Origin: Ktedonobacterales bacterium
Lineage (GTDB): Bacteria; Chloroflexota; Ktedonobacteria; Ktedonobacterales; DATBGS01
Length of the DNA stretch: 64,000 nt
Assembly (NCBI GenBank): GCA_036557285.1
Contig: DATBHW010000020.1
Location: 1-64,000 of the forward strand
Reading direction: 5' to 3'
Shown: piece after piece, positions 1 to 64,000 of the stretch
Layout: every line of letters starts with the position of its first letter
Position numbering within the stretch: position 1 is the first letter of the stretch
The notes under the pieces: model-generated
What the model was told of the DNA's origin: nothing
What the model saw: the letters and a program-made list of their open reading frames with translations, nothing else
Database searches by the model: none
Position numbers and translations under genes: made by a program

Positions 1-1
1 G

Positions 2-133
2 CTCCAGAGCGACTTTGATCGCTGGCTCATCCAGTACAACACCGAACGCCCGCATCAAGGCTATCGCAACTTGGGCAAACGCCCGATTGATACGGTCAAC
101 GCTTACTTGCAAACTGTTAGGAAAGAAGCTTAG
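2..133 (+). mobile_element. 3' end of an IS481-like transposase, truncated by window edge
   Basis: Frame 2 is open from the window edge and gives the last 43 residues of a DDE integrase-core transposase, including the run WLIQYNTERPHQGY and then GKRPIDTV before the stop at 131-133. The YNxxRPHxGY pattern, with a KRP stretch after it, is characteristic of the C-terminus of IS481/IS3-type transposases. The element continues to the left of the window, so its catalytic residues cannot be checked. The sequence just after the stop ends in TACA at 137-140, which fits the TGT...ACA ends usual for IS481, so the right end of the element may lie at about 140. Confidence 0.75.
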
Positions 134-147
134 TAGTACAGGTTATC

Positions 148-798
148 ATGAAATCAAGGTTTCATTGGGTTTGTACTCATTGGCCCCCTGGTCTGGCGGT
201 TATGCTGCTCTTGCTGTCTGGCTGCATAGTTGCTCAGCCAGGGACAAGCACGCAGTCTAATGGCCTCCATATTCATAGCGACAACCTCTCGATAGACTGG
301 AGTACCCATATGTGTGTAGCTTACCTGGCTGCTGATGCGGGCATTGCTGGGTTGGGAGCAAGCCATTGGAACTCGCCAGATGGCTCCAGGCCAGCGGCAG
401 ATGAACGAACCATAGTGAGGCAGGGATATGCCATCTACACGCCGCTCCAGTTCTCCTCTATGCGTGTCCTTCGGGATCAGCGTCATCAGCCCACAACCGA
501 ATTTGACACCATTGGCGGGCAGGTGGGACCGGATAGCTACTCCAGCGATGATCCACAAGTGATACCTGGCGGGAGGTATCTGCTCCTGTTTGTCCCAGGA
601 GTTGATGCAGTAGCCCAAGCCTGGAACGAAAAATGGATGGTGGCTGCTGCCGCCTGGCCTATCGACGCGAAAGGGATCGTCACGCTTCAGGCTGCACACA
701 CTGAGGAAGGGCAAGGACCAGCGGGAGAGTCATTCCCAGCCGTCACTATGCCCCTCTCCCAGATCGTTCAGCAGCTTGCCAACTGTAAGGCAGGCTAG
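148..798 (+). CDS. Lipoprotein, tandem paralog 1, unknown function
   Basis: A 216-residue protein with an N-terminal lipoprotein signal: a hydrophobic segment ending in LLLLSGC, with the lipidated Cys at residue 26. It is therefore expected on the outer face of the cytoplasmic membrane. The mature part shares several blocks with the next gene (GxxHWNxPDGxRPAA, FDTIGGxxGPDS, PIDAKGIVTLQ, and a C-terminus LSQIVQQLANCKAG), so the two are tandem duplicates. I recognise no family beyond that. Position 148 is the only start that keeps the signal peptide, but it has no clear ribosome binding site, unlike its paralog. Only 14 bases separate it from the upstream transposase stop, so the native promoter and leader may have been replaced by the insertion. 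Confidence 0.7.
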   Translation: MKSRFHWVCTHWPPGLAVMLLLLSGCIVAQPGTSTQSNGLHIHSDNLSIDWSTHMCVAYLAADAGIAGLGASHWNSPDGSRPAADERTIVRQGYAIYTPLQFSSMRVLRDQRHQPTTEFDTIGGQVGPDSYSSDDPQVIPGGRYLLLFVPGVDAVAQAWNEKWMVAAAAWPIDAKGIVTLQAAHTEEGQGPAGESFPAVTMPLSQIVQQLANCKAG

Positions 799-861
799 GA
801 CTTCAGCGCAGCCAGCGGGCCGTCGTCGTGTTTGCCGATCTCCACTCGCTTGTAGCACCCA

Positions 862-870
862 TGCTATACT
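862..870 (+). promoter_or_regulatory. Extended -10 promoter for lipoprotein 2
   Basis: TGCTATACT is an extended -10 (TGn followed by TATACT). No good -35 lies 16-18 bases upstream. Transcription would start near 877 and give a leader of about 44 bases before the start at 921. Confidence 0.45.
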
Positions 871-920
871 GAGGCACATCATTTCTACCCCGGCTGGTTA
901 GCTCACAGAAGGAGGGTAAC

Positions 921-1562
921 ATGAAATCGGTGTCTCATCTTGCGCTCGCCCTCTGGCTCCCTGGTCTGGCGGTTATGCTGCTCCTACTGACTGGGTGCAT
1001 AGTTGCTCAGCCAGGGACAAGTACCCAGCCCAATGGAATCCACCTTCACAGTGAAGCTTCCAGGCTGAGCGCCATTACGCCAGAACTCATGTGCAAAGCG
1101 ATCCTGGTGATGGACGCTGGAGTTTCTGGGCTGGGGCCAGGCCATTGGAACACCCCAGATGGAACCAGACCAGCGGCAGCGGATGTACAGACCCTGGCGA
1201 GGGGCGGGTACGAGATCTATACGCCCATCTACTTCTCGTCTACGCACATCCATGTGGATTATCGCAGCCAACCAACGAAGGAATTTGACACCATTGGCGG
1301 GCGCGCTGGACCAGACAGCGACTCGACGGACTATCCACAAGTGGCGCCTCAGAAAAACTATCTGCTGACGTTGGTCTATGGCATCGAGGCGCAAAAGGGC
1401 GAGGTAAAAACCGTGATGATCGTGAACGATGCCTTCCCTATCGACGCGAAAGGGATCGTCACCCTTCAACCGCAGTCAGTTGAGCAAGGGAACGTCAATC
1501 CAGCAAGGACCGCTCCCCTCTCCCAAATCGTTCAGCAACTTGCCAATTGCAAAGCAGGCTAG
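921..1562 (+). CDS. Lipoprotein, tandem paralog 2, unknown function
   Basis: A 213-residue lipoprotein with signal peptide and lipobox LLLLTGC (Cys 26). It resembles the preceding gene along its whole length, and the similarity extends to near-identical DNA at the 3' ends, so the copies come from a local duplication. The start is fixed by a strong ribosome binding site (AGGAGGG, 5 bases before the ATG) and a putative extended -10 upstream. The mature domain has no motif I can assign; the conserved blocks are HWNTPDGTRPAA, YEIYTP, EFDTIGG and FPIDAKGIVTLQ. Its function is unknown; surface exposure is inferred from the lipobox only. Confidence 0.75.
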   Translation: MKSVSHLALALWLPGLAVMLLLLTGCIVAQPGTSTQPNGIHLHSEASRLSAITPELMCKAILVMDAGVSGLGPGHWNTPDGTRPAAADVQTLARGGYEIYTPIYFSSTHIHVDYRSQPTKEFDTIGGRAGPDSDSTDYPQVAPQKNYLLTLVYGIEAQKGEVKTVMIVNDAFPIDAKGIVTLQPQSVEQGNVNPARTAPLSQIVQQLANCKAG

Positions 1563-1578
1563 GGCGTCAGCGCGGCCT

Positions 1579-1625
1579 CGCATCAGTGCGCTGCTTATTC
1601 TCCATGCGAGCAGCACGCTGATGCG
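1579..1625. terminator. Hairpin between convergent genes
   Basis: A 17-base arm (1579-1595) pairs with 1609-1625 with two non-Watson-Crick positions around a 13-base loop. It lies in the 72-base gap between the convergent lipoprotein 2 and valS. There is no T-run on either side, so intrinsic termination is only suggested by position. Confidence 0.4.
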
Positions 1626-1634
1626 AAACCATCA

Positions 1635-4319
<2,685 letters not shown>

Positions 4320-4382
4320 CTGCTGCCGCGCTCCTTTTTGTGCGATTTTGTGCGATCAAACATGCAAGTGACAAGAACCAAT

Positions 4383-4420
4383 AAAAAAAGCCCTTTCCCG
4401 CCAAGGACGAAGGAAAGGGC
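4383..4420 (-). terminator. T-box-controlled intrinsic terminator
   Basis: On the minus strand, arms GCCCTTTCC and GGAAAGGGC (4412-4420 and 4390-4398) enclose a 13-base loop and are followed by seven T residues (4389-4383). The upstream arm overlaps the T-box side of the antiterminator, so the two structures are mutually exclusive. Confidence 0.92.
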
Positions 4421-4705
4421 GCTCGTGGTACCACCTTGCTTTGCAGGAGAAAAACTTCTCGCTGCCTCTGGCGCGCGGTAACGGGCGCTCCCGCGTTTCA
4501 ACCTCCAGCCAGTCCGAAGACAGGCTGCAATAGCGAATCGGACTCGCAAGCGACGTTCGGTGGGCCGGGCTGCGAGCGTCTTTCAGCCAGGGACGCTCTT
4601 CTCTCTCAGCCGTGCCTTCGGCTGCGGGCGCACAAGCGCCCGCGCCGCGCCTACTCCTCTTGCTCCACGTCTTGATGCCAGTATTCGTTTTGCTAAGCAG
4701 TTGCT
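4383..4705 (-). promoter_or_regulatory. T-box leader (tRNA-Val sensing) of valS
   Basis: The leader between the valS promoter and the gene has the parts of a transcriptional T-box. The conserved T-box core (AAGGTGGTACCACGAGC on the minus strand) lies at 4421-4437 and is followed at once by an intrinsic terminator. An AGTA loop-E-like element (GGAGTAGG) is on the 5' side of stem I. On the 3' side, GAACGTC at about 4552-4558 puts the Val codon GUC (4554 down to 4552) where the specifier is expected. UGGU in the antiterminator bulge would pair with ACCA, the 3' end of a tRNA with discriminator A, as in tRNA-Val. Stem I boundaries are approximate. Confidence 0.93.
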
Positions 4706-4707
4706 AC

Positions 4708-4736
4708 AGTGTATCCCAAACAGGAGCGATTGTCAA
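4708..4736 (-). promoter_or_regulatory. Housekeeping-type promoter of valS
   Basis: On the minus strand, TTGACA (4736-4731), a 17-base spacer and TACACT (4713-4708). Predicted start of transcription is near 4701, giving a leader of about 380 bases that holds the T-box. Confidence 0.85.
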
Positions 4737-4795
4737 GTTTTATCGGCTAGCATGGTTCCACCAAAAATGAGGTGTTAGCAAGCGAGACCCGTTAT

Positions 4796-4975
4796 TTGTA
4801 GCGCCGCCTCCCTTCGGGAAGGGCCGCTTGCGGGCGCCCAGCGCCCGCACTCTCGCTCCCGTTGGTCGCTCGCGCGTCCCTCCAGGCGGCTCAACGCTGA
4901 TCTGCTGGTCCGGTGGCCTGGCGGGCGAACGTTCGCCCTGGCGCAGCGGTAGCCGCCAAGATGGCGGCGCTACAA
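4796..4975. repeat. Inverted-repeat element, copy A (MITE- or REP-like)
   Basis: A 180-bp non-coding element bounded by perfect 13-bp inverted repeats, TTGTAGCGCCGCC (4796-4808) and GGCGGCGCTACAA (4963-4975). Its interior is GC-rich and resembles copy B at 9949-10110: both contain CAGGCGGCT, then GCTGGTCCG, then TCGCCCTGGCGCAG in the same order. It lies between the valS promoter and the end of the pspC gene. No open frame of note is inside, so any movement would need a transposase supplied in trans. Confidence 0.75.
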
Positions 4976-5018
4976 GTGGTGTCCCCCAATAGTTGGTGGA
5001 ACCGGCTGGTATCTCGCC

Positions 5019-5306
5019 TCAGTCGTTGGGATGCTCAGTCAGCGGCTGGTGTGGCGGATACTGCGGCGGGTACTGGTTGGGCGGATAATTGGGAACGGGT
5101 ACCCTGGGCAGGACCGCCCCCAGGATGACATACGCGATCACCAGCGAGAAATGGAGTGGGATAAGCAGCAGCACCGTAACGACGCGCACGGCGGTTGGAT
5201 CCCAGCCCATATATTCGGCAATGCCGCCACAGACACCCATGATCTTTTTATCGCGCTGACTCAGGGTCAGTTGCCGCTGCTGATTCAATGGGTCTAGTGT
5301 ATTCAA
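5019..5306 (-). CDS. PspC-domain membrane protein
   Basis: A 95-residue protein with a PspC domain: LSQRDKKIMGVCGGIAEYMG (residues 14-33) followed by one hydrophobic segment (VVTVLLLIPLHFSLVIAYVILGAVL region, about 42-66). The C-terminal 30 residues are rich in Pro, Tyr and Gln (NYPPNQYPPQYPP). PspC-family proteins sit in the cytoplasmic membrane and take part in envelope-stress responses in several phyla, but the role here is an inference. The start is a TTG at 5306 with AAGGGA about 9 bases upstream; no ATG or GTG fits. It lies 111 bases downstream of the ABC exporter on the same strand and could be weakly co-transcribed. Confidence 0.85.
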   Translation of the reverse strand: MNTLDPLNQQRQLTLSQRDKKIMGVCGGIAEYMGWDPTAVRVVTVLLLIPLHFSLVIAYVILGAVLPRVPVPNYPPNQYPPQYPPHQPLTEHPND

Positions 5307-5417
5307 TGTATTGGTTCCCTTCTGTTCCAGGGCGCTTACGCCCTATCAACTCCTTCATTGAAGACTACGCACCCTGGAGCAGAAGGTTGCAATATTGTTA
5401 CCGTTCGCTTGCTTGTG

Positions 5418-6236
5418 TCAGCGTGTTGTCCTGCGCCCATACGCCCAGACAGCGAATGGCATGAAGACGACGAGGATACCCAGACACCAGACGAGCGCCT
5501 GCCAGCCCTCCGAACCCACTGGCTGGCCCAGAATGAACTCTCGCACGGTGTTAATGACCAGGGTCAGTGGTTGGTGTTCGGCAAAAGCCCGCAGCCAGTC
5601 GGGCATGCTGCTGGTCGGCACGAAGGCGCTGCTGGCGAAGGTCAGTGGAAACAGCCAGATAAAGCCAGCCGATTGAGCCGCCTCCACGCTGCGCACCGAA
5701 AGGCCGATTAACGCGCCCAGCCAGGAGAGCGCAAAGCCAAAGAGCAGCAGCAGCCCGCCGCCAGCAATCCAGCCGATGCCGTTCCCTGCTGGTCGGAAGC
5801 CGACCAGCAGGCCAACGACTATCATCACCAGGACGACGAAGGTATTCCGCACCAGATCGGCAATCGTCCGTCCGGTGAGGACCGCTGAGCGGGCCATCGG
5901 CAGCGAGCGAAAGCGATCAACCAGCCCACGCTGCAAATCCTGGGCAATGCCGATGCCGGTTGAGGTTGACCCGAAGGCAATCGTCTGCACAAAGATACCG
6001 GCCATCAGAAAGTTGACGTAGGTGGTGCCGCTTACATTGATCGCGCCGCCGAACACGTAGCGGAACAGCAAGACAAACATGATCGGCTGTATGGTCGAGA
6101 AGACGAGCTCTTCAGGGATGCGTGGAATCTGCTTAAGCTGGCGTTTTGCCAGGATCAGCGCGTCGGCAATGGCCCAGTACAGGCGATTGCGACGCAGCGG
6201 CTCGACGCTGCTGGTATGGAGACCAATACTGCTCAT
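5418..6236 (-). CDS. ABC-2 type transporter permease (DrrB-like)
   Basis: A 272-residue integral membrane protein with six predicted membrane segments and the ABC-2 permease pattern, including the LMAGIFVQTIAFGSTSTGIG stretch (about 78-97) and the conserved late segment FIWLFPLTFASSAFVPTSSM. It is the channel half of a drug or lipid exporter of the daunorubicin-resistance type. Its ATG overlaps the stop of the ATPase gene by four bases (ATGA), so the two are translationally coupled. The substrate cannot be read from the sequence. Confidence 0.9.
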   Translation of the reverse strand: MSSIGLHTSSVEPLRRNRLYWAIADALILAKRQLKQIPRIPEELVFSTIQPIMFVLLFRYVFGGAINVSGTTYVNFLMAGIFVQTIAFGSTSTGIGIAQDLQRGLVDRFRSLPMARSAVLTGRTIADLVRNTFVVLVMIVVGLLVGFRPAGNGIGWIAGGGLLLLFGFALSWLGALIGLSVRSVEAAQSAGFIWLFPLTFASSAFVPTSSMPDWLRAFAEHQPLTLVINTVREFILGQPVGSEGWQALVWCLGILVVFMPFAVWAYGRRTTR

Positions 6237-7249
6237 GCGGGTATCCTTTCAGCCACTCGACCAGTCCGATCAGCCTCGCTCTGCTCTTCTTCAGCAGGCG
6301 CTTCTGCCGCGTGGCCGGTCAGGGTAAGGAAGACATCGTCCAGGGTAGGTCGGCGCAGCGCCAGGTCGTCAAGTTGGACCCCGGCATCATCGAGGTCACG
6401 GATAATATTCGCCAGCAGCTTTGAGCCGTTGGTAATGGGGATGACGATACGGCGATGCTCGCTGTCTATCTGTTGCTCACCCTGGCTGTAGGGCGTGAGC
6501 GCGCGGATGGCCGTGTCGAGCCTGCTGCCCTGGGTCACGGTAATATCTAGCCGCTCGCCGCCCACCTGGGCCTTGAGTTCGTCGGATGTGCCGCTGGCGA
6601 TCACCAGCCCGTGATCGATGACGGCGATCTGGTCGGCAAGCTGATCGGCTTCCTCCAGGTATTGGGTGGTGAGCAGAACCGTCGTCCCACCTTTCACCAG
6701 TTCGCTGATCAGATCCCACATGCCCAGGCGGCCTCGCGGATCAAGGCCGGTGGTGGGTTCGTCGAGAAAGAGGACTGGCGGCGAGACGACCAGGCTTGCC
6801 GCCAGGTCCAATCGTCGGCGCATGCCGCCGGAATAGGTCTTGACGATGCGCGAGGCGGCGTCAACCAGATCAAATCGCTCCAGCAGTTCGTTGGCGCGCT
6901 GCCGCGCCTGGGACTTCGGCAAATGATAGAGGCGTCCAACCATCTCCAGGTTTTCTCGTCCCGTCAGGTATTCGTCAACGGCGGCGTATTGCCCCGCCAG
7001 GCCAATCTGCGAGCGCAGTTGATCGGCTTGCCGGACGACATCGAAGCCGACCACCTCTGCCCGGCCAGCGTCCGGCTGCAAGAGCGTGGTGAAGATGCGA
7101 ACTGCGGTGGTCTTGCCCGCGCCGTTTGGCCCCAGGAGGCCAAACACGGTCCCCTCCGCGACAGCGAGGTCAATACCACGTAATGCCTGGGTCTTACCAT
7201 ACCGCTTCTCCAGCCCTTCGGCCAGGATGGCGGGTTTGTTGGATAACAT
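6233..7249 (-). CDS. ABC transporter ATP-binding protein (DrrA-like)
   Basis: A 338-residue ATPase that powers the neighbouring permease. Walker A is GPNGAGKTT (40-48), the ABC signature is YSGGMRRRLDLA (about 140), Walker B with its catalytic Glu is LFLDEPTTGLDP, and the switch His lies in a TTQYLEEAD-type region. The C-terminal 90 residues after the switch region match the DrrA-type extension with a GxRxLDDVFLxLT-like end (RRPTLDDVFLTLTGHA). AAGGAG lies 5 bases before the ATG. It is the second gene of a padR-ATPase-permease operon; the gap to padR is 63 bases. Confidence 0.93.
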   Translation of the reverse strand: MLSNKPAILAEGLEKRYGKTQALRGIDLAVAEGTVFGLLGPNGAGKTTAVRIFTTLLQPDAGRAEVVGFDVVRQADQLRSQIGLAGQYAAVDEYLTGRENLEMVGRLYHLPKSQARQRANELLERFDLVDAASRIVKTYSGGMRRRLDLAASLVVSPPVLFLDEPTTGLDPRGRLGMWDLISELVKGGTTVLLTTQYLEEADQLADQIAVIDHGLVIASGTSDELKAQVGGERLDITVTQGSRLDTAIRALTPYSQGEQQIDSEHRRIVIPITNGSKLLANIIRDLDDAGVQLDDLALRRPTLDDVFLTLTGHAAEAPAEEEQSEADRTGRVAERIPA

Positions 7250-7312
7250 GCAAACTCCTTACTTGTGCTCTGTGTCCTACTTTGCTGCTCATGGGCATGT
7301 GCTGCCCATCGT

Positions 7313-7981
7313 CTATGGCCTGGCTTCTTCAGTCAGGCGTGCAATCTGGCCGTCGAGCCAGGAGATCTCGGCGTCCAGCGTGTGCAGGTGATAGTCAAAC
7401 AACTGTAAGATGAAAGGGCGCTCGCTATCAGTAATCCCTGGGATGCCTGAAACCTTGTTCTGGCCGCTCTGCCAGTAGTTCCGCAGATGGCTCAGATAGC
7501 CCCGGTAGTGTTGCAGCACGAGCAATCGCTGCTCCGGGGTCAGGAACCCGAACTTTGTCAGCTTGATAGCAAACAGGTCAGGGCAGGCGCGGCAATACTC
7601 GCCAGGCTCAAGCATCAAGGCAAAGAATCGCTGGCGGCCAGCTTCGGTAATGCGATAGACCCGGCGCGCCTGGGCCTGGGTACGTGACTCATGAAAGAAG
7701 CGCCCATGCTTTTGCTCTGTTTCGGAGGTTGCCAATCCCCCCTGTTCTAGCCGCCGGATGAGCGGATACAGCGTACCCCAACTGAGTTGATGAAACGGCC
7801 CCAGCGCCTTATTCACAACCTCGTGCAGGCCATAACCGTACATAGGCTGGACCATCAACTCGCCCAGTACAAACAATTCATAAACAGGGTTCGTTCCTCG
7901 GCTTCGAGGCGCCCGCTCGCCCTCTACTGGCTCATGCGCCCGGTACGGGTCGTGCGGGTGGTGTCTTCCGCGTGCTGCCAT
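7313..7981 (-). CDS. PadR-family transcriptional regulator
   Basis: A 222-residue regulator. The N-terminal winged helix is YELFVLGELMVQPMYGYGLH (about 34-53) followed by LSWGTLYPLIRRLEQGGL, the PadR DNA-binding signature; the C-terminal half is helical and fits the PadR dimerisation arm. I place the start at the ATG at 7981, not 7996, because GGAG lies 9 bases before it and because the upstream ATG would abut the operator with no ribosome binding site. The gene heads an operon with the DrrAB-like exporter. By family habit it should repress its own operon and be released by the exported compound. Confidence 0.9.
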   Translation of the reverse strand: MAARGRHHPHDPYRAHEPVEGERAPRSRGTNPVYELFVLGELMVQPMYGYGLHEVVNKALGPFHQLSWGTLYPLIRRLEQGGLATSETEQKHGRFFHESRTQAQARRVYRITEAGRQRFFALMLEPGEYCRACPDLFAIKLTKFGFLTPEQRLLVLQHYRGYLSHLRNYWQSGQNKVSGIPGITDSERPFILQLFDYHLHTLDAEISWLDGQIARLTEEARP

Positions 7982-7996
7982 AGAGCTTGTCTCCAT

Positions 7997-8042
7997 TATA
8001 TCGGTTCGTTATAATTATAACGGGCCGATATAATAAAGTCAA
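7997..8042 (-). promoter_or_regulatory. padR promoter with 36-bp palindromic operator
   Basis: On the minus strand, TTGACT (8042-8037), a 17-base spacer and TATAAT (8019-8014). A 36-bp palindrome centred at 8014.5 covers the -10 and the start point. It has outer arms TATATCGG / CCGATATA (7997-8004 and 8025-8032) and the perfect inner palindrome CGTTATAATTATAACG (8007-8022). Its place over the -10 fits repression by PadR. Confidence 0.85.
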
Positions 8043-8272
8043 GGGATGACGAACAACTTTTCTACTCTTCTTTTTCTTCCTTCTTCACCTGGAAGTCGCG
8101 CCCGCATGTAAGGACGCGGGCTTTCCTGGTGGAAGATCGCGCATCTGGCGTATGAACGCGTTGCCCCGGCGTTACTCTCATCGCTTCCTTGCGTTCTATC
8201 AGGTAGGTAGAGGCCGTCTTATTGGCTGCTCTGCTGGGATCGCACACTCCGCACGATGTAGGAGGGTTTTCG

Positions 8273-9844
8273 ATGGAACGCTGCATTTTTTGTCAGGCCC
8301 CATTGGCTCCTGGGGAAACGACATGCCCCCACTGTGGGCGAGCGCAATTACTGGCAGCGAGCAATCCACCATCTGAGGCTGATCCGGGATCAGACGTGTC
8401 TTCGTTGGGGGAAGTCCTCCTTCCCCCGCTTGAGTCGCCCACACCGTTTGAGACGCTGCCCGCTAGCGAGGTGGTGTCACAGGGGGACCAGCCCGATCCA
8501 TTGTTGTCATCTGACTGGACGTCAGACCAATTTTCCTATCAAGAGTTCTCCGTGACCTCCCAAGGCGTCTGGCCTCTCGCGGAAGGTACCCCGATGTCGG
8601 CGCCTCCCGCGCCCGCTGCCGGTGGAGCCGTTCCAGGCGCGGAGTTGGGGCTGCCTCCCTCACCGCCGCGCAAGCGTCACCGCAAGGTGATCGCGCTGGT
8701 GTTGGCGGCGCTCGTTGTGCTGGGGGCCGGCGGGACGGCGGCGTTCATTCTCACCCGTCCCAGGCCGATCATCACTATAACCGGCCCGCAGCAGAGCGGC
8801 TCGCTCCCGGCAGGGGCGCCCGACACCGCTTTTTCTGTTACAGGGAGAGATTTCACTGCGAACTCGGCGATTACCTTCCTGCTGGATGGAAACCCCGCCC
8901 CCGGCGCGCCAGCGACGAGGAGTGACCAGACTGGCTCCATCAGCGTGGAGTTGCCCATTACAGATGACTGGCTGCTTGGACGGCATACCCTAACCGCCAA
9001 AGATGCGCAAGGCTATCTGACGAAGGATGGGGCGCTCTTAGCGGTGCTGGCTGCCCCAGTACTCAGCGTGAGAAGCAGCTATATGCGGGGATCGCTGCCT
9101 GCTGGCTCGAACGGGACGACGCTCGCATTCTCAGGAATGCGTTTTGCGCTGCATGCGCTGGTCACACTCCAACTGGATGGGAAACTACTCGATACCTCGT
9201 CTCCTGTCATGAGTGACGGGCGCGGGAGGATCGCTGGCGCCCTTTCGGTTGACGCGAAGTGGGCGTTGGGAACCCATTCTCTGACGGCGCAGGATGCTCA
9301 AGGCAATGTGACGCAGGCGGCGGCTTCGCTGGTGATTGTGGATCAGGGCGAAGCTGGTACGCCAGGCCCGAAGGGTGCGCCTGCTGATGATATTTCCTTT
9401 GGAGGGTACGCCCATGTGTCCGCCAGGGATGCGAGTGGTGTATCCTTCTCTTTCACGCAACTGTTCATGGTCACAGGGCGGCCCGACCCGGCGGGTGGTA
9501 GTGTGTGCGCTTTGGAGGATAATGGAAAGCCGCAGACCTTTACTGGCACCCTGGATAACTCCTCTGAGACGTTCACCGAGACGATCACATTCACCTGTCG
9601 GGGAACCTATAAGCATGGACACCTGACTTATATCGAGATCGGCACCAGCGATAAGTTCGTGCTGGGCAGCGGCGTGCGCTGTGCCTCAAGCGGCCCATAT
9701 ATCTATGGGGCTTACGATGGCACGTTTAGCAGCCCGACCACTATGAGCGGTGTCTATGCAAGGGAGTATTTCCAGGCCAACTGTACAGATGGAACCTATA
9801 TCTTTCGAGACAGTGCAACGGGAAAGTGGACAGGCGGAACCTGA
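8273..9844 (+). CDS. Zinc-ribbon, single-pass membrane protein with extracellular beta repeats
   Basis: A 523-residue protein starting at the ATG at 8273, which has AGGAGGG six bases upstream. Domains in order: an N-terminal zinc ribbon (C4, C7, C18, C21 in ERCIFC and CPHCGRAQ), a Pro/Ser-rich linker (26-135), one membrane segment (138-160, preceded by RKRHRK), then two related domains of about 90 residues, each with (S/R)GSLPAG near its start and an FxLDG or LQLDG strand (about 163-255 and 258-350). A C-terminal domain of about 160 residues follows with four Cys (CALE, TFTCRG, RCASS, ANCTDG), possibly two disulfides. The ribbon would be cytoplasmic and the rest extracellular. The repeated domains look like Ig or bacterial adhesion folds. 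No function is known to me. Confidence 0.75.
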   Translation: MERCIFCQAPLAPGETTCPHCGRAQLLAASNPPSEADPGSDVSSLGEVLLPPLESPTPFETLPASEVVSQGDQPDPLLSSDWTSDQFSYQEFSVTSQGVWPLAEGTPMSAPPAPAAGGAVPGAELGLPPSPPRKRHRKVIALVLAALVVLGAGGTAAFILTRPRPIITITGPQQSGSLPAGAPDTAFSVTGRDFTANSAITFLLDGNPAPGAPATRSDQTGSISVELPITDDWLLGRHTLTAKDAQGYLTKDGALLAVLAAPVLSVRSSYMRGSLPAGSNGTTLAFSGMRFALHALVTLQLDGKLLDTSSPVMSDGRGRIAGALSVDAKWALGTHSLTAQDAQGNVTQAAASLVIVDQGEAGTPGPKGAPADDISFGGYAHVSARDASGVSFSFTQLFMVTGRPDPAGGSVCALEDNGKPQTFTGTLDNSSETFTETITFTCRGTYKHGHLTYIEIGTSDKFVLGSGVRCASSGPYIYGAYDGTFSSPTTMSGVYAREYFQANCTDGTYIFRDSATGKWTGGT

Positions 9845-9897
9845 GACGTGAAGCTTATATCACGTTCGGCTGGATCGCCACTGCTCTTTGTAACGGT

Positions 9898-9927
9898 GCC
9901 TTCCAGAGCGGCGCTGCTCTGGAAGGC
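9898..9927 (+). terminator. Hairpin after the zinc-ribbon protein gene
   Basis: Perfect 12-bp arms GCCTTCCAGAGC / GCTCTGGAAGGC around a 6-base loop, 54 bases after the stop codon. There is no T-run, and the GGAAGGCGGC core is shared with the adjacent repeat element, so it may belong to the repeat rather than be a terminator. Confidence 0.4.
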
Positions 9928-9948
9928 GGCCACCCGCCTGTACCGCCG

Positions 9949-10110
9949 CCACTTGTAGCGCCGCCTTCCAGGCGGCTGGACGCTGGCTTGCTGGTCCGCT
10001 GGTCTGGAGGGCGCCCGCTCGCCCTGGCGCAGTGGCTCGCCGCCGGTTTGCCAGCGCGACCGTTCCGGCGTCCCGACGGTGAGCCGCCTGGAAGGCGGCG
10101 CTACAAGTGG
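9949..10110. repeat. Inverted-repeat element, copy B (MITE- or REP-like)
   Basis: A 162-bp element bounded by perfect 28-bp inverted repeats (9949-9976 and 10083-10110), beginning CCACTTGTAGCGCCGCC. Each arm holds its own palindrome, GCCGCC TTCCA GGCGGC. The interior matches copy A in sequence and order. It lies in the 295-base gap between two convergent genes and ends 29 bases before the mutase stop codon. Confidence 0.8.
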
Positions 10111-10139
10111 CCTTCGCAAGCATTCAAGAAGATGTGGTA

Positions 10140-11885
10140 TTAGAAGACAGGCGATTCCATGTATTCGCCAAAGACTTCGCGGAAGACGCCCATCATCTCG
10201 CCCATCGTGGCGTAGGCGTTGACCGCATCAATCAGAGCGGGCATCAGGTTCTCGGATCCCTGAGCGGCGCTGCGCAGCGCCGCCAGCGCCTCTTTGACGC
10301 GCTGCTGATCGCGTTCGCGGCGCACGCGGTTCAGGCGGTCCAGATGGATTTTCTCTTTGGCCGGGTCTACATAGAGCGTCGGCACTTTGATCGCTTCATC
10401 CATCTCGTAGCCGTTGACGCCGACGATCACACGCTCTCCGGCGTCCACCTCGCGCTGGAAGCGATAGGCCGCGTCGGCGATTTCGCGCTGGAAGAAGCCG
10501 TTGTGTATGCAGGCCAATACGCCGCCTAGTTCATCAATGCGGCGCAAGTAGTCCATGCCTTCCTCTTCCATCTGGTCGGTTAGTTTCTCGACGAAGTACG
10601 AACCGGCCAGTGGATCGACGGTGTTGGTGACACCGCTCTCGGAGGCGATGACCTGCTGGGTGCGCAGGGCGATCAGCGCGGCCTTCTCGGTGGGCAGGGC
10701 CAGCGCCTCATCCAGCGAGTTGGTGTGCAGCGAGTTTGTGCCGCCCAGCACAGCGGCCAGCGCCTGGATGGCGACGCGCACGACGTTGTTGTCGGGCTGC
10801 TGGGCGGTGAGCGAGACGCCCGCCGTTTGCGCGTGGCAGCGCAGCATCCACGAGCGCGGGTCTTGCGCGCCATAGCGTTCGCGCATCAGCCGCGCCCACA
10901 TGCGCCGCGCCGCGCGGAACTTGGCGATCTCCTCGAAGAAATCGTTATGCACATCCCAGAAGAACGAGAGACGCGGCGCAAACTCGTCAATCTTCAGCCC
11001 GCGCTCCAACGTGGCATCAACGTAAGCCAGGCCATCGGCGATGGTGAAAGCCATCTCCTGGGCCGCCGTTGCGCCTGCTTCGCGGATATGATAGCCGCTG
11101 ATGCTGATCGTGTTCCATTTGGGCATATGGCGCGTGCCAAACTCTATGGTATCAACGACCAGGCGCATCGAGGGTTCCGGGGGGAAAAGAAACTCTTTCT
11201 GCGCGATATATTCTTTGAGGATGTCGTTCTGGAGCGTGCCGCCCAGCTTTGCGCGTGGGATGCCGCGCTTTTCGGCGTTGGCGATATACATCGCCCAGAT
11301 CACCGCCGCCGGGCCGTTGATCGTCATTGACGTGGTGATCTCATCGAGCGGGAGATCAGCAAAGAGAATCTCCATATCGGCCAGCGATGAAACGGCCACG
11401 CCGCACTTGCCAAACTCGCCCATTGCCAGCGGGTGATCGTGGTCATAGCCGTAGAGCGTCGCCATGTCGAAGGCGCAGGAGAGGCCCGTCTGCCCCTGCT
11501 GAAGCAAATACTTGAAACGCTCGTTGGTTTCTTCGGCGGTGCCAAATCCGGCGAACATGCGCATCGTCCAGGGTCTGGCGCGATACATCGTCGGCTGCAC
11601 ACCGCGCGTATAGGGGTAATCGCCAGGCATGCCCAGATCGCGGCTGTAGTCCATTGCGGCGGTATCGTTGGGCGTGTAGACCCGCTCGATAGGCATGCCA
11701 GAGTGCGTGGTGAACTCGGCCTTGCTCTCTGGAATGCGTTCTGTGGAGCGTTTGAGAGTGGTCTGTTCCCAGTGTTCTTGCGCGCGCTTCAGATGCTCCA
11801 GCTCGCTCTGATCATAGAGCGTACCCTGTTTTTCCGTCGCAGCTTTGCGCGCGTGCGCCGCCTTTGGCGGTTTCTGTTCGAGCAT
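10140..11885 (-). CDS. Acyl-CoA mutase large subunit (methylmalonyl-CoA mutase family, no B12 domain)
   Basis: A 581-residue TIM-barrel subunit of a B12-dependent acyl-CoA mutase, which moves a carbonyl-CoA group between neighbouring carbons. Family blocks are [67 protein letters not shown], the H of RCHAQTAG, and [18 protein letters not shown]. The protein stops before the cobalamin-binding domain (no DxHxxG in the ORF), so it needs a separate small subunit, which is not in this window. Substrate choice (methylmalonyl-, isobutyryl- or ethylmalonyl-type) cannot be fixed from sequence reading alone. The start has AGGAGA 4 bases upstream. A thiolase gene lies just upstream on the same strand, which fits acyl-CoA metabolism. 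Confidence 0.92.
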
Positions 11886-11978
11886 ATTGTCTCCTGGTGC
11901 AAAATCTATTGTGACCTCTTTGGCATTCGCTGATATACTTCACAGGGCTGGTGCGGCACGGGCAACACTGCATTACAT

Positions 11979-13178
11979 TTACGACCCGCTGAGGGTATTG
12001 AAATCAATTGACAGGGCGACAGCGCCGCCGCCGCCCAGACAGAGCGTTGCCAGGCCGCGTCCACCTCCGCGCCGCCGCAGTTCATAGAGCAGCGTCGTCA
12101 GCACACGCGCGCCGCTGGCTCCGATAGGATGGCCGAGGGCGACAGCGCCGCCATTGACGTTGACGCGGCTCCAGTCCCAATCCAGCTCTTTGCCGTTTGC
12201 CAGCACCTGCGCGGCAAAGGCTTCGTTGACTTCGACCAGATCGAAATCGCTGATCTTCAGGCCGGTGCGCTCCAGCAGGCGATTGACCGCTCGCGGCGGC
12301 GCGGCAAAGATGTATTTCGGTGTGATGGCCGCCGAAGCGTAGCCGGTGATGCGCGCCAGAATGGGCAGCCCCAGCGCCTGAGCGCGTTCGCGGCTGGCGA
12401 TGACCAGCGCGGCAGCGCCATCGTTCAGGCCGGGCGCGTTGCCAGCGGTGACAGTGCCATCTTTCTTAAAGGCGGGCTTGAGCGCCGCCAGCGCCTCCAG
12501 ACTGGTATCGGGGCGGATAGACTCGTCACGGTCAATGGTGATGGTCCCCTTCTTCTGCGCAACCTGAACAGGGACCATCTCTTCCTTGAAGCGCCCGGCC
12601 TCGGTGGCGGCGCTGGCGCGTCTGTGGCTTTCGAGCGCGAAGGCGTCTTGCTCCTGGCGGCTGACGCAGAACTTGTCGGCAATAATTTCCGCCTCGTTGC
12701 CCATATGGATGTCCTCAAAGGCGCACCAGAGGCCGTCGTGGACAACGGCATCAACGACTTTCTGATCGTTGAGCCGGTAGCCGGTGCGCGCGCCGGGCAG
12801 CAGATAGGGCGCATTGCTCATGCTTTCCATGCCGCCCGCGACGAGCATATCGGCGTCTCCGGCGCGGATGGCCTGCGCGGCAAGCATCACGGCTTTCAGA
12901 CCGGAGCCGCAGACCTTATTGATGGTGACGGCGGGCAAATCATCGGGCAATCCGGCGTGAATGGCCGCCTGGCGCGCGGGAGCCTGGCCGACGCCCGCCG
13001 AAACCACGTTGCCCATGATGGCTTCTTCTAACTGATCGACGGGTACACCGGAGCGCCTGACCGCCTCGCGGATGGCAATCGCGCCCAGTTCCGTCGCGCT
13101 CAGGGATGATAACCCGCCCAGGAACTTGCCGATAGGGGTACGCGCTGCGCTCACAATAACGGCTTCTCGTTCGGCCAT
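11979..13178 (-). CDS. Acetyl-CoA C-acetyltransferase (thiolase)
   Basis: A 399-residue thiolase that condenses two acetyl-CoA or cleaves 3-ketoacyl-CoA. All catalytic residues are present: nucleophile C90 in [12 protein letters not shown]350 in [10 protein letters not shown], and the acid/base C380 in [11 protein letters not shown]. The glycine-rich N-terminal block is [15 protein letters not shown]. The start at 13178 has AGGAGG five bases upstream and gives the usual family length; the frame is open further upstream but without such a signal. A -10-like TATAAT (13291-13286, minus strand) lies upstream, without a convincing -35. It lies 93 bases upstream of the acyl-CoA mutase gene, so the two may be co-transcribed. 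Confidence 0.96.
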
Positions 13179-13439
13179 GCAATCCTCCTCTATGAAGAGG
13201 CCCTGGATGCGCCAGTGTTCAGCGCGCGGCGCCCTGGGCTTGCCACAGGCGCACACCATTGTGCGCACTGCTGTTTCTCACTTTGATTATACGACATAGC
13301 GACCGTGACAAATAAAGAGCATAACAAATAGCCTCAAAGCGGCACTATCTGAGTGAAGCCTTTTGCGCAGAGGTCAAACACAACCAGTTGACAACCTGAG
13401 AACCAGTGACGCGATACGATGTTGGAGAGTTAAACGATC

Positions 13440-14339
13440 ATGATACCCTGGATGAAAAGCAAACTGACAACCATTATTATCGCTGCGGTAGCCGTCTTTA
13501 CCGTAGCAGGCGCAGGCGCTGTGCTGGCCGCGACAAACCACAGCCTTCCCTCTTTGATGCCCCGCGCCTCTAATGGGACATCTACCCAGCAGGCGAACGA
13601 GTTTGAGGCGCAAGGGGTGATCCAGCAGGTCACATTTGACCAGGGCAGCGCCCACAGCGGGAATCTGGTCTTCTTGCCAAACGGGCAGCAGACAACAGTA
13701 AAGGTGATTTTCACCGCCGCAACAGAAATTAAAGTGGGCGGGGGCAATGGCGGCGATAGCAGCCACGACCAGAACGACGATAACGGCAATGATAACGCGC
13801 AGCCCGGCGTCCTTCAGGCCGGAATGACCGTCAAGGTTGAAGGGGTGACGCAGGCTGATGGCTCCGTCCTCGCCAGGGAGATAGAGGCGAATGCCAATGA
13901 TGCGAACGATAACGACGATAACGACAATAACGATCAGGAAGATCGGCATTTGTTCGGCGTCATCCAGTCGGTTGATCAGGGCGCGCAGACCTTTGTCTTC
14001 CTTCAGGATGGGCAGACGACGCCTGTGACCATTGCCTTCGACTCAAAGACCAATATTGAGGATGAACACGACGACGGACACGATAACGCGATCCTGGCTG
14101 CTGGCGCACATGTGCGCGTTGAGGTCGTCACGCGATCTGATGGCTCGCTCTACGCGAGGGAGATCAAGCCTGCCTCTGATAATGAGGGAGATGGCGGCCA
14201 TAACGGGGATAATGGCGGCGGTGACAACAGCGGCCCTGGTGGCTCTGGTGATGGCGGGGGTGACAACAGCGGCTCTGGCAGCGGCCACGATGGCGGCGGT
14301 GACAACAGCGGCTCTGGCAGCGGCGATTCAGGCCACTGA
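13440..14339 (+). CDS. Secreted acidic protein with two DUF5666-like domains
   Basis: A 299-residue protein with an N-terminal hydrophobic segment (TIIIAAVAVFTVAGAGAVLAA) that may be a cleaved signal or an anchor. Two related domains follow: the first about 50-145 (FEAQGVIQQV ... GSVLAREIEAN), the second about 157-230 (HLFGVIQSVDQGAQTFVF ... GSLYAREIKP). This is the DUF5666 layout of an OB-like beta fold ending in G(S)xxAREI. The joining and end regions are long Asp/Asn/Gly-rich stretches (NDANDNDDNDNNDQED, and GGGDNSGSGSG repeats), which could bind divalent cations. GGAGAG lies 12 bases before the start; a second ATG in frame at 13452 is possible. A TTGACA (13388-13393) lies upstream with a poor -10. 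Confidence 0.75.
   Translation: MIPWMKSKLTTIIIAAVAVFTVAGAGAVLAATNHSLPSLMPRASNGTSTQQANEFEAQGVIQQVTFDQGSAHSGNLVFLPNGQQTTVKVIFTAATEIKVGGGNGGDSSHDQNDDNGNDNAQPGVLQAGMTVKVEGVTQADGSVLAREIEANANDANDNDDNDNNDQEDRHLFGVIQSVDQGAQTFVFLQDGQTTPVTIAFDSKTNIEDEHDDGHDNAILAAGAHVRVEVVTRSDGSLYAREIKPASDNEGDGGHNGDNGGGDNSGPGGSGDGGGDNSGSGSGHDGGGDNSGSGSGDSGH
14214..14325 (+). repeat. In-frame Gly/Ser/Asp/Asn tandem repeat
   Basis: Three imperfect copies of a unit of about 36 bases beginning GGCGGCGGTGACAACAGCGG at the 3' end of the DUF5666 gene. It encodes GGGDNSGSGSG-type units and is likely to vary in copy number. Confidence 0.75.
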
Positions 14340-14360
14340 TCGACTGTAGCAAAAGAACAC

Positions 14361-14391
14361 AGGCGGCTGAAGCATGGCGCTTCAGCCGCCT
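14361..14391. terminator. Bidirectional terminator-like hairpin
   Basis: Perfect 12-bp arms (AGGCGGCTGAAG at 14361-14372, CTTCAGCCGCCT at 14380-14391) with a 7-base loop, placed between the convergent DUF5666 gene and pckA. No long T-run follows. Confidence 0.7.
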
Positions 14392-14401
14392 GTTCCTGCG
14401 T

Positions 14402-15997
14402 TCAGGAGCCGCGTGGCCCGGCGGCGCGCACGTCGGGGTCGGCGTCGGGGAACTTGGCGCAGTTTTCTACAAAGCTGCGCGCCAGGTCGCGCGCCTGGCG
14501 ATCATACGCCGCGCTGTCCTTCCAGGTGTCGCGGGGGCGCAAGATGCTGGCGGGGACATCGGGGCAGGCCGTCGGGACATGCAGCCCGAAGATCGGGTCG
14601 GTCCAGGTCTCGGCTTTCTCCAGTGCGCCAGAGATGGCGGCGCGCACCATCGCGCGGGTGTAGGGCAGGCTGATGCGCGCGCCCACGCCATACGGGCCGC
14701 CGCTCCAACCAGTATTTACCAGGTAGACGCGCACCTGATGCTCCTCGATCTTCTTGCGGAACATCTTGGAGTAGACAGTGGCGGGCAGCGGGAAGAAGGG
14801 CGCGCCAAAGCAGAGACTGAAGTCCGGCTCAGGGTCGCTGCCCATGCCCGCCTCGGTTCCGGCCAGCTTGGCGGTGTAGCCGGAGAGAAAGTAATAGGTG
14901 GCCTGTTCCGGCGTCAGGATGGAGAGCGGCGGCAGTACGCCAAAGGCATCCGCGCTCAGCAGCAGGATCGCTGAAGGATGGCCGCCCATGCCCTCAGGGA
15001 CCGCGTTCTCGATGAAATCGAGCGGATAGGCGGCGCGGGTGTTCTCGGTGAGCGAATCATCGGTATAGTCGGGAACGCGCGTCACCGGATCAACCACGAC
15101 GTTTTCTACGACGGAGCCAAACCGCACAGCGTTCCAGATTTGCGGCTCGTGTTTTTGCGAGAGATTGATACATTTGGCATAGCAGCCGCCCTCGAAGTTG
15201 AAGACGCCCTTGTCACTCCAACCATGTTCGTCATCGCCAATCATCGGCCTTTCAGGGTCGGTGGAAAGCGTTGTTTTGCCTGTCCCCGAAAGGCCAAAGA
15301 AGAGGGCCACGTCCCCGGCTGCGCCGAGGTTGGCCGAGCAGTGCATCGGGAAGATGTTTTGCAAGGGCAGCACATAGTTCATCACGCCGAAGATTGATTT
15401 TTTTATTTCGCCAGCGTACTTCGTGCCAGAGATAATGATCAAGCCCTGCTCGAAGTTGACCAGAATAGCAGTCTCGCTGCGCGTGTCATCGGTAGCCGGA
15501 ACCGCCAGAAACTCCGGCGCGGCGATGACTGTAAAGGCGGGCTTGTTATTCGCCTGCTCCTCCGGGGTCATGCGGCGAAAGAGTTGGCGAGCGAAGAGTT
15601 CATGCCAGGCATATTCAGCGACCACGCGGATAGGCAGGCGATAGGCCGGGTCAGCGCCGACCCAGGCATCCAGCACAAACACGTCGCGCCCCTGGAGATA
15701 GGCGCTCACCCGCGCGCGAAAGCGATTAAAGACGGCTGGCTCGATGGGCTGGTTGATCTTGCCCCAGGCGATACGGCTGGCGTTTTCCGGGGTGCGCACA
15801 ATGAACTTATCTTTGGGGGAACGCCCGGTGCGCGAGCCGGTGGCGGCAACCAGCGCCCCGTTCGAGGCCAGCACCGCCTCGCTGCGGGCAATGGCCTGCT
15901 CCACAAGCTGCGGAACCGAGAGGTTCCAGTGGACAGCGCCCAGGTTGGTTACACCAATTTCAGCCAGGCTTTGATTGCTGGCGGTAGCAATAGCCAT
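14402..15997 (-). CDS. pckA: Phosphoenolpyruvate carboxykinase (ATP)
   Basis: A 531-residue ATP-dependent PEP carboxykinase: oxaloacetate + ATP gives PEP + CO2 + ADP, the first committed step of gluconeogenesis. Seen in the sequence are the substrate Arg motif (TGSRTGRSPKDKF, residues 53-65), the kinase-1a P-loop GLSGTGKTT (235-243), the metal-binding kinase-2 motif DDEHGW (255-260), and the adenine-binding region near the C-terminus (YLVNTGWSGGPYG). The start at 15997 has GAGGAAGAG just upstream; a GTG five codons earlier is also in frame but lies inside that signal. Monocistronic, with its own promoter and a shared terminator. Confidence 0.97.
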   Translation of the reverse strand: MAIATASNQSLAEIGVTNLGAVHWNLSVPQLVEQAIARSEAVLASNGALVAATGSRTGRSPKDKFIVRTPENASRIAWGKINQPIEPAVFNRFRARVSAYLQGRDVFVLDAWVGADPAYRLPIRVVAEYAWHELFARQLFRRMTPEEQANNKPAFTVIAAPEFLAVPATDDTRSETAILVNFEQGLIIISGTKYAGEIKKSIFGVMNYVLPLQNIFPMHCSANLGAAGDVALFFGLSGTGKTTLSTDPERPMIGDDEHGWSDKGVFNFEGGCYAKCINLSQKHEPQIWNAVRFGSVVENVVVDPVTRVPDYTDDSLTENTRAAYPLDFIENAVPEGMGGHPSAILLLSADAFGVLPPLSILTPEQATYYFLSGYTAKLAGTEAGMGSDPEPDFSLCFGAPFFPLPATVYSKMFRKKIEEHQVRVYLVNTGWSGGPYGVGARISLPYTRAMVRAAISGALEKAETWTDPIFGLHVPTACPDVPASILRPRDTWKDSAAYDRQARDLARSFVENCAKFPDADPDVRAAGPRGS

Positions 15998-16131
15998 ATC
16001 ACTCTTCCTCACCTTCGTTGGCTTGCTTCAGCAGGGACATCGCTGTCCCTGTGGATAGATTGGTCGGGAGCCTCTGTAATGGTTTTCTACATGCTTTATG
16101 AGAGGGAAGCTAAGGCAGAACCTCACTCTAT

Positions 16132-16161
16132 GTTATACGATATGGTCCATGTTTTTGACAA
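16132..16161 (-). promoter_or_regulatory. Promoter of pckA
   Basis: On the minus strand, TTGTCA (16161-16156), an 18-base spacer and TATAAC (16137-16132). This gives a leader of about 128 bases before pckA. Confidence 0.65.
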
Positions 16162-16248
16162 ACAAACGTAATCATGCGGTGACCCTGCTGTTCTGCCCAA
16201 TTGCTCTGTGCCAACTATACCTTTTTGGCCTGGCTGCTGTCAATAAAC

Positions 16249-16278
16249 TTGCCATCAGACCAGGATACGGGCTATACT
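16249..16278 (+). promoter_or_regulatory. Promoter of the uracil-DNA glycosylase gene, leaderless
   Basis: TTGCCA (16249-16254), an 18-base spacer and TATACT (16273-16278). The expected start of transcription falls on or next to the A of the ATG at 16285, and no ribosome binding site is present, so the mRNA is probably leaderless. Confidence 0.7.
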
Positions 16279-16284
16279 GTAGAG

Positions 16285-16944
16285 ATGGAAGCGCGAATAG
16301 AACCAGCGGGACAAGAGACGCTTCGGGAGCGTCAGGCACGGCTGGAAGTGTTGATGACGCGCGTTCTCGCCTGTCGGCTGTGCCAGGAGCGCGGCTACCT
16401 GCGTGTAGCGAATCCGGTGGGCGGCGCGCGTGGCCGCGTGACGGATCGCGTGATGGTCATCGGGCAGGCGCCCGGCCATCACTCGGTTGAAAAGCAGCTT
16501 CCCTTTGCTGGCCCCGGCGGCAAAGTGCTGCAAAGCTGGTTTGTGCGCGCGGGCTTCCAGCCTGAAGACTTCCGCGAGCGCATCTATCTTTCGGCGATCA
16601 CGCGCTGCGACCCTGGCCGCAATCCGCGCGGAACGGGTGATCGCAAGCCGTCCCCGGCTGAGCAGGCGCTCTGCCGCCCCTATCTGGATGAAGAGCTTGC
16701 CATCGTGCGCCCGCGAGTGCTGGCGCTGCTGGGCGGGCTGGCGATCCAGGTCTTCTGGGGTCCGGCAAAGCTGGATGAAATCGTCGGGACGTATCGAGAG
16801 CAGGATGGCCGCCTGCTCCTGCCCCTGCCGCACTCATCCGGCGCGAGCCGCTGGCTGAACGACCCGCAGCATCAAGCCCTGCTCTCCAGGGCGCTTGAGC
16901 ATCTGGCCCGCTGGCGGGTCGAGTTGGGGTTGGATCAACGCTAA
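16285..16944 (+). CDS. Uracil-DNA glycosylase superfamily protein, 4Fe-4S type (family 4/5-like)
   Basis: A 219-residue DNA-repair enzyme expected to cut uracil from DNA. Four Cys (C30, C33, C108, C130) are spaced as in the iron-sulfur uracil glycosylases of families 4 and 5. Motif A is GQAPG (60-64) with the following PFAGPGGKVLQ, and the second motif is LPHSSGASRW (181-190), where family 4 usually has HPSP. The serine-rich variant is unlike textbook UdgA, so the exact family and substrate are open. The frame extends upstream to a TTG at 16201, but the promoter spans that region, so the ATG at 16285 is chosen. Downstream, the deacetylase gene follows after 44 bases. Confidence 0.85.
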   Translation: MEARIEPAGQETLRERQARLEVLMTRVLACRLCQERGYLRVANPVGGARGRVTDRVMVIGQAPGHHSVEKQLPFAGPGGKVLQSWFVRAGFQPEDFRERIYLSAITRCDPGRNPRGTGDRKPSPAEQALCRPYLDEELAIVRPRVLALLGGLAIQVFWGPAKLDEIVGTYREQDGRLLLPLPHSSGASRWLNDPQHQALLSRALEHLARWRVELGLDQR

Positions 16945-16988
16945 TTGAGATTAATGCTCATTCCAGGTAAGGAAGGATAAGAATCCGA

Positions 16989-17741
16989 ATGGCTGAACAG
17001 ACAGCAGCGAACGAACAGCAGCAGAACCCTAAGCGGGCGTTGGTAGTGATGGCGCATCCCGATGATGGCGAGTTTGGCGCGGGCGGGACGATTGCCCATC
17101 TGGCGCGCCAGGGCTATGAGGTCTATTATTGTGTGGTAACAGACGGGAACTGCGGTTCAAGCGATCCCGAAATGACCTCTGAAAAGCTGGTACCCATTCG
17201 CCAGGAGGAACATCGCGCGGCGGCGCGCACGCTGGGGGCAAAGGAGGCGCTCTTCCTGCATTATGTTGATTCGACGCTGGAGCCAACGCTGCAAGTGCGT
17301 CATGATATTGCGCGGCTGATTCGCCAGATTCGCCCGGACACGGTGATTTGTCAAGACCCAACGATGTTCTGGTCCGGCCAGGGCTACATCAATCACCCCG
17401 ATCATCGCGCCGCTGGCGAGGCCACGATGGCCGCGATCATGCCAGCGGCTGGGACGCGCTTGATCTTTACCGATCTGCTCAAAGAGGGTCTGGAACCCCA
17501 CGATGTCAAGGAACTCTATCTTGCCAGCAGCCGCAACGCCGACCGCTGGGTAGACATCAGCGATACGCTGGAGGCGAAGATCGAAGCCCTGCGCCAGCAC
17601 AAGAGCCAGATCAAAGATTGGAACCCGGCGGAAGAAATGAAAAGCTGGGCGAAAAGTACGGCTGACGAAGCCCGCAAGCATGGACATGACTTCAGATACG
17701 CCGAGGGCTTTAAGTATTTCCGCTTCACCGATGACGAGTAA
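16989..17741 (+). CDS. PIG-L / LmbE-family zinc deacetylase
   Basis: A 250-residue N-deacetylase of the PIG-L family. The zinc motif AHPDD lies at residues 22-26, and the third ligand is in NHPDHRAAG (about 137-145). Relatives remove the acetyl group from N-acetylglucosamine conjugates, as in bacillithiol (BshB) and mycothiol (MshB) synthesis, or act on other small molecules. No thiol-synthesis partner (BshA or BshC type) is in the window, so the substrate is unknown. GGAAGGA lies 11 bases before the ATG. It probably shares a transcript with the glycosylase gene and ends at a strong hairpin. Confidence 0.92.
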   Translation: MAEQTAANEQQQNPKRALVVMAHPDDGEFGAGGTIAHLARQGYEVYYCVVTDGNCGSSDPEMTSEKLVPIRQEEHRAAARTLGAKEALFLHYVDSTLEPTLQVRHDIARLIRQIRPDTVICQDPTMFWSGQGYINHPDHRAAGEATMAAIMPAAGTRLIFTDLLKEGLEPHDVKELYLASSRNADRWVDISDTLEAKIEALRQHKSQIKDWNPAEEMKSWAKSTADEARKHGHDFRYAEGFKYFRFTDDE

Positions 17742-17750
17742 GGCCCACTG

Positions 17751-17789
17751 AGGAAGCCGCCAGGGTTTTCTCCTATCCGGCGGCTTCCT
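17751..17789. terminator. Hairpin terminator between deacetylase and sufU
   Basis: Perfect 11-bp arms AGGAAGCCGCC (17751-17761) and GGCGGCTTCCT (17779-17789), followed on the plus strand by TCTTGCG. The right arm overlaps the last codons of the convergent sufU gene. Confidence 0.75.
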
Positions 17790-18174
17790 TCTTGCGCTTA
17801 TATTCGTGGACACCCTGCTTCAGCGTACCCAGCGCCGTCGTGGCGCAGGTGGGGCGGGTCATCACTACTTCCCGTCCGAGCGCGTCAATGAGATCCTCAA
17901 AGGTGAGGGCCTCTATCTCTTCTGGGGACATGCCCTCGGTGATCTCGCTGACGTAGGAAGCCGCTGCCATACTGACAGTGCAGCCTTCGCCCTCGAAATA
18001 GACTTCCTTGAGATGGCCGTCTTCATCAAAGTTGGCCTGCATGGTAATCACATCGGCGCAGCCGGGGCTGCCACCAGTGAGGTGAATATCCGGGTTTTCA
18101 AGCGTACCCCGATGGTAAGGGTGTTGATAATGCTCCAGCAGAAAATCAATAGCTTCCTGACGGGTCATGCTCAT
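17773..18174 (-). CDS. sufU: Fe-S cluster scaffold / sulfur-transfer protein, SufU (IscU-like)
   Basis: A 133-residue SufU/IscU-family protein. The metal or cluster ligands are in place: C39 and D41 in GSPGCADVI, C65 in GEGCTVSMA, and C110 in RPTCATTALG. In Gram-positive bacteria SufU is a zinc protein that accepts persulfide from SufS and passes it to the SufBCD scaffold. No suf operon partners are adjacent; the nearest sulfur gene is the rhodanese 149 bases upstream on the same strand. AAGGAG lies 9 bases before the ATG. Length is slightly short of B. subtilis SufU, and the usual insertion before the last Cys is present. Confidence 0.88.
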   Translation of the reverse strand: MSMTRQEAIDFLLEHYQHPYHRGTLENPDIHLTGGSPGCADVITMQANFDEDGHLKEVYFEGEGCTVSMAAASYVSEITEGMSPEEIEALTFEDLIDALGREVVMTRPTCATTALGTLKQGVHEYKRKKEAAG

Positions 18175-18323
18175 GGAAAGATGCTCCTTGGCGCAATGGG
18201 AAAAAGATGGGTTACGAGGAACGTCTCAGCGCGCCCTTCGCTGGAAACCTTCCTCCTGCATTATATCACGGTATCCAATCGGGCGGCTTTTCCCGTAAAC
18301 GCCTCGTAACCCGTTGCCCGCGC

Positions 18324-19202
18324 TTACGGCTTTTCGATGGGCGCGTTCACCAGATTGCCCCATTCGGTCCAGGAGCCATCATAGTTGCGCACATTCGTAT
18401 AGCCGAGCAACTGCGTTAGCACAAACCACGTATGCGCCGAGCGTTCGCCGATGCGGCAGTAGGCGACGACCTGCTTATCGGGTGTGACGCCCTCGCCGCC
18501 ATAGAGTGCGCGCAGATCGTCGGCAGACTTGAACGTGCCATCTTCGCGCGCGGCCCTGGCCCAGGGGATGTTTTTAGCCGAGGGGATATGGCCGCCGCGC
18601 GTCGCGCCCTCTTGCGGGTAGTTGACCATGTGCAGCAGCTTGCCGGTGTATTCATCGGGGGAGCGCACATCCACCAGCGCGTAGCCGGACTTGCCCAGCA
18701 GTTCTTCCACCTGGTGGCGGAAGGCGCGAATGGAGAGATTGGCGTTCTGAGCGTGATAGGTGGCTGCCGCGAACGTCGGCGCGTCTTTGGTGAATGCCCG
18801 CCCTTCGGCTTCCCACTTGGCGCGGCCACCATTCATGATACGCGCGTCCTGGTGGCCGTAGAGCTTGAACAGCCAGAAGCTGTAGGCAGCGTACCAGTTG
18901 TTTTTGTCGCCATAGAAGACAACGGTGGTGTCGTTCGAGATGCCGTAGCGGCTTGCCAGTTTCTCGAAGTCGGCCTTGTTCACGAAATCCCGGCGCAGGG
19001 GGTCTTGCACATCAACATGCCAATCGAGTTTGACGGCGTTCTGGATATGCCCAACCTCATAGAGCAGGACATCTTCATCGGCCTCGACAATACGGACCTT
19101 GGGGTCATTGAGATGCTCCGCCACCCAGGCGGTGTCAACCAGCACCTCTGGATGAGCATACTGGGTGTAGTCAGCGGTGGCTCCTGTTGCTGTTCCTGAC
19201 AT
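18324..19202 (-). CDS. Thiosulfate/3-mercaptopyruvate sulfurtransferase (two-domain rhodanese)
   Basis: A 292-residue protein of two rhodanese domains, an inactive N-terminal one (about 18-140) and a catalytic C-terminal one (about 165-285). The active-site loop is CRIGERS with nucleophile C249, as in the mycobacterial CysA2/SseA type; the run [17 protein letters not shown] at the end is typical of that group. It transfers sulfane sulfur from thiosulfate or mercaptopyruvate to cyanide or thiols. The neighbouring sufU gene suggests sulfur delivery, but that is an inference. It has its own promoter and a leader of about 87 bases; AAGGA is close to the ATG. Confidence 0.95.
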
Positions 19203-19295
19203 AAGTCCTTAAACCTCCATTACAATCATTGGCCTATCTACCATGCAGGCCAATCAGGGACGCTGCTCTTTGGCGAAACCAGACAAACCTTCATA

Positions 19296-19324
19296 AGTAT
19301 AACAAAGTTGATTGATTTAGTCAA
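19296..19324 (-). promoter_or_regulatory. Promoter of the rhodanese gene
   Basis: On the minus strand, TTGACT (19324-19319), a 17-base spacer and TATACT (19301-19296). A short inverted repeat (GTTGA...TCAAC) covers the -35 and part of the spacer. Confidence 0.75.
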
Positions 19325-19412
19325 CTCCATCGTCCAGACATGTCTCTTAATGCGGTTACAGTGCTGTATCTGCAAGTTTGTGGCCGCTGGCCTGTGCCGG
19401 AGTGAAGAGGGC

Positions 19413-19475
19413 TTGACATCGCCCATCTAATTTGATATACATCTAATTAGATTTGCATAAAATTAGATGTATATC
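19413..19475 (+). promoter_or_regulatory. Promoter with repeated ATCTAATT operator boxes
   Basis: TTGACA (19413-19418), a 17-base spacer and TATACA (19436-19441). From the -10 onward lie perfect 15-bp inverted repeats, GATATACATCTAATT (19434-19448) and AATTAGATGTATATC (19461-19475), 12 bases apart. The first arm runs into a 12-bp palindrome, ATCTAATTAGAT (19441-19452), and a further ATCTAATT lies in the spacer at 19425-19432. The layout suggests a dimeric repressor binding several sites; the palindrome resembles MarR-type operators. Confidence 0.8.
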
Positions 19476-19489
19476 GAAGGAGATAAGCG

Positions 19490-20902
19490 ATGCCGCTGGA
19501 GGCTATGCCGGTACCGGCGCGCGAGCGTGTTGATAGCCAGGGGGCGCAGACCCATTCGCTCGCTTTCTTGCATGATGGCGCGCTCAAGCGCCAGCGCCCC
19601 CTCTCTCCAGATAAACGGGGTGTTCTGCGCCTTGCCCAACATGCGCTCAAGCAGGCTGATACGGTTATCATCTGCCTGGGAGGCCGGTCTGGCCGATTAG
19701 GTGAGTGTATTGTGGGGACCGCCCTGCTGGAGGGGATACTGCTGGCGCTGCGTTTTGTTGGGAAAGCCGGAACGGCGATCAGGGTGATAATAGACACTGG
19801 CGCGCTCGAACTCTTCGATGAACGGCTTTACCAGGAACACTACTGGCCTCAGATTCAGGTCTCTGGCGCGCCGGTTGGGCAAACACTTTCACGCGCTGAA
19901 GCGCTCATCCAACAAAGCGCGGCAAGGAAGAGCCTGGTCGTCGATCTCCATGGTGCGCATGATGGGATGCCTTATCTGCGGATTGAGAAAAGGGCGCTTG
20001 CTCGTTCGTCTGGGAGCCTGGATAGAGATGCCTGCACGGTTACGACGTTAGGACGCCTCTTCCGGGTCGGGGTGAGAAGCTATGCGCAGCGCGGGAGGCA
20101 CAGACGCTACGCCGATTTTATTGAGGATGTGTTTGATTTTCCCACTGGCGTGATCGATGGGCTTCTGGCGCAGCCACGGATATGGCTGAGCGCCGCCGAT
20201 GAAGCGCGATACGGCGCTCTGGCAGGCGAATTTCGGCTGCGGCGCTCCGCGCTCCAGGTGGTCTGTTTTTTCCAATCCATTGTCCTTGCCAAGTGTTATG
20301 GGAGATGGCGTGAGGCGCTGACGATGATGTGTCAGCAGGTTGCGCGCCGCTTTCCAGACCAGCAGATTGATTTTCTCGTCGCCTGTGGGCCGGATGAGGA
20401 CTTGCCCATAGGCGTCAAACTGGCCGATGTGGCCGATGAGTTCATTGATTTTACCGGGGACAATCGGAACGTGCGCACCAGCGTGCGCGCAACGCCTTCG
20501 CTGCGCGATCTGGCGATAGTGGTCAGGCACGCTGCGTTGGTCCTATCCAACGATACCGGGCCGGGCCATCTGGCTGGCGCACTGCGCATTCCTGCCATTG
20601 TCCCCTATCTTCCCGGCCAGGTGTATTCCAAGGCGGTGTGGGCCTCGACCCCTTGGCATCATGGAGTGACCCTGGAGCCTGCCCCATTTTGCGCTCAGCA
20701 AATAGAAGCAGCGGTACTCTGGGAGAGCACAGACATCATTGATAGCATACCTGCTGAACGCCTGGCGGTTGCCGCGCTGGGCGCGCTGGAAACCCGCTTG
20801 CTCAGCGATGGTTATAAAACTCCACGCTCCAACGCCACTCCTGGTAGTCCGGGGCATTCCACCACTGCTGCAAGATGCCTACCTCGCCGCCTGGGAGAAT
20901 GA
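19490..20902 (+). CDS. GT9-like (heptosyltransferase-type) GT-B glycosyltransferase
   Basis: A 470-residue protein. The C-terminal half holds the nucleotide-sugar-binding pattern of family 9 glycosyltransferases, LVLSNDTGPGHLAGALRIPA (about 347-366), and the N-terminal half has a Rossmann-like start, VIICLGGRSGRLGECIVGTA (59-78). Classical GT9 enzymes add heptose to lipopolysaccharide core, which a monoderm would not make, so the acceptor here is unknown. GGAG lies 8 bases before the ATG. The last 30 residues are coded inside the 3' end of the convergent gene and look unlike a GT9 C-terminus, as if the original stop was lost. Expression is probably controlled by the ATCTAATT boxes upstream. 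Confidence 0.65.
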   Translation: MPLEAMPVPARERVDSQGAQTHSLAFLHDGALKRQRPLSPDKRGVLRLAQHALKQADTVIICLGGRSGRLGECIVGTALLEGILLALRFVGKAGTAIRVIIDTGALELFDERLYQEHYWPQIQVSGAPVGQTLSRAEALIQQSAARKSLVVDLHGAHDGMPYLRIEKRALARSSGSLDRDACTVTTLGRLFRVGVRSYAQRGRHRRYADFIEDVFDFPTGVIDGLLAQPRIWLSAADEARYGALAGEFRLRRSALQVVCFFQSIVLAKCYGRWREALTMMCQQVARRFPDQQIDFLVACGPDEDLPIGVKLADVADEFIDFTGDNRNVRTSVRATPSLRDLAIVVRHAALVLSNDTGPGHLAGALRIPAIVPYLPGQVYSKAVWASTPWHHGVTLEPAPFCAQQIEAAVLWESTDIIDSIPAERLAVAALGALETRLLSDGYKTPRSNATPGSPGHSTTAARCLPRRLGE

Positions 20903-21185
20903 CCGGCGTTCCATAATCGGCTGCGGTGGGCCAGATGTCCTCGCGGGTGATCGTCTGGCCCTCTCGACGCAGACGGGCGATAGGGCTGTTGGCGGTGCGC
21001 AGCAGGTCGGCGCCACGCGCCAGCACTTCGCCGTCATCGGCGCGCACCTCGATATTGAGCTGCTGTGGCAAGGCGTGCGCCAGCAGCACATCCGTTGGAT
21101 TCAGCCGACCACGCGCAAAAGAGATACCGATTGGACCTACATCAGCGATCCACAGATCCCAAATCTGGCATGCGTTCTGAGTCAT
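20802..21185 (-). CDS. Small conserved-looking protein, unknown function
   Basis: A 127-residue soluble protein starting at the ATG at 21185, which has a perfect GGAGG five bases upstream; the frame continues upstream but without such a signal. It begins MTQNACQIWDLWIADVGPIG, has a mid-section with IEVRADDGEVLARGADL, and ends in WWNAPDYQEWRWSVEFYNHR, rich in Trp and Tyr. I do not recognise the family. Its 3' end overlaps the convergent GT9-like gene by 101 bases. It has no signal peptide or membrane segment and no obvious catalytic residues. Confidence 0.75.
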   Translation of the reverse strand: MTQNACQIWDLWIADVGPIGISFARGRLNPTDVLLAHALPQQLNIEVRADDGEVLARGADLLRTANSPIARLRREGQTITREDIWPTAADYGTPVILPGGEVGILQQWWNAPDYQEWRWSVEFYNHR

Positions 21186-21538
21186 TGCTGCCTCCTTTGG
21201 CTGCTTGGACATCTTCTTTACAGGACGCCATCGTCCTGCTATGATGTAGTGTATAAGACAATGAACTGCTACGCCAGTGCCAGTGTGGGGAAAGTGGTCT
21301 ATCGTATCCCGACTGTCCTCGATCCACCCGGAAATACCTTTGTGCGCTTGCCTGCGGTGACGCATCCAAAGATATGCTGCTTGCCGGATGCGGCATGAGA
21401 TTTGCACAAGCGGCGCTTGTCGGATGAGCGTTCCTGTGGTATGCTGGAAGAGCAGGCGAATAGCTATTTCAGGTGTCTGGCGATGCCGGGGGCGTGGGCG
21501 GCCATTCCCGGCAGGGGAGCGCACATGAAGGGAAGACA

Positions 21539-22654
21539 ATGGTGCTGAACAAGCTACTTTTTGCGGCGAGGTCAGGTGGCAGGCGCATTGGCGTCGGGTC
21601 GATCACCAAACTGCCTGGAAATATCATGCTGTTCCGTGATTTTATGACGGCAGTCAATTGGAAGACGGCCCAGGGAGAAGTGCAGTGGGCGCTCACCTCC
21701 AAAATCGCCCTGGTTGGCATGCCAAACAGTGGCAAGTCCACGCTCTTCAATACCTTCAAGGGCCAACGCATCTCGCCGGTTTCGCCGGAAGCAGGCACCA
21801 CCAAGACGCTGATTCGCGGCGCTTTTGGTCCCTTTGCGCTGATCGACACGCCAGGCCATCTGCCCGATATTATGCACCGAGGCATTAAAGAAGCTTCGGT
21901 CATCTTGCTGCTCATTGATGGCACGCGCGGCTTTACCAAAGAGGATGAGGCGCTCTACAAGGAAGTGAAGCACGCCGATAAGCCGATCATCGCTGTGGTG
22001 AACAAGATCGACCTGATGCGTACTGACCCGGAAGAACTGTGCGATGACCTGGCGGTGCGGCTGGAGATCGAAGAGGCGGTACCGATCTCGGCAAAAAACG
22101 GCACGAATGTAAACGAAGATTTGATTCCGGCGATGATTGATGCCAGCCCCGAAGCCGCCGTGGCGATTGGCCGCGAACTTCCGGCGTTTCGGCGGGCGGC
22201 AGTTGCCAAAATCATCCGCAACTCGACGCTGCTGAGCCTGGCCGCCGGGCTGGAGCCGGTGCCGCTGGTTGATATTCCTATTTTACTGGGGACACAGATT
22301 CGGCTGGTGCTGCGCATTGCCGCCATCTATGGTGAGCCGCTGACGGCCAGCCGCGCGCGCGAGGTGGTGGCGACCATTACCGCCGGGCTGACGCTGCGCT
22401 ATGTGGCCGAGCAGGCCGCCAAGTTGGTACCCTTTGGCGGCGACCTGATTTCGGGGGCCATTGCCGCCGCGGGTACGTGGGCTTTGGGGCAGGTGATGAC
22501 GGAATACTTTGAAAGTGGCAAACAGTTGAGCGGCGGCCAGATGCGCAGCATGTTCACGCGCTTCTATAAGATCTATCGGCAGGAAGACAAACGCCAGGCG
22601 CTGCTGAGTGAATCCAAGAAAAAGCATGCCTTGCTGCCCGCGCCCAAAAAGTGA
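21539..22654 (+). CDS. Era/FeoB-like GTPase with C-terminal DUF697-type domain
   Basis: A 371-residue protein with all G motifs: G1 GMPNSGKST, G2 Thr in EAGTTKT, G3 DTPG, G4 NKID, G5 ISAKNG. After the GTPase domain (about 50-220) comes a helical domain with two or three amphipathic or membrane-like helices (PLVDIPILLGTQIRLVLRIA and FGGDLISGAIAAAGTWALGQ), the DUF697/YcjF-type tail that often links GTPases to membranes. I choose the ATG at 21539 because AAGGGA lies a few bases upstream; the frame extends 22 codons further. Likely role: GTP-switched membrane or cofactor function, not defined. The next gene on the other strand ends 11 bases away. Confidence 0.85.
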   Translation: MVLNKLLFAARSGGRRIGVGSITKLPGNIMLFRDFMTAVNWKTAQGEVQWALTSKIALVGMPNSGKSTLFNTFKGQRISPVSPEAGTTKTLIRGAFGPFALIDTPGHLPDIMHRGIKEASVILLLIDGTRGFTKEDEALYKEVKHADKPIIAVVNKIDLMRTDPEELCDDLAVRLEIEEAVPISAKNGTNVNEDLIPAMIDASPEAAVAIGRELPAFRRAAVAKIIRNSTLLSLAAGLEPVPLVDIPILLGTQIRLVLRIAAIYGEPLTASRAREVVATITAGLTLRYVAEQAAKLVPFGGDLISGAIAAAGTWALGQVMTEYFESGKQLSGGQMRSMFTRFYKIYRQEDKRQALLSESKKKHALLPAPKK

Positions 22655-22665
22655 TTCGCCAGTGG

Positions 22666-23262
22666 CTACCACTCCTTGGGAACATCAACACCCTCGGAAA
22701 TGGAAATCCCTTTGTGTACCGCCGATTGCGGGACGATCAGCACATCTTTGCTGCCGCTGAGTGTACTCTGCGCCGAGACGCGCAAACCCGTTTGCAGATA
22801 GGTATCCCAGAAGTTGCGCGTGAGTTCATATTCAATGACGTTGAGCGTCTGCGGGTCAATCTCGGCATCACGAATGCGCCCCAGCAGCATGCCTTCGTCA
22901 GTGACGATTTCCAGCCCAATCAGGGTTTTCAGATCAATCATCCGATCAAATTCGGGCTGTCGGTTGTCCCCCATGCCCATTGGCGCGCCCAGAATCACCG
23001 CATGCTGCCCCACCCGTTTGACGGCTTCGCGCAAGACAAGATGCTCACCGCCCCCTGCTCCAGCGCCACGCACGCGCAGCGCCGCAACCCAACGCGCTGT
23101 CGGGTCAAGCAGCGCATCCTCTACTTTGCCCATTTTGAGCGCCTCTGAAAGGCTGATGACCCGCAGGCCACGCAGTTGCGTAATACGGATGGGTATGGTG
23201 CCTTCCCCAAGCGTCGAATGGGTGAGGCGATTCGCTGGCGAAGGCTGATCCTGGCTAAGCAT
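22666..23262 (-). CDS. PRC-barrel domain protein
   Basis: A 198-residue protein with two PRC-barrel-like repeats: the first about 22-95 (RITQLRGLRVISLSEALKMG ... VEDALLDP), the second about 105-180 (MIDLKTLIGLEIVTDEGMLL ... GRIRDAEIDPQTLNVIEYEL). PRC barrels bind RNA or protein partners, for example RimM with the ribosome and photosynthetic H-subunits. The start at 23262 has AGAGGT 6 bases before it; the open frame continues upstream through a degenerate repeat that codes only for repeated QNHYQ/KKHYH units, so I exclude that part. It ends 11 bases from the convergent GTPase gene. Confidence 0.7.
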   Translation of the reverse strand: MLSQDQPSPANRLTHSTLGEGTIPIRITQLRGLRVISLSEALKMGKVEDALLDPTARWVAALRVRGAGAGGGEHLVLREAVKRVGQHAVILGAPMGMGDNRQPEFDRMIDLKTLIGLEIVTDEGMLLGRIRDAEIDPQTLNVIEYELTRNFWDTYLQTGLRVSAQSTLSGSKDVLIVPQSAVHKGISISEGVDVPKEW

Positions 23263-23274
23263 GCTGTACCTCTT

Positions 23275-23375
23275 CTGATAGTGATTCTGTGATAATGGTC
23301 CGTGATAGTGTTTCTTTGATGATAGCCCTGTGGTAGTGGTTCTTTGGTAGTGATTCTGTAATAGTGGCCCTTCAG
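23275..23375. repeat. Degenerate tandem repeat upstream of the PRC-barrel gene
   Basis: Repeated units of the kind GATAGTGATTCTGTGATAATGG, GGTAGTGGTTCTTTGG and GGTAGTGATTCTGTAATAGTGG run head to tail. They occupy the stretch directly upstream of the PRC-barrel gene's ribosome binding site and may influence its transcription or mRNA leader. Confidence 0.65.
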
Positions 23376-23447
23376 GCAGAAGATGCGAGAGAGCGTCGCC
23401 TCTTCTGAAGGCGTTAGGGTCTGGCAACAACTATGCCATGACACCGC

Positions 23448-25304
23448 CTAATTGCTCGTTTTTGTTGGCTGCTCCGGCGCAGCGGGAGCGCCCGACCAGG
23501 GGCCGGGTTGGCCGCGATAGGCGCTGGTGAGCGGCAGGCGTCGGTCACGGCCAAAGGCGCGCCCGGTTATCTTGATGCCCGGCGGGGCCTGGCGGCGCTT
23601 ATATTCGCTCTTATCTACCAGGGTCATCACTTTTTGGACCGTCGGGCCATCGAAGCCCAGTGCCAGCATCTCCTCGAAGGTACGGTCATCCTCTACATAG
23701 GCGCGCAGAATGGGATCGAGGATAGGATAGGGCGGCAGGCTGTCCACGTCGCGCTGGTCGGCGCGCAGTTCCGCCGATGGCTCTTTGTCGAGGATCGCCT
23801 GCGGGATGACGCCGCCAGGGGTCAACGTATTGCGATAGCGCGCGAGGTCATAGAGCAGCGTCTTGAAGACATCTTTGAGGACGGCGAAGCCCCCGGCCAT
23901 ATCGCCATAGAGTGTGGCGTAACCAGTCGCCATCTCCGACTTGTTGCCTGCTGTTAAGACCAGCCAGCCAAACTTATTGGAGAGCGCCATCCAGGTGGCG
24001 CCGCGCAGCCGGGCCTGGATATTCTCTTCGGCCAACCCCGGCTCGGTCCCTGCAAAGGCGGGAGCCAGCGCAGCGAGCGCCGCGCTGAACATGTCGTCAA
24101 TGGAGATGGTGAGCAAGCGAATGCCCAGCCGCTCGGCCAACGCCTGCGCGTCGCGTGTGCTGCCTGCGGAGGAATAGCGCGACGGCATCGAAACGCCAAT
24201 GACATTCTCAGGAAAGAGGGCATCAACCGCAATCACGGCGGTGAGGGCAGAGTCAATGCCGCCGGAAATGCCAATAACCGCCTGCTTGAAGCCGTTCTTG
24301 TGGGTATAGTCGCGTGTCCCCAACACCAGCGCGGAGTAGATTTCGGCGAGGCGCTCTGGCTTTGGTTCCACTCTAGCCGGTGGGCGCGGAGTATAGTCGG
24401 GCTGCTCCAGGCTGGCGCGCGCCGGATGCGGGCGCTCTCGTCCGTTCTGTCCAGGGGGCCGGCTTTCGTCATCTGTTACCCGGATATGGGGTACCTGTCC
24501 ATCAGTGAACTCCAGGCGTTCTTTGCGGCGGCGTGGGTCATGCAGGCGCGTGCGGAAGACGGCTTCAACATCCAGATCGGCCAGCAGCAGGTCTTCGGCG
24601 CAGTGTTTGCCGCGAGCGATCAGGTTGCCGCTCTGATCGAAGATGACGCTGGCGCCGTCGTGAACCACTTCATCCTGGCCGCCCACCATATTGAGATAAG
24701 CGACGATCAGCCCATTATCCGCCGCGCGAGTGGCAAGCATCTTCTCGCGGAAGTCACCTTTTCCCGCGAAATATGGGGAGGCGTTGATGTTCACCAGCAC
24801 CTCGGCTCCGGCGTAGGCTTGCAGCGTGGCCGGGCCGGTGGGATACCAGATGTCTTCGCAGATGTTCACGCCCACCTGCACGCCGCTCGTCTCGAAGATC
24901 GGGCTGAGCGTACCTGCCTGAAAATAGCGATTCTCATCAAAGACGCCGTAGTTGGGCAGATATTGCTTGTAATAGACTCCGGCCAGTCGGCCAGAGTGGA
25001 TGACGGCGGCGGCGTTATAAATATCCACCTGGCGGTCCACGAAGCCAGCCACGATGGTGAGGCCGGGATAGTTGGCGGAGCGCCGGACCAGTTCGTCCAG
25101 GGCACGCAGGTTGTCGGCAACAAAGCCGGGCTTGAGCAGCAGGTCTTCGGGCGGATAGCCGGTCAGCGCCAGTTCGGGAAAACAGATCAGATCAGCCCCT
25201 GCCTGAGCAGCCTGCGCCGCGTTCTCAAGGATCAGGCGCAGGTTGCCATCCAGATCGCCAACAACGGCATTGATTTGGGCCAGCGCGATACGCAGATGAC
25301 GCAT
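23448..25304 (-). CDS. nadE: Glutamine-dependent NAD+ synthetase
   Basis: A 618-residue two-domain enzyme for the last step of NAD synthesis, amidating deamido-NAD with glutamine and ATP. The N-terminal nitrilase-type glutaminase has its triad at E44 (FPELALTGY), K113 (YYKQYLPNYG) and C149 (NICEDIWYP). The C-terminal synthetase has the PP-loop SGGIDS at 347-352, and PxRY in the following loop. A 50-residue low-complexity linker (about 270-320, Pro/Arg/Gln-rich) joins them and is longer than I would expect. GAGGAGG lies 8 bases before the ATG. A TACAAT -10 lies about 60 bases upstream without a good -35. Confidence 0.96.
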   Translation of the reverse strand: MRHLRIALAQINAVVGDLDGNLRLILENAAQAAQAGADLICFPELALTGYPPEDLLLKPGFVADNLRALDELVRRSANYPGLTIVAGFVDRQVDIYNAAAVIHSGRLAGVYYKQYLPNYGVFDENRYFQAGTLSPIFETSGVQVGVNICEDIWYPTGPATLQAYAGAEVLVNINASPYFAGKGDFREKMLATRAADNGLIVAYLNMVGGQDEVVHDGASVIFDQSGNLIARGKHCAEDLLLADLDVEAVFRTRLHDPRRRKERLEFTDGQVPHIRVTDDESRPPGQNGRERPHPARASLEQPDYTPRPPARVEPKPERLAEIYSALVLGTRDYTHKNGFKQAVIGISGGIDSALTAVIAVDALFPENVIGVSMPSRYSSAGSTRDAQALAERLGIRLLTISIDDMFSAALAALAPAFAGTEPGLAEENIQARLRGATWMALSNKFGWLVLTAGNKSEMATGYATLYGDMAGGFAVLKDVFKTLLYDLARYRNTLTPGGVIPQAILDKEPSAELRADQRDVDSLPPYPILDPILRAYVEDDRTFEEMLALGFDGPTVQKVMTLVDKSEYKRRQAPPGIKITGRAFGRDRRLPLTSAYRGQPGPWSGAPAAPEQPTKTSN

Positions 25305-25492
25305 GGCAGGGCCTCCTCATACTCTTCTACGCGGCATAAGCGTTTCTATTTCTTAACTTCTCTATTTATTGTAACATAGCTGCGTGGCCCATCAGTTGCA
25401 GGGGGACAGAGATCATTTGCGGATTGGATGAAGGCTGCCTGGCTACACATGCGCATCGAGCCATGTGTTGATGTCGCTCAGCACTGCTTACT

Positions 25493-26320
25493 TTAATCGC
25501 CAGCCTGTCGTCCATTGCTCTGGCGCTTGGGAAACGTCACCTTCAGCCGCCGCAGCATCGTTTCGTGGGCGCGCCATTCCAGCGTATCATCCAGCGGCGG
25601 CAGCGCGACTTCCGGCCCATATTTGCGCCGCAAGGCCAGCGTGAGCAGGTGATCGGCGAAGTGCGGGTTTTTGGGGAGCAGCGAGCCATGCAGATAGGTA
25701 CCAAAGGTGTTGCGATAGACCGCGCCTTCGGTATGGTCCTCGCTGTTGTTGCCGTGTCCGGCCAGCACTTTACCGAGTGGTTTAGACGTGCCTAGATAGG
25801 TGCGCCCGCCATGATTCTCGAAGCCCACCAGCGTCTGCCCCTGCCACTCGATGGCGATGTTGCCGATGCAGCGCGCCACACGCAGCCCTTTGTGAATGGT
25901 CCAGGCGTCGAAGACGCCTAGCCCTGGCATGTCGGGGCCAATGGCGGGGCGATAGTAATGGGCCAGCAGTTGATACCCCCCGCAGACGGCCAGGACCGGC
26001 ATATCATCTTCGATAGCGGCCCACAGGCCAATAGCCTTGATCTCGCGCAGGTCTTGCGCGACGGGAGCCTGTTCTTTGTCCTGGCCGCCGCCGATGAAGA
26101 GGAGATCGTATTCGTCGGGGGCCAGCGCGTCGCCCACGCCCAGGTGGCGCACCTGAAGATCAATGCCGCGCCAGCGGCAACGCTCGCGCAGCGACAGAAT
26201 GTTGCCCCGGTCCCCATAGAGGTTGAGTTGGTCAGGGTAGAGATGACCAAGGGTCAGTTGGTAATGGGGCTGCTCACCCCCTGCGGTATCGCCGGTCGCT
26301 GACGCTTCAAGTTCAGACAT
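25493..26320 (-). CDS. gatD: Lipid II isoglutaminyl synthase, glutaminase subunit
   Basis: A 275-residue class I (CobB/CobQ-type) glutamine amidotransferase. The nucleophile is C113 in LAVCGGYQLL, and the partner His is H211 in TFGTYLHGSLLPKNP; GatD lacks the usual third triad residue. It supplies ammonia to MurT for amidation of the D-glutamate of lipid II, a step typical of Gram-positive peptidoglycan. Its start ATGTCTGA overlaps the murT stop by 8 bases, so the pair is translationally coupled at a fixed ratio. The frame extends upstream inside murT, but the overlap start is the natural one. Confidence 0.94.
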   Translation of the reverse strand: MSELEASATGDTAGGEQPHYQLTLGHLYPDQLNLYGDRGNILSLRERCRWRGIDLQVRHLGVGDALAPDEYDLLFIGGGQDKEQAPVAQDLREIKAIGLWAAIEDDMPVLAVCGGYQLLAHYYRPAIGPDMPGLGVFDAWTIHKGLRVARCIGNIAIEWQGQTLVGFENHGGRTYLGTSKPLGKVLAGHGNNSEDHTEGAVYRNTFGTYLHGSLLPKNPHFADHLLTLALRRKYGPEVALPPLDDTLEWRAHETMLRRLKVTFPKRQSNGRQAGD

Positions 26321-27749
26321 CTTTACCCTCCCAATAAGGCGCGGTATAGCCGCGCCGCTCCAGTTCGCCGCGCACAGCCAGCATAGCGGTATAGGTCGGC
26401 ACGATATAGAGCGTTTCGCCTGTGGGCGTTGCATTGATGGCCTGGGTGATGGCGGCAGGAATGTCGCCTTCCACCGCCCCGCTGACCCCCCCGTATTTCA
26501 GGCGCACCGCCAGATCATCGGCGCGCGTGCCGGAGAGAGTCAGCGCCAGGTCTTTGCCGGTTAGCTGCTCAAAGTCTACATCCCATATCCACGAGATGTC
26601 GTGACCATCCGCCGTGTTATCATTGAGGACCAGCAGCAGATGCCTGGCCGGATTTGCGCTGAAGAGTGTGCGCAGTACTTCGGTAAAGCCGGTTGGATTT
26701 TTGGCGAGCATCAGGCGCAGGGTGCGTCCTTCGGCCTCGATAGTTTCGCCGCGCCCAAAGGCTGGGCGGAAACGCTCCAGGCCAGCCAGGACAGCAGGAA
26801 GATCGATGCCAAGCCCCGCAGCGACGGTGGCGGCGGCCAGCGCATTGTACACGTTATAGAAGCCTGGCAGGGCGATCAGTGCCTCGCCCGCGCCCCCTGG
26901 GCTGCTGATGGTGATACGCTGGCGATCAAACTGCTCTTTGGCAACCCCGGTGGCGAAAACCGCCGGTGCGGGACGGTGCTCGCCGCAGGAGGCGCAGGTA
27001 TAGTGGCCGATATGGCTGTAAAAGCGCAGGCTGTACTCCAGATCGGCCCCGCAGCGTGGGCAGGTGCGGGCGTCAATGGTCTGGCCTTGCTCGCTGGCTT
27101 TGCCCTCCGCCGCGATGGCCTGGCGGGCGTCGTTGATGCCATAAAAGAGCGTTTCACCGCGAAAGCTGGCGCTGAGCGCGGCAATCGAAGGGTCATCGGC
27201 GTTGAGGACCAGAACCGTCTCCGGCGAGATTTCCGCCAGCGTTTCGCGCCAGCGCATGGCAACCGTCTCCACTTCGCCATAGCGGTCAAGCTGGTCGCGG
27301 AAGAGATTATTGATGACGATGGCGCGCGGCTGCAACTCGCGCACGACGGCGGGGAAGGCGGCTTCATCTACCTCGAAAATGGCAATTGTATTGTCGCCCC
27401 GGCGCAGGCGGCCATCGAAATTAGCGCGAATAATCAACGCGGCGGCAACGCCGTTGATGAGATTGGAGCCTTCCCGGTTGCGCCAGACACGCAGCCCCCC
27501 TTGACGCAGGATAGCGGCGATCAGGCCGCAGGTCGTGGTTTTGCCGTTGGTGGCAGTGACAACGATGCTGCCCCTGGCAAGCTGGCCCGAAAGGCGGCGT
27601 ATTATGGTCGGGTCCACGCGGCGGGCCACGATGCCGGGCAGGCTGGCGCCGCCGCCCATGCCCAGGCGGCGGATCAGCGCCCCGGACAACCGCGCCAGTG
27701 TCACCGCTGCTGCGGCGCGCACTCCGCCTGTGCGTTCTCGACTCTGCAT
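26313..27749 (-). CDS. murT: Lipid II isoglutaminyl synthase, Mur ligase-like subunit
   Basis: A 478-residue Mur-ligase-fold protein that activates the alpha-carboxyl of D-Glu in lipid II with ATP for amidation. Its P-loop is ATNGKTTT (66-73). A four-Cys ribbon (C230, C233, C252, C255 in CPRCG and CASCG) interrupts the central domain, as in MurT of Staphylococcus and Streptococcus. The C-terminal DUF1727 domain begins near 345 (LAKNPTGFTEVLR), with the Asp of NDNTADGHDISWIWDVDFE. I choose the ATG at 27749 with AAGGGGAATGGGAAG upstream; the frame runs on to 27926 but crosses the probable promoter region. First gene of a murT-gatD operon. Confidence 0.94.
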   Translation of the reverse strand: MQSRERTGGVRAAAAVTLARLSGALIRRLGMGGGASLPGIVARRVDPTIIRRLSGQLARGSIVVTATNGKTTTCGLIAAILRQGGLRVWRNREGSNLINGVAAALIIRANFDGRLRRGDNTIAIFEVDEAAFPAVVRELQPRAIVINNLFRDQLDRYGEVETVAMRWRETLAEISPETVLVLNADDPSIAALSASFRGETLFYGINDARQAIAAEGKASEQGQTIDARTCPRCGADLEYSLRFYSHIGHYTCASCGEHRPAPAVFATGVAKEQFDRQRITISSPGGAGEALIALPGFYNVYNALAAATVAAGLGIDLPAVLAGLERFRPAFGRGETIEAEGRTLRLMLAKNPTGFTEVLRTLFSANPARHLLLVLNDNTADGHDISWIWDVDFEQLTGKDLALTLSGTRADDLAVRLKYGGVSGAVEGDIPAAITQAINATPTGETLYIVPTYTAMLAVRGELERRGYTAPYWEGKDV

Positions 27750-27902
27750 CTTCCCATTCCCCTTGAAAAAGAGACGAAGCGCAGCCTGGAAACGGTACTT
27801 TCGGACAGGCGCGCTGTGTGTGTGTATGTCTGCTTTAATGCTGAGAGTATCGCATGTGTTCCTGTTTCGGTCAAGTGGAGACCGAGGAACGGGCAACGGC
27901 AC

Positions 27903-27956
27903 AGTATAACGTCTGCCTGGAGGCATATTGGCAATAGGCTGCTGGCGTGGTACAAT
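27903..27956. promoter_or_regulatory. Divergent promoters for murT-gatD and yebC
   Basis: Plus strand: TTGGCA (27928-27933), a 17-base spacer and TACAAT (27951-27956), giving a leader of about 147 bases before yebC. Minus strand: TATACT (27908-27903), with no good -35, giving a leader of similar length before murT. The two -10 boxes are only 42 bases apart, and the yebC -35 sits where the -35 of the murT promoter would be. Confidence 0.6.
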
Positions 27957-28109
27957 GGCCCTACAAACACCAAGATACGACGAAGCAGTGTATATCTGCG
28001 CTCAGCATCCTCTATGCAGTACAACTTAGTGATGATGCGAGTAGGTGAAAGCGGGCAAAAGAGCCGCCTGCTTTCGGTCGCTTGAGAATCATGAGGGGGC
28101 GATTGCACG

Positions 28110-28871
28110 ATGTCAGGCCATTCGAAATGGGCGCAAATACGCCGACAAAAAGGCGTCAACGACGCCAGAAGAGGGCAGATTTTTACTCGCCTGGGGCGGG
28201 AAATCATCGTTGCGGTCCGCGAGGGCGGCAGTGGTGATCCTGCCGCGAACTTTCGCCTGCGTATGGCGGTCCAGCACGCGCGCGAAGCCAATATGCCAAT
28301 GGAGAATATCGAGCGATCCATCAAGCGCGCGCTGGGCGGCGGCGACGGCGCTTCGATTGAAGAGATTACTTACGAGGGCTATGGCCCGGCTGGCACTGCT
28401 GTGCTGGTTCAGGTGATGACCGATAACCGCAATCGCACAGTGGCCGAAATCCGCAATGTCTTCAGTCGCAACGGTGGGAACCTGGGTGAAAACGGCTGTG
28501 TAGACTGGTTGTTCGAGCAGAAAGGGGTGATTGAAATCCCCCTGGGCAAACTGAATGCTGATGAGGTAACGCTGGCAGCCATTGATGCCGGAGCCGAAGA
28601 TATGGACCCGGTAGAGGAAGGCGCCGAGACGCTGACGATCTATACCGATCCGGCGGAAGTGGATGCCGTGCGCGCCGAGCTTGAGAAGAAGAAGTACCCA
28701 ATCTCTAAAGCTGAGACCACGCTGATTGCCAAAACGACGGTTGAGCTTGATGACAAAACCAGCGTCCAGGCGTACCGTTTGATTGAGAAGTTGGAAGACC
28801 TGGATGATGTGCAGAACGTTTATACAAACGCCGAGTTCTCGGATTCTCTGGCTGCACAGCTTGAGGGCTAA
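28110..28871 (+). CDS. yebC: YebC/PmpR-family protein
   Basis: A 253-residue member of the YebC family, beginning with the signature MSGHSKWAQIRRQKGVNDAR. The middle domain has GYGPAGTAVLVQVMTDNRNR (about 90-109) and the third domain DVQNVYTNAEF near the end. Members act as DNA-binding regulators (PmpR) or, as shown for several, as ribosome-associated factors that help translation through proline runs. Position next to ruvC-ruvA is the common arrangement in many bacteria. GAGGGGG lies 9 bases before the ATG. A hairpin with a T-run follows the gene. Confidence 0.96.
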   Translation: MSGHSKWAQIRRQKGVNDARRGQIFTRLGREIIVAVREGGSGDPAANFRLRMAVQHAREANMPMENIERSIKRALGGGDGASIEEITYEGYGPAGTAVLVQVMTDNRNRTVAEIRNVFSRNGGNLGENGCVDWLFEQKGVIEIPLGKLNADEVTLAAIDAGAEDMDPVEEGAETLTIYTDPAEVDAVRAELEKKKYPISKAETTLIAKTTVELDDKTSVQAYRLIEKLEDLDDVQNVYTNAEFSDSLAAQLEG

Positions 28872-28900
28872 GGGCCGATGACAACCGCCAGACAGATGAT

Positions 28901-28937
28901 GCGACCCCACGTATGACGCGCTGGGGCCGCTCTTTTT
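28901..28937 (+). terminator. Terminator after yebC
   Basis: GCGACCCCA (28901-28909) pairs with TGGGGCCGC (28922-28930) with one mismatch, and TCTTTTTT follows. Confidence 0.6.
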
Positions 28938-29007
28938 TGGGGAAGGAGAGGGAAATCGTGCGCCTGGCGGCAAAATGTGGTATACCTAAGAGCAAGGAGG
29001 CGAAGGC

Positions 29008-29532
29008 ATGACCTTTTCAACGCAGCAGCGCCCGCTGCGCGTCACTCTGGGCATTGATCCTGGCACAGCCATCGTTGGCTATGCAGTGGTGGCGGCGCGC
29101 GGCGACGATCTGACCCTCCTCGCTTGCGATGTGCTGACGACGCCAGCCGGGATGGCGCTGCCGCTGCGCTTGCAGCGGATTTATCGCGGGCTGGGCGAGT
29201 TGATCGCGCGTTATGAGCCGCAGGATGCCGCGGTAGAAGAACTCTTCTTTGCCAGAAACGCGCGCACCGCGATGGCAGTGGGGCAGGCGCGCGGCGCGGT
29301 GCTGCTGGCGGCGGTGAACGCGGGGCTGGAGGTCTGCGAATATACGCCCAGGCAGGTGAAACAGGCGGTGCATGGTTATGGTAACGCGACCAAAGAGCAG
29401 GTAGGCGAGATGGTGCGTATTCTGCTGCATCTGCCCGCTGTACCCAGGCCGGATGACGCTGCCGATGCCGCCGCCATTGCGATCTGCCACCTGCACAGCC
29501 TGCCACAAACACAGTTGTTATGGAGAAATTGA
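29008..29532 (+). CDS. ruvC: Holliday junction resolvase RuvC
   Basis: A 174-residue endonuclease that cuts Holliday junctions in recombination repair. The four acidic active-site residues are present: D17 (GIDPGT), E77 (VEELFFARN), D150 and D153 (PDDAADAAAIAICH). AGGAGG lies 7 bases before the ATG. The stop TGA overlaps the ruvA start ATG by one base (TGATG), so the two are translated in coupled fashion. Confidence 0.97.
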   Translation: MTFSTQQRPLRVTLGIDPGTAIVGYAVVAARGDDLTLLACDVLTTPAGMALPLRLQRIYRGLGELIARYEPQDAAVEELFFARNARTAMAVGQARGAVLLAAVNAGLEVCEYTPRQVKQAVHGYGNATKEQVGEMVRILLHLPAVPRPDDAADAAAIAICHLHSLPQTQLLWRN

Positions 29533-30131
29533 TGATTGCAGCGGTGCATGGGGTTCTGGAGGGCAAGACACTGACCGGCGCGTTGGTGCGCGTGGGCGGC
29601 GTGACATTGCTGGTGCAAGCGCCCGTGACGACGCTTAGCCAGCTTGGCAGCGTGGGCGACGAGGTGACGCTGCACACCCACCTTTATGTGCGCGAAGAGG
29701 TTATCGCGCTCTATGGCTTTGCTGCGCTGGAAGACCTCCAGCTTTTTGAGACGCTGCTGAATGTCACGGGTGTTGGGCCGCGCATGGGGCTGGCGATCCT
29801 CTCATCAATGAGCGCCGAGGCGTTTCGCCAGGCGGTCATCAATGGCGATGAGCAGCGCCTGACCTTGATCCCCGGCGTGGGCAAGAAGCTGGCAGGGCGG
29901 CTGGTGTTGGAACTGCGTGAAAAGTTTGCTAAGGGCGCGCCCGTCCTGTCAGGCGCTGGAGCCGCCGCTGGCTATAATTCGGCGCGGGCAGAGGTGATCG
30001 AGGCACTGACGAACCTGGGCTACAGCATAGCTGCCGCGCAGACCGCCTATAATAAGCTGCCCCCTGAAAGCAGCAGCGCCAACCTGGAAGAGCAGATTAT
30101 GCAAGTGCTGCGCTATCTGGCGAAAGAGTAG
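29532..30131 (+). CDS. ruvA: Holliday junction branch migration protein RuvA
   Basis: A 199-residue DNA-binding subunit of the RuvAB branch-migration motor. Three domains are visible: the OB fold (1-62), the tandem helix-hairpin-helix region (FETLLNVTGVGPRMGLAILS and TLIPGVGKKLAGRLVLELR), and the C-terminal RuvB-binding domain (EVIEALTNLGYSIAAAQTAY, about 150-199). The start at 29532 gives the usual RuvA N-terminus MIAAVHG; an ATG four codons earlier carries the GGAG and is less likely. RuvB does not follow: the next gene is convergent and overlaps the ruvA end by 19 bases. Confidence 0.97.
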   Translation: MIAAVHGVLEGKTLTGALVRVGGVTLLVQAPVTTLSQLGSVGDEVTLHTHLYVREEVIALYGFAALEDLQLFETLLNVTGVGPRMGLAILSSMSAEAFRQAVINGDEQRLTLIPGVGKKLAGRLVLELREKFAKGAPVLSGAGAAAGYNSARAEVIEALTNLGYSIAAAQTAYNKLPPESSSANLEEQIMQVLRYLAKE

Positions 30132-30982
30132 CTCGCGCGGCCCCACCTGAGCAGCCCGATAACCAGGCTGCTGAGCAGCAGTGTTATCAAATAGACGACG
30201 ACCTGCGCCAGCGAGCCGCCAGGGACGTAGGGCAGGATGAAGAGGCTTGCCAGCAGGCTCGCGGCGGCAATTTGCTGCAAAGTCGCGCTAAGCTGCATGA
30301 GCGCCAGGTCTGCGCCGGTCAGGTCGGTATAGGGTCCGGCGATCAATTCGGGGCTGCTCTGAAAGATTCCCCACGCTGGCTGGGGGATGAGCGCGGGAAG
30401 GCAGAGCAGGAAGATCAGCCCGGCCAGAGCGTCCAGAATGATGTTGGCGGCGGACGGATGGCTCTGCGGAGTCGTCAAGAGGGCCAGACTGAGCGAGCCG
30501 CGCTGCGCTGCAATCGCCAACGCGCTGAGCAGGAGCAAAGCAGCCAACAACGCGGCGCGACGGACGGCGCGTTGGGCGGCGACGCGGCCATAGGGCGAGG
30601 CCAGCAGATTCCCCAGGAAAACTGGCGCGAGCGCGGGCAGCAGGAGCAGGAACAGCACAGCCAGCAGATCGCCGCTGGTCGTGGACGAATCGGCGGCCAG
30701 ATTTCCAGGCAGCGGCAGCAGAACCAGCGCCAGCAGCGGCGCGACAACGGCCAGCAGTGGAATCAGGCGCACGCCGGTTTCGGCTCCAATAGGCAGGCTG
30801 GTGGTCTTATTGAGCAGCTTGAAGAAATCCCTCGCTGGCTGCAACAGGCTTGTTCCGCGTATGCCGCGCCAGCGCGCGCTCAGGCTCCCGGCCAGCCAGA
30901 GCAATACCCAGCCCGCCAGCAGGGCAAACATTCCCCCTGGATAGAGCAGGATGGTGATCGCATAGCGCAGGATGATATTCAT
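30113..30982 (-). CDS. NuoH/HyfC/EchB-like membrane subunit
   Basis: A 289-residue protein with about eight membrane helices, related to complex I subunit NuoH and its group 4 hydrogenase counterparts. Recognisable features are the loop after the first helix, GIRGTSLLQPARDFFKLLNK (40-59; the QPxxDxxKL block), and SSPELIAGPYTDLTGADLAL (about 208-227), which matches the conserved E-x-x-x-GPxTDxxG stretch. This subunit normally joins the peripheral arm to the membrane arm. It is the last gene of the minus-strand cluster; its ATG overlaps the NuoB-like stop by four bases. Its 3' end overlaps ruvA. Confidence 0.85.
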   Translation of the reverse strand: MNIILRYAITILLYPGGMFALLAGWVLLWLAGSLSARWRGIRGTSLLQPARDFFKLLNKTTSLPIGAETGVRLIPLLAVVAPLLALVLLPLPGNLAADSSTTSGDLLAVLFLLLLPALAPVFLGNLLASPYGRVAAQRAVRRAALLAALLLLSALAIAAQRGSLSLALLTTPQSHPSAANIILDALAGLIFLLCLPALIPQPAWGIFQSSPELIAGPYTDLTGADLALMQLSATLQQIAAASLLASLFILPYVPGGSLAQVVVYLITLLLSSLVIGLLRWGRASYSFAR

Positions 30983-31503
30983 AGCTGATCCTCGGTCTGC
31001 CTTTCTTCATCCTCGCCGCCAGGCTGGCGCTCTTCTGCGTGGTCGCTTTCGGGCGCGGTTTCTTCTTCCTCTTCAGTCTCCTCTTCACCCTCTCCATCGA
31101 GCAGCTTGATCGCGGCCTCGATGCCTTCCAGAATCAGGGTTGGTGAGGGTGGGCAGCCAGGAAGTTCGACATCAATGGGCAGCGTTTCTCCGGCAGGCGT
31201 GAAGCCCTCTTGCCCACGAAAGACGCTGCCGTTGATCGGACAATCGCCAACCGCGACAATAGCACGCGGTTCGGGCAGTAATTCCCAGACACGGCGCGCG
31301 GCCTCTCTGCTGCGTGGGGTCATGATGCCGGTAAGCAGCAAAATATCGGCGTGGCGCGGGCTGCTGGCAAAGGCGATGCCGACCTCTTCCAGCGCGTAGC
31401 GCGCGGCGTGCAGCGCCTGTATCTCCTGCTCGCACCCGTTGCAGGAGCCGCTGTTCAATGGGAAGAGCCAGACGGAATGCTGGCTGGCCTGGCGTCCAAA
31501 CAC
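30979..31503 (-). CDS. NuoB/HyfI/EchC-like [4Fe-4S] small subunit
   Basis: A 174-residue subunit with all four ligands of the proximal (N2-type) 4Fe-4S cluster: C21 and C24 in GSCNGCEQEI, C88 in AVGDCPINGS, and C117 in LPGCPPSP. HADILLLTGIMT (51-62) is the usual core strand. The GSCNGCExE form is that of hydrogenase small subunits rather than complex I, where the pair is CC. From residue 136 the C-terminus is an acidic tail of about 40 residues (EEETEEEEE and later repeats), which is unusual. The start is a GTG at 31503 with only a weak ribosome binding site. Confidence 0.9.
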   Translation of the reverse strand: MFGRQASQHSVWLFPLNSGSCNGCEQEIQALHAARYALEEVGIAFASSPRHADILLLTGIMTPRSREAARRVWELLPEPRAIVAVGDCPINGSVFRGQEGFTPAGETLPIDVELPGCPPSPTLILEGIEAAIKLLDGEGEEETEEEEETAPESDHAEERQPGGEDEERQTEDQL

Positions 31504-31532
31504 GGGGGTACCTACTCCAGTCTCATCGGTGG

Positions 31533-33269
31533 TTAGCTCTGCGGCAAGCTCTCTGGTTCGCGCGCTTGCTCTGTCTGCGGAGGCGATGCGGATATTGTAT
31601 CACCTGCGTTGACCGCTTCGGCCTCGCCGCCCATAAAGACCGGGGCGCTCGCTGGCTGGCGCGCGTGGCGCGTGAGGAAGAAGCACAGCAGGAGCAGAAC
31701 CAGCGCCAGCAGCCAGAAAAGTCCTGGCAGCCAGGTTCCTGTCGCGCTGAGCAAGCCAATCTGATTGGTCAGGACACCGGCTCCGGGCGCCTGGCTGGCG
31801 ATGACTGGCAGCGCGTTGGCGGCAGGGCCGGTAAAGAAGTTCACGGCCACCTCTGGCGCGATACCTATCACCAGCGCCAGCAGGGCGAGTAGAAACGTCA
31901 GGAAGCTGGGCAGCGGCTCAGGTCGGCTGGAGAGTCCAGGCGCAGGCGCTCCGGCAGCGGGGGCTGGCTCCGCGCCGCCGACACGCACGATTGCCAGCGT
32001 GACCAGCAGCAGGGCCAGCCAGTTCACGCCGACCCCGGCGACCCAGGCCGGGCCAGCCGCTGCTGCGCCGCTGGTGATAAGCCAGGCGCTGCTGAATCCG
32101 GCGGCAAAGGGCAGCGCGCTCAGCGCCAGCGCCGCCAGCCACCAACTCATGCTTAAAATGGGCTGCGCTGGCTTGCGTCCTCCCGCCAGCAGCAGCGCGC
32201 CCAGCGCCAGAAAGCGCAGCAGCTTGAACAGCAGCGCGCCGTTCAGAGCCGCTGTACCTGTGATGGCGACGCCTGCCAGCATCCAACTGAGCAGCTGAAC
32301 GCTCAAAAAGAGTGGGAGCGTGACACGTTGGGCTGCGCGCATCGCCAGCAGCGCAGCCCCCAGCGCCAGTGCTGCACAGACCCAGATGACGACCAGGCTA
32401 TAAGCTTGCCAGCCGATAGAGCCATTGCCTGGCGTGACCTCGCCAGGACCGGCAATCAACAGCGCGAGCCGCGCAAAAGCAGTGAAGGTGACAGGCGACG
32501 CCATCAACACGAAGATGGCGATCTGGCTCATACCTGCCTGGCGCGGCGCGTTGGTCGGGATGACCTGCTGGCTGAGCAAAGCCACGCCCGGCGCGAGCAG
32601 CGCGGCGAGCATGAGAAGCGCTGCCCAGAATGGTTCGCGCCCCAGGCCATTGAGCAAATCCAGCCGCTTATCATCGAGTGTGCTGATGGCCGGAAGCAGG
32701 GAGAGATAGAGGATGAGGGCCGAGATACAGGGTATAGCCAGCAGCATGCTCGCGCGCTTGCGGCTCTGGCCCTGGATGTAGAGCGTGAACGCGCACAGAC
32801 TCGTCATTCCCCAGCCGACCACCATCCAGAGCGCGCTGTTGGCGAAAATGGCCGTAAAGACAGCGCCCAGCGCGATCAGCAATACGCCCAACTGCCAGGC
32901 GCCGTTTCCCTGCTCACCCGGCCCTTGCTGTGGGGCCTGCTCAGGTTCGAGGGCGATCAGCACAGCGGCTGCCGCGCTCGCCAGCACGCCGACGATCATC
33001 GCGCCAAAGATATTGAAGCTGTCAACCTGATAACTTAGCTGGAGCCAGCGCGCCCAGCCAGCAGGAGCAAATGCGGTAGCCTGGATGGTATCACCGTAGG
33101 CCAGCAGCCGGATAAAAAATAAGACAACGAGCAGGCTGAAGAGCAGCACGATGCCGCACCAGATGGCCGCGACGAGCCGCGACAGCACTCTGGCAGCCAG
33201 TATCAAGATCGCGCCGGATACCACCGGAACGAGACCAAGCAAACCCAGTAACAACGCGAGTGAGATCAT
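31533..33269 (-). CDS. Divergent antiporter-like subunit (NuoL/M/N, HyfB/F type)
   Basis: A 578-residue membrane protein with about 14 helices and the general course of Mrp/NuoL-M-N antiporter subunits: YQVDSFNIFGAMIVGVLASA corresponds to the conserved third and fourth helices. The conserved GWE(L/M) of helix 5 is here GWGM (G152-W153-G154), so the charged Glu needed for proton pumping is missing. The expected Lys and Pro-rich motif of helix 7 (KSAQxPxHxWLPxA) is replaced by SQQVIPTNAPRQAG. The C-terminus is a low-complexity tail with several Glu and Pro. It is in line with the NuoB-like gene (29-base gap). Pumping ability is doubtful. Confidence 0.75.
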   Translation of the reverse strand: MISLALLLGLLGLVPVVSGAILILAARVLSRLVAAIWCGIVLLFSLLVVLFFIRLLAYGDTIQATAFAPAGWARWLQLSYQVDSFNIFGAMIVGVLASAAAAVLIALEPEQAPQQGPGEQGNGAWQLGVLLIALGAVFTAIFANSALWMVVGWGMTSLCAFTLYIQGQSRKRASMLLAIPCISALILYLSLLPAISTLDDKRLDLLNGLGREPFWAALLMLAALLAPGVALLSQQVIPTNAPRQAGMSQIAIFVLMASPVTFTAFARLALLIAGPGEVTPGNGSIGWQAYSLVVIWVCAALALGAALLAMRAAQRVTLPLFLSVQLLSWMLAGVAITGTAALNGALLFKLLRFLALGALLLAGGRKPAQPILSMSWWLAALALSALPFAAGFSSAWLITSGAAAAGPAWVAGVGVNWLALLLVTLAIVRVGGAEPAPAAGAPAPGLSSRPEPLPSFLTFLLALLALVIGIAPEVAVNFFTGPAANALPVIASQAPGAGVLTNQIGLLSATGTWLPGLFWLLALVLLLLCFFLTRHARQPASAPVFMGGEAEAVNAGDTISASPPQTEQAREPESLPQS

Positions 33270-33373
33270 TGTCTACCCATGCCTATGATGCTTGTAACGC
33301 CTCTTCAACGGCTGCTCTGAATGCCTTTGGCAGCATAATACCACGCGATAGCTCACTGGAGTCAGGGATTTCT

Positions 33374-34327
33374 TCAGAGAACCAGCGTGGTGCCGACGCT
33401 GCTGGCAATGAACGCTTCTGGCATGGTGCGCGCAATCTGGTGAACGGCCTTCCAGCCGGTGCAGTGGCAGGGCATCAGATAGCGTGGCCTGAACTGCTCT
33501 AACGCGGCAATGGTGGCCGGAATGATCGGCTCAAAGATCGCGCCGGTCAGGTGGAAACCGCCAACCACTGCATAGATGGTCTGAATGCCGGTGAGGCGCT
33601 GCGCGTTACGGATGATGTTTACAATCCCCGCATGACCGCATCCGGTCACGATGACCAGCCCTTTGCCACGCACGTGGATGATGGCGCACTGGTCGTCGTG
33701 GATCAGCGGATCAGGCTCCCAGGCATCATGACGTTTGGCGTAGTGGATGGGAAATCCTTGTTCAAAATCGGTAGTGCGGGCCACTTCCCCAGAGACCAGC
33801 AGCATGCCCTCCACCAGCAGCGAGGGGCCAACCTCTTCGATGACTTCGATGTTTTCGCGCTGCAAATCACTCTTGCGCGGCGGGGGAAGGTTGATTTCCA
33901 TCCCGGTTGGCAGGACGATTTTCCGCTCCAGGTAGGCGTCGGGGTGCAGAACCAGCGGCAGCTTGCGCGTGCCCAGCCGAGTGAGCAGGCCGAGCAGCCC
34001 CATCGTATGATCGGCGTGACCGTGACTGACAATGATCGCCCGCGTCTCGCCGGGACGAATCTCCAGGGCGTCCATATTATGCAGGATGCCTTGAGGGCTG
34101 ATGCCGGTATCAAACAGAATCGTTCCGGTCTTCTCGCCGCGTTTCAGATGAATCAGGGCGGAAAACCCATGCTCGGCCTGTGGCTGAGCGCGCTCAAAGA
34201 GGTCTGCGCGCAGGGGATAGCGCCGGGCAACGTCGCTTCCGGCCATCAGGAGATCGAGGCTGTTATCCACAATGATGGTGATCTGCGCTTCATCAACTTC
34301 CAGCAGAGGGATGGGTGCCTGTGACAC
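33374..34327 (-). CDS. Metallo-beta-lactamase-fold hydrolase inside the hydrogenase-like cluster
   Basis: A 317-residue MBL-fold protein of the type often annotated as dihydropteridine/aminobenzene-phosphate synthase-like. Metal ligands are visible: SHGHADHTMGLLG (about 101-113) is the HxHxDH motif, GCGHAGIVNIIRNA (about 224-237) supplies another His, and GGFHLTG (near 253) the last. Group relatives act on phosphate esters or bind metal cofactors; the substrate here is unknown. The start is a GTG at 34327 with AAGGAG 6 bases before it. It lies between the antiporter-like gene (104-base gap) and the large-subunit gene (49-base gap), all on the minus strand. Confidence 0.88.
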   Translation of the reverse strand: MSQAPIPLLEVDEAQITIIVDNSLDLLMAGSDVARRYPLRADLFERAQPQAEHGFSALIHLKRGEKTGTILFDTGISPQGILHNMDALEIRPGETRAIIVSHGHADHTMGLLGLLTRLGTRKLPLVLHPDAYLERKIVLPTGMEINLPPPRKSDLQRENIEVIEEVGPSLLVEGMLLVSGEVARTTDFEQGFPIHYAKRHDAWEPDPLIHDDQCAIIHVRGKGLVIVTGCGHAGIVNIIRNAQRLTGIQTIYAVVGGFHLTGAIFEPIIPATIAALEQFRPRYLMPCHCTGWKAVHQIARTMPEAFIASSVGTTLVL

Positions 34328-34376
34328 TGGATGCTCCTTTCCAGGTGGTGGTAGTGAGCAACTACAAGATCAGTCG

Positions 34377-35468
34377 TTATTTATCCACACAAGCTACGCA
34401 TATATCCAGGCTTGCCAGGATGAGCAGCGCGTCGCTGAGTTTGTTCCCCTCCAGCGCCAGGGGAACCGCTGCCAGGTTGCGCTGGCTGGCGGTGGTGATG
34501 GTCACGCTGGCCGGGCGGGCGGATCCATCGCCGCGCGCCTGCCAGGTTTCGCGGCCCTGCGGCCCTTCGAGAGAAGCTTCGGCCTCGCCAGATGGAAGGA
34601 GATCAGGGAAGGGCTGCGCCAGCGGCCCATCGGGAAGCTGCTCAATCAACTGCGTGGCGAGTTCGATGCCCTCGCGCATCTCGCCTAGCCGCGCGGCTAT
34701 TCTGGCGTGTGTGTCTCCTGCGACGCTGCTCGCGCGTTCGGTCAGGTTCAGGTCGGCGTAGGCGTCGTAGAGGTATTCGCGCCGCGCATCGTCGTTCAAG
34801 CCAGAAGCCCTTGCCACTGGCCCCGTTAGTTTCAGTTGACGCGCCTGATCGGTAGTGATCGTTGCCAGCGCACGTGTGCGCCGCTGCATCTCTCGGTTGT
34901 GGACAAGCTGCTGCTCTAGCTGGTCAAGCGCCGCGCTCATCTGCTGAAGCGCCTGCTCCACCGGCGCGCAATCCGGCGCGGAAGCGATGCCGCCAGGGAC
35001 GGGCAAGCCCCACAGCAGACGATGGCCTGTCGCTTGCTCCATCTTCTCCAGCAGGTGTTCGTGCGCTTCGATAGCGACGTAGAAGGCGCGCGGGCGCTCG
35101 GCGGCACGCGCGAGTTGGGCGGCCCAGGCGAGGTGCGAAAGGAGCCGCTCCACTTCGCAAAAGAGGCTGCGCAGAGCGCGGGCGCGTGGCGGCGGCTTGA
35201 CCTCGGCCAGCCCCTCCAACACCAGGCAGAGCGCCAGGCGGTGATGATGCGCCGCGCTGCCGCACAGCCGCTCAGCCAGCTTCAGTCCCTCTTCGATGCC
35301 GCGCTGAGCGAGCAGCGTTTCTACGCCACGATGCGTGTAGCCAGTGGTGATCTCGACGCTGGCAATCGTTTCGCCTTCAAGGTGTAATTGGTACCAGACC
35401 GGCTCTGGCAGCGCCGGATGATAGGGGCCAAGTGGCAGCACTGATACCACGCTTAGCGGCTCCTTCAC
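34377..35468 (-). CDS. NuoD/EchE-like large subunit with altered [NiFe] site
   Basis: A 363-residue protein like the large subunit of group 4 [NiFe] hydrogenases. The N-terminal block GPYHPALPEPVWYQLHLEGE (14-33) is the hydrogenase form (HPALPEP), not the HPxxHG form of complex I. The N-terminal nickel motif, usually RxCGxC, is RLCGSA (C69 kept, second Cys replaced by A72). The C-terminal motif, usually DPCxxC, is DICVAC (C357, C360 kept, Pro lost), six residues from the normal end. One of four nickel ligands is thus missing. The start is GTG at 35468, 5 bases after the LCP stop. No NuoC-like or ferredoxin-like subunit is adjacent. Confidence 0.85.
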   Translation of the reverse strand: MKEPLSVVSVLPLGPYHPALPEPVWYQLHLEGETIASVEITTGYTHRGVETLLAQRGIEEGLKLAERLCGSAAHHHRLALCLVLEGLAEVKPPPRARALRSLFCEVERLLSHLAWAAQLARAAERPRAFYVAIEAHEHLLEKMEQATGHRLLWGLPVPGGIASAPDCAPVEQALQQMSAALDQLEQQLVHNREMQRRTRALATITTDQARQLKLTGPVARASGLNDDARREYLYDAYADLNLTERASSVAGDTHARIAARLGEMREGIELATQLIEQLPDGPLAQPFPDLLPSGEAEASLEGPQGRETWQARGDGSARPASVTITTASQRNLAAVPLALEGNKLSDALLILASLDICVACVDK

Positions 35469-35473
35469 GGTTG

Positions 35474-36595
35474 TTATTTTTTACCTAGCTGCTGCTGGAT
35501 GTATTGCTTCACTAAATCCCAGTTGCCATTGCGGGGCTGCAAGATATACTGGCCGTCATCTGTCGAACTATCCACCAGCACGTTTTGATTGGAAAGGCCA
35601 ATATGCTTGGCATTGTTCAGGTCCATCTTACCCACGAAATGATAGAGGTCGAGCGCAGACAGATTGGTGTAAATGCTCTTTTGCAGGGCATCCATCGCGC
35701 CAAAGAGATGAGGCCACTCGGAAACCTGTGTCATCTTCGAGACAATGGCTTTGATGAGAATCTGCTGGCGCGCCGAGCGAGCAAAATCGGTACCCTCGGT
35801 GGGATCGCCACCCGTCACCTCCCGCGCCCGCGCGTACTCAATGGCATGCGCGCCATCCATATGCTGCGGTCCGGCCTTGAACGTCACGGTGATCCAGGAA
35901 GCATCAATGCTAGGGTCATCGTTCTTGGGATAGAGCGCCGTAAAGCTGTGCTGCACGTTTACATCAACGCCGCCCAGCGCGTCAACCAGTTCGCGGAAGC
36001 CGCTGAAGTCGAGCGTCATCCAATATTTGACTGATAACCCCGTAACATCGCTGAGCTTTTGCGCAGTAATATCACCAGCGGCGACTTTGCCCGCCTGCAC
36101 TGTGCCATACCCATTATCCAGCCCATACTCATAGGCTGAGTTGAGTTTGCCATAGCGCCCTGAATCCGGCGGAATCTGTACCCAGAGGTCACGGGGTACC
36201 GAGATGAGTGCCGTCTGGCCGGTCTGAGGCTGAATGCTGATGATGAGCATGGAATCGGTCAGATACGCGCCGGGGTGGTTGCCACCGCCAAAGCCCATAA
36301 CTAGCAGATTGACGCGATTCGTGCCGTTAAGGTCAATCTGGCTGCTGAGCGGCGATTGGGTGGAGATAGCCTGGCCGAAGGCGTAGGCGCGCTGCCCGAC
36401 GATCACGCCCAGCGCCACCACAATGATCAGCAGGACGAGGAAAGTCAGGGCTACCCAACGGCCCCAGCGACGACGCTTGCGAGACTTGGGCCAGGGAGCC
36501 GGTGGTTGATAGTATTCTTGCAACCCATCTGGGCGCACCGGCTGCATCGGGTCGTACCCGAAGGTTTGTGTTGGATAATAGCCACCGCGCGGCAT
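35474..36595 (-). CDS. LytR-CpsA-Psr (LCP) family protein
   Basis: A 373-residue type II membrane protein. After a Pro/Tyr-rich cytoplasmic stretch (1-40) and a basic patch (KSRKRRRWGR) comes one membrane segment (about 46-72), then the LCP domain (about 95-340) with VPRDLWVQIP, the Arg of LNSAYEYG-type loops, and IEYARAREVTGGDPTEGTDFARSARQQ. LCP enzymes transfer undecaprenyl-phosphate-linked glycopolymers to peptidoglycan outside the cell. It lies beside a polysaccharide locus, which supports that role. Its stop is only 5 bases from the start of the NuoD-like gene downstream, so read-through into that cluster is likely. Confidence 0.93.
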   Translation of the reverse strand: MPRGGYYPTQTFGYDPMQPVRPDGLQEYYQPPAPWPKSRKRRRWGRWVALTFLVLLIIVVALGVIVGQRAYAFGQAISTQSPLSSQIDLNGTNRVNLLVMGFGGGNHPGAYLTDSMLIISIQPQTGQTALISVPRDLWVQIPPDSGRYGKLNSAYEYGLDNGYGTVQAGKVAAGDITAQKLSDVTGLSVKYWMTLDFSGFRELVDALGGVDVNVQHSFTALYPKNDDPSIDASWITVTFKAGPQHMDGAHAIEYARAREVTGGDPTEGTDFARSARQQILIKAIVSKMTQVSEWPHLFGAMDALQKSIYTNLSALDLYHFVGKMDLNNAKHIGLSNQNVLVDSSTDDGQYILQPRNGNWDLVKQYIQQQLGKK

Positions 36596-36732
36596 AGATT
36601 TCTCTTTCTCGCTTTGCGTAGACAGCCACTTACAGACTTCGAGGCACTCCGCGATTTCTCCATAGCACCATGATACATGACGCTATAGCGGCAAGAAAGG
36701 TCTCACTTCACACTTTGCAGCATCTCATCCTA

Positions 36733-38322
36733 TCACATCACATCGTCGCGTGTAGCCAAAAGTGATGCTTCAAGAGGCGTCTCTGGGACTGCGCCTTTCT
36801 TCTGCTGGGAATGTATAATCTGGTTTTCACGCTGAGCAATAGCCTGGATTACAAGCAGCGTGCCCATGAAGAACCAGAACATCAGCGCCAGATCCGGCAC
36901 AAAATACGAGTTATCAACCAACCCATGTACCAGAGATGTCACAATGGCCCCCGCTATACCGAGCAGCAGGCGCTGGAGAATCCTTCCCTGGCGCAGAGGG
37001 GGTGCGCACAGGCGATAGGTGCGCGCCAGGATGGTTGCAGAGGCAGCGAGCAGCCAGAACCACGCAACTACTCCCAGCAAGCCGCTGCTGATCCAAAAAT
37101 CAAGGAAGAAGTTGTGCGGGTGCGAGAGGTGAGGATTATAGGCGGCAGGGAAGGATTGCCCATCCAGCGCCTGGAGTGCGTAAGAATTGGGCGCTGTTGG
37201 AATATACAGAGTATTGAAACTGTCAGGGCCAGTACCCAGCAAGAGATGATCACGAATGATCAAGAGCGCCGCTTTCCACAAGAGGAATCGCTCGGAGAGC
37301 AGCCCATGCCCTGCCTCGTTGAACAACTGGAGGATGCGCGACCAGAAGAGTGCCACACACAGCACACCAGCGCCTGCCACAGCCAGGATCGCGCCCCAGT
37401 GGCGGACCTCGAAGATAAAGTACAGGAAGAGTACCCCCAGCAGCGCCACCTCTGCCCCGCGCGAACCGGTCCAATAGAGCGCCCACACCAGCGGTATCAT
37501 TGCTCCCAGGCAAATCCACCGCAGTGGGTCACGCCAGGCAGGCGGCTCTTGCGAAGCATCGGCGGCTGGACGACGCACACCCAGAAACGTCAGCGCCAGC
37601 AGGATGGGCAGCGCCCGGTCCAGCAGAAACGCCAGATTGTTCGGGCTACCATAGGGCCCATTGACCCGGAAGGTAGTAGCATCCACAATCAGCAAATCAC
37701 TGGTGATATGCAATAGACCTTGAATGATGCCCATACCGGCGGCAATTGTGGTGGAGAGAATAAAAGCTCCCATCGTGCGCGCCAGATCATCGCGGGTTCG
37801 CAAATAGCGCAAGATGAGCAGAAAATACAGGATTGGCTCAAGAATCTCTTCCCGATACGCGCGCAGACTCTCATGCCGATCAGGGGAAACGAGGACAGCC
37901 AGCGCGGCGCCAATCAGGAACAACAGGGCTGGTAATAACAACAGGCGTGCGCGCCTCCACAAACCGTGTAACCATTCCCAGGTGGCACGCCGCTCCTGCG
38001 CCAGAAGGATATTCCGTAAACAGGCCACTCCCAGACAGATAAGCACGCCAAGCTCATTCAGAGAGAATGCGAGAGAGCCGCTGGAGTTGAGAGGGAGAAG
38101 ATCAAGGTAATAGGGGAATGTGAGTGGCAGCAGGGCAATGGCAATCTCAAGGCGCATCCAGGCCAGTCCAGCCGCGATGCCCAGCAGGATCAGTGAAGCA
38201 GGCGGGTGATGCCAGAAGAAAAAGAGCACGAATGAAAGACACAGCCCAGGCCCAACAAAACGAAAAGGAAGCCTTGAGCGTCCACCTGACTGAATAAAGC
38301 GCCGAACCATTATACGTACCAC
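36733..38322 (-). CDS. O-antigen ligase / polymerase-like membrane protein
   Basis: A 529-residue membrane protein with about 12 helices. It has a large outer loop near residues 350-410 (LSERFLLWKAALLIIRDHLL, then GTGPDSFNTLYIP), followed by YNPHLSHPHNFFLDFWISSG, the H-x-H-N-xx-L motif of the Wzy_C / O-antigen ligase family. Such proteins join or polymerise undecaprenyl-linked sugars at the outer face of the membrane. The start may be the GTG at 38322 or the ATG at 38310; neither has ideal ribosome-binding spacing. It is in line with the GT4 gene (52-base gap). Confidence 0.9.
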   Translation of the reverse strand: MVRIMVRRFIQSGGRSRLPFRFVGPGLCLSFVLFFFWHHPPASLILLGIAAGLAWMRLEIAIALLPLTFPYYLDLLPLNSSGSLAFSLNELGVLICLGVACLRNILLAQERRATWEWLHGLWRRARLLLLPALLFLIGAALAVLVSPDRHESLRAYREEILEPILYFLLILRYLRTRDDLARTMGAFILSTTIAAGMGIIQGLLHITSDLLIVDATTFRVNGPYGSPNNLAFLLDRALPILLALTFLGVRRPAADASQEPPAWRDPLRWICLGAMIPLVWALYWTGSRGAEVALLGVLFLYFIFEVRHWGAILAVAGAGVLCVALFWSRILQLFNEAGHGLLSERFLLWKAALLIIRDHLLLGTGPDSFNTLYIPTAPNSYALQALDGQSFPAAYNPHLSHPHNFFLDFWISSGLLGVVAWFWLLAASATILARTYRLCAPPLRQGRILQRLLLGIAGAIVTSLVHGLVDNSYFVPDLALMFWFFMGTLLVIQAIAQRENQIIHSQQKKGAVPETPLEASLLATRDDVM

Positions 38323-38374
38323 AAGCCTTCTCTATGTTTGCAAAATCTATGCGGAAAGAGGCGCAGTGTTCATG

Positions 38375-39532
38375 CTAGACGTTAGATGGAGAGATAGAAA
38401 GTAATGCAGCAGGCTGCCATGTCTCGTACAGGGTCATATAGCGTTGAACTAGTGTTTCCACTGAATAGTCCTGGGCGCGCTGCAAGCAAGCTTGACGCAT
38501 CTGGACCAACTCAGCATCCGACATCATCATGACATGATGAAGGATGTCGGCCAGAGATGACACATCATTCGTCGGTGCGACCCAACCGGTGACACCGTCT
38601 TCAATGACCCCGGCAGCATTCGCCGCCTGAGAGATGATCACCGGGCGTCCCGCAGCCAGAGATTCTATGCTGACATTGGGCAACCCCTCGGCTGGAGAAT
38701 ACAAGATCGTTGCATCGCAGGCATGATAATAATCTTCAGGATAAGGGGTTTCTGGATGCTGGATGACCACCTCGCCTAATTCATCTTGCAGGATTACCGC
38801 ATCAAGAGCCTTCTGGGCGGCGGCTCCTTGAACTGGCCCCACGATAAAACAGCGCACATCAGAAGGCAAGCGGCTCTGTCGCTTCAATATCCCAAACGCC
38901 TGGGCGATCCAGTGCATATTCTTTTCGGAAGAGATACGGCCCATGCTCACAAAGACACGGCGAGAACCGGGAGCGACATGGCAGCGGAACATCTCATCAT
39001 GCGGCTGAATATATCGCTCCAAGGTTATTCCATTGGGGATAGAGAGGATTTTGGGTGCTGCCACCCCGGCAGAGGATACCAGCATGGTTTTTAAGTGCGG
39101 CGCATTTACCACAATGTGCGCGCAGACTCTCTGGCCGAGCCGTTCATATAAGCGTTGTTTCGCTGTGAGGACGCCGCGCACTGTGCCAATGAGCTTTACA
39201 GGGGGCAGGAATGGGAAAGCCAGCCTCATGAGCAGGTTGGCATGGTAGCCTTCGGCCTGAATAATCTGTGGCCGCACCGCCCGCGCTACTCGGATGATAG
39301 AGGCTATTCCCCTGGCTTTATCCCAGGCGCTCCAGCCCAGATCGGGGGTATAGAGACTGATGCCAGCAGCACGAATCTGAGAGGCAAAGTGCAGATTTCG
39401 AGCTTTTGGCCCATACAGGCAGAGAACATGTGGATCAAAGCGGCTGCGATCCAACCTGGTTACTAGCTCCACCAGTTGAGACTCGATTCCTCCTGCCATG
39501 AGGGAATCGGCCACATAGAGAACACGTATCAT
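38375..39532 (-). CDS. GT4-family glycosyltransferase
   Basis: A 385-residue retaining GT-B enzyme. The acceptor domain starts MIRVLYVADSLMAGGIESQL, with the Gly-rich loop usual for GT4. The donor domain has VFVSMGRISSEKNMHWIAQAF and, near 285, the E-x7-E motif EGLPNVSIES. It should transfer a sugar from a nucleotide donor to a lipid-linked glycan in the cytoplasm. The ATG at 39532 has GGAG 8 bases upstream; the track of the frame begins two codons earlier at a TTG. Part of the minus-strand polysaccharide operon. Confidence 0.94.
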   Translation of the reverse strand: MIRVLYVADSLMAGGIESQLVELVTRLDRSRFDPHVLCLYGPKARNLHFASQIRAAGISLYTPDLGWSAWDKARGIASIIRVARAVRPQIIQAEGYHANLLMRLAFPFLPPVKLIGTVRGVLTAKQRLYERLGQRVCAHIVVNAPHLKTMLVSSAGVAAPKILSIPNGITLERYIQPHDEMFRCHVAPGSRRVFVSMGRISSEKNMHWIAQAFGILKRQSRLPSDVRCFIVGPVQGAAAQKALDAVILQDELGEVVIQHPETPYPEDYYHACDATILYSPAEGLPNVSIESLAAGRPVIISQAANAAGVIEDGVTGWVAPTNDVSSLADILHHVMMMSDAELVQMRQACLQRAQDYSVETLVQRYMTLYETWQPAALLSISPSNV

Positions 39533-39655
39533 TAACAAAAGTCTCCAGGACGCTCAACGCGCTCTCTCTGCTCTTCGCCTGACCTGCCCCGTTATCAACA
39601 AACAACCGATGGGTGAAAACGAGAAGAAAGGAGATGATAGCCGCGTCCCAAACAT

Positions 39656-41572
39656 CTACCAGCCTATTTCATAGACCAGATTTGTTCCGTACTTATCTAT
39701 CAAATGGAAATGCTCTGGATCTGCACCCGCCCATTGCGCGTAATCACTGCCCTTGGTAGTATCCAGGTACTGTATGTGCTGAGATTGTAGGGTCTTCATG
39801 AAATCGGCAGAGTTTTGGGGTTGTATCATGAATACCTGGTTGTTAAGCTGAGAACCGAAAAGCGGGTATACACACCACACGACGTCATTGTAACCTGTGA
39901 GAGCAATGCGTGACCCTGGCGGTACATGGTCCACCCAGCGAAATTGAGGATACCACAGATTCCCAATAGTTCGCTGCTCAGGTTGCATTCCCAGGGCATG
40001 AAGGGCGAGCTGAGGAGAGAAGTAAAGTTGGGCTGAACTAAAATAAAGAGAGATAAGCACTAATATCAGACCAACCACCTGAAGGAGTCCTCTCAACCAC
40101 CATCTGTTTAACTTATCTATCACGTATGGCAAGGCAATCGCTCCTGGCGCCACGATGAAGATCGTGTACCGGCTCCACCAGTTAGCAGGTTGGACAAAGA
40201 AGATCACTATGAATGGTAGGAGAAAGGTAAAAAAAAGACCTCTTTGCCTGTATAAGCTATAGGCAATAAAAACCACCAGAGCAGGCATGGCGAGATATGT
40301 CCACTGAGGTCCGAATCCCCCCAAACGCTGATCATAGACATAGTATCCGTTTAAGCCAGAGCCACAATTTCCCAGTTGATTATAAATGCAGAGAGAGTAC
40401 GTGGGTTTTGGGGGTTCGCTCCACCAGGAAAGGAGGATCTGTTGCCACCAAGAGTGCCCTACTAATTCCTGGGGAACGTTAGCCCCCAGAACCAGGCTCT
40501 GAAATGTCCCTACGCCAGGAAGAGTGTAGCCCAGAAGACGTACAGTAATAGGGTAGAAAGGATTACCATAAGCAACCCATGTGCGCAGATACCAATAGGA
40601 ACCTAAAAGTAAGAGCGGTGCTCCCAGAACAAGCAATAACCTGGTCGTCTGCTTGAAATTAAGCTGGCGCCGATAGAGAGAGACAACTAGCAGCACCAGT
40701 AGGCTGATTCCAACATAAGCCAATCCAGATGACTTTATCCCTAGAGTGATCCCACCAGCTAACCCTGCCAGGAGTAGGTCAGCCTTGCTTTGATGCTCTA
40801 TGTAGCGGAACAGGAAATAGAAACACACTAAGAACATGGAAGCGAAGGCAACATCAACATAATTCGAGATAGCTTGTAGAAGGACGATGGGGGTCAAGAA
40901 GAAAAGACACCCTGCGGCTAGGGCAGATGTACACTTGAGGCCACTGGACCTTCCCAACCCGACAACAGCCAACATTCCTCCTATTGCGAAAATCAGTTGT
41001 CCCATGCGTACGAGGACATCAGTATGTAGAAAGAGTATCAACCACGCAAAGAATAACTCTGCGTTTGCTGGGTATCCGTTGGACCAGATAGAATAAGGAA
41101 TGATCCCTATTTTCTGCGCCTGTATCCAGGCAACGGCGGATGGTAAATGATATGTCAAGGCATCGTAATCATGGGAAGGGAGTAAATAGGCCAGAAAAGC
41201 CACCCATATTATTTCGCCTAACGTTAAAAGTAATAAGGCGCATGCCCAAGGATCATGCAGTAATTCCTTGAACAGGTTTGAGATCATACCCTGAAGGGCA
41301 AGCCATGGCTTCGGAATATTCTTTCCCCTATATCGGAGGGTCAATACTACTAATAGCGTAGTAATGATCAGGTTGATGAAGAAAACAACAACTGAATTAA
41401 AGGCTTCCAACACTACACCAGCAAAGAGCAAAGAGACCATGATTTGGGACATTGAGAAAGTAAAAATAGCTAAAAGGATAGGTATTGATCCCGTTAACCT
41501 GAGACAATGGGTTGCGGCTATAGCACCTATGAGTACGACTAAATTTACTACAATAAATATCAGCACAGACAT
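39656..41572 (-). CDS. GT-C-type membrane glycosyltransferase (ArnT/PMT-like)
   Basis: A 638-residue protein with about 13 membrane helices. The first outer loop carries LLPSHDYDALTYHLPSAVAW (about 129-148), with the acidic DxD-like centre and the YH that mark polyprenyl-phosphate-sugar-dependent GT-C enzymes. A large C-terminal outer domain follows the last helix (about 530-638). It would move a sugar from a lipid carrier to an acceptor outside the membrane. The gap to the upstream flippase-like gene is only 14 bases. DNA here is noticeably richer in A+T than the metabolic genes to the left. Confidence 0.85.
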   Translation of the reverse strand: MSVLIFIVVNLVVLIGAIAATHCLRLTGSIPILLAIFTFSMSQIMVSLLFAGVVLEAFNSVVVFFINLIITTLLVVLTLRYRGKNIPKPWLALQGMISNLFKELLHDPWACALLLLTLGEIIWVAFLAYLLPSHDYDALTYHLPSAVAWIQAQKIGIIPYSIWSNGYPANAELFFAWLILFLHTDVLVRMGQLIFAIGGMLAVVGLGRSSGLKCTSALAAGCLFFLTPIVLLQAISNYVDVAFASMFLVCFYFLFRYIEHQSKADLLLAGLAGGITLGIKSSGLAYVGISLLVLLVVSLYRRQLNFKQTTRLLLVLGAPLLLLGSYWYLRTWVAYGNPFYPITVRLLGYTLPGVGTFQSLVLGANVPQELVGHSWWQQILLSWWSEPPKPTYSLCIYNQLGNCGSGLNGYYVYDQRLGGFGPQWTYLAMPALVVFIAYSLYRQRGLFFTFLLPFIVIFFVQPANWWSRYTIFIVAPGAIALPYVIDKLNRWWLRGLLQVVGLILVLISLYFSSAQLYFSPQLALHALGMQPEQRTIGNLWYPQFRWVDHVPPGSRIALTGYNDVVWCVYPLFGSQLNNQVFMIQPQNSADFMKTLQSQHIQYLDTTKGSDYAQWAGADPEHFHLIDKYGTNLVYEIGW

Positions 41573-41586
41573 ACATCACCCTATCT

Positions 41587-42735
41587 TTATTGCTTATTGG
41601 GTGCTCCTGCGGATTCTCTCTTTTCTTTAAGGATCAATTCCTTTCCCCTAGCTGTTTGGGCCTTGAGCGATTTCTTACTAAACATAGTAAAGAAGAAAAG
41701 AATGCCTCCAAAGATCAGCGTACTCACTAGGCTAATCATGCGATCCAGTACAATAGTCGCGGCAGCTCCATTCTGCGCTGCCGCCGTATGAGGGATAAAG
41801 AGCAATATCATAGCAAGCATTCCTGATTCGACGAAGCCCACACCACCACTGGTCAAAGGCACGGTCGTCAGTAATGCCTCGCCTAATGAGATAAAGAGCG
41901 CTGCTGTGAAGATATGGATCGGATCTCCTCCCAACATCCTGGTTGCCAGCGCCACAAACATGAAGCGCAGCGCCTCCATCGACCATATCGTCAGTGTTAG
42001 TGGCACAAGCAGGTGCAATCGCTTAAAAGAACCAAGGGCCCCCTCTTGAAAGTGAATGTAATAGTCCCGGAAGCGCGGTGGAATGAGTAGGCGAATCTTG
42101 CCATGATACCCTCGTAGGAGGACTAGCCCAGCAATCAAACAGACCAACAACACCAAACAGATATGGAGGGCAAGTTCAAGTTGAGACGGCAGTTGCCCAT
42201 GTAGGCTAATCAATACCGCTGAAATAAAAAGCAGCAGGAGCGTGACCAGATCAAGAATTCGCTCGGCCAGAACAGTTCCAAACGAACGGGTAGCTGGGGC
42301 TTTGGATTCCTGCCGCAGGAGATAGGCGCGATAAATATCGCCCAGCTTCGCTGGCACAATCAGGTTTGCGAACCAGGAAAGATAGAGAATTTTCGACAAA
42401 GGCAGAAAGCCTGGCAGGTGAACTCCTTGCTCCTTGCGATAGCCGACATTTTGTAGCATGAGCTTCCATCGCAAGACACGGAGTGGGAACGAGCTATAAT
42501 AGACTATGAAACCGGCCAGAAATACCCAGATATTGGCTTGGGCAAGTGCCGAGGCGATACCTTTGGGGTTAAACTCCAGACCAAGGTGTTGTGCTACCAG
42601 CGCAAAGACTACAATCACCACAACCAGAGGAAGAATAGTACGCCAGCTCAACAACCTTCTACTAATCGAAAGCCGTTCTAGCTCAAATTCTGTTTCATCC
42701 CCATTTGCTTCCAGGTGGGCGGGCCCATCCTTCAT
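41587..42735 (-). CDS. Flippase-like membrane protein (LPG-synthase TM / UPF0104 type)
   Basis: A 382-residue membrane protein of about eight helices with the lysylphosphatidylglycerol-synthase TM pattern: LSWFANLIVPAKLGDIYRAY (about 118-137), RSFGTVLAERILDLVTLLLL, and FISLGEALLTTVPLTSGGVGFVE split over the later helices. Relatives act with GT-C enzymes, possibly in lipid or glycolipid transport. The annotated ATG at 42735 has AGGAG touching it with no spacer. An in-frame ATT at 42804 has a perfect AGGAGG six bases upstream and would add 23 residues, so the true start may be there. Confidence 0.85.
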   Translation of the reverse strand: MKDGPAHLEANGDETEFELERLSISRRLLSWRTILPLVVVIVVFALVAQHLGLEFNPKGIASALAQANIWVFLAGFIVYYSSFPLRVLRWKLMLQNVGYRKEQGVHLPGFLPLSKILYLSWFANLIVPAKLGDIYRAYLLRQESKAPATRSFGTVLAERILDLVTLLLLFISAVLISLHGQLPSQLELALHICLVLLVCLIAGLVLLRGYHGKIRLLIPPRFRDYYIHFQEGALGSFKRLHLLVPLTLTIWSMEALRFMFVALATRMLGGDPIHIFTAALFISLGEALLTTVPLTSGGVGFVESGMLAMILLFIPHTAAAQNGAAATIVLDRMISLVSTLIFGGILFFFTMFSKKSLKAQTARGKELILKEKRESAGAPNKQ

Positions 42736-42804
42736 CTCCTGTCCAGAGAATTCATCAATAAATACGGGCCTTACCTCACCTGCGTTTCTTGGGTTACGAG
42801 AAAT

Positions 42805-43200
42805 GGGACACCTCCTGTTTCTCAGCCACCCATGCCGTTGCGTTACGATTGTTCGTCATTACCTCTACAATGGCCCGAGTTTGAGAATGGCACTGAGCCA
42901 CTTCAACACGAAAGACGGTCTGCGAAACAGGAAGTAACATGGATGACGTTCACCTTTGTATGCGTGATTTCATGACCAAGGTGCTTCTTAGTATGAGATG
43001 GTGCGACCAATTTTACATACTTGACGGGACGCTAACGCCCAGTCCTCCCATGCCTCAGCCTCGCACATCTTTAGTTCTCTTTGCCGAGGTCGATAGTAGT
43101 ACAATTTGTTACTTTACTCATAAAAGATGCGTTGAGATAGAGGGAAAAAGAGCAATAAAAGCAGGCGAAACCAATAATAACCTGTCTAAGGTATACCATC
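42805..43200. other. Divergent intergenic region of the polysaccharide locus
   Basis: About 395 bases between the divergent flippase-like and Wzm genes. I see no convincing gene: the small open frames here have poor codon character and no ribosome binding site. A TACAAT at 43100-43105 might serve as -10 for the plus-strand genes, but no clear -35 goes with it. The minus-strand AGGAGG at 42816-42811 is the only strong translation signal. Confidence 0.5.
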
Positions 43201-44028
43201 ATGAAGCAAACAGCAGTTCCAATTTATGACTCAAAAGCTATAAAGTTGCGGAGTATCTTTGAATTCAAAGAACTCCTGCGATACCGCTTTCTTGTAAGGA
43301 ATCTGGTATCCCGGGATCTCAAAGTGCGCTACAAGAGATCAGTTCTTGGTTTTATATGGGTTATGTTAAATCCCTTGCTTACTATGGCGGTAATTAGTAT
43401 TGTATTTTCTCAGTTACTACGCTATAGTGTCCAATACTATCCAACATTTCTCTTATCTGGAATCTTGATCTGGAACCTGTACGCACAAGGCTCTGTAGCT
43501 GCAATGTCCAATCTCCTTGGTAATGGTTCTGTTTTGAAAAGAATTTATGTGCCCCCAAGCGTCTTCATCGCTTCATCAATTGGGAGCGCGCTAGTAAACC
43601 TTCTATTTGCAATCCTGCCATTTTACATTCTTGCATTATTGAATGGAGTGCCAATAAGCCTTACATGGATTCTGGTCATCGTCCCTATTGTAGAAGTGAC
43701 CATTTTTGCATTTGGAATAGGACTCATTATATCTCCGCTGATGGTCTTCTTTACTGATACGTTCGAGATCTATTCTGTGCTTGTCAACATTTACTTGTAT
43801 CTAACCCCTATCTACTACCCAAGCTCAATCTTGCCAGAGCCGCTTCAGCAAGCAGAGGACTGGAACCCCATGTTCTTGTTCATCAATTGCTTTAGGGATG
43901 CGGTTCTTGGAGATAGGATCCCCCATTTCCACCAGATGATTCTAGGTGGAGTGTATGCTCTTGGCGCGTTCCTGGTTGGTTGGCTGTTCTTTACCCGATT
44001 GGAGAACAACTTTGCTTACCACTTCTAA
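43201..44028 (+). CDS. wzm: Polysaccharide ABC exporter permease (Wzm/TagG-like)
   Basis: A 275-residue ABC-2 permease with six membrane segments. The N-terminal amphipathic part FKELLRYRFLVRNLVSRDLK and the following VRYKRSVLGFIWVMLNPLLT are the classic start of Wzm/TagG/KpsM-type exporters. The late outer loop has YYPSSILPEPLQ and NPMFLFINCFRD. It exports a lipid-linked polysaccharide across the cytoplasmic membrane. TAAGGT lies 8 bases before the ATG. Its 3' end overlaps the ATPase gene, which begins at a TTG 17 bases before the permease stop. Confidence 0.95.
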   Translation: MKQTAVPIYDSKAIKLRSIFEFKELLRYRFLVRNLVSRDLKVRYKRSVLGFIWVMLNPLLTMAVISIVFSQLLRYSVQYYPTFLLSGILIWNLYAQGSVAAMSNLLGNGSVLKRIYVPPSVFIASSIGSALVNLLFAILPFYILALLNGVPISLTWILVIVPIVEVTIFAFGIGLIISPLMVFFTDTFEIYSVLVNIYLYLTPIYYPSSILPEPLQQAEDWNPMFLFINCFRDAVLGDRIPHFHQMILGGVYALGAFLVGWLFFTRLENNFAYHF

Positions 44029-44896
44029 TGGTGAGCAGCGAGTAAAAGGCTCTCTTGCATCAACAAACCTGGCAATAGGATTGGCAGGAGTTTCAGTACG
44101 CTATCGTATGCCAAGCGAGCGTATCACCACCTTAAAGGAACAGATCATCCGGCGTATTACGCGACGCAATGTGAAGTACCAGGAATTTTGTGCGCTAAGC
44201 AACATTAACCTTAAGATTTTACGCGGCCAATCAGTAGCATTAATTGGGCGTAATGGAGCAGGAAAGAGCACCCTGCTCAAAGTGATCGCTCGGGTGCAAA
44301 ATCCAACAACAGGCCGGGTCTGGGTAAGAGGGAATGTAGCTCCTCTTATCGAGTTGGGAGCTGGATTCCATCATGAATTAACCGGGCGTGAAAATATTTT
44401 TCTCAATGGCGCCATGCTTGGATTCTCGCGTGCCCAAATGCTGAGAAAATTCGATAGCATCGTCGAGTTCTCGGAATTGGGTACTTTCATCGATTCACCC
44501 CTGCGCACCTACTCTTCCGGTATGATCGCTCGCCTTGGATTTTCTATCGCAGCTGATGCAGATCCAGATATTCTCATTATCGATGAGGCACTCGCGGTGG
44601 GAGATGAGGCATTTCAACATAAGTGCCTGGAGCGGATGTTTAGCTTTCGGGACCAGGGAGTCACAATCCTTTACGTGACCCATGCTCTTGACTCGATTCA
44701 CGAATTGTGCCAACAGGCCATCTGGATTGATGAAGGGCAGATCCGTTTCTCAGGAGAGACCCAGCTCGCGGTAGAACTGTACCGCGAGAGCCTCGAAGTA
44801 GGGTCAAATATGTCAATTTTACAAAAGAGACGGGTCATTCAGGCAGAACCCAGAAAGGCACAAATTACCCAACCCATTCCACAGTTGGAAGAGTAG
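44012..44896 (+). CDS. wzt: Polysaccharide ABC exporter ATPase (Wzt/TagH-like)
   Basis: A 294-residue ATPase that pairs with the upstream permease. Walker A is GRNGAGKST (79-87), the signature is TYSSGM (166-171), Walker B is ILIIDEA (187-193), with the Wzt-typical LAVGDEAFQHKCLERM after it. The N-terminal VSVRYRMPSERITTLKEQII stretch is also typical. The C-terminus is short, so the carbohydrate-binding domain found in some Wzt proteins is missing. I place the start at TTG 44012 because GGAG lies 7 bases upstream; the ATG and GTG just after the permease stop are in other frames. Confidence 0.92.
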   Translation: MLTTSNGEQRVKGSLASTNLAIGLAGVSVRYRMPSERITTLKEQIIRRITRRNVKYQEFCALSNINLKILRGQSVALIGRNGAGKSTLLKVIARVQNPTTGRVWVRGNVAPLIELGAGFHHELTGRENIFLNGAMLGFSRAQMLRKFDSIVEFSELGTFIDSPLRTYSSGMIARLGFSIAADADPDILIIDEALAVGDEAFQHKCLERMFSFRDQGVTILYVTHALDSIHELCQQAIWIDEGQIRFSGETQLAVELYRESLEVGSNMSILQKRRVIQAEPRKAQITQPIPQLEE

Positions 44897-45007
44897 GCAA
44901 CGGAACAACAATTGCTCATTTTGACATTGCCTCCTGAACACGTCGCAGATCGGGTTAGCTTAAGAAAATCGTTGGCGTAACAACAAATTCTGAAAGAAGA
45001 CACCATC

Positions 45008-48000
45008 GTGCAAGAAGCGAAACAAGTCATTAATTCAAAGGGCTGGTGGAATACCTACTTCATAGAGCATTGGGAGGCTAACAACGGGAGAAACCAGACT
45101 CGTCACTTTATGGAACGCCTGCTGAGCACGCTTCCCGATTCTACCAAGGCGTATCTTCATGCTCATGTACTTGATATTCTTGATTGGGGATGTGCAATGG
45201 GGGATGGCGTCAAAATGCTGAGCCAGGCTTTTCCCCAGAGCCACGTTGTCGGCCTGGACTTTTCTACCCAGGCCATTGAAGCAGCCCGTAATCAGTATCC
45301 AGAGTGTGAATTTATTGTTGCAGATCGCATTCCTCGTGAATTCGATGTCATTATTACGTCCAACTGCCTTGAACATTTTGAGAAACCCCTCGATCAGATC
45401 AGAGAACACCTGCACTGGTGCAAAAAGCTTTATATCATCCTGGTCCCCTATAACGAATGCCCGCTCATTGACCAGCATCGTGCTCAATTTAGGGAAGAAT
45501 CTTTCCCCGAACGGCTAGAGAACTTTACCCGCCTCTGTGCAGAGCCGATTGAAGTAGATCCAATGTATTGGACCGGCAAGCAACTTCTGGTTATGTATGG
45601 CGCTCCTGCTCATGTACGAGAACTTGCTATCAGTATTACTGGAATTGAAGAGGAACAGCGAGGTAATCCACTTTCTGGTATTGGTATCCTGGAAGAGAAG
45701 CCATCAGAATTGTTGAATATCCTGCTTGCCGCCGCCCTGGTCCAAAGAATGGGCACAGAAAGCAGGGTCAGCCATTTGCGAGCACAGGTAGACCTCTTAG
45801 AGGAACTACAAAAACGCGAGGCGCTGGTATATGCAGAAAAAGAGGGCCACCTTGTTGCTGAGCGCGACCAGCTCGTTGCCGAGCATCAACGTCTTGCTAC
45901 TGAGCGCAGCCACCTTGTTGCCGAGCGTGACCAGCTTGCTGCCGAGCGCGATCAGCTTGCTGCCGGGCGTGAAGATCTCATTGCGCAGCTCAACCTGCTT
46001 TATAGTACCAAAGCCTGGAAATTGACCTACGCCTACTGGAATCTGCGTCGAGACGGGTTAAAAGGCTGGTTCCGCGCTGCCACCAAGGCGCTCAAGTTTG
46101 TGGCGAGAGTCCCGTTCAGGTTACTCTACCGGGTCATCCACACTTTCTATCATCTACTTGTCCCCCGAAGACTGCGGGTTGCCTTTTGGGAATATAGGTG
46201 GAGGCTTGCACACAAGCCGGTTTCAAGCATTGCCACCACATCGACTGCTTTAGTATCTTCAAATAATCCCCTCGCAAATCCCCCTGCACATGCCAACGCT
46301 AAGAACAATAAACACATCTTCATCTTTGCACTTGTCCCTTATTATGACATTGGGGGAGGACAACGACCGGCACAACTGGCCAAGACTTTCAACAAGATGG
46401 GATATTCCGTTCACTATATCTATGCGTACGATTCATCAGACTCTGGCAAGAAGGAGCACTATTTTCCACTTGAGAAACATGTCCAACTCCAGAACCTAAC
46501 ACCTAAAGAGGTAGTTTCCTCCCTCAAAGGGGATCCCATTTTCATTTTTGAGGCGCCCTACAAGGATTTTCTGCCATACTTAGAGCTTGCCCGGAGGATT
46601 CGGGCCAGGGTTATCTACGAGCACATTGATAACTGGGATACTTCACTTGGTAATTACTTTTCCTTCAGTGTTGATCTCCTCAAGCAGTTTTTGCGGAACG
46701 CTGATGTGACCATCACCACAGCCCAGGTTCTTAGGGATAAACTGAATGCCATTATTCAGGAGGATCAGAACCTATCACAGTGCGCCAGCAAGGTCTTCTA
46801 TGCGGCGAATGCCGTGGACACCGACCTGTTTGATTCAATTTTAGAACAGCACCATCCTAAAGACCTGATAGTGGGCCGACGGACCCTGCTCTATTATGGG
46901 TCACTCTGGGGCGAGTGGTTCGATTGGAATCTCCTGAGGCAGGTAGCCACAAAGTGTGAGGAATGCGCTATCAATCTTATCGGCGATTACGAGAACTGGC
47001 CTCAAGTTAAAGCGATTATGGAAACCATGCCTAAGAATGTACAGTTTCTCGGGCCGAAGTTGCAAAGAGAACTGCCTGCTTACCTACGCTACAGCGATAT
47101 TGCTCTCCTACCATTCAGAAATGATGAGATCGGTAAGTACGTTTCCCCGCTCAAAATATTTGAGTATATCGGGATGGACAAGCCGATATTAGCCACGAAC
47201 CTGCCTGATATTGAGGGTTATCCCAACGTTTATGCTTCAGATGAAGCTGATGATTGGGTTGCATTTGTCAAAAATGAATTACCAGCTTGTACCGGACAAG
47301 GCCCGGCCTTTGCGCGGAAGAATAACTGGTATGCCCGTTGTAACTATCTGCTCGACCTGATTGAGCCTGTTCACCCCGTTCCGGAGAGGGGGACAATCTC
47401 GATTATTATCCTCAACCGGAATAATGCCAATATCATTACTCGCTGCATTGACAGCCTGATTGAGTTCAGAGCCAGATACCAATATAAGGTAATTGTGGTA
47501 GATAATCAGAGTACTGATGGCTCCTATGAACTGCTGCATGAGAAGTATAATAATGACATCCTCTTGCTCAGAAACAATAAAAATGGCTGTTCCTCTGGAA
47601 GGAACTTGGGGGTCAAGCAGGCAAAAGGGAACTTCATCCTGTTCCTCGATAGTGATCAGTGGGCCGTCAGTGCGCGGTGGCTAGAAGCTCCTTTGGATGT
47701 GTTGAGAAGGAACAGGAATATTGGCGCGGTTGGCTGGGGCGGCGGATGGTTCTTCCCAAATCACATTGGAGACATGATTAGCGCCCATTTGCCTTATAGC
47801 GGTGTGGAACCCGCGCTGCTTTTCCGGACAGATATAGGGTACCTCGGCACGTGTGGCATGCTGATCCGACGGGAAGTACTTGATGCTACAGATGGATTTG
47901 ATGAAAATTTAGATCCGACATGCTATGAAGATACAGATCTTTCACTTCAGATCCGCGATCTAGGCTTTGAACTCGCATGTTGTCCTTACATGAACATTGT

Positions 48001-48145
48001 TCATCTCCCCCATCAAACGACCCAGGCGAATTCGCCAGGTCATTTGCAGTTAATGGAGAGGAATGGGAAATACTTCAAGAACAAATGGCTTGTGCGGAAC
48101 CCTCGGCTGCTAGAGTACTATTATACTTCCAATGACCTGAAGTGA
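45008..48145 (+). CDS. Fusion: SAM methyltransferase - coiled coil - GT4 - GT2
   Basis: A 1045-residue multidomain protein. In order: a class I methyltransferase (about 52-150; motif I is ILDWGCAMGDG, followed by VVGLDFS), a coiled coil of seven-residue units (about 255-330; AERDQLAAERDQLAAG), the STKAWKL motif common after such coils (333-339), a 29-residue module (371-399, YRVIHTFYH to WEYRWR), a GT4-like domain (437-790, with EYIGMDKPILATN), and a GT2 domain (795-1045; IIILNRNN, LDSD as DxD, ED at YEDTDLSLQ). It could build and cap a glycan, with the coil setting distance or oligomer state. The start is a GTG with a poor ribosome binding site. Stop overlaps no real start. Confidence 0.88.
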   Translation: MQEAKQVINSKGWWNTYFIEHWEANNGRNQTRHFMERLLSTLPDSTKAYLHAHVLDILDWGCAMGDGVKMLSQAFPQSHVVGLDFSTQAIEAARNQYPECEFIVADRIPREFDVIITSNCLEHFEKPLDQIREHLHWCKKLYIILVPYNECPLIDQHRAQFREESFPERLENFTRLCAEPIEVDPMYWTGKQLLVMYGAPAHVRELAISITGIEEEQRGNPLSGIGILEEKPSELLNILLAAALVQRMGTESRVSHLRAQVDLLEELQKREALVYAEKEGHLVAERDQLVAEHQRLATERSHLVAERDQLAAERDQLAAGREDLIAQLNLLYSTKAWKLTYAYWNLRRDGLKGWFRAATKALKFVARVPFRLLYRVIHTFYHLLVPRRLRVAFWEYRWRLAHKPVSSIATTSTALVSSNNPLANPPAHANAKNNKHIFIFALVPYYDIGGGQRPAQLAKTFNKMGYSVHYIYAYDSSDSGKKEHYFPLEKHVQLQNLTPKEVVSSLKGDPIFIFEAPYKDFLPYLELARRIRARVIYEHIDNWDTSLGNYFSFSVDLLKQFLRNADVTITTAQVLRDKLNAIIQEDQNLSQCASKVFYAANAVDTDLFDSILEQHHPKDLIVGRRTLLYYGSLWGEWFDWNLLRQVATKCEECAINLIGDYENWPQVKAIMETMPKNVQFLGPKLQRELPAYLRYSDIALLPFRNDEIGKYVSPLKIFEYIGMDKPILATNLPDIEGYPNVYASDEADDWVAFVKNELPACTGQGPAFARKNNWYARCNYLLDLIEPVHPVPERGTISIIILNRNNANIITRCIDSLIEFRARYQYKVIVVDNQSTDGSYELLHEKYNNDILLLRNNKNGCSSGRNLGVKQAKGNFILFLDSDQWAVSARWLEAPLDVLRRNRNIGAVGWGGGWFFPNHIGDMISAHLPYSGVEPALLFRTDIGYLGTCGMLIRREVLDATDGFDENLDPTCYEDTDLSLQIRDLGFELACCPYMNIVHLPHQTTQANSPGHLQLMERNGKYFKNKWLVRNPRLLEYYYTSNDLK
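45856..45980 (+). repeat. 21-base in-frame tandem repeat coding for the coiled coil
   Basis: About six imperfect units of the type GTTGCCGAGCGTGACCAGCTT, each giving seven residues (AERDQLV/A). This is one heptad per unit, so copy changes keep the frame and the coil register. Confidence 0.85.
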
Positions 48146-48159
48146 TACCAGGGGGTAAG

Positions 48160-49524
48160 ATGATGCGATCTAGCGGCATAGAGAATCATCCACAGGGCCA
48201 TTTATGGAAGGTAGGGGAGAGGCGTTCGGCTCCACTCTCAGCAGCCATGCAACTATTCTATCGAGGAATTCATTCTGCGTATCATACCGTTGTGCCCTAT
48301 CGGATGCGCATCATTCTCTGGGAATACCGTCGTCGGCGTTTAAGGGCGTTTAAAGAATATGCCCAGGCAAGGAATCGAAAGCTCATAGAACAATGTAAAA
48401 CCGAGCTAAGGCAGATTATAGCTCAATCTCCAGACGCAAAAGGAGTAGTTATCTTCCCCCGATCCGTCGCTTGGGATACCCCTTTGTTTCAGCGCCCTCA
48501 CCAAATGGCGATGGCCTTTGCTTCTCTCGGCTACCTTGTGTTCTATTGGGTTCAGGTGGATTCAATAGACAATGTGGCAAGGTTTCGCAAGGTTAATCAT
48601 GGGCTATACCTGTGCAATGTGGCGCCGGAAGTGCTTCGTTGTGTCGAGAACCCCATCGTGATAACTTATACCTATACCTATAACTGGACAGCCCAACTCA
48701 AATCCTCGTCAATCGTCTACGAACTTATAGATCGCTTAGAGATTTTTTCCAACTTTCCCCTTCCATTGCTACGGCACTATCATAAGAAGCTCCTGAGCCA
48801 GGCTACAGTTGTTGTGGGAACGGCAAATGAACTTCTTGAAGACCTGGCACAGCATCGCCCGGATGCGATACTGTGCCCTAATGGAGTAGATTATGATCAT
48901 TTTGCCAGCAATAACAAAGATATCCGTGGTTCCTACGAAGATATCCAACGGATCATCGAAGAGGGCAAACCAATTGTTGGCTACTATGGAGCGCTGGCTG
49001 AATGGTTCGACTATGACCTGATGAAGCATGCTGCAAAAGCACTTCCTGGATACAATTTCGTCTTGATCGGACCAGATTACGATTTCAGCATCGGTAAAAC
49101 CGGCATTACAAAGCTTGCCAACATTCATTGGCTAGGCCCTAAAAATTACCATATACTACCCAAATATTTGCATGCTTTTGATATTGCTACCATCCCTTTC
49201 CAGATCACTAAAACGCTCCAGGCAGTATCACCAATCAAATTGTTTGAATACATGGCCGGAGGGCGGCCTATCGTTACAACCGATCTGGTGGAGTGCCGCA
49301 AATACCCCATCGTTCTCGTCGCCAAGAATCAGGACGAATTTGTTGGGTGTCTTCAGCGGGCAATGCAACTACGTGACGAGCCTGCATATCTAGCTGCCCT
49401 TAAAACTACGGCACAAGAAAATACCTGGCATGCGCGGGCGCGCACAATAATCACCGCAATTGAAGCGAAACAAACACCTCCTTTTTCATCCATATCAAAC
49501 TCCAAGGAATCGAGATCATGCTAA
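48160..49524 (+). CDS. GT4-like glycosyltransferase
   Basis: A 454-residue GT-B protein. Near the N-terminus (31-60) is a module shared with the upstream fusion protein (YRGIHSAYH, then VPYRMR, then WEYRRR). The acceptor domain begins at about 90 (VVIFPRSVAWDTPLFQRPHQ, the RPHQ motif of this GT4 branch). The donor domain has IVGYYGALAEWFDYDLMKHA and near 365 the motif SPIKLFEYMAGGRPIVTTDL. It should use a nucleotide sugar in the cytoplasm. GGGGGT precedes two adjacent ATGs at 48160 and 48163; either may be the start. The 3' end overlaps the epimerase gene by 7 bases. Confidence 0.9.
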   Translation: MMRSSGIENHPQGHLWKVGERRSAPLSAAMQLFYRGIHSAYHTVVPYRMRIILWEYRRRRLRAFKEYAQARNRKLIEQCKTELRQIIAQSPDAKGVVIFPRSVAWDTPLFQRPHQMAMAFASLGYLVFYWVQVDSIDNVARFRKVNHGLYLCNVAPEVLRCVENPIVITYTYTYNWTAQLKSSSIVYELIDRLEIFSNFPLPLLRHYHKKLLSQATVVVGTANELLEDLAQHRPDAILCPNGVDYDHFASNNKDIRGSYEDIQRIIEEGKPIVGYYGALAEWFDYDLMKHAAKALPGYNFVLIGPDYDFSIGKTGITKLANIHWLGPKNYHILPKYLHAFDIATIPFQITKTLQAVSPIKLFEYMAGGRPIVTTDLVECRKYPIVLVAKNQDEFVGCLQRAMQLRDEPAYLAALKTTAQENTWHARARTIITAIEAKQTPPFSSISNSKESRSC

Positions 49525-50636
49525 CCGTTCTCAGTGTTATAGGGACGCGCCCAGAAGCAATCAAGATGGCTCCAGTGATCAAAGAACTAGAGAGGCATCG
49601 AGATCACGTTCGTTCTTTTGTTTGTTCCACCGGCCAGCATCAAGAGATGCTTAATCAGGTGCTTGATTTGTTTCAGATCACCCCCGATTATGATCTGCAT
49701 CTTATGCAGGTCAATCAAGGGCTAGCGCAACTGACTGCTCGCCTCTTTACTTCATTGGATGATGTACTTGAGGACGTTAAACCAAATTACGTCCTTGCTC
49801 AGGGCGATACAACAACGGTTCTGGTAGCCTCTCTTGTTGCGTTTTATCGTGGGATCAAGTTCGGCCATGTCGAGGCCGGCTTACGTACCGGCGATAAGCA
49901 CAAGCCCTTTCCTGAAGAAATCAATCGCCGCCTGGCTGATGTGGTGGCGGATCTGTTTTTTGCCCCTACTGAACGGGCCCGCCAAACACTACTCTGCGAA
50001 GGGGTTTCGGCGCAGGATATTTATCTCACTGGCAACACGGTAATTGACGCGCTTCTTGACATTGCATCCCGCAATTATGAGTGGTCTAACAGCCCTCTGG
50101 CATGCCTACCAAGAGATCGTCGCCTGGTTCTGATTACCGCGCATCGTCGAGAGAGCTTTGGTGAGCAGTTCAAAGAGTTATGTTTGGCGATTCGTGACCT
50201 GGCCGAAGCGTTCCAAAAAGATGGTGTGCATTTTGTCTATCCCGTTCATCTGAATCCAAACGTGCGCAAGCCAGTTGGTGAGATTTTGTCGAATATACCA
50301 AACGTCTCGTTAATAGAACCGCTTGATTACCTTGCATTAGTTCAGCTGATGAAGCATGCAACACTTATTTTGACAGATTCAGGTGGCATTCAAGAAGAAG
50401 CACCGAGTTTAAGAGTCCCTGTATTGGTGATGCGTGATACAACTGAGCGCCCTGAAGGCATCGAGGCGGGCGTTTCACGACTCGTTGGCACACAGCGCGC
50501 TCGAATTGTGCAAGAGGCACAACACCTCCTCTGTGATCCTGCCGCGCATGCCGCTATGGCGACCAACACAAATCCATATGGGGATGGAAAAGCAGCAATG
50601 CGGATTGTCGCAGCTCTTTTTGAACGGGTATTGTGA
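49518..50636 (+). CDS. wecB: UDP-N-acetylglucosamine 2-epimerase (non-hydrolysing)
   Basis: A 372-residue GT-B-fold epimerase that interconverts UDP-GlcNAc and UDP-ManNAc. Seen are GTRPEAIKMAPVIKELE (7-23), QGDTTTVLVASLVAF, the catalytic Glu/His region HVEAGLRTGDKHKPFPEEIN, LTGNTVIDAL, and the UDP-binding DSGGIQEEAPSLRVPVLVMR with TERPEG. It indicates that the polysaccharide contains ManNAc or a derivative such as ManNAcA. AAGGA lies 8 bases before the ATG, which overlaps the preceding stop. Confidence 0.97.
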   Translation: MLTVLSVIGTRPEAIKMAPVIKELERHRDHVRSFVCSTGQHQEMLNQVLDLFQITPDYDLHLMQVNQGLAQLTARLFTSLDDVLEDVKPNYVLAQGDTTTVLVASLVAFYRGIKFGHVEAGLRTGDKHKPFPEEINRRLADVVADLFFAPTERARQTLLCEGVSAQDIYLTGNTVIDALLDIASRNYEWSNSPLACLPRDRRLVLITAHRRESFGEQFKELCLAIRDLAEAFQKDGVHFVYPVHLNPNVRKPVGEILSNIPNVSLIEPLDYLALVQLMKHATLILTDSGGIQEEAPSLRVPVLVMRDTTERPEGIEAGVSRLVGTQRARIVQEAQHLLCDPAAHAAMATNTNPYGDGKAAMRIVAALFERVL

Positions 50637-51511
50637 TGGTGGCCTTAACACCCCCTTTAGTTTCTATCGTGCTGCCAGTCTATAACGGCGCGCGCTATCT
50701 TAAAGAATCCATCCAAAGCTGCCTGGATCAAACATATCTTCGCTGGGAACTGCTTATAGTGGATGACGCGTCAACAGATCAGACCTCTGCAATTATTGCT
50801 GAATTTACAGCAAAAGATGACCGTGTTCGGTACATCCGGCATGAGACAAATAAGCGACTGCCCGCAGCCCTAAATACGGGCTTTGCTCACGCGCAGGGGG
50901 AATATCTGACATGGACATCTGATGATAATCGCTATCACCCGCAAGCACTGGAGGAGATGGTAGAGATCCTTGCTAGTAACAAATACGTTGATTTTGTCTA
51001 TACAGATTATGATGAAATCTCTGAAACAGGTCAGCTTATGCAAAGCATAATAGCTGAGCCTCCCATGCAGTTAATTGAAAAACATACTGGTTTGGCATGC
51101 TTTCTCTATCGTCGTAGCCTCTATGAGCAAATTGGCAGCTATTCGGAAGACTTGTTTCTTGCGGAAGACTATGATTACTGGTTACGCATACTGGCTTCTG
51201 GATTTCACATGTATCCTCTCCATAAGAGCCTCTATTGGTATCGTCGCCATCCAGATTCTCTTACAGATGAACAGAGGGGGCATACATTTCTGGCAGCAGA
51301 GCGAGCTTTGCTCCGAAATCTTCCTAAGATGGCCTGGGCGGGTACAGCAGTACAAGGAAAAGCTTATCTTTACCTGGCATCATTAGCTGCATGGCGTGGC
51401 TCTCACAGAGCAGCTTTCCTATACTCAATACGCGCGATGCGTTACGCCCCCGCCGCCGTTACAGCCAAAGTGGCTTTCTTCCTGGCTAAATGTATAGGGC
51501 ATCAACGTTGA
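50636..51511 (+). CDS. GT2-family glycosyltransferase
   Basis: A 291-residue GT-A enzyme of family 2. It has VSIVLPVYNGARYLKESIQS at the start, LLIVDDASTDQT, and a DxD-type metal site in WTSDDNRYHP (about 96-105). The catalytic-base region is AEDYDYWLRI (about 184-193). It has no membrane segment. The start ATG overlaps the epimerase stop (TGATG); a GTG one codon earlier is possible. Last gene of the plus-strand polysaccharide set; the kinase gene on the other strand ends 15 bases away. Confidence 0.94.
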   Translation: MVALTPPLVSIVLPVYNGARYLKESIQSCLDQTYLRWELLIVDDASTDQTSAIIAEFTAKDDRVRYIRHETNKRLPAALNTGFAHAQGEYLTWTSDDNRYHPQALEEMVEILASNKYVDFVYTDYDEISETGQLMQSIIAEPPMQLIEKHTGLACFLYRRSLYEQIGSYSEDLFLAEDYDYWLRILASGFHMYPLHKSLYWYRRHPDSLTDEQRGHTFLAAERALLRNLPKMAWAGTAVQGKAYLYLASLAAWRGSHRAAFLYSIRAMRYAPAAVTAKVAFFLAKCIGHQR

Positions 51512-51526
51512 AATAAATAGAGATGC

Positions 51527-53701
51527 TCATGCCCCGCTGGTGATGCGCCCAATCTTGTTGCCTGAGGCCTCAGTAAACCAGAGGTTGCCATCAGGCCCTG
51601 TGGTAATTCCAGCAGGGGCGCTCAGAGGCTCCGGGAGAGCATACTCATCAATGTGTTGTCCATCTGGGGTGATACGCCCAATCTTGTTGCTATCATACTC
51701 GGTAAACCAGAGGTTGCCATCTCGGCCAGTAGTAATCTGGAAGGGCTGGCTTTTAGGATTTGGCAAAGGAAACTCATCGACACGTTGCCCATCAAGGCTG
51801 ATGCGGCCAATCTTGTTGCCTGCTGCCTCGGTGAACCAGAGATTGCCATCTGGACCAATTGTCATGCCCCGAGGGTGGCTATCAGGCGTCGAGATGGGGA
51901 ACTCCCTGATGCTCTTCCCATCGGGGGTGATGCGCCCAATCTTGTTGGCGCCATACTCTGAGAACCAGAGAGCGTTATCTGGCCCCTTGATAATCATGGA
52001 AGGGTGGGCGCCAGGCGACGAGAGAGGGAACTCAGCGAAATCCCCATTAGGAGTGATGCGCCCGATCTTACTGCCAGTAGTTTCCGCGAACCACAGATTG
52101 CCATCGGGGCCGCTAGTAATGCCTTCAGGTATGCTACCAGGCGTTGGGATATCGAACTCGTTGAGGTGCCCATCAAGGCTGATGCGCCCAATCTTGTTGG
52201 CATGCCATTCAGTAAACCAGAGAGCGCCATCGGGTCCGGTGGTAAGCACAACTGGGCCGCTATTAGAGGTCGGCAGGAAGGGGAACTCGTTGAGGTGCCC
52301 ATCAGGGGTAATGTGGCCAATGCGATTGCCTTCATACTCTGCAAACCAGAGGGCGCCGTCAGGGCCACTGGTTAGCTCATACAAGTGGCTTGGAGACGTT
52401 GGCACAGCGAACTCGGTGATGATTCCGGCAGGCAGCGTTGTGGGCTTGGGAGTAGCCCTGGACGCCGTGCCGCCTTTGAAGAGACCCAGCGAGGCCCCCA
52501 CTGCCAGCGTTGTGCCTCCAGCGGCGATCACCACAAGCGCCAGCAACAGCAGCAGTATAGGTAGTATGCGCCGGCGACGTGGTGGAGGTGGAATGACCGG
52601 CGCCTGATTGGGCAAAACTGCAAGCCCCGTTGCATAGGTCGGTGGCAACGGAGGCATAGTCGCTGGACCACTGCCGGGCGTGGCCCAGCCATATGGCCCG
52701 CTGCCAGGCTCTCCCCAAACGGGAGGTGGCTCCGAACGCGGTCCGGCTGGCGGGAAGGCCGCTGGACCACTGCCTGGCGCTGGGGGCAGGCCATACGTCA
52801 CAACCGTTGGCAAATCACCAATCTCCCCAGTGGTAGGCGGTGACACATATGTCATCTCATCCGAGGGCGCAACGCTGGCAGCGCGCAGGGCTGCCTGAAA
52901 CTCCGTCATCGTCTGATAGCGCTCGACAGGCGCCTTCGCCAGCGCTTTCAAGATCACTGCTTCTACTGCCAGTGGAATAGCGGGATTGAGGCTGCGCGGG
53001 AGCGGCGGCGGCTGCTGCGCCTGCATCATCAGCAGCGAGACAGAGGTCACTCCAGTGAAAGGAAGCTGCCCAGTCAGCATTTGAAAGAGGATCACCCCCA
53101 ACGCATAGATATCGACGCGGTGATCAATCGTCTTGCTCAACACCATCTCTGGTGCAGCATATTCCGGGCTGCCAACAAAGGCGCCCATGCTTGTCAGGGT
53201 TGCAGCAGCATCTTCCTTCTGTACCAGTCGCACAATACCAAAGTCAGAAAGCAGCGCACGACCCTCATCACTTATCAAGATATTGGCCGGCTTCACATCA
53301 CGATGCACTAGACCCCGCTCGTGGGCATATTGAAGGGCGCCAGCTACCTGCTCAGTAACTGACACCACCTCAGAGAGGGGCAGGATATGACGCTGAGCAA
53401 GGTATTCGCGCAGCGTGCCGCCGGAAATCAGAGGCATCACCAGGTAGGTCAGATCACCCTGCTCGCCGAAATCATAGACCGGAACAATATGAGGATGATT
53501 CAATTTCGCCACCGCGCGCGCCTCGCGTCGAAAGCGCTCAAGATATCCTGGCTCGTGTGCCAGCGCAGCTGACAGCACTTTGATCGCCACTTCGCGTTCC
53601 AGGCGGGGGTCATGCGCACGATAGACCTGGCCCATGCCACCAGCACCAAGCAATATTTTGATTTCGTAAGGGCCAACGTTGGTCCCTTCCAACTCTGCCA
53701 C
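51527..53701 (-). CDS. Transmembrane Ser/Thr kinase with Vgb-type beta-propeller sensor
   Basis: A 724-residue receptor kinase. The N-terminal kinase domain (11-275) has glycine loop GAGGMG (19-24), K41, HRDVKPAN (133-140), DFG (153-155) and the SPEYAAPE activation end. A Pro/Gly-rich linker (280-375) leads to one membrane helix (about 379-405). The outer part (about 435-724) is seven repeats of about 42 residues with GPDGNLWFTE-xx-xNKIGRITPDG, the virginiamycin-B-lyase-like propeller. Kinase inside, propeller outside suggests ligand sensing. The start is GTG 53701 with GGAGG six bases upstream; the frame runs on to 53758 without a signal. Confidence 0.93.
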   Translation of the reverse strand: MAELEGTNVGPYEIKILLGAGGMGQVYRAHDPRLEREVAIKVLSAALAHEPGYLERFRREARAVAKLNHPHIVPVYDFGEQGDLTYLVMPLISGGTLREYLAQRHILPLSEVVSVTEQVAGALQYAHERGLVHRDVKPANILISDEGRALLSDFGIVRLVQKEDAAATLTSMGAFVGSPEYAAPEMVLSKTIDHRVDIYALGVILFQMLTGQLPFTGVTSVSLLMMQAQQPPPLPRSLNPAIPLAVEAVILKALAKAPVERYQTMTEFQAALRAASVAPSDEMTYVSPPTTGEIGDLPTVVTYGLPPAPGSGPAAFPPAGPRSEPPPVWGEPGSGPYGWATPGSGPATMPPLPPTYATGLAVLPNQAPVIPPPPRRRRILPILLLLLALVVIAAGGTTLAVGASLGLFKGGTASRATPKPTTLPAGIITEFAVPTSPSHLYELTSGPDGALWFAEYEGNRIGHITPDGHLNEFPFLPTSNSGPVVLTTGPDGALWFTEWHANKIGRISLDGHLNEFDIPTPGSIPEGITSGPDGNLWFAETTGSKIGRITPNGDFAEFPLSSPGAHPSMIIKGPDNALWFSEYGANKIGRITPDGKSIREFPISTPDSHPRGMTIGPDGNLWFTEAAGNKIGRISLDGQRVDEFPLPNPKSQPFQITTGRDGNLWFTEYDSNKIGRITPDGQHIDEYALPEPLSAPAGITTGPDGNLWFTEASGNKIGRITSGA

Positions 53702-53786
53702 TGGAAGCCTCCTAACCTCACCGCTGAACAGATGAGCGGATAATGCCACTACAAGCACCCGCTCACCCCCCTGCTAGCTGACTTCC

Positions 53787-53792
53787 ATTATA
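53787..53792 (-). promoter_or_regulatory. Extended -10 of the propeller kinase gene
   Basis: On the minus strand TGGTATAAT gives a TGn-TATAAT extended -10, with no good -35. The leader would be about 80 bases. It separates the kinase gene from the IS605-type remnant. Confidence 0.6.
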
Positions 53793-53849
53793 CCAGATAC
53801 GGTCGTTTGGAGAGCTACAGAATCACCTGCTTACGAAGAAAGAAGTTCC

Positions 53850-54053
53850 TCATTGACACTCCCCGCTTAAAGGCAGGGAGATTCTTCCTTCAGCCGGCCA
53901 ACGTAACCGGGCGTCATCGCTTGGGTTGGTCGGCAGTTGATTGTCCAGAAGTGTTCGTACTCCGAAGAGTCCCGTTCCCGCCTGCCCGGCGGTACGGAGC
54001 GCCAGGACTAAGATGTTCAAGGCGGCGTTTTGATCGCGACTAAGGACTGGCAC
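53850..54053 (-). pseudogene. Remnant of an IS200/IS605-type TnpB with right-end hairpin
   Basis: The minus-strand frame ends in a TnpB-like C-terminus: SRDQNAALNILVLALRTAG matches the RDxNAAxNI block that carries the last RuvC Asp. The Cys pairs of the preceding zinc ribbon cannot be found in frame, and the rest of the gene is missing, so it is a decayed 3' end. The last codons run through a hairpin (CTCCCTGC / GCGGGGAG, 53880-53859), as seen at the right end of IS605 elements, where the 3' part also forms the guide RNA scaffold. The sequence from 54054 to 54317 has nothing I can name. Confidence 0.75.
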
Positions 54054-54317
54054 GGTGGAGGTTCATCCGCATGGGACCAATCAGTTCTGCCATCCTGGCT
54101 TTTTTTTCAGTTTTACCGTATCCTTCTTATGTGGCTCACTACCGTCGCTCTCATTCAAGAAAACTGCTGAGCCATAGGTACTAAAGGGCTTGGCACAGAG
54201 AGAGAATATAGCATATCCTTGAGATGTTCTGATAGGTCGAGCGCTTGCTTTAGATTGAAACACATTCGCTCTTATTTCTTCTAGGAAGAATGTTCACTTG
54301 GAGAAAGGCACAGTCAG

Positions 54318-55256
54318 ATGACTCCCCCGATACCGGGAGATACTCTTAGCGGCACCCCCCCTTGCGTGAGTATTGTTATCTCAGCTTATAATCGAGCAGG
54401 CTTTCTTCCAACCTGTCTCTCCTCTCTCTGCACACAAACATACCCATCAAGTCGTTACGAAATCATTGTGGTAGATGATGGTTCAAGTGATGGCACCGCT
54501 GACAAAGCAAGAGAGGTTTTGAGTCACTGGGGAGGCGCATTCCAGGTGATTCAGAAGGCAAACGGTGGTCCGGCCAGCGCCCGCAACGCTGGCATCCGAG
54601 CTTCCCAGGCGGATGTCATCGCCTTCATCGACTCCGACTGTGTCGCAGACTCAAACTGGCTGACAGCACTCACCGATGTTCTGAATTCTTCAGATGCTGC
54701 TGGTGTTGGCGGACCGCTGGTGAATAGCAGCCCCAAAGGTTGGGTGTCAAATTACCTCAATGCCGCCGATTTTTATCGTCATCGTGTACGTGCTGGGAAG
54801 GTCGATTACTTGCTCACCGCGAACGTTGCCTTTCGGCGTATAGCTCTGCTACAGGTAAAAGGATTCGCCGTGCTAGATGGTGTCTGGAGTGAAGACGCGG
54901 ACCTTTCCTTCCGCTTGGTTCAGTCTGGCTATACTTTGTTACTAGCCAAGCAGGGAATCGTTACGCATTATGGAACGCCGGTCTCGGTTCGAGGACTTAT
55001 CAAAAATCTCTACCGATATGGATACGGAAATTGTGTACTGTCAATACATTGGAAAAACGGACGAACGCCTGGCACTGAGTTGATACGACATGGAGGAGCC
55101 ATTGTATTATCACCCTTCCTGGCGCTCTCCTATACACGACGCGTTGGACTAGCGTGGGCTGTTGCTTTCTGGCCTTTGATTGCCATTGAGCATACGGCAT
55201 TTGTGGTGGGTCTTATCAGTGGCATGATGCGAGGAATATCGCGGGGACGGCTATGA
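54318..55256 (+). CDS. GT2-family glycosyltransferase, membrane-anchored
   Basis: A 312-residue GT-A enzyme. The N-terminal domain has VSIVISAYNRAGFLPTCLSS, IIVVDDGSSDGT (49-60), the metal-binding AFIDSDCVADSNW (about 103-115) and the ED of WSEDADLSFRL. After it come two hydrophobic segments (about 262-305) that should hold it at the membrane, as in mycofactocin- or polyprenol-type GT2s. GGAGAAAGG lies about 9 bases before the ATG. Its stop overlaps the next start by four bases (ATGA). Confidence 0.93.
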   Translation: MTPPIPGDTLSGTPPCVSIVISAYNRAGFLPTCLSSLCTQTYPSSRYEIIVVDDGSSDGTADKAREVLSHWGGAFQVIQKANGGPASARNAGIRASQADVIAFIDSDCVADSNWLTALTDVLNSSDAAGVGGPLVNSSPKGWVSNYLNAADFYRHRVRAGKVDYLLTANVAFRRIALLQVKGFAVLDGVWSEDADLSFRLVQSGYTLLLAKQGIVTHYGTPVSVRGLIKNLYRYGYGNCVLSIHWKNGRTPGTELIRHGGAIVLSPFLALSYTRRVGLAWAVAFWPLIAIEHTAFVVGLISGMMRGISRGRL

Positions 55257-56251
55257 CGGACCAGATCTTCGTAAGTATCGTTATGCCGGTGCGTAACGAA
55301 GAGGCTTTTATTGCACGCAGCCTTGGCGCTGTCCTCAACCAGGATTACCCCCACGAATCCATCGAAATTTTAATCGCAGACGGCGAAAGTTCGGATCGCA
55401 CGCTTGAGATCATGCATTCCTTGTCCGGGATGGAGCGAGTACGCATCATCTGCAACCCTCAGAGAACACAGGCAGCGGGTTTGAATAAGGCGATTCAGCA
55501 GGCCAGAGGAGCTATCATTATTCGTGTTGATGGGCATACCATCATTGCGCCAGATTATGTTCGCCAGTGTGTCTCTGCTTTGCAAGAGACGGGGGCTTGC
55601 AACGTCGGTGGCCTTATGAACCCGGTCGGCATCACACGCATGGGGAAAGCCATCGCTGGCGCGATTAGATCGCCTTTTGCCGTACCGAGCGCCTTTCACA
55701 TAAGTAGAAAAAAACAATACACCGATACGGTGTACATGGGCGCCTGGCCACGTTGGGTCTTTGAGCGTGTCGGTGCATTCGATGAGCGCCTGGCTCCGAA
55801 TGAAGACTATGAACTCAATTACCGCATACACCGGGCCGGAGGCGAGATCTATCTCTCTCCCAACATTCGCTCTCACTACTTCGGGCGTCAAACACTGCGC
55901 ACATTGGCTCGGCAATATTTCTACTATGGAAAAGCGAAAACCAACACCCTCAAAAAACACCCGGCTTCGCTGCGGCTGCGGCAACTGGTTGCACCCTGCT
56001 TTGTGGGCGCTCTCCTGGGAGGAATACCTCTTGCTGTTATGATCCCTCTCTCGCTGTGGCTCTGGCTCCTGATGCTCGTCGCTTATCTGTCCGCCAATCT
56101 CATCTTCTCCCTCGCTGCGGCCAGACGGATAGGATATCGCTACTTCTGGTGCATGCCATTTGTCTTCCCGACGATTCACCTGGCCTGGGGCGCAGGGTTC
56201 TGGGTTGGCCTCGTTGGAGGGGGTGTCCGACTGCCTCGCAGGAAACATTGA
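55253..56251 (+). CDS. GT2-family glycosyltransferase (ExoA-like)
   Basis: A 332-residue GT-A enzyme like ExoA of succinoglycan synthesis. It has VSIVMPVRNEEAFIARSLGA, IEILIADGESSDRT, the DxH/DxD-type centre IIRVDGHTIIAPDYV (about 82-96), the block YMGAWPRWVFERVGAFDERL and the base region NEDYELNYRI. The C-terminal 80 residues form two or three membrane helices. It overlaps the preceding GT2 gene by four bases, so the pair works in one transcript, possibly adding successive sugars to one lipid carrier. Confidence 0.93.
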   Translation: MTDQIFVSIVMPVRNEEAFIARSLGAVLNQDYPHESIEILIADGESSDRTLEIMHSLSGMERVRIICNPQRTQAAGLNKAIQQARGAIIIRVDGHTIIAPDYVRQCVSALQETGACNVGGLMNPVGITRMGKAIAGAIRSPFAVPSAFHISRKKQYTDTVYMGAWPRWVFERVGAFDERLAPNEDYELNYRIHRAGGEIYLSPNIRSHYFGRQTLRTLARQYFYYGKAKTNTLKKHPASLRLRQLVAPCFVGALLGGIPLAVMIPLSLWLWLLMLVAYLSANLIFSLAAARRIGYRYFWCMPFVFPTIHLAWGAGFWVGLVGGGVRLPRRKH

Positions 56252-56492
56252 AGAAGTGCCCTCGGTGATCGCTATTACAGGCCAGGTGTTTCAGGCTGCG
56301 CCTCGAACGGTGCCAGCAGGGTGGGTAAGAAAAGTATGATGGAAGGAAGAAGGAAGTACACACAGAACCACCTCACATCGGCTCAGCGTCGGCTGGCATC
56401 TTCCTGTTTCGTGCAGAGGAAGGTTATTCGTATAGCCAAAAAGGCTAGTTGATTCCTTCTAGCGCAGCCAGGGAGATTTCTGATGGTGGCCG

Positions 56493-58262
56493 TTACTGTG
56501 ATATCGGGCCTTCTAGGGTGGGCAGCGGCGCCTCTTCTGCTGCCTGATCCTTTCGTGGTGCAGCAGAAGCTTGCTTAGCCTGCTGGGCTTTATATGCCGC
56601 GTAGGCCAGAAGGCTAAAGATCCCCCCTGCTCCTACCAGCGCCAGCGCGTGGGCTGAATGAGTGAATAACCAGTGAGGTCCCGTCCATTGGGTTGGATCG
56701 GCCAGGCGAGCTGTGCCGTGCAGGAGCACCGTTGCGGCCACACTCAGCACCCCTCCGCCAATAATGCCGATGGCCCAGGCCAACCTGATCACCGGCCAGA
56801 GTCGAGCGAGCAGCTTTGTCCACGAAATAGTTCTCAGAGACCAGAAAAGAGGTGGAATGCAGAGGAGCAAGGTTCCCCAGATCACGGCGAGCATGATCGG
56901 GTCAAAGGGGGTGTGTAAGCGTGCGAAACTGCCATATCCGCCGACTGAGACAACAACTAGCTCGTACACGCCCAGGAATGCGAGAGCGCCCATCATCTGG
57001 GCCTGTCGTGAAGAACGCTGCCAGAGCAACAAACCAAACCAGAACAGGGCAAATAGCGGAAAAAACCGATACATGAAGTAGACTCTGCCTGAAATCTGCT
57101 CCAGTCCAAAGAGGGGGGCTGCAAACACGCCCTGGGGGTCAATCTGTGAAGTTAGATAATACGTGTTCGATGAAGTGAGCAAGACCGGAATAGTATGCAG
57201 CGCAAATTCGACGGGATGCGTGTCCACAATAGCTGAGGCATAGTTCCCCGCAAGCTCCCAACGATTGTCGGTGATCGCTGGATAGAAGGTAGCAAAGGTA
57301 TAGGGATTGATTTCGCCACCTGCGGCCAGATAGGCGTTCAGCTTTTGGGTCACGTCGGCATATTGGGCAGGAGCCTCGTTTTGCATATGGTACTGCATGA
57401 CCTTGCCCAGGAGGTTAATACGCTGGATATAGGTGATGCCAGGATAGTTATGCTGCGTCGCATTCATATAAATGAAGAGTCCCAGGCAGCCATAGAGGAT
57501 CAGGATTGCCAGAACTGCGTGTGGCAGCAAGCGGAGTACCCTGCCGCGCTGTGCCCCAATACCCAACAGATAGGCAAAAAGGGGAATGGGCACAAAGGCC
57601 CATTCGGCGTGTGTCATCAAGGCGCACAACACCAAAAAGGCGACCAGCCATAAGAGACTGGCGCGGCAGGTGCGAATAAAGAGGATGATGGCTAAGGCAA
57701 GCGAAGCCACAATCCAGAGGGAAAGACCTTCGGAAAGAACCGGCTTGATAAACGAGAGCAATAAGGTATCTATGCCTATGATAAGCCCCGCAACCAGCCC
57801 CAGCCAGGCGCGCCGGAAGATCAGGCAGAGGACGAGATAGATCTCTATGGTGGCGATTACGAAGAGAACGCCTTGCACCATACTCACAGCGGCGAAATTT
57901 CCCTGGCCCGCCAGAAGAAAGACCGCCGCGATGAGCAGGGGATAGCCTGGTGTACGTACTGGATCGACGAGGTTGCCATTTGCCAGGATATGCTGAGCGA
58001 CATTGAGATAGCTGGGAGTATCAGGACGAATTTCTGCCTGTGGATGGTTCAGATAGTACCCGACAACGACCAGGCTCGTGATAAGCAGCAGTAGGAGGCC
58101 GAAGGAGACATACCTGGCGCCCTTCCAATCTTTAGCAAGTGTTGCTACCGCTTGTTGAATATGCCGACGTCCTCGCGCAAAGCTGGTCCCCCAGAAAGGT
58201 GACCACTGCCAGCTGAGCGCAGAAAGCAGGGTCAGCGGGTGTCCCTCATTAGCGCCATACAT
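56493..58262 (-). CDS. GT-C-type membrane protein (GT39/ArnT-like)
   Basis: A 589-residue membrane protein with about 11 helices. The first outer loop has RPDTPSYLNVAQHILANGNL (about 78-97) and then RTPGYPLLIAAVFLL, the DxxxY...RxPGYP pattern of polyprenyl-phosphate mannosyl/arabinosyl-type transferases. It may add a sugar to a protein or glycolipid outside the membrane. The C-terminal end (about 545-589) is Ala/Gln-rich and cytoplasmic. AAGGA lies 8 bases before the ATG. It follows the kinase gene at a 24-base gap on the same strand. Confidence 0.82.
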   Translation of the reverse strand: MYGANEGHPLTLLSALSWQWSPFWGTSFARGRRHIQQAVATLAKDWKGARYVSFGLLLLLITSLVVVGYYLNHPQAEIRPDTPSYLNVAQHILANGNLVDPVRTPGYPLLIAAVFLLAGQGNFAAVSMVQGVLFVIATIEIYLVLCLIFRRAWLGLVAGLIIGIDTLLLSFIKPVLSEGLSLWIVASLALAIILFIRTCRASLLWLVAFLVLCALMTHAEWAFVPIPLFAYLLGIGAQRGRVLRLLPHAVLAILILYGCLGLFIYMNATQHNYPGITYIQRINLLGKVMQYHMQNEAPAQYADVTQKLNAYLAAGGEINPYTFATFYPAITDNRWELAGNYASAIVDTHPVEFALHTIPVLLTSSNTYYLTSQIDPQGVFAAPLFGLEQISGRVYFMYRFFPLFALFWFGLLLWQRSSRQAQMMGALAFLGVYELVVVSVGGYGSFARLHTPFDPIMLAVIWGTLLLCIPPLFWSLRTISWTKLLARLWPVIRLAWAIGIIGGGVLSVAATVLLHGTARLADPTQWTGPHWLFTHSAHALALVGAGGIFSLLAYAAYKAQQAKQASAAPRKDQAAEEAPLPTLEGPISQ

Positions 58263-58286
58263 GATGTGCTTCCTTGTCTATTAAAA

Positions 58287-61200
58287 TCAGGCCGCAAGAT
58301 CGAATTTCCAGAGGCTGGTTTGCCATCCTGTCGCATTACTACCGGGATACACACCTGCCATACAGATAAAAGTCTGCTTTTTATCTTGTGAGAAGCCCAG
58401 CGACCCTTGTGCATAGTCACCCCAATGTGCTCCGGTGAATGGCCCATTCCCAGCTTGCAGGAGCGTAGATGGGTTCCCCTGCCCAAAGGTATTGGGGGGG
58501 CTATCCTGTGAACGGCTGGCGAAGATCAGACCAGAGTACCGATCACGAGACGAAAGCTCTGCAAAGAGTACAACATTTCTCTGGGGATCGACCACCAGTG
58601 ATGGGTAGAAGATGTAGCCATCGGAGAGGCCGAGGATACTCTGCTGCGCAACGCTGGCGCGCACCCCATTGGCACCTCCATTGTTTGGAGAAGAGTTAAG
58701 CGATGGTATGAGGTCGAACCAGTAGATACCCGCTTTGGTAGCAGCGTTACCAGTCCAATTGACGGCTGTAGTGAACGCAGCAAAAAGATGTCCCTGGGTA
58801 AGCTGGGCCTGGGCAATCCGCGCGTCGCCTGTTGTGAGCTTTATAGAAGTCCCTTTTTGTTCGGCGGCAGGTGGATCGGCGTAGGGAGATGGAAGCGTCA
58901 CTACCCCTGCCGTGATGGAGGCTGGAGAAGAAGATCCTCCTGTGCTGGCCGATGACGTATCGTTGAGCGCCCAGAGGCTCAATTTGTTGGAAACCTGGCC
59001 GAGGTCTGCGTAGCCAGCGTCATCAGCCAGGAGCCATTCAGTCGTGTCAGCGCCACCCTCGACAGCGGGAGTCAGTGTGACGACTGGATGGCCCTGTGCA
59101 TTGATGAAACCAGTCCAGGAATACACAGATTTTGTATTGCCAGAGAGAAACTCCTTCCTCGGAAGCTCCCAGAGGTCTGCCCCCAGGAACGCGCCATTTT
59201 GCCCACAGGCAAAACTGGTCCCCGTAATGAAGATGCTCGTTCCGTTAATGCCAATCTGCGGATAATCGGCCCAATTACATTGCTCCCTATAGGTAGGAAT
59301 CTGTGTATTAAATTGATAGAAATACCATGTCCCTAGCGGAGCGCCTGAAACAGTAGTCATAGCGACATTGAAAAAACCCTGGGTGACAGCGCCATTACTT
59401 ATGCGCAGTTGGTTGGCAACCAGGATCCAGCGATCCCTGGTTGGATCGTAGAGTACCCTTGCCTCCCCGATGACATTACCTGCTTGGAACATGGGCGCAA
59501 AGAACGTTGCTAGGCTCACGACGCGATTGCCACTGGGGCCGCTGATGAGTAACGTGCCATCCACTGCCTCAAAGAGAAAATTATTTCCAGATGCGACGGA
59601 AATGTCCATCGGGGAATTTATTCCCACTTGCGGCTGTCCAAGTCCGCCCTTAATAGAGGTTGCTGCTGGACCAGATGGCCCGTTGGAGGGTTTCACACTG
59701 ATGGTCGCGCCTTTGTCTTGTGAGAGGGAAGGTAATTGCTTGATATTTGTAGCTGCGTTGGCAATGTTGTCGGCCTCTTCACTGGACCATTTGTAACGCG
59801 CTGGCAAAGTGTATTGTTTGGCTGCTGTATTGCTGGTGATCGCGGGAACACTGGCGAGATCGTGCAGGCCGTATCCCGTGACTGTATGCAGCCTTGAATG
59901 AATCGGGTTAACGGTAGTGGGTGGGGGTGAGGTGGTTTTTTGATGCAAAAGAACCCCAACCAGGACAGCAGAAAGAGAACCGAGTATGATGATGAGCGCC
60001 AGGCCGCCAAAGACGAATCGCTGACGCGCAGAGAGTGTGTTCAAGGAGAGACGCCGACGAGGCAGTTTTTGGAGGGGAACGCCCGGTACAGGCGGGCGTG
60101 ACATATCAGGACTTGCAGGCCAGGCGCCTGCTGGCGTGGCTGTCAGAGGTGGCGCAGAGAAATGTGCCCCTGGCTGAGAGAATAGGCTAGCAGGCGTCCC
60201 TTGCCCACTGGGTGGAAATTGAGGCTGGCTCCCCCATGAGGGCACAGGGGAGGGAGTTGGTTGCACTATCACGGGAGGAGGGCTGCTCCATCCTCCCGGT
60301 CCTGCGGGCGAAATTGGCTGCCCAGGAAAGGGGGTAGCCGCTGGACCTGGGGAGGAAGGTGGAAAAGAAGGCGCTGTCAATTTATCTATGATGCTGACTG
60401 GTAATGTCGGCTGCCAAAGCGCCTGCTCAGCCTGGTTTGCAGTGCTGACCGAGAGACGCAGTGCTTGCGCGAAGTCACTGATACGCGCGAACCGCTGTGG
60501 CGAGTCTTTTGCCAGTGCGCGGAGAAGCACCCCATTGACGCCTGGAGGCAGGAGCGGGTTGGCTTCAGTTGCAGGAGGCGGCGTAACCGTTAAGTGGTGA
60601 TGATATACCTCTGCCAAAGTCCCGTTAAATACTGGCCGACCAGTTAAGAGGAGATAGGCAACCCCGGCAAGGGCATATTGATCACTGGCAGGCGATGCCC
60701 TCCCGCTGTATTGCTCAGGCGCTGTATAGAGCGGTGTTCCCGCCAATCCACTATGGGAGGAGGTCCAGGTAATCGAACGCGCCAGGCCAAAATCAGCTAA
60801 GAGGATATGGAGCTGAATCAGCACCTCATTAGTTATCTGGACGGTAGGTTCATTGGAGAAAGCCTCGTAGGAGAGGTCACTCTGATAGTGATAAGAGGAA
60901 GGGGTCGTTGTCGTCGATCCTGGCAGAATACGGACAAGCAGATTTTGTGGCTTTACGTCGAGGTGGACGATCTGGCGGTCATGGGCAAACTGTAAGGCGC
61001 TTGCTGCCTGATCGATGATGTCGGCAACGAGGATAGGGTGGAGAGGAAGCTTATAGCGGGGCAGTTGGGAAGAGGTGACGAAATCGGCCAGCGAGCCTAA
61101 TGCGACGTATTGCATGACCAGATAGCGAGTACCATCCTGCTCGCCAAAGTCATAAATGGGAATAATGTGAGGATGCTCTAGCGCAGCAATAGCCCGTGCC

Positions 61201-61397
61201 TCTCGGACGAATTGCTGTGTTGCTTTTTCCCGGCTGGCGGGGGTTGCCATCAGCGAGTCTTCCCCCTGAATGACTTTGACCGCCACCTGTCGCCCAAGCT
61301 CAGGCTGCTCAGCAAGATAGATGTCACCCATTCCGCCGCTGCCGATGCGGCGTATGATACGGCAACTTCCAAGCGTTGTCCCCTCTAGTCCAGCCAT
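58287..61397 (-). CDS. Transmembrane Ser/Thr kinase with large extracellular domain
   Basis: A 1036-residue receptor kinase. The kinase domain (11-315) has GSGGMG (19-24), K41, the catalytic loop HLDVKPQN (145-152, HLD instead of HRD), DFG (202-204) and TPLYTAPEQ. A 40-residue Ser/Thr/Tyr-rich insert (about 157-197) sits between catalytic loop and DFG, where most kinases have about 15 residues. A Pro-rich linker (320-450) and a membrane helix (461-484) lead to an outer domain of about 550 residues with Trp, Gly and Asn blocks (LYDPTRDRWILVANQL, CNWADYPQIGIN, VDPQRNVVLFAE). That part may be a propeller-like sensor; I cannot name its family. Confidence 0.92.
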   Translation of the reverse strand: MAGLEGTTLGSCRIIRRIGSGGMGDIYLAEQPELGRQVAVKVIQGEDSLMATPASREKATQQFVREARAIAALEHPHIIPIYDFGEQDGTRYLVMQYVALGSLADFVTSSQLPRYKLPLHPILVADIIDQAASALQFAHDRQIVHLDVKPQNLLVRILPGSTTTTPSSYHYQSDLSYEAFSNEPTVQITNEVLIQLHILLADFGLARSITWTSSHSGLAGTPLYTAPEQYSGRASPASDQYALAGVAYLLLTGRPVFNGTLAEVYHHHLTVTPPPATEANPLLPPGVNGVLLRALAKDSPQRFARISDFAQALRLSVSTANQAEQALWQPTLPVSIIDKLTAPSFPPSSPGPAATPFPGQPISPAGPGGWSSPPPVIVQPTPSPVPSWGSQPQFPPSGQGTPASLFSQPGAHFSAPPLTATPAGAWPASPDMSRPPVPGVPLQKLPRRRLSLNTLSARQRFVFGGLALIIILGSLSAVLVGVLLHQKTTSPPPTTVNPIHSRLHTVTGYGLHDLASVPAITSNTAAKQYTLPARYKWSSEEADNIANAATNIKQLPSLSQDKGATISVKPSNGPSGPAATSIKGGLGQPQVGINSPMDISVASGNNFLFEAVDGTLLISGPSGNRVVSLATFFAPMFQAGNVIGEARVLYDPTRDRWILVANQLRISNGAVTQGFFNVAMTTVSGAPLGTWYFYQFNTQIPTYREQCNWADYPQIGINGTSIFITGTSFACGQNGAFLGADLWELPRKEFLSGNTKSVYSWTGFINAQGHPVVTLTPAVEGGADTTEWLLADDAGYADLGQVSNKLSLWALNDTSSASTGGSSSPASITAGVVTLPSPYADPPAAEQKGTSIKLTTGDARIAQAQLTQGHLFAAFTTAVNWTGNAATKAGIYWFDLIPSLNSSPNNGGANGVRASVAQQSILGLSDGYIFYPSLVVDPQRNVVLFAELSSRDRYSGLIFASRSQDSPPNTFGQGNPSTLLQAGNGPFTGAHWGDYAQGSLGFSQDKKQTFICMAGVYPGSNATGWQTSLWKFDLAA

Positions 61398-61466
61398 ACA
61401 AGCTTCCTTTCGCTCTCCCCTCCTGAGGGATTTGTGTTTGCATTGATCCCCTTGCTTCGTGAACGT

Positions 61467-61472
61467 ATTGTA
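61467..61472 (-). promoter_or_regulatory. Extended -10 of the large kinase gene
   Basis: On the minus strand TGGTACAAT with a weak -35 (TACAAG) 17 bases upstream. It has the same TGG-TAnAAT form as the other kinase gene, and would give a leader of about 63 bases. Confidence 0.55.
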
Positions 61473-61587
61473 CCATAGACTGCTGCTGACTTGTATCGTC
61501 TTTCTCGCTTGAGCAGCCCTGTCGCCTGAGACCCTTGCCTCCCCTCTCTAGTCCTTAACAACGGTTGAGGTTAGCGCTTTTTGCGCT

Positions 61588-63201
61588 TTAGCGAGTCGCG
61601 GTTGCCGTAGGGGTTGGAGCAGGCGCCTGGTGAACTACCAGCGCGGCCATGACATTTGCAAGTAACTTTTGCATGCCAGGAATAGGCGAGGTGTGATGAG
61701 CGCACCCCTCGGCTGGCTGAAGCAGGCGCAGGCTATCAAGCGCATAGGACCAGTAGATAGAACCTGTGGCAAACACCATTGCGCCCGATTGAGCAATGTA
61801 GTAGGTCGTGTTGCTGAAGTCGTGTGTGCCATCGGCGGCGACAGTAGCCGAGACGCTCAGCACGCGCAATCCTGGCGGGGTTGCGCCGTTATGAAAGACG
61901 CGGTCCCATTCATAACCAACAAGATCGCAGCCGTATGCTTCCCCTGGCTGAAGGCCCGTTCCGGCCAGAAGTGGTGATGACACCTGCTGATTCACCTGCC
62001 AGGGAAATCCTGGTGGTTGGTTTGCAAAGTTGGACCACATAATACCAATTAAGGCGTTCTCTGGACGGCTCAGGAGATCGTCACGCCAGTGGACGGTCAC
62101 ATGGCGATTATCAAGGCCATAGAAAGGGTCTGTTTTGAGATCTTTATAACAGACAATCGTGCGATCCGCTCTGTCCATGCTGTCCGGCTCGAAGCGGATT
62201 TGCCAGTACCCATCGTTCGCTCCGAGAAACGCCAGGCCCACGCCCGCGTTGCGGGCGCTTTCCACCCCATCGCGCATCGCTTCTGACCAATATTCATCGT
62301 GACCGAGGTCGAGATAGGCGCGATGGTTGAGTAATTGTTGCGGGTCATCGTTCAGATCAACACTGCTGATGTATGAGAGGTCGTAGCCCTGGCGTTCCAT
62401 CCAGCGAATAGCATCAATTTCGTAAGGCAGACCCTGCACACTAGCGCCCACAGATGCAGGCCGATCAAGAGAAACTTTACTGGCGCGCGTGGCGTCCGAA
62501 CCATCAGGCCCGTGATACAGGCTATACCCTCCCCAGTCATTATAGGCTGCATAGGTTGTATCGGATGTAACGGCCACATACGTCGAATGCGGGTTGCCGC
62601 GCACATCGAAAGTAAGGAACGTTTGCTTATCAGCCGCGCCAGTCAATTTAGCCAGGTAGACTCCTGTAATCCAATTATCTGGGATGCGCAGCTTAAACGA
62701 GGGTTGCCAGCGAGCTTCGATCAGGCGTGTTTTGGGATCAACCAGGCAGGAATGACAATCAACAAGCTCCTTCTTACTGTAATCATAATACCCCTGTGCC
62801 TGCCCGACTTGTTTGGTAGATTGCATCAGGCGCGCGCCTGCCCCCCCATACCAGCCCAGCCGGTAAATATCAATGGTATACGATGTCCCTGCTTGCTGGA
62901 CACTGACATAAAACGTGACCGTTTGCCCTGGCAGCGCCGATAAGGCGCTGGCATATACTTGAATCTGTGTGGAAGCAGCCCGGTTTGTTGGAATGAGCCA
63001 GCTTGCTGAACCCTTTCGCGCGTTCTCTTGCGCGATGAGTGAACCTTTTCCCTCCCGCGTTGGTGGGGGGTCCGAGCCGAACAGCGCAGTACAGCTTGCC
63101 AGAATGATAGGAATGCTCATCAACAGGAGCAGTCGAGGTAGGCTCCAGAATGCCCACCACCCCTTGAAACGTGATAAATATGGATGAAAGGAACGAGCCA
63201 T
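61588..63201 (-). CDS. Lipoprotein with N,N-dimethylformamidase beta-subunit-like domain
   Basis: A 537-residue lipoprotein. With the start at 63201 (AAGGAG 7 bases upstream), the lipobox is IILASC, Cys 37. The body matches the DMFA2-C family: an N-terminal beta domain (about 60-185; YRLGWYGGAGARLM is a hallmark), then PYEIDAIRWMERQGYDLSYI, LDLGHDEYWSEAMRDGVESA and FLGANDGYWQIRFE (about 255-340). Known members hydrolyse formamides; most genomic relatives are uncharacterised surface proteins. The end has a Pro/Thr/Ala tail. The DEYW region could hold catalytic acid residues, but amidase activity is not shown. It lies 191 bases upstream of the kinase gene, same strand. Confidence 0.85.
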   Translation of the reverse strand: MARSFHPYLSRFKGWWAFWSLPRLLLLMSIPIILASCTALFGSDPPPTREGKGSLIAQENARKGSASWLIPTNRAASTQIQVYASALSALPGQTVTFYVSVQQAGTSYTIDIYRLGWYGGAGARLMQSTKQVGQAQGYYDYSKKELVDCHSCLVDPKTRLIEARWQPSFKLRIPDNWITGVYLAKLTGAADKQTFLTFDVRGNPHSTYVAVTSDTTYAAYNDWGGYSLYHGPDGSDATRASKVSLDRPASVGASVQGLPYEIDAIRWMERQGYDLSYISSVDLNDDPQQLLNHRAYLDLGHDEYWSEAMRDGVESARNAGVGLAFLGANDGYWQIRFEPDSMDRADRTIVCYKDLKTDPFYGLDNRHVTVHWRDDLLSRPENALIGIMWSNFANQPPGFPWQVNQQVSSPLLAGTGLQPGEAYGCDLVGYEWDRVFHNGATPPGLRVLSVSATVAADGTHDFSNTTYYIAQSGAMVFATGSIYWSYALDSLRLLQPAEGCAHHTSPIPGMQKLLANVMAALVVHQAPAPTPTATATR

Positions 63202-63285
63202 AGACACTCTCCTTCAGAGCCTGTATATGCGCCCATCTGCCCAACTGCGCGCCAGGCGTGTGAAGTCCCTTTGGAGCGTGCGCTG

Positions 63286-64000
63286 CTAGGATTCTTCTGC
63301 TTTCCGAAAGACATACTCATTACATCCATGCCCTTTGCCGCACGTCTTGAGTTGCTCCAGTATGAAGCCTCGTTTTCGGTAAAAGTCGAAAATCTCTTCG
63401 GGCTTAGCTACTTCAAAGGGGTATCCACCAGCCCAATCCACTAGATCCCGCCACGCCGACATTCCTCGATTTTTTTTGTAATTTTGCCATGAGGTAAATG
63501 GATTGCCATGTTGCAGCAGGTCGCGGAGCATGCGTGTTCCCCTCAACTGAATTGTTAGGGGGATTAAAATAAGAAATCTGAGATACCTGGGCAAGCGATT
63601 ATATGTTCGCTTCATTTGCCGCCACCGTCGGCTCGTACCGCCCTGGTCATTGTAAATGGAAATGAAGAGAAACCCTCCTGGCGCAACCAGCGTAAGGACA
63701 TATTCCAACGCTTGCCACATTGCTCCTGTATGGTGAAGTACACCCCAGGAATATACAATATCCGACTTCCCCAAAGTCTGGAGGTACGCTGCATCCAGCA
63801 CCGATCCCTGCTCAATCGTCCAGGTGGGATCGTTTGGGAAATAGCGCTGCCTGAGTTCAGCAGTACACTCCACTGCTACTGGGTCGTAGTCAAAGGAGCG
63901 GACCTTTGCGCCCAACCTTCTGGCAGCAAGAGAAAACAGGCCACTCCCAGACCCAATATCGAGAAACGTCTTGCCCTGTAAGTTCTCCACCGATAGCCGA
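63286..64000 (-). CDS. Class I SAM methyltransferase, 5' end outside window
   Basis: At least 237 residues are visible. Motif I is FLDIGSGSGLFSLAARRLGA, the acidic residue after strand 2 is SFDYDPVAVE, and motif IV is VYSWGVLHHTG. The C-terminal half has long basic helices (GGTSRRWRQMKRTYNRLPRY) and a final GCNEYVFRKA. The frame has a GTG at 63990, but it stays open to the window edge and relatives have an N-terminal part before motif I, so the true start is probably beyond 64000. The class includes methyltransferases of glycan or lipid acceptors; the substrate is unknown. Confidence 0.85.
   Translation of the reverse strand, partial: RLSVENLQGKTFLDIGSGSGLFSLAARRLGAKVRSFDYDPVAVECTAELRQRYFPNDPTWTIEQGSVLDAAYLQTLGKSDIVYSWGVLHHTGAMWQALEYVLTLVAPGGFLFISIYNDQGGTSRRWRQMKRTYNRLPRYLRFLILIPLTIQLRGTRMLRDLLQHGNPFTSWQNYKKNRGMSAWRDLVDWAGGYPFEVAKPEEIFDFYRKRGFILEQLKTCGKGHGCNEYVFRKAEES

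Follow-up and report, generated by a model that had tools for sequence, protein, structure and literature searches.

Four minus-strand genes at positions 30113-35450 of the window (the whole stretch of 64,000 nucleotides of Ktedonobacterales DNA analyzed here) encode NuoD-like, antiporter-like, NuoB-like, and NuoH-like proteins, as identified from open reading frames and profile matches. With slightly better than even confidence, we lean to the view that their products may constitute a conserved, non-catalytic, repurposed membrane complex that would serve as a scaffold or take part in regulation or sensing. Complex I and the group 4 hydrogenases are redox-driven ion pumps composed of shared modules. 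A group 4 hydrogenase or Ehr-type ancestor would have been reduced to the large subunit (D), one antiporter-like subunit, the NuoB-like subunit (B), and the NuoH-like subunit (H). The fold would have been kept, and probably also the assembly, with loss of the chemistry. The reduced complex would lack a complete NiFe site, the quinone ligands of complex I, the distal iron-sulphur subunits, and a canonical proton wire.

Read from 35450 down to 30113, the minus-strand frames are the NuoD-like gene (34377-35450; PF00346, 144 bits, together with cysteine motifs, a start with a ribosome site, and a structure model), a metallo-beta-lactamase (MBL)-fold hydrolase gene (33374-34327; PF00753, 40 bits), the antiporter-like gene of the NuoL/M/N type (31533-33269; assigned by profile matches of its relatives and a residue alignment), the NuoB/hydrogenase-small-subunit-like gene (30979-31503; PF01058, 91 bits, and an alignment), and the NuoH-like gene (30113-30982; PF00146, 82 bits, and an alignment). 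Upstream lie an LCP (LytR-CpsA-Psr) gene on the same strand (35474-36595; PF03816, 120 bits) and then a Wzy-like gene. Pfam and NCBIfam name every frame of this block except the antiporter. The NuoB and NuoH genes overlap by 4 nt, as they do in most relatives, and the NuoH gene overlaps the 3' end of ruvA by 19 nt. The sequence-only reading had proposed a minimal group-4-type module of these four subunits with no NuoC, NuoI, or NuoK gene nearby. The Pfam and profile matches agree with the first part of this proposal, and NuoC-, NuoI-, and NuoK-like frames were detected in none of the module loci, which agrees with the second. It had also placed the LCP stop 5 bp before the large-subunit gene, a distance that needs correction. 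The NuoD frame opens at 35468, and translation probably starts at the GTG at 35450, which is preceded at 9 nt by the Shine-Dalgarno-like AAGGAG (35465-35460, minus strand; read directly from the sequence). With this probable start, the gap widens from 5 to 23 nt.

Searches of the phylum and the order, in which most of the surveyed genomes are metagenome-assembled (MAGs), found the module-type D subunit in 13 of 47 Ktedonobacterales genomes. By family, it is present in the only sampled member of f1 (the window genome), in 5/6 genomes of f2, in 7/11 of f4, and in 0/29 of f3. The order D, antiporter, B, H recurs in all other module genomes with a long enough contig, and the antiporter/B/H junctions are often 4-nt overlaps. 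No flanking gene family is widely common to the module loci. The junction between the D and antiporter genes is short except in the window, where it holds the MBL gene, and in G164, where it holds an IS605 TnpB gene (IS605 OrfB; L050:8186-9067, on the opposite strand). In phylogenetic trees, the 13 D subunits form one clade (support 97/99 and 100/99), which lies outside complex I NuoD and outside the Hyf/Ehr-like D subunits from loci with full gene sets. Of the conserved order of six genes that had been put up for checking, the four-gene order thus stands, and the MBL and LCP genes drop out of it.

The metal motif of the MBL protein is intact (HGHADH, of the form HxHxDH), and the protein resembles solved members of the 2p4z/3h3e type (closest 2p4z_A, 3e-21). 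Among the module loci compared, it sits between D and the antiporter in the window genome only. Of 301 Chloroflexota genomes sampled, 43 carry a member of the family, and most of these have no module. The family is absent from 11 of the 12 other module genomes; the remaining one, G196, has it on another contig. The closest copies, at 70% identity, belong to G108 and G172 of the module-free family f3. In four other genomes, the MBL neighbors are unrelated to complex I. A link of this enzyme to the module was rejected on its distribution and on these differing neighbors. Similarly, no LCP gene was found beside the other module copies. In the window, the LCP gene adjoins a Wzy/O-antigen-ligase-like gene (36733-38322), and the same-strand region upstream of the module (36733-41572), with Wzy-like, glycosyltransferase-like, and membrane-protein genes, has the look of an exopolysaccharide cluster into which LCP fits. 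The proposed ties of the module to an MBL enzyme and, through LCP, to cell-wall glycopolymer transfer were therefore not borne out, and we judge both genes to be bystanders and no parts of the complex. A working minimal group 4 or Ehr converter, with the MBL enzyme as a functional part and a connection to LCP glycopolymer transfer, has in its favor the adjacency of the genes on one strand in this one genome. It is nevertheless very improbable, as the MBL and LCP genes are not conserved beside the module, which refutes the association as a general rule, and as the proton-path and nickel residues described below are lost.

In the large subunit of the window (numbering of the 363-residue frame), Cys69, Cys357, and Cys360 are kept, and the second cysteine of the L1 motif is replaced by Ala72. 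The protein does not have the four L1/L2 CxxC cysteines of group 4 [NiFe] hydrogenases, and it has no C-terminal peptide to cleave; the earlier suggestion of an Ehr-like module without a complete nickel site was correct in this respect. Across the module clade, the first L1 and first L2 cysteines are invariant and the L2 cysteines are well kept. The second L1 cysteine is lost in most members, and all four nickel-site cysteines are found only in G009, G132, and G076. A structural metal other than NiFe may be bound at the Cys3/Cys4 site. NuoD of complex I carries a quinone-binding His and Tyr. In the window these positions are Pro and Gly, respectively, and both ligands are also absent from the module relatives where the region is covered. 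The fold appears to be intact: the structure model of the window protein has a pLDDT of 85 and a TM score of 0.86 to the complex I 49 kDa subunit and to HycE of FHL. Among solved structures, the D profile matches MBH alpha best (6cfw_L, 213 bits), ahead of complex I and FHL.

HypD is required for the NiFe cofactor. It is absent from 11 of the 13 module genomes, including G009 and G132, whose D subunits keep four cysteines. The window genome has HypD plus an NiFe hydrogenase of its own, encoded apart from the module on contig C13. A functional hydrogenase was discounted on the nickel ligands and the absence of HypD from most module genomes. The Ktedonobacteria families JADMIN01 and JACDGC01 have been described as free of group 1h hydrogenase (PMC13374853). 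Since locus L093 of record JACDGC010000631 belongs to the module family f2, the module may be most frequent in lineages that lack true hydrogenases.

The window antiporter alone gave no Pfam match. A profile made from its relatives, with the window protein left out, scored it at 58 bits, and a shuffled copy gave no match. Of four relatives tested, three matched PF00361. Profile comparison paired the family with E. coli NuoL/M/N and HyfB/D/F (99% probability), and the best PDB match of the clade profile is the MBX subunit 6u8y_X of P. furiosus (5e-21). The Glu in TM5, the Lys in TM7, the TM8 position, and the Lys/Glu in TM12 correspond to ion-pair and proton-wire residues (PMC11496545). None of the 12 module antiporters has the TM5 Glu, the TM7 Lys, or the TM12 Lys/Glu, as aligned across the low identities within the clade (20-27%), which make this a distant residue mapping. 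TM7 always shows Ala and TM8 always Pro, so that the conserved Lys/His are gone, and the TM12 position is Arg in three proteins and neutral in the others. The three residues are present in 6/6 E. coli antiporters and in 20/20 antiporters sampled from other complexes of Chloroflexota and Eremiobacterota, chosen outside the second degraded cluster discussed below; the TM8 residue varies among these comparison proteins. The AlphaFold model of the antiporter was poor, with a pLDDT of 52, too low to use.

The NuoH-like subunit points in the same direction. Of the Glu path (E. coli numbering), the window protein has other residues at E36, E157, E216, and E218 and retains E220, so that most of the path is gone. 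The protein has 289 residues, compared to 319-337 in its relatives, and is missing the last helix. A frameshift as the cause of the short NuoH was rejected, as no remnant of the lost tail was found in any frame downstream. The label hydrogenase/complex-I-like thus applies to the module as a statement of ancestry; as a description of a working energy converter it fails, given the loss of the proton-path residues in the antiporter and NuoH. We infer that the four proteins assemble into one complex, which, judged by its residues, would probably be inactive.

Some chemistry may remain in the NuoB-like subunit. The window protein keeps all four cysteines of the proximal cluster (CxxC ... GDC ... 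PGC). Four are also found in the f4 members, three in G009, G132, and G041, and none in G076, the one MAG from which a cysteine-free module NuoB is known. With four cysteines in NuoB and three in D, some redox use by the window module is possible. The module might thus be a redox-active oxidoreductase in which a soluble ferredoxin-like donor, or partners encoded elsewhere, feed the NuoB [4Fe-4S] cluster, with an unknown acceptor and with no or non-canonical ion transport. Besides the NuoB cysteines in the window and in f4, the strictly conserved first L1 and first L2 cysteines of D suggest a metal site. Furthermore, NuoC genes occur elsewhere in 13/13 module genomes, within complex I-type clusters that could share parts with the module. 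The window genome encodes a full complex I elsewhere (L092); at C7:139909-140646 (L055), it has another NuoD-type gene accompanied by NuoA, C, and H, besides the complete complex I on C44. The redox-active reading is rather unlikely: NuoB has no cluster cysteines in G076 and in the second cluster of G288, no NuoB was found in the f24 clusters, the NuoD quinone ligands are gone, and no module copy has a NuoC or NuoI gene beside it. In the particular case of the window genome, the main rival to a non-catalytic complex is a redox relay that runs through the NuoB cluster.

Loss of active-site residues could also mark a decaying relic without a present role, in which residues disappeared at random and the genes persist by inertia. 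The losses differ by lineage, both in which cysteines and in which subunits are affected, the NuoH of the window is cut short, and insertions entered the junction between the D and antiporter genes (MBL in the window, TnpB in G164). However, the genes are under purifying selection. For the close pair G009/G132, the one pair on which these values rest, dN/dS is, depending on the method, about 0.13-0.15 for D, 0.16-0.25 for the antiporter, about 0.12-0.14 for B, and 0.16-0.24 for H, and the differences are concentrated at third codon positions; both observations argue against pseudogenes. In addition, the frames are intact in 13 genomes of three families, their codon-position composition is usual, and the four-gene order is stable. 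A relic is accordingly improbable. A non-catalytic complex, our preferred reading, would combine the residue losses with continued selection, and its replacement role would presumably be structural or regulatory.

Compared to known systems, the module shares homologous B, D, H, and antiporter subunits with MBH and the group 4 hydrogenases (P. furiosus 6cfw, E. coli FHL 7z0s), and its B subunit has the hydrogenase-type CxxC. It differs from them in that the nickel ligands are incomplete in most members, HypD is absent in 11/13 genomes, and the antiporter Glu/Lys as well as ferredoxin-like (NuoI/HyfH) subunits and a NuoC-like domain are missing, the latter two from all module loci. Six other Chloroflexota loci (L041-L046) contain K-, L/M-, N-, B-, D-, H-, and I-like genes, with a C-like gene in most; their D subunits have intact CxxC motifs, and most have a C-terminal extension. 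With complex I, the module shares homologous subunits and the fold of D, whereas its D lies outside the NuoD clade, the quinone His/Tyr are gone, and most of the 14 subunit types are missing; in place of the 14-subunit core set in one cluster, there are four genes only. Ehr complexes are described as related to group 4 but without conserved NiFe ligands, and they are expected to link redox reactions in the cytoplasm with charge translocation (PMC6349859). Like the Ehr complexes, among them MBX (6u8y), which provides the best antiporter match, the module is derived from group 4 and has no full set of NiFe ligands. Unlike them, its redox chain is truncated and its translocation residues are gone, with the TM5, TM7, and TM12 Glu/Lys found in none of the 12 antiporters. 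The module is, by its residue pattern, a variant apparently derived from the Ehr kind. It is not filed as an energy-converting Ehr complex because the NiFe ligands are lost as in that class but the translocation residues, by sequence, fail. The available portions of the literature describe Ehr complexes but contain no description of the four-gene set or of the second cluster, and those of the C. aurantiacus genome paper list only complex I clusters.

A second degraded cluster, related to the module, is widespread in other families of the Chloroflexota. Genes in the order D, antiporter1, HyfE/NuoK-like, antiporter2 occur in families f24, f53, f15, and f57, and f80 adds a B gene. Such loci include L051:4581-9789, L139:3711-8918, and L140:6980-12149 (f24), and also L147-L153; NuoB is absent or weak in them, and their antiporters are without the TM5 Glu. 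Antiporter1 has neither the TM5 Glu nor the TM7 Lys in f24, f53, f15, and f57, and in antiporter2 Arg replaces the TM7 Lys. No NuoB or NuoH was detected in the f24 clusters, and a NuoH-profile search of the second cluster gave nothing significant. Three NuoH-looking frames were not accepted as NuoH, having no NuoH Pfam match. Seven f24 genomes are without HypD. At L150:8274-9389, a D-like protein has none of the four nickel-site cysteines, its PF00346 match being otherwise intact. At L048:4190-4678 (G288), a NuoB-like protein has no cluster cysteines, and its D partner keeps the four nickel-site cysteines. The second cluster resembles the module in that D comes first, NuoC and NuoI are missing, and the Cys motifs and antiporter residues are degraded. 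It differs in having two antiporters and a small membrane subunit, in the frequent absence of NuoB, in the lack of a recognizable NuoH, and in its separate D clade (96/91). In an unrooted tree, the D subunits of the module and the second cluster together are split from those of functional-looking complexes, with a branch support of 98/95.

A tentative extension, which we hold somewhat less probable than not, is that old assemblies of the complex I superfamily across the Chloroflexota lost redox chemistry and pumping and were recruited to another selected function. The Ktedonobacterales module would then be a reduced form in which each of the four core subunit types persists. D, B, H, and an antiporter kept under purifying selection without nickel, quinone, or proton-path residues would amount to a pump without chemistry. 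The module could help to reveal which elements of the architecture are useful in themselves, and it cautions against labeling genes of this sort hydrogenase or NADH dehydrogenase.
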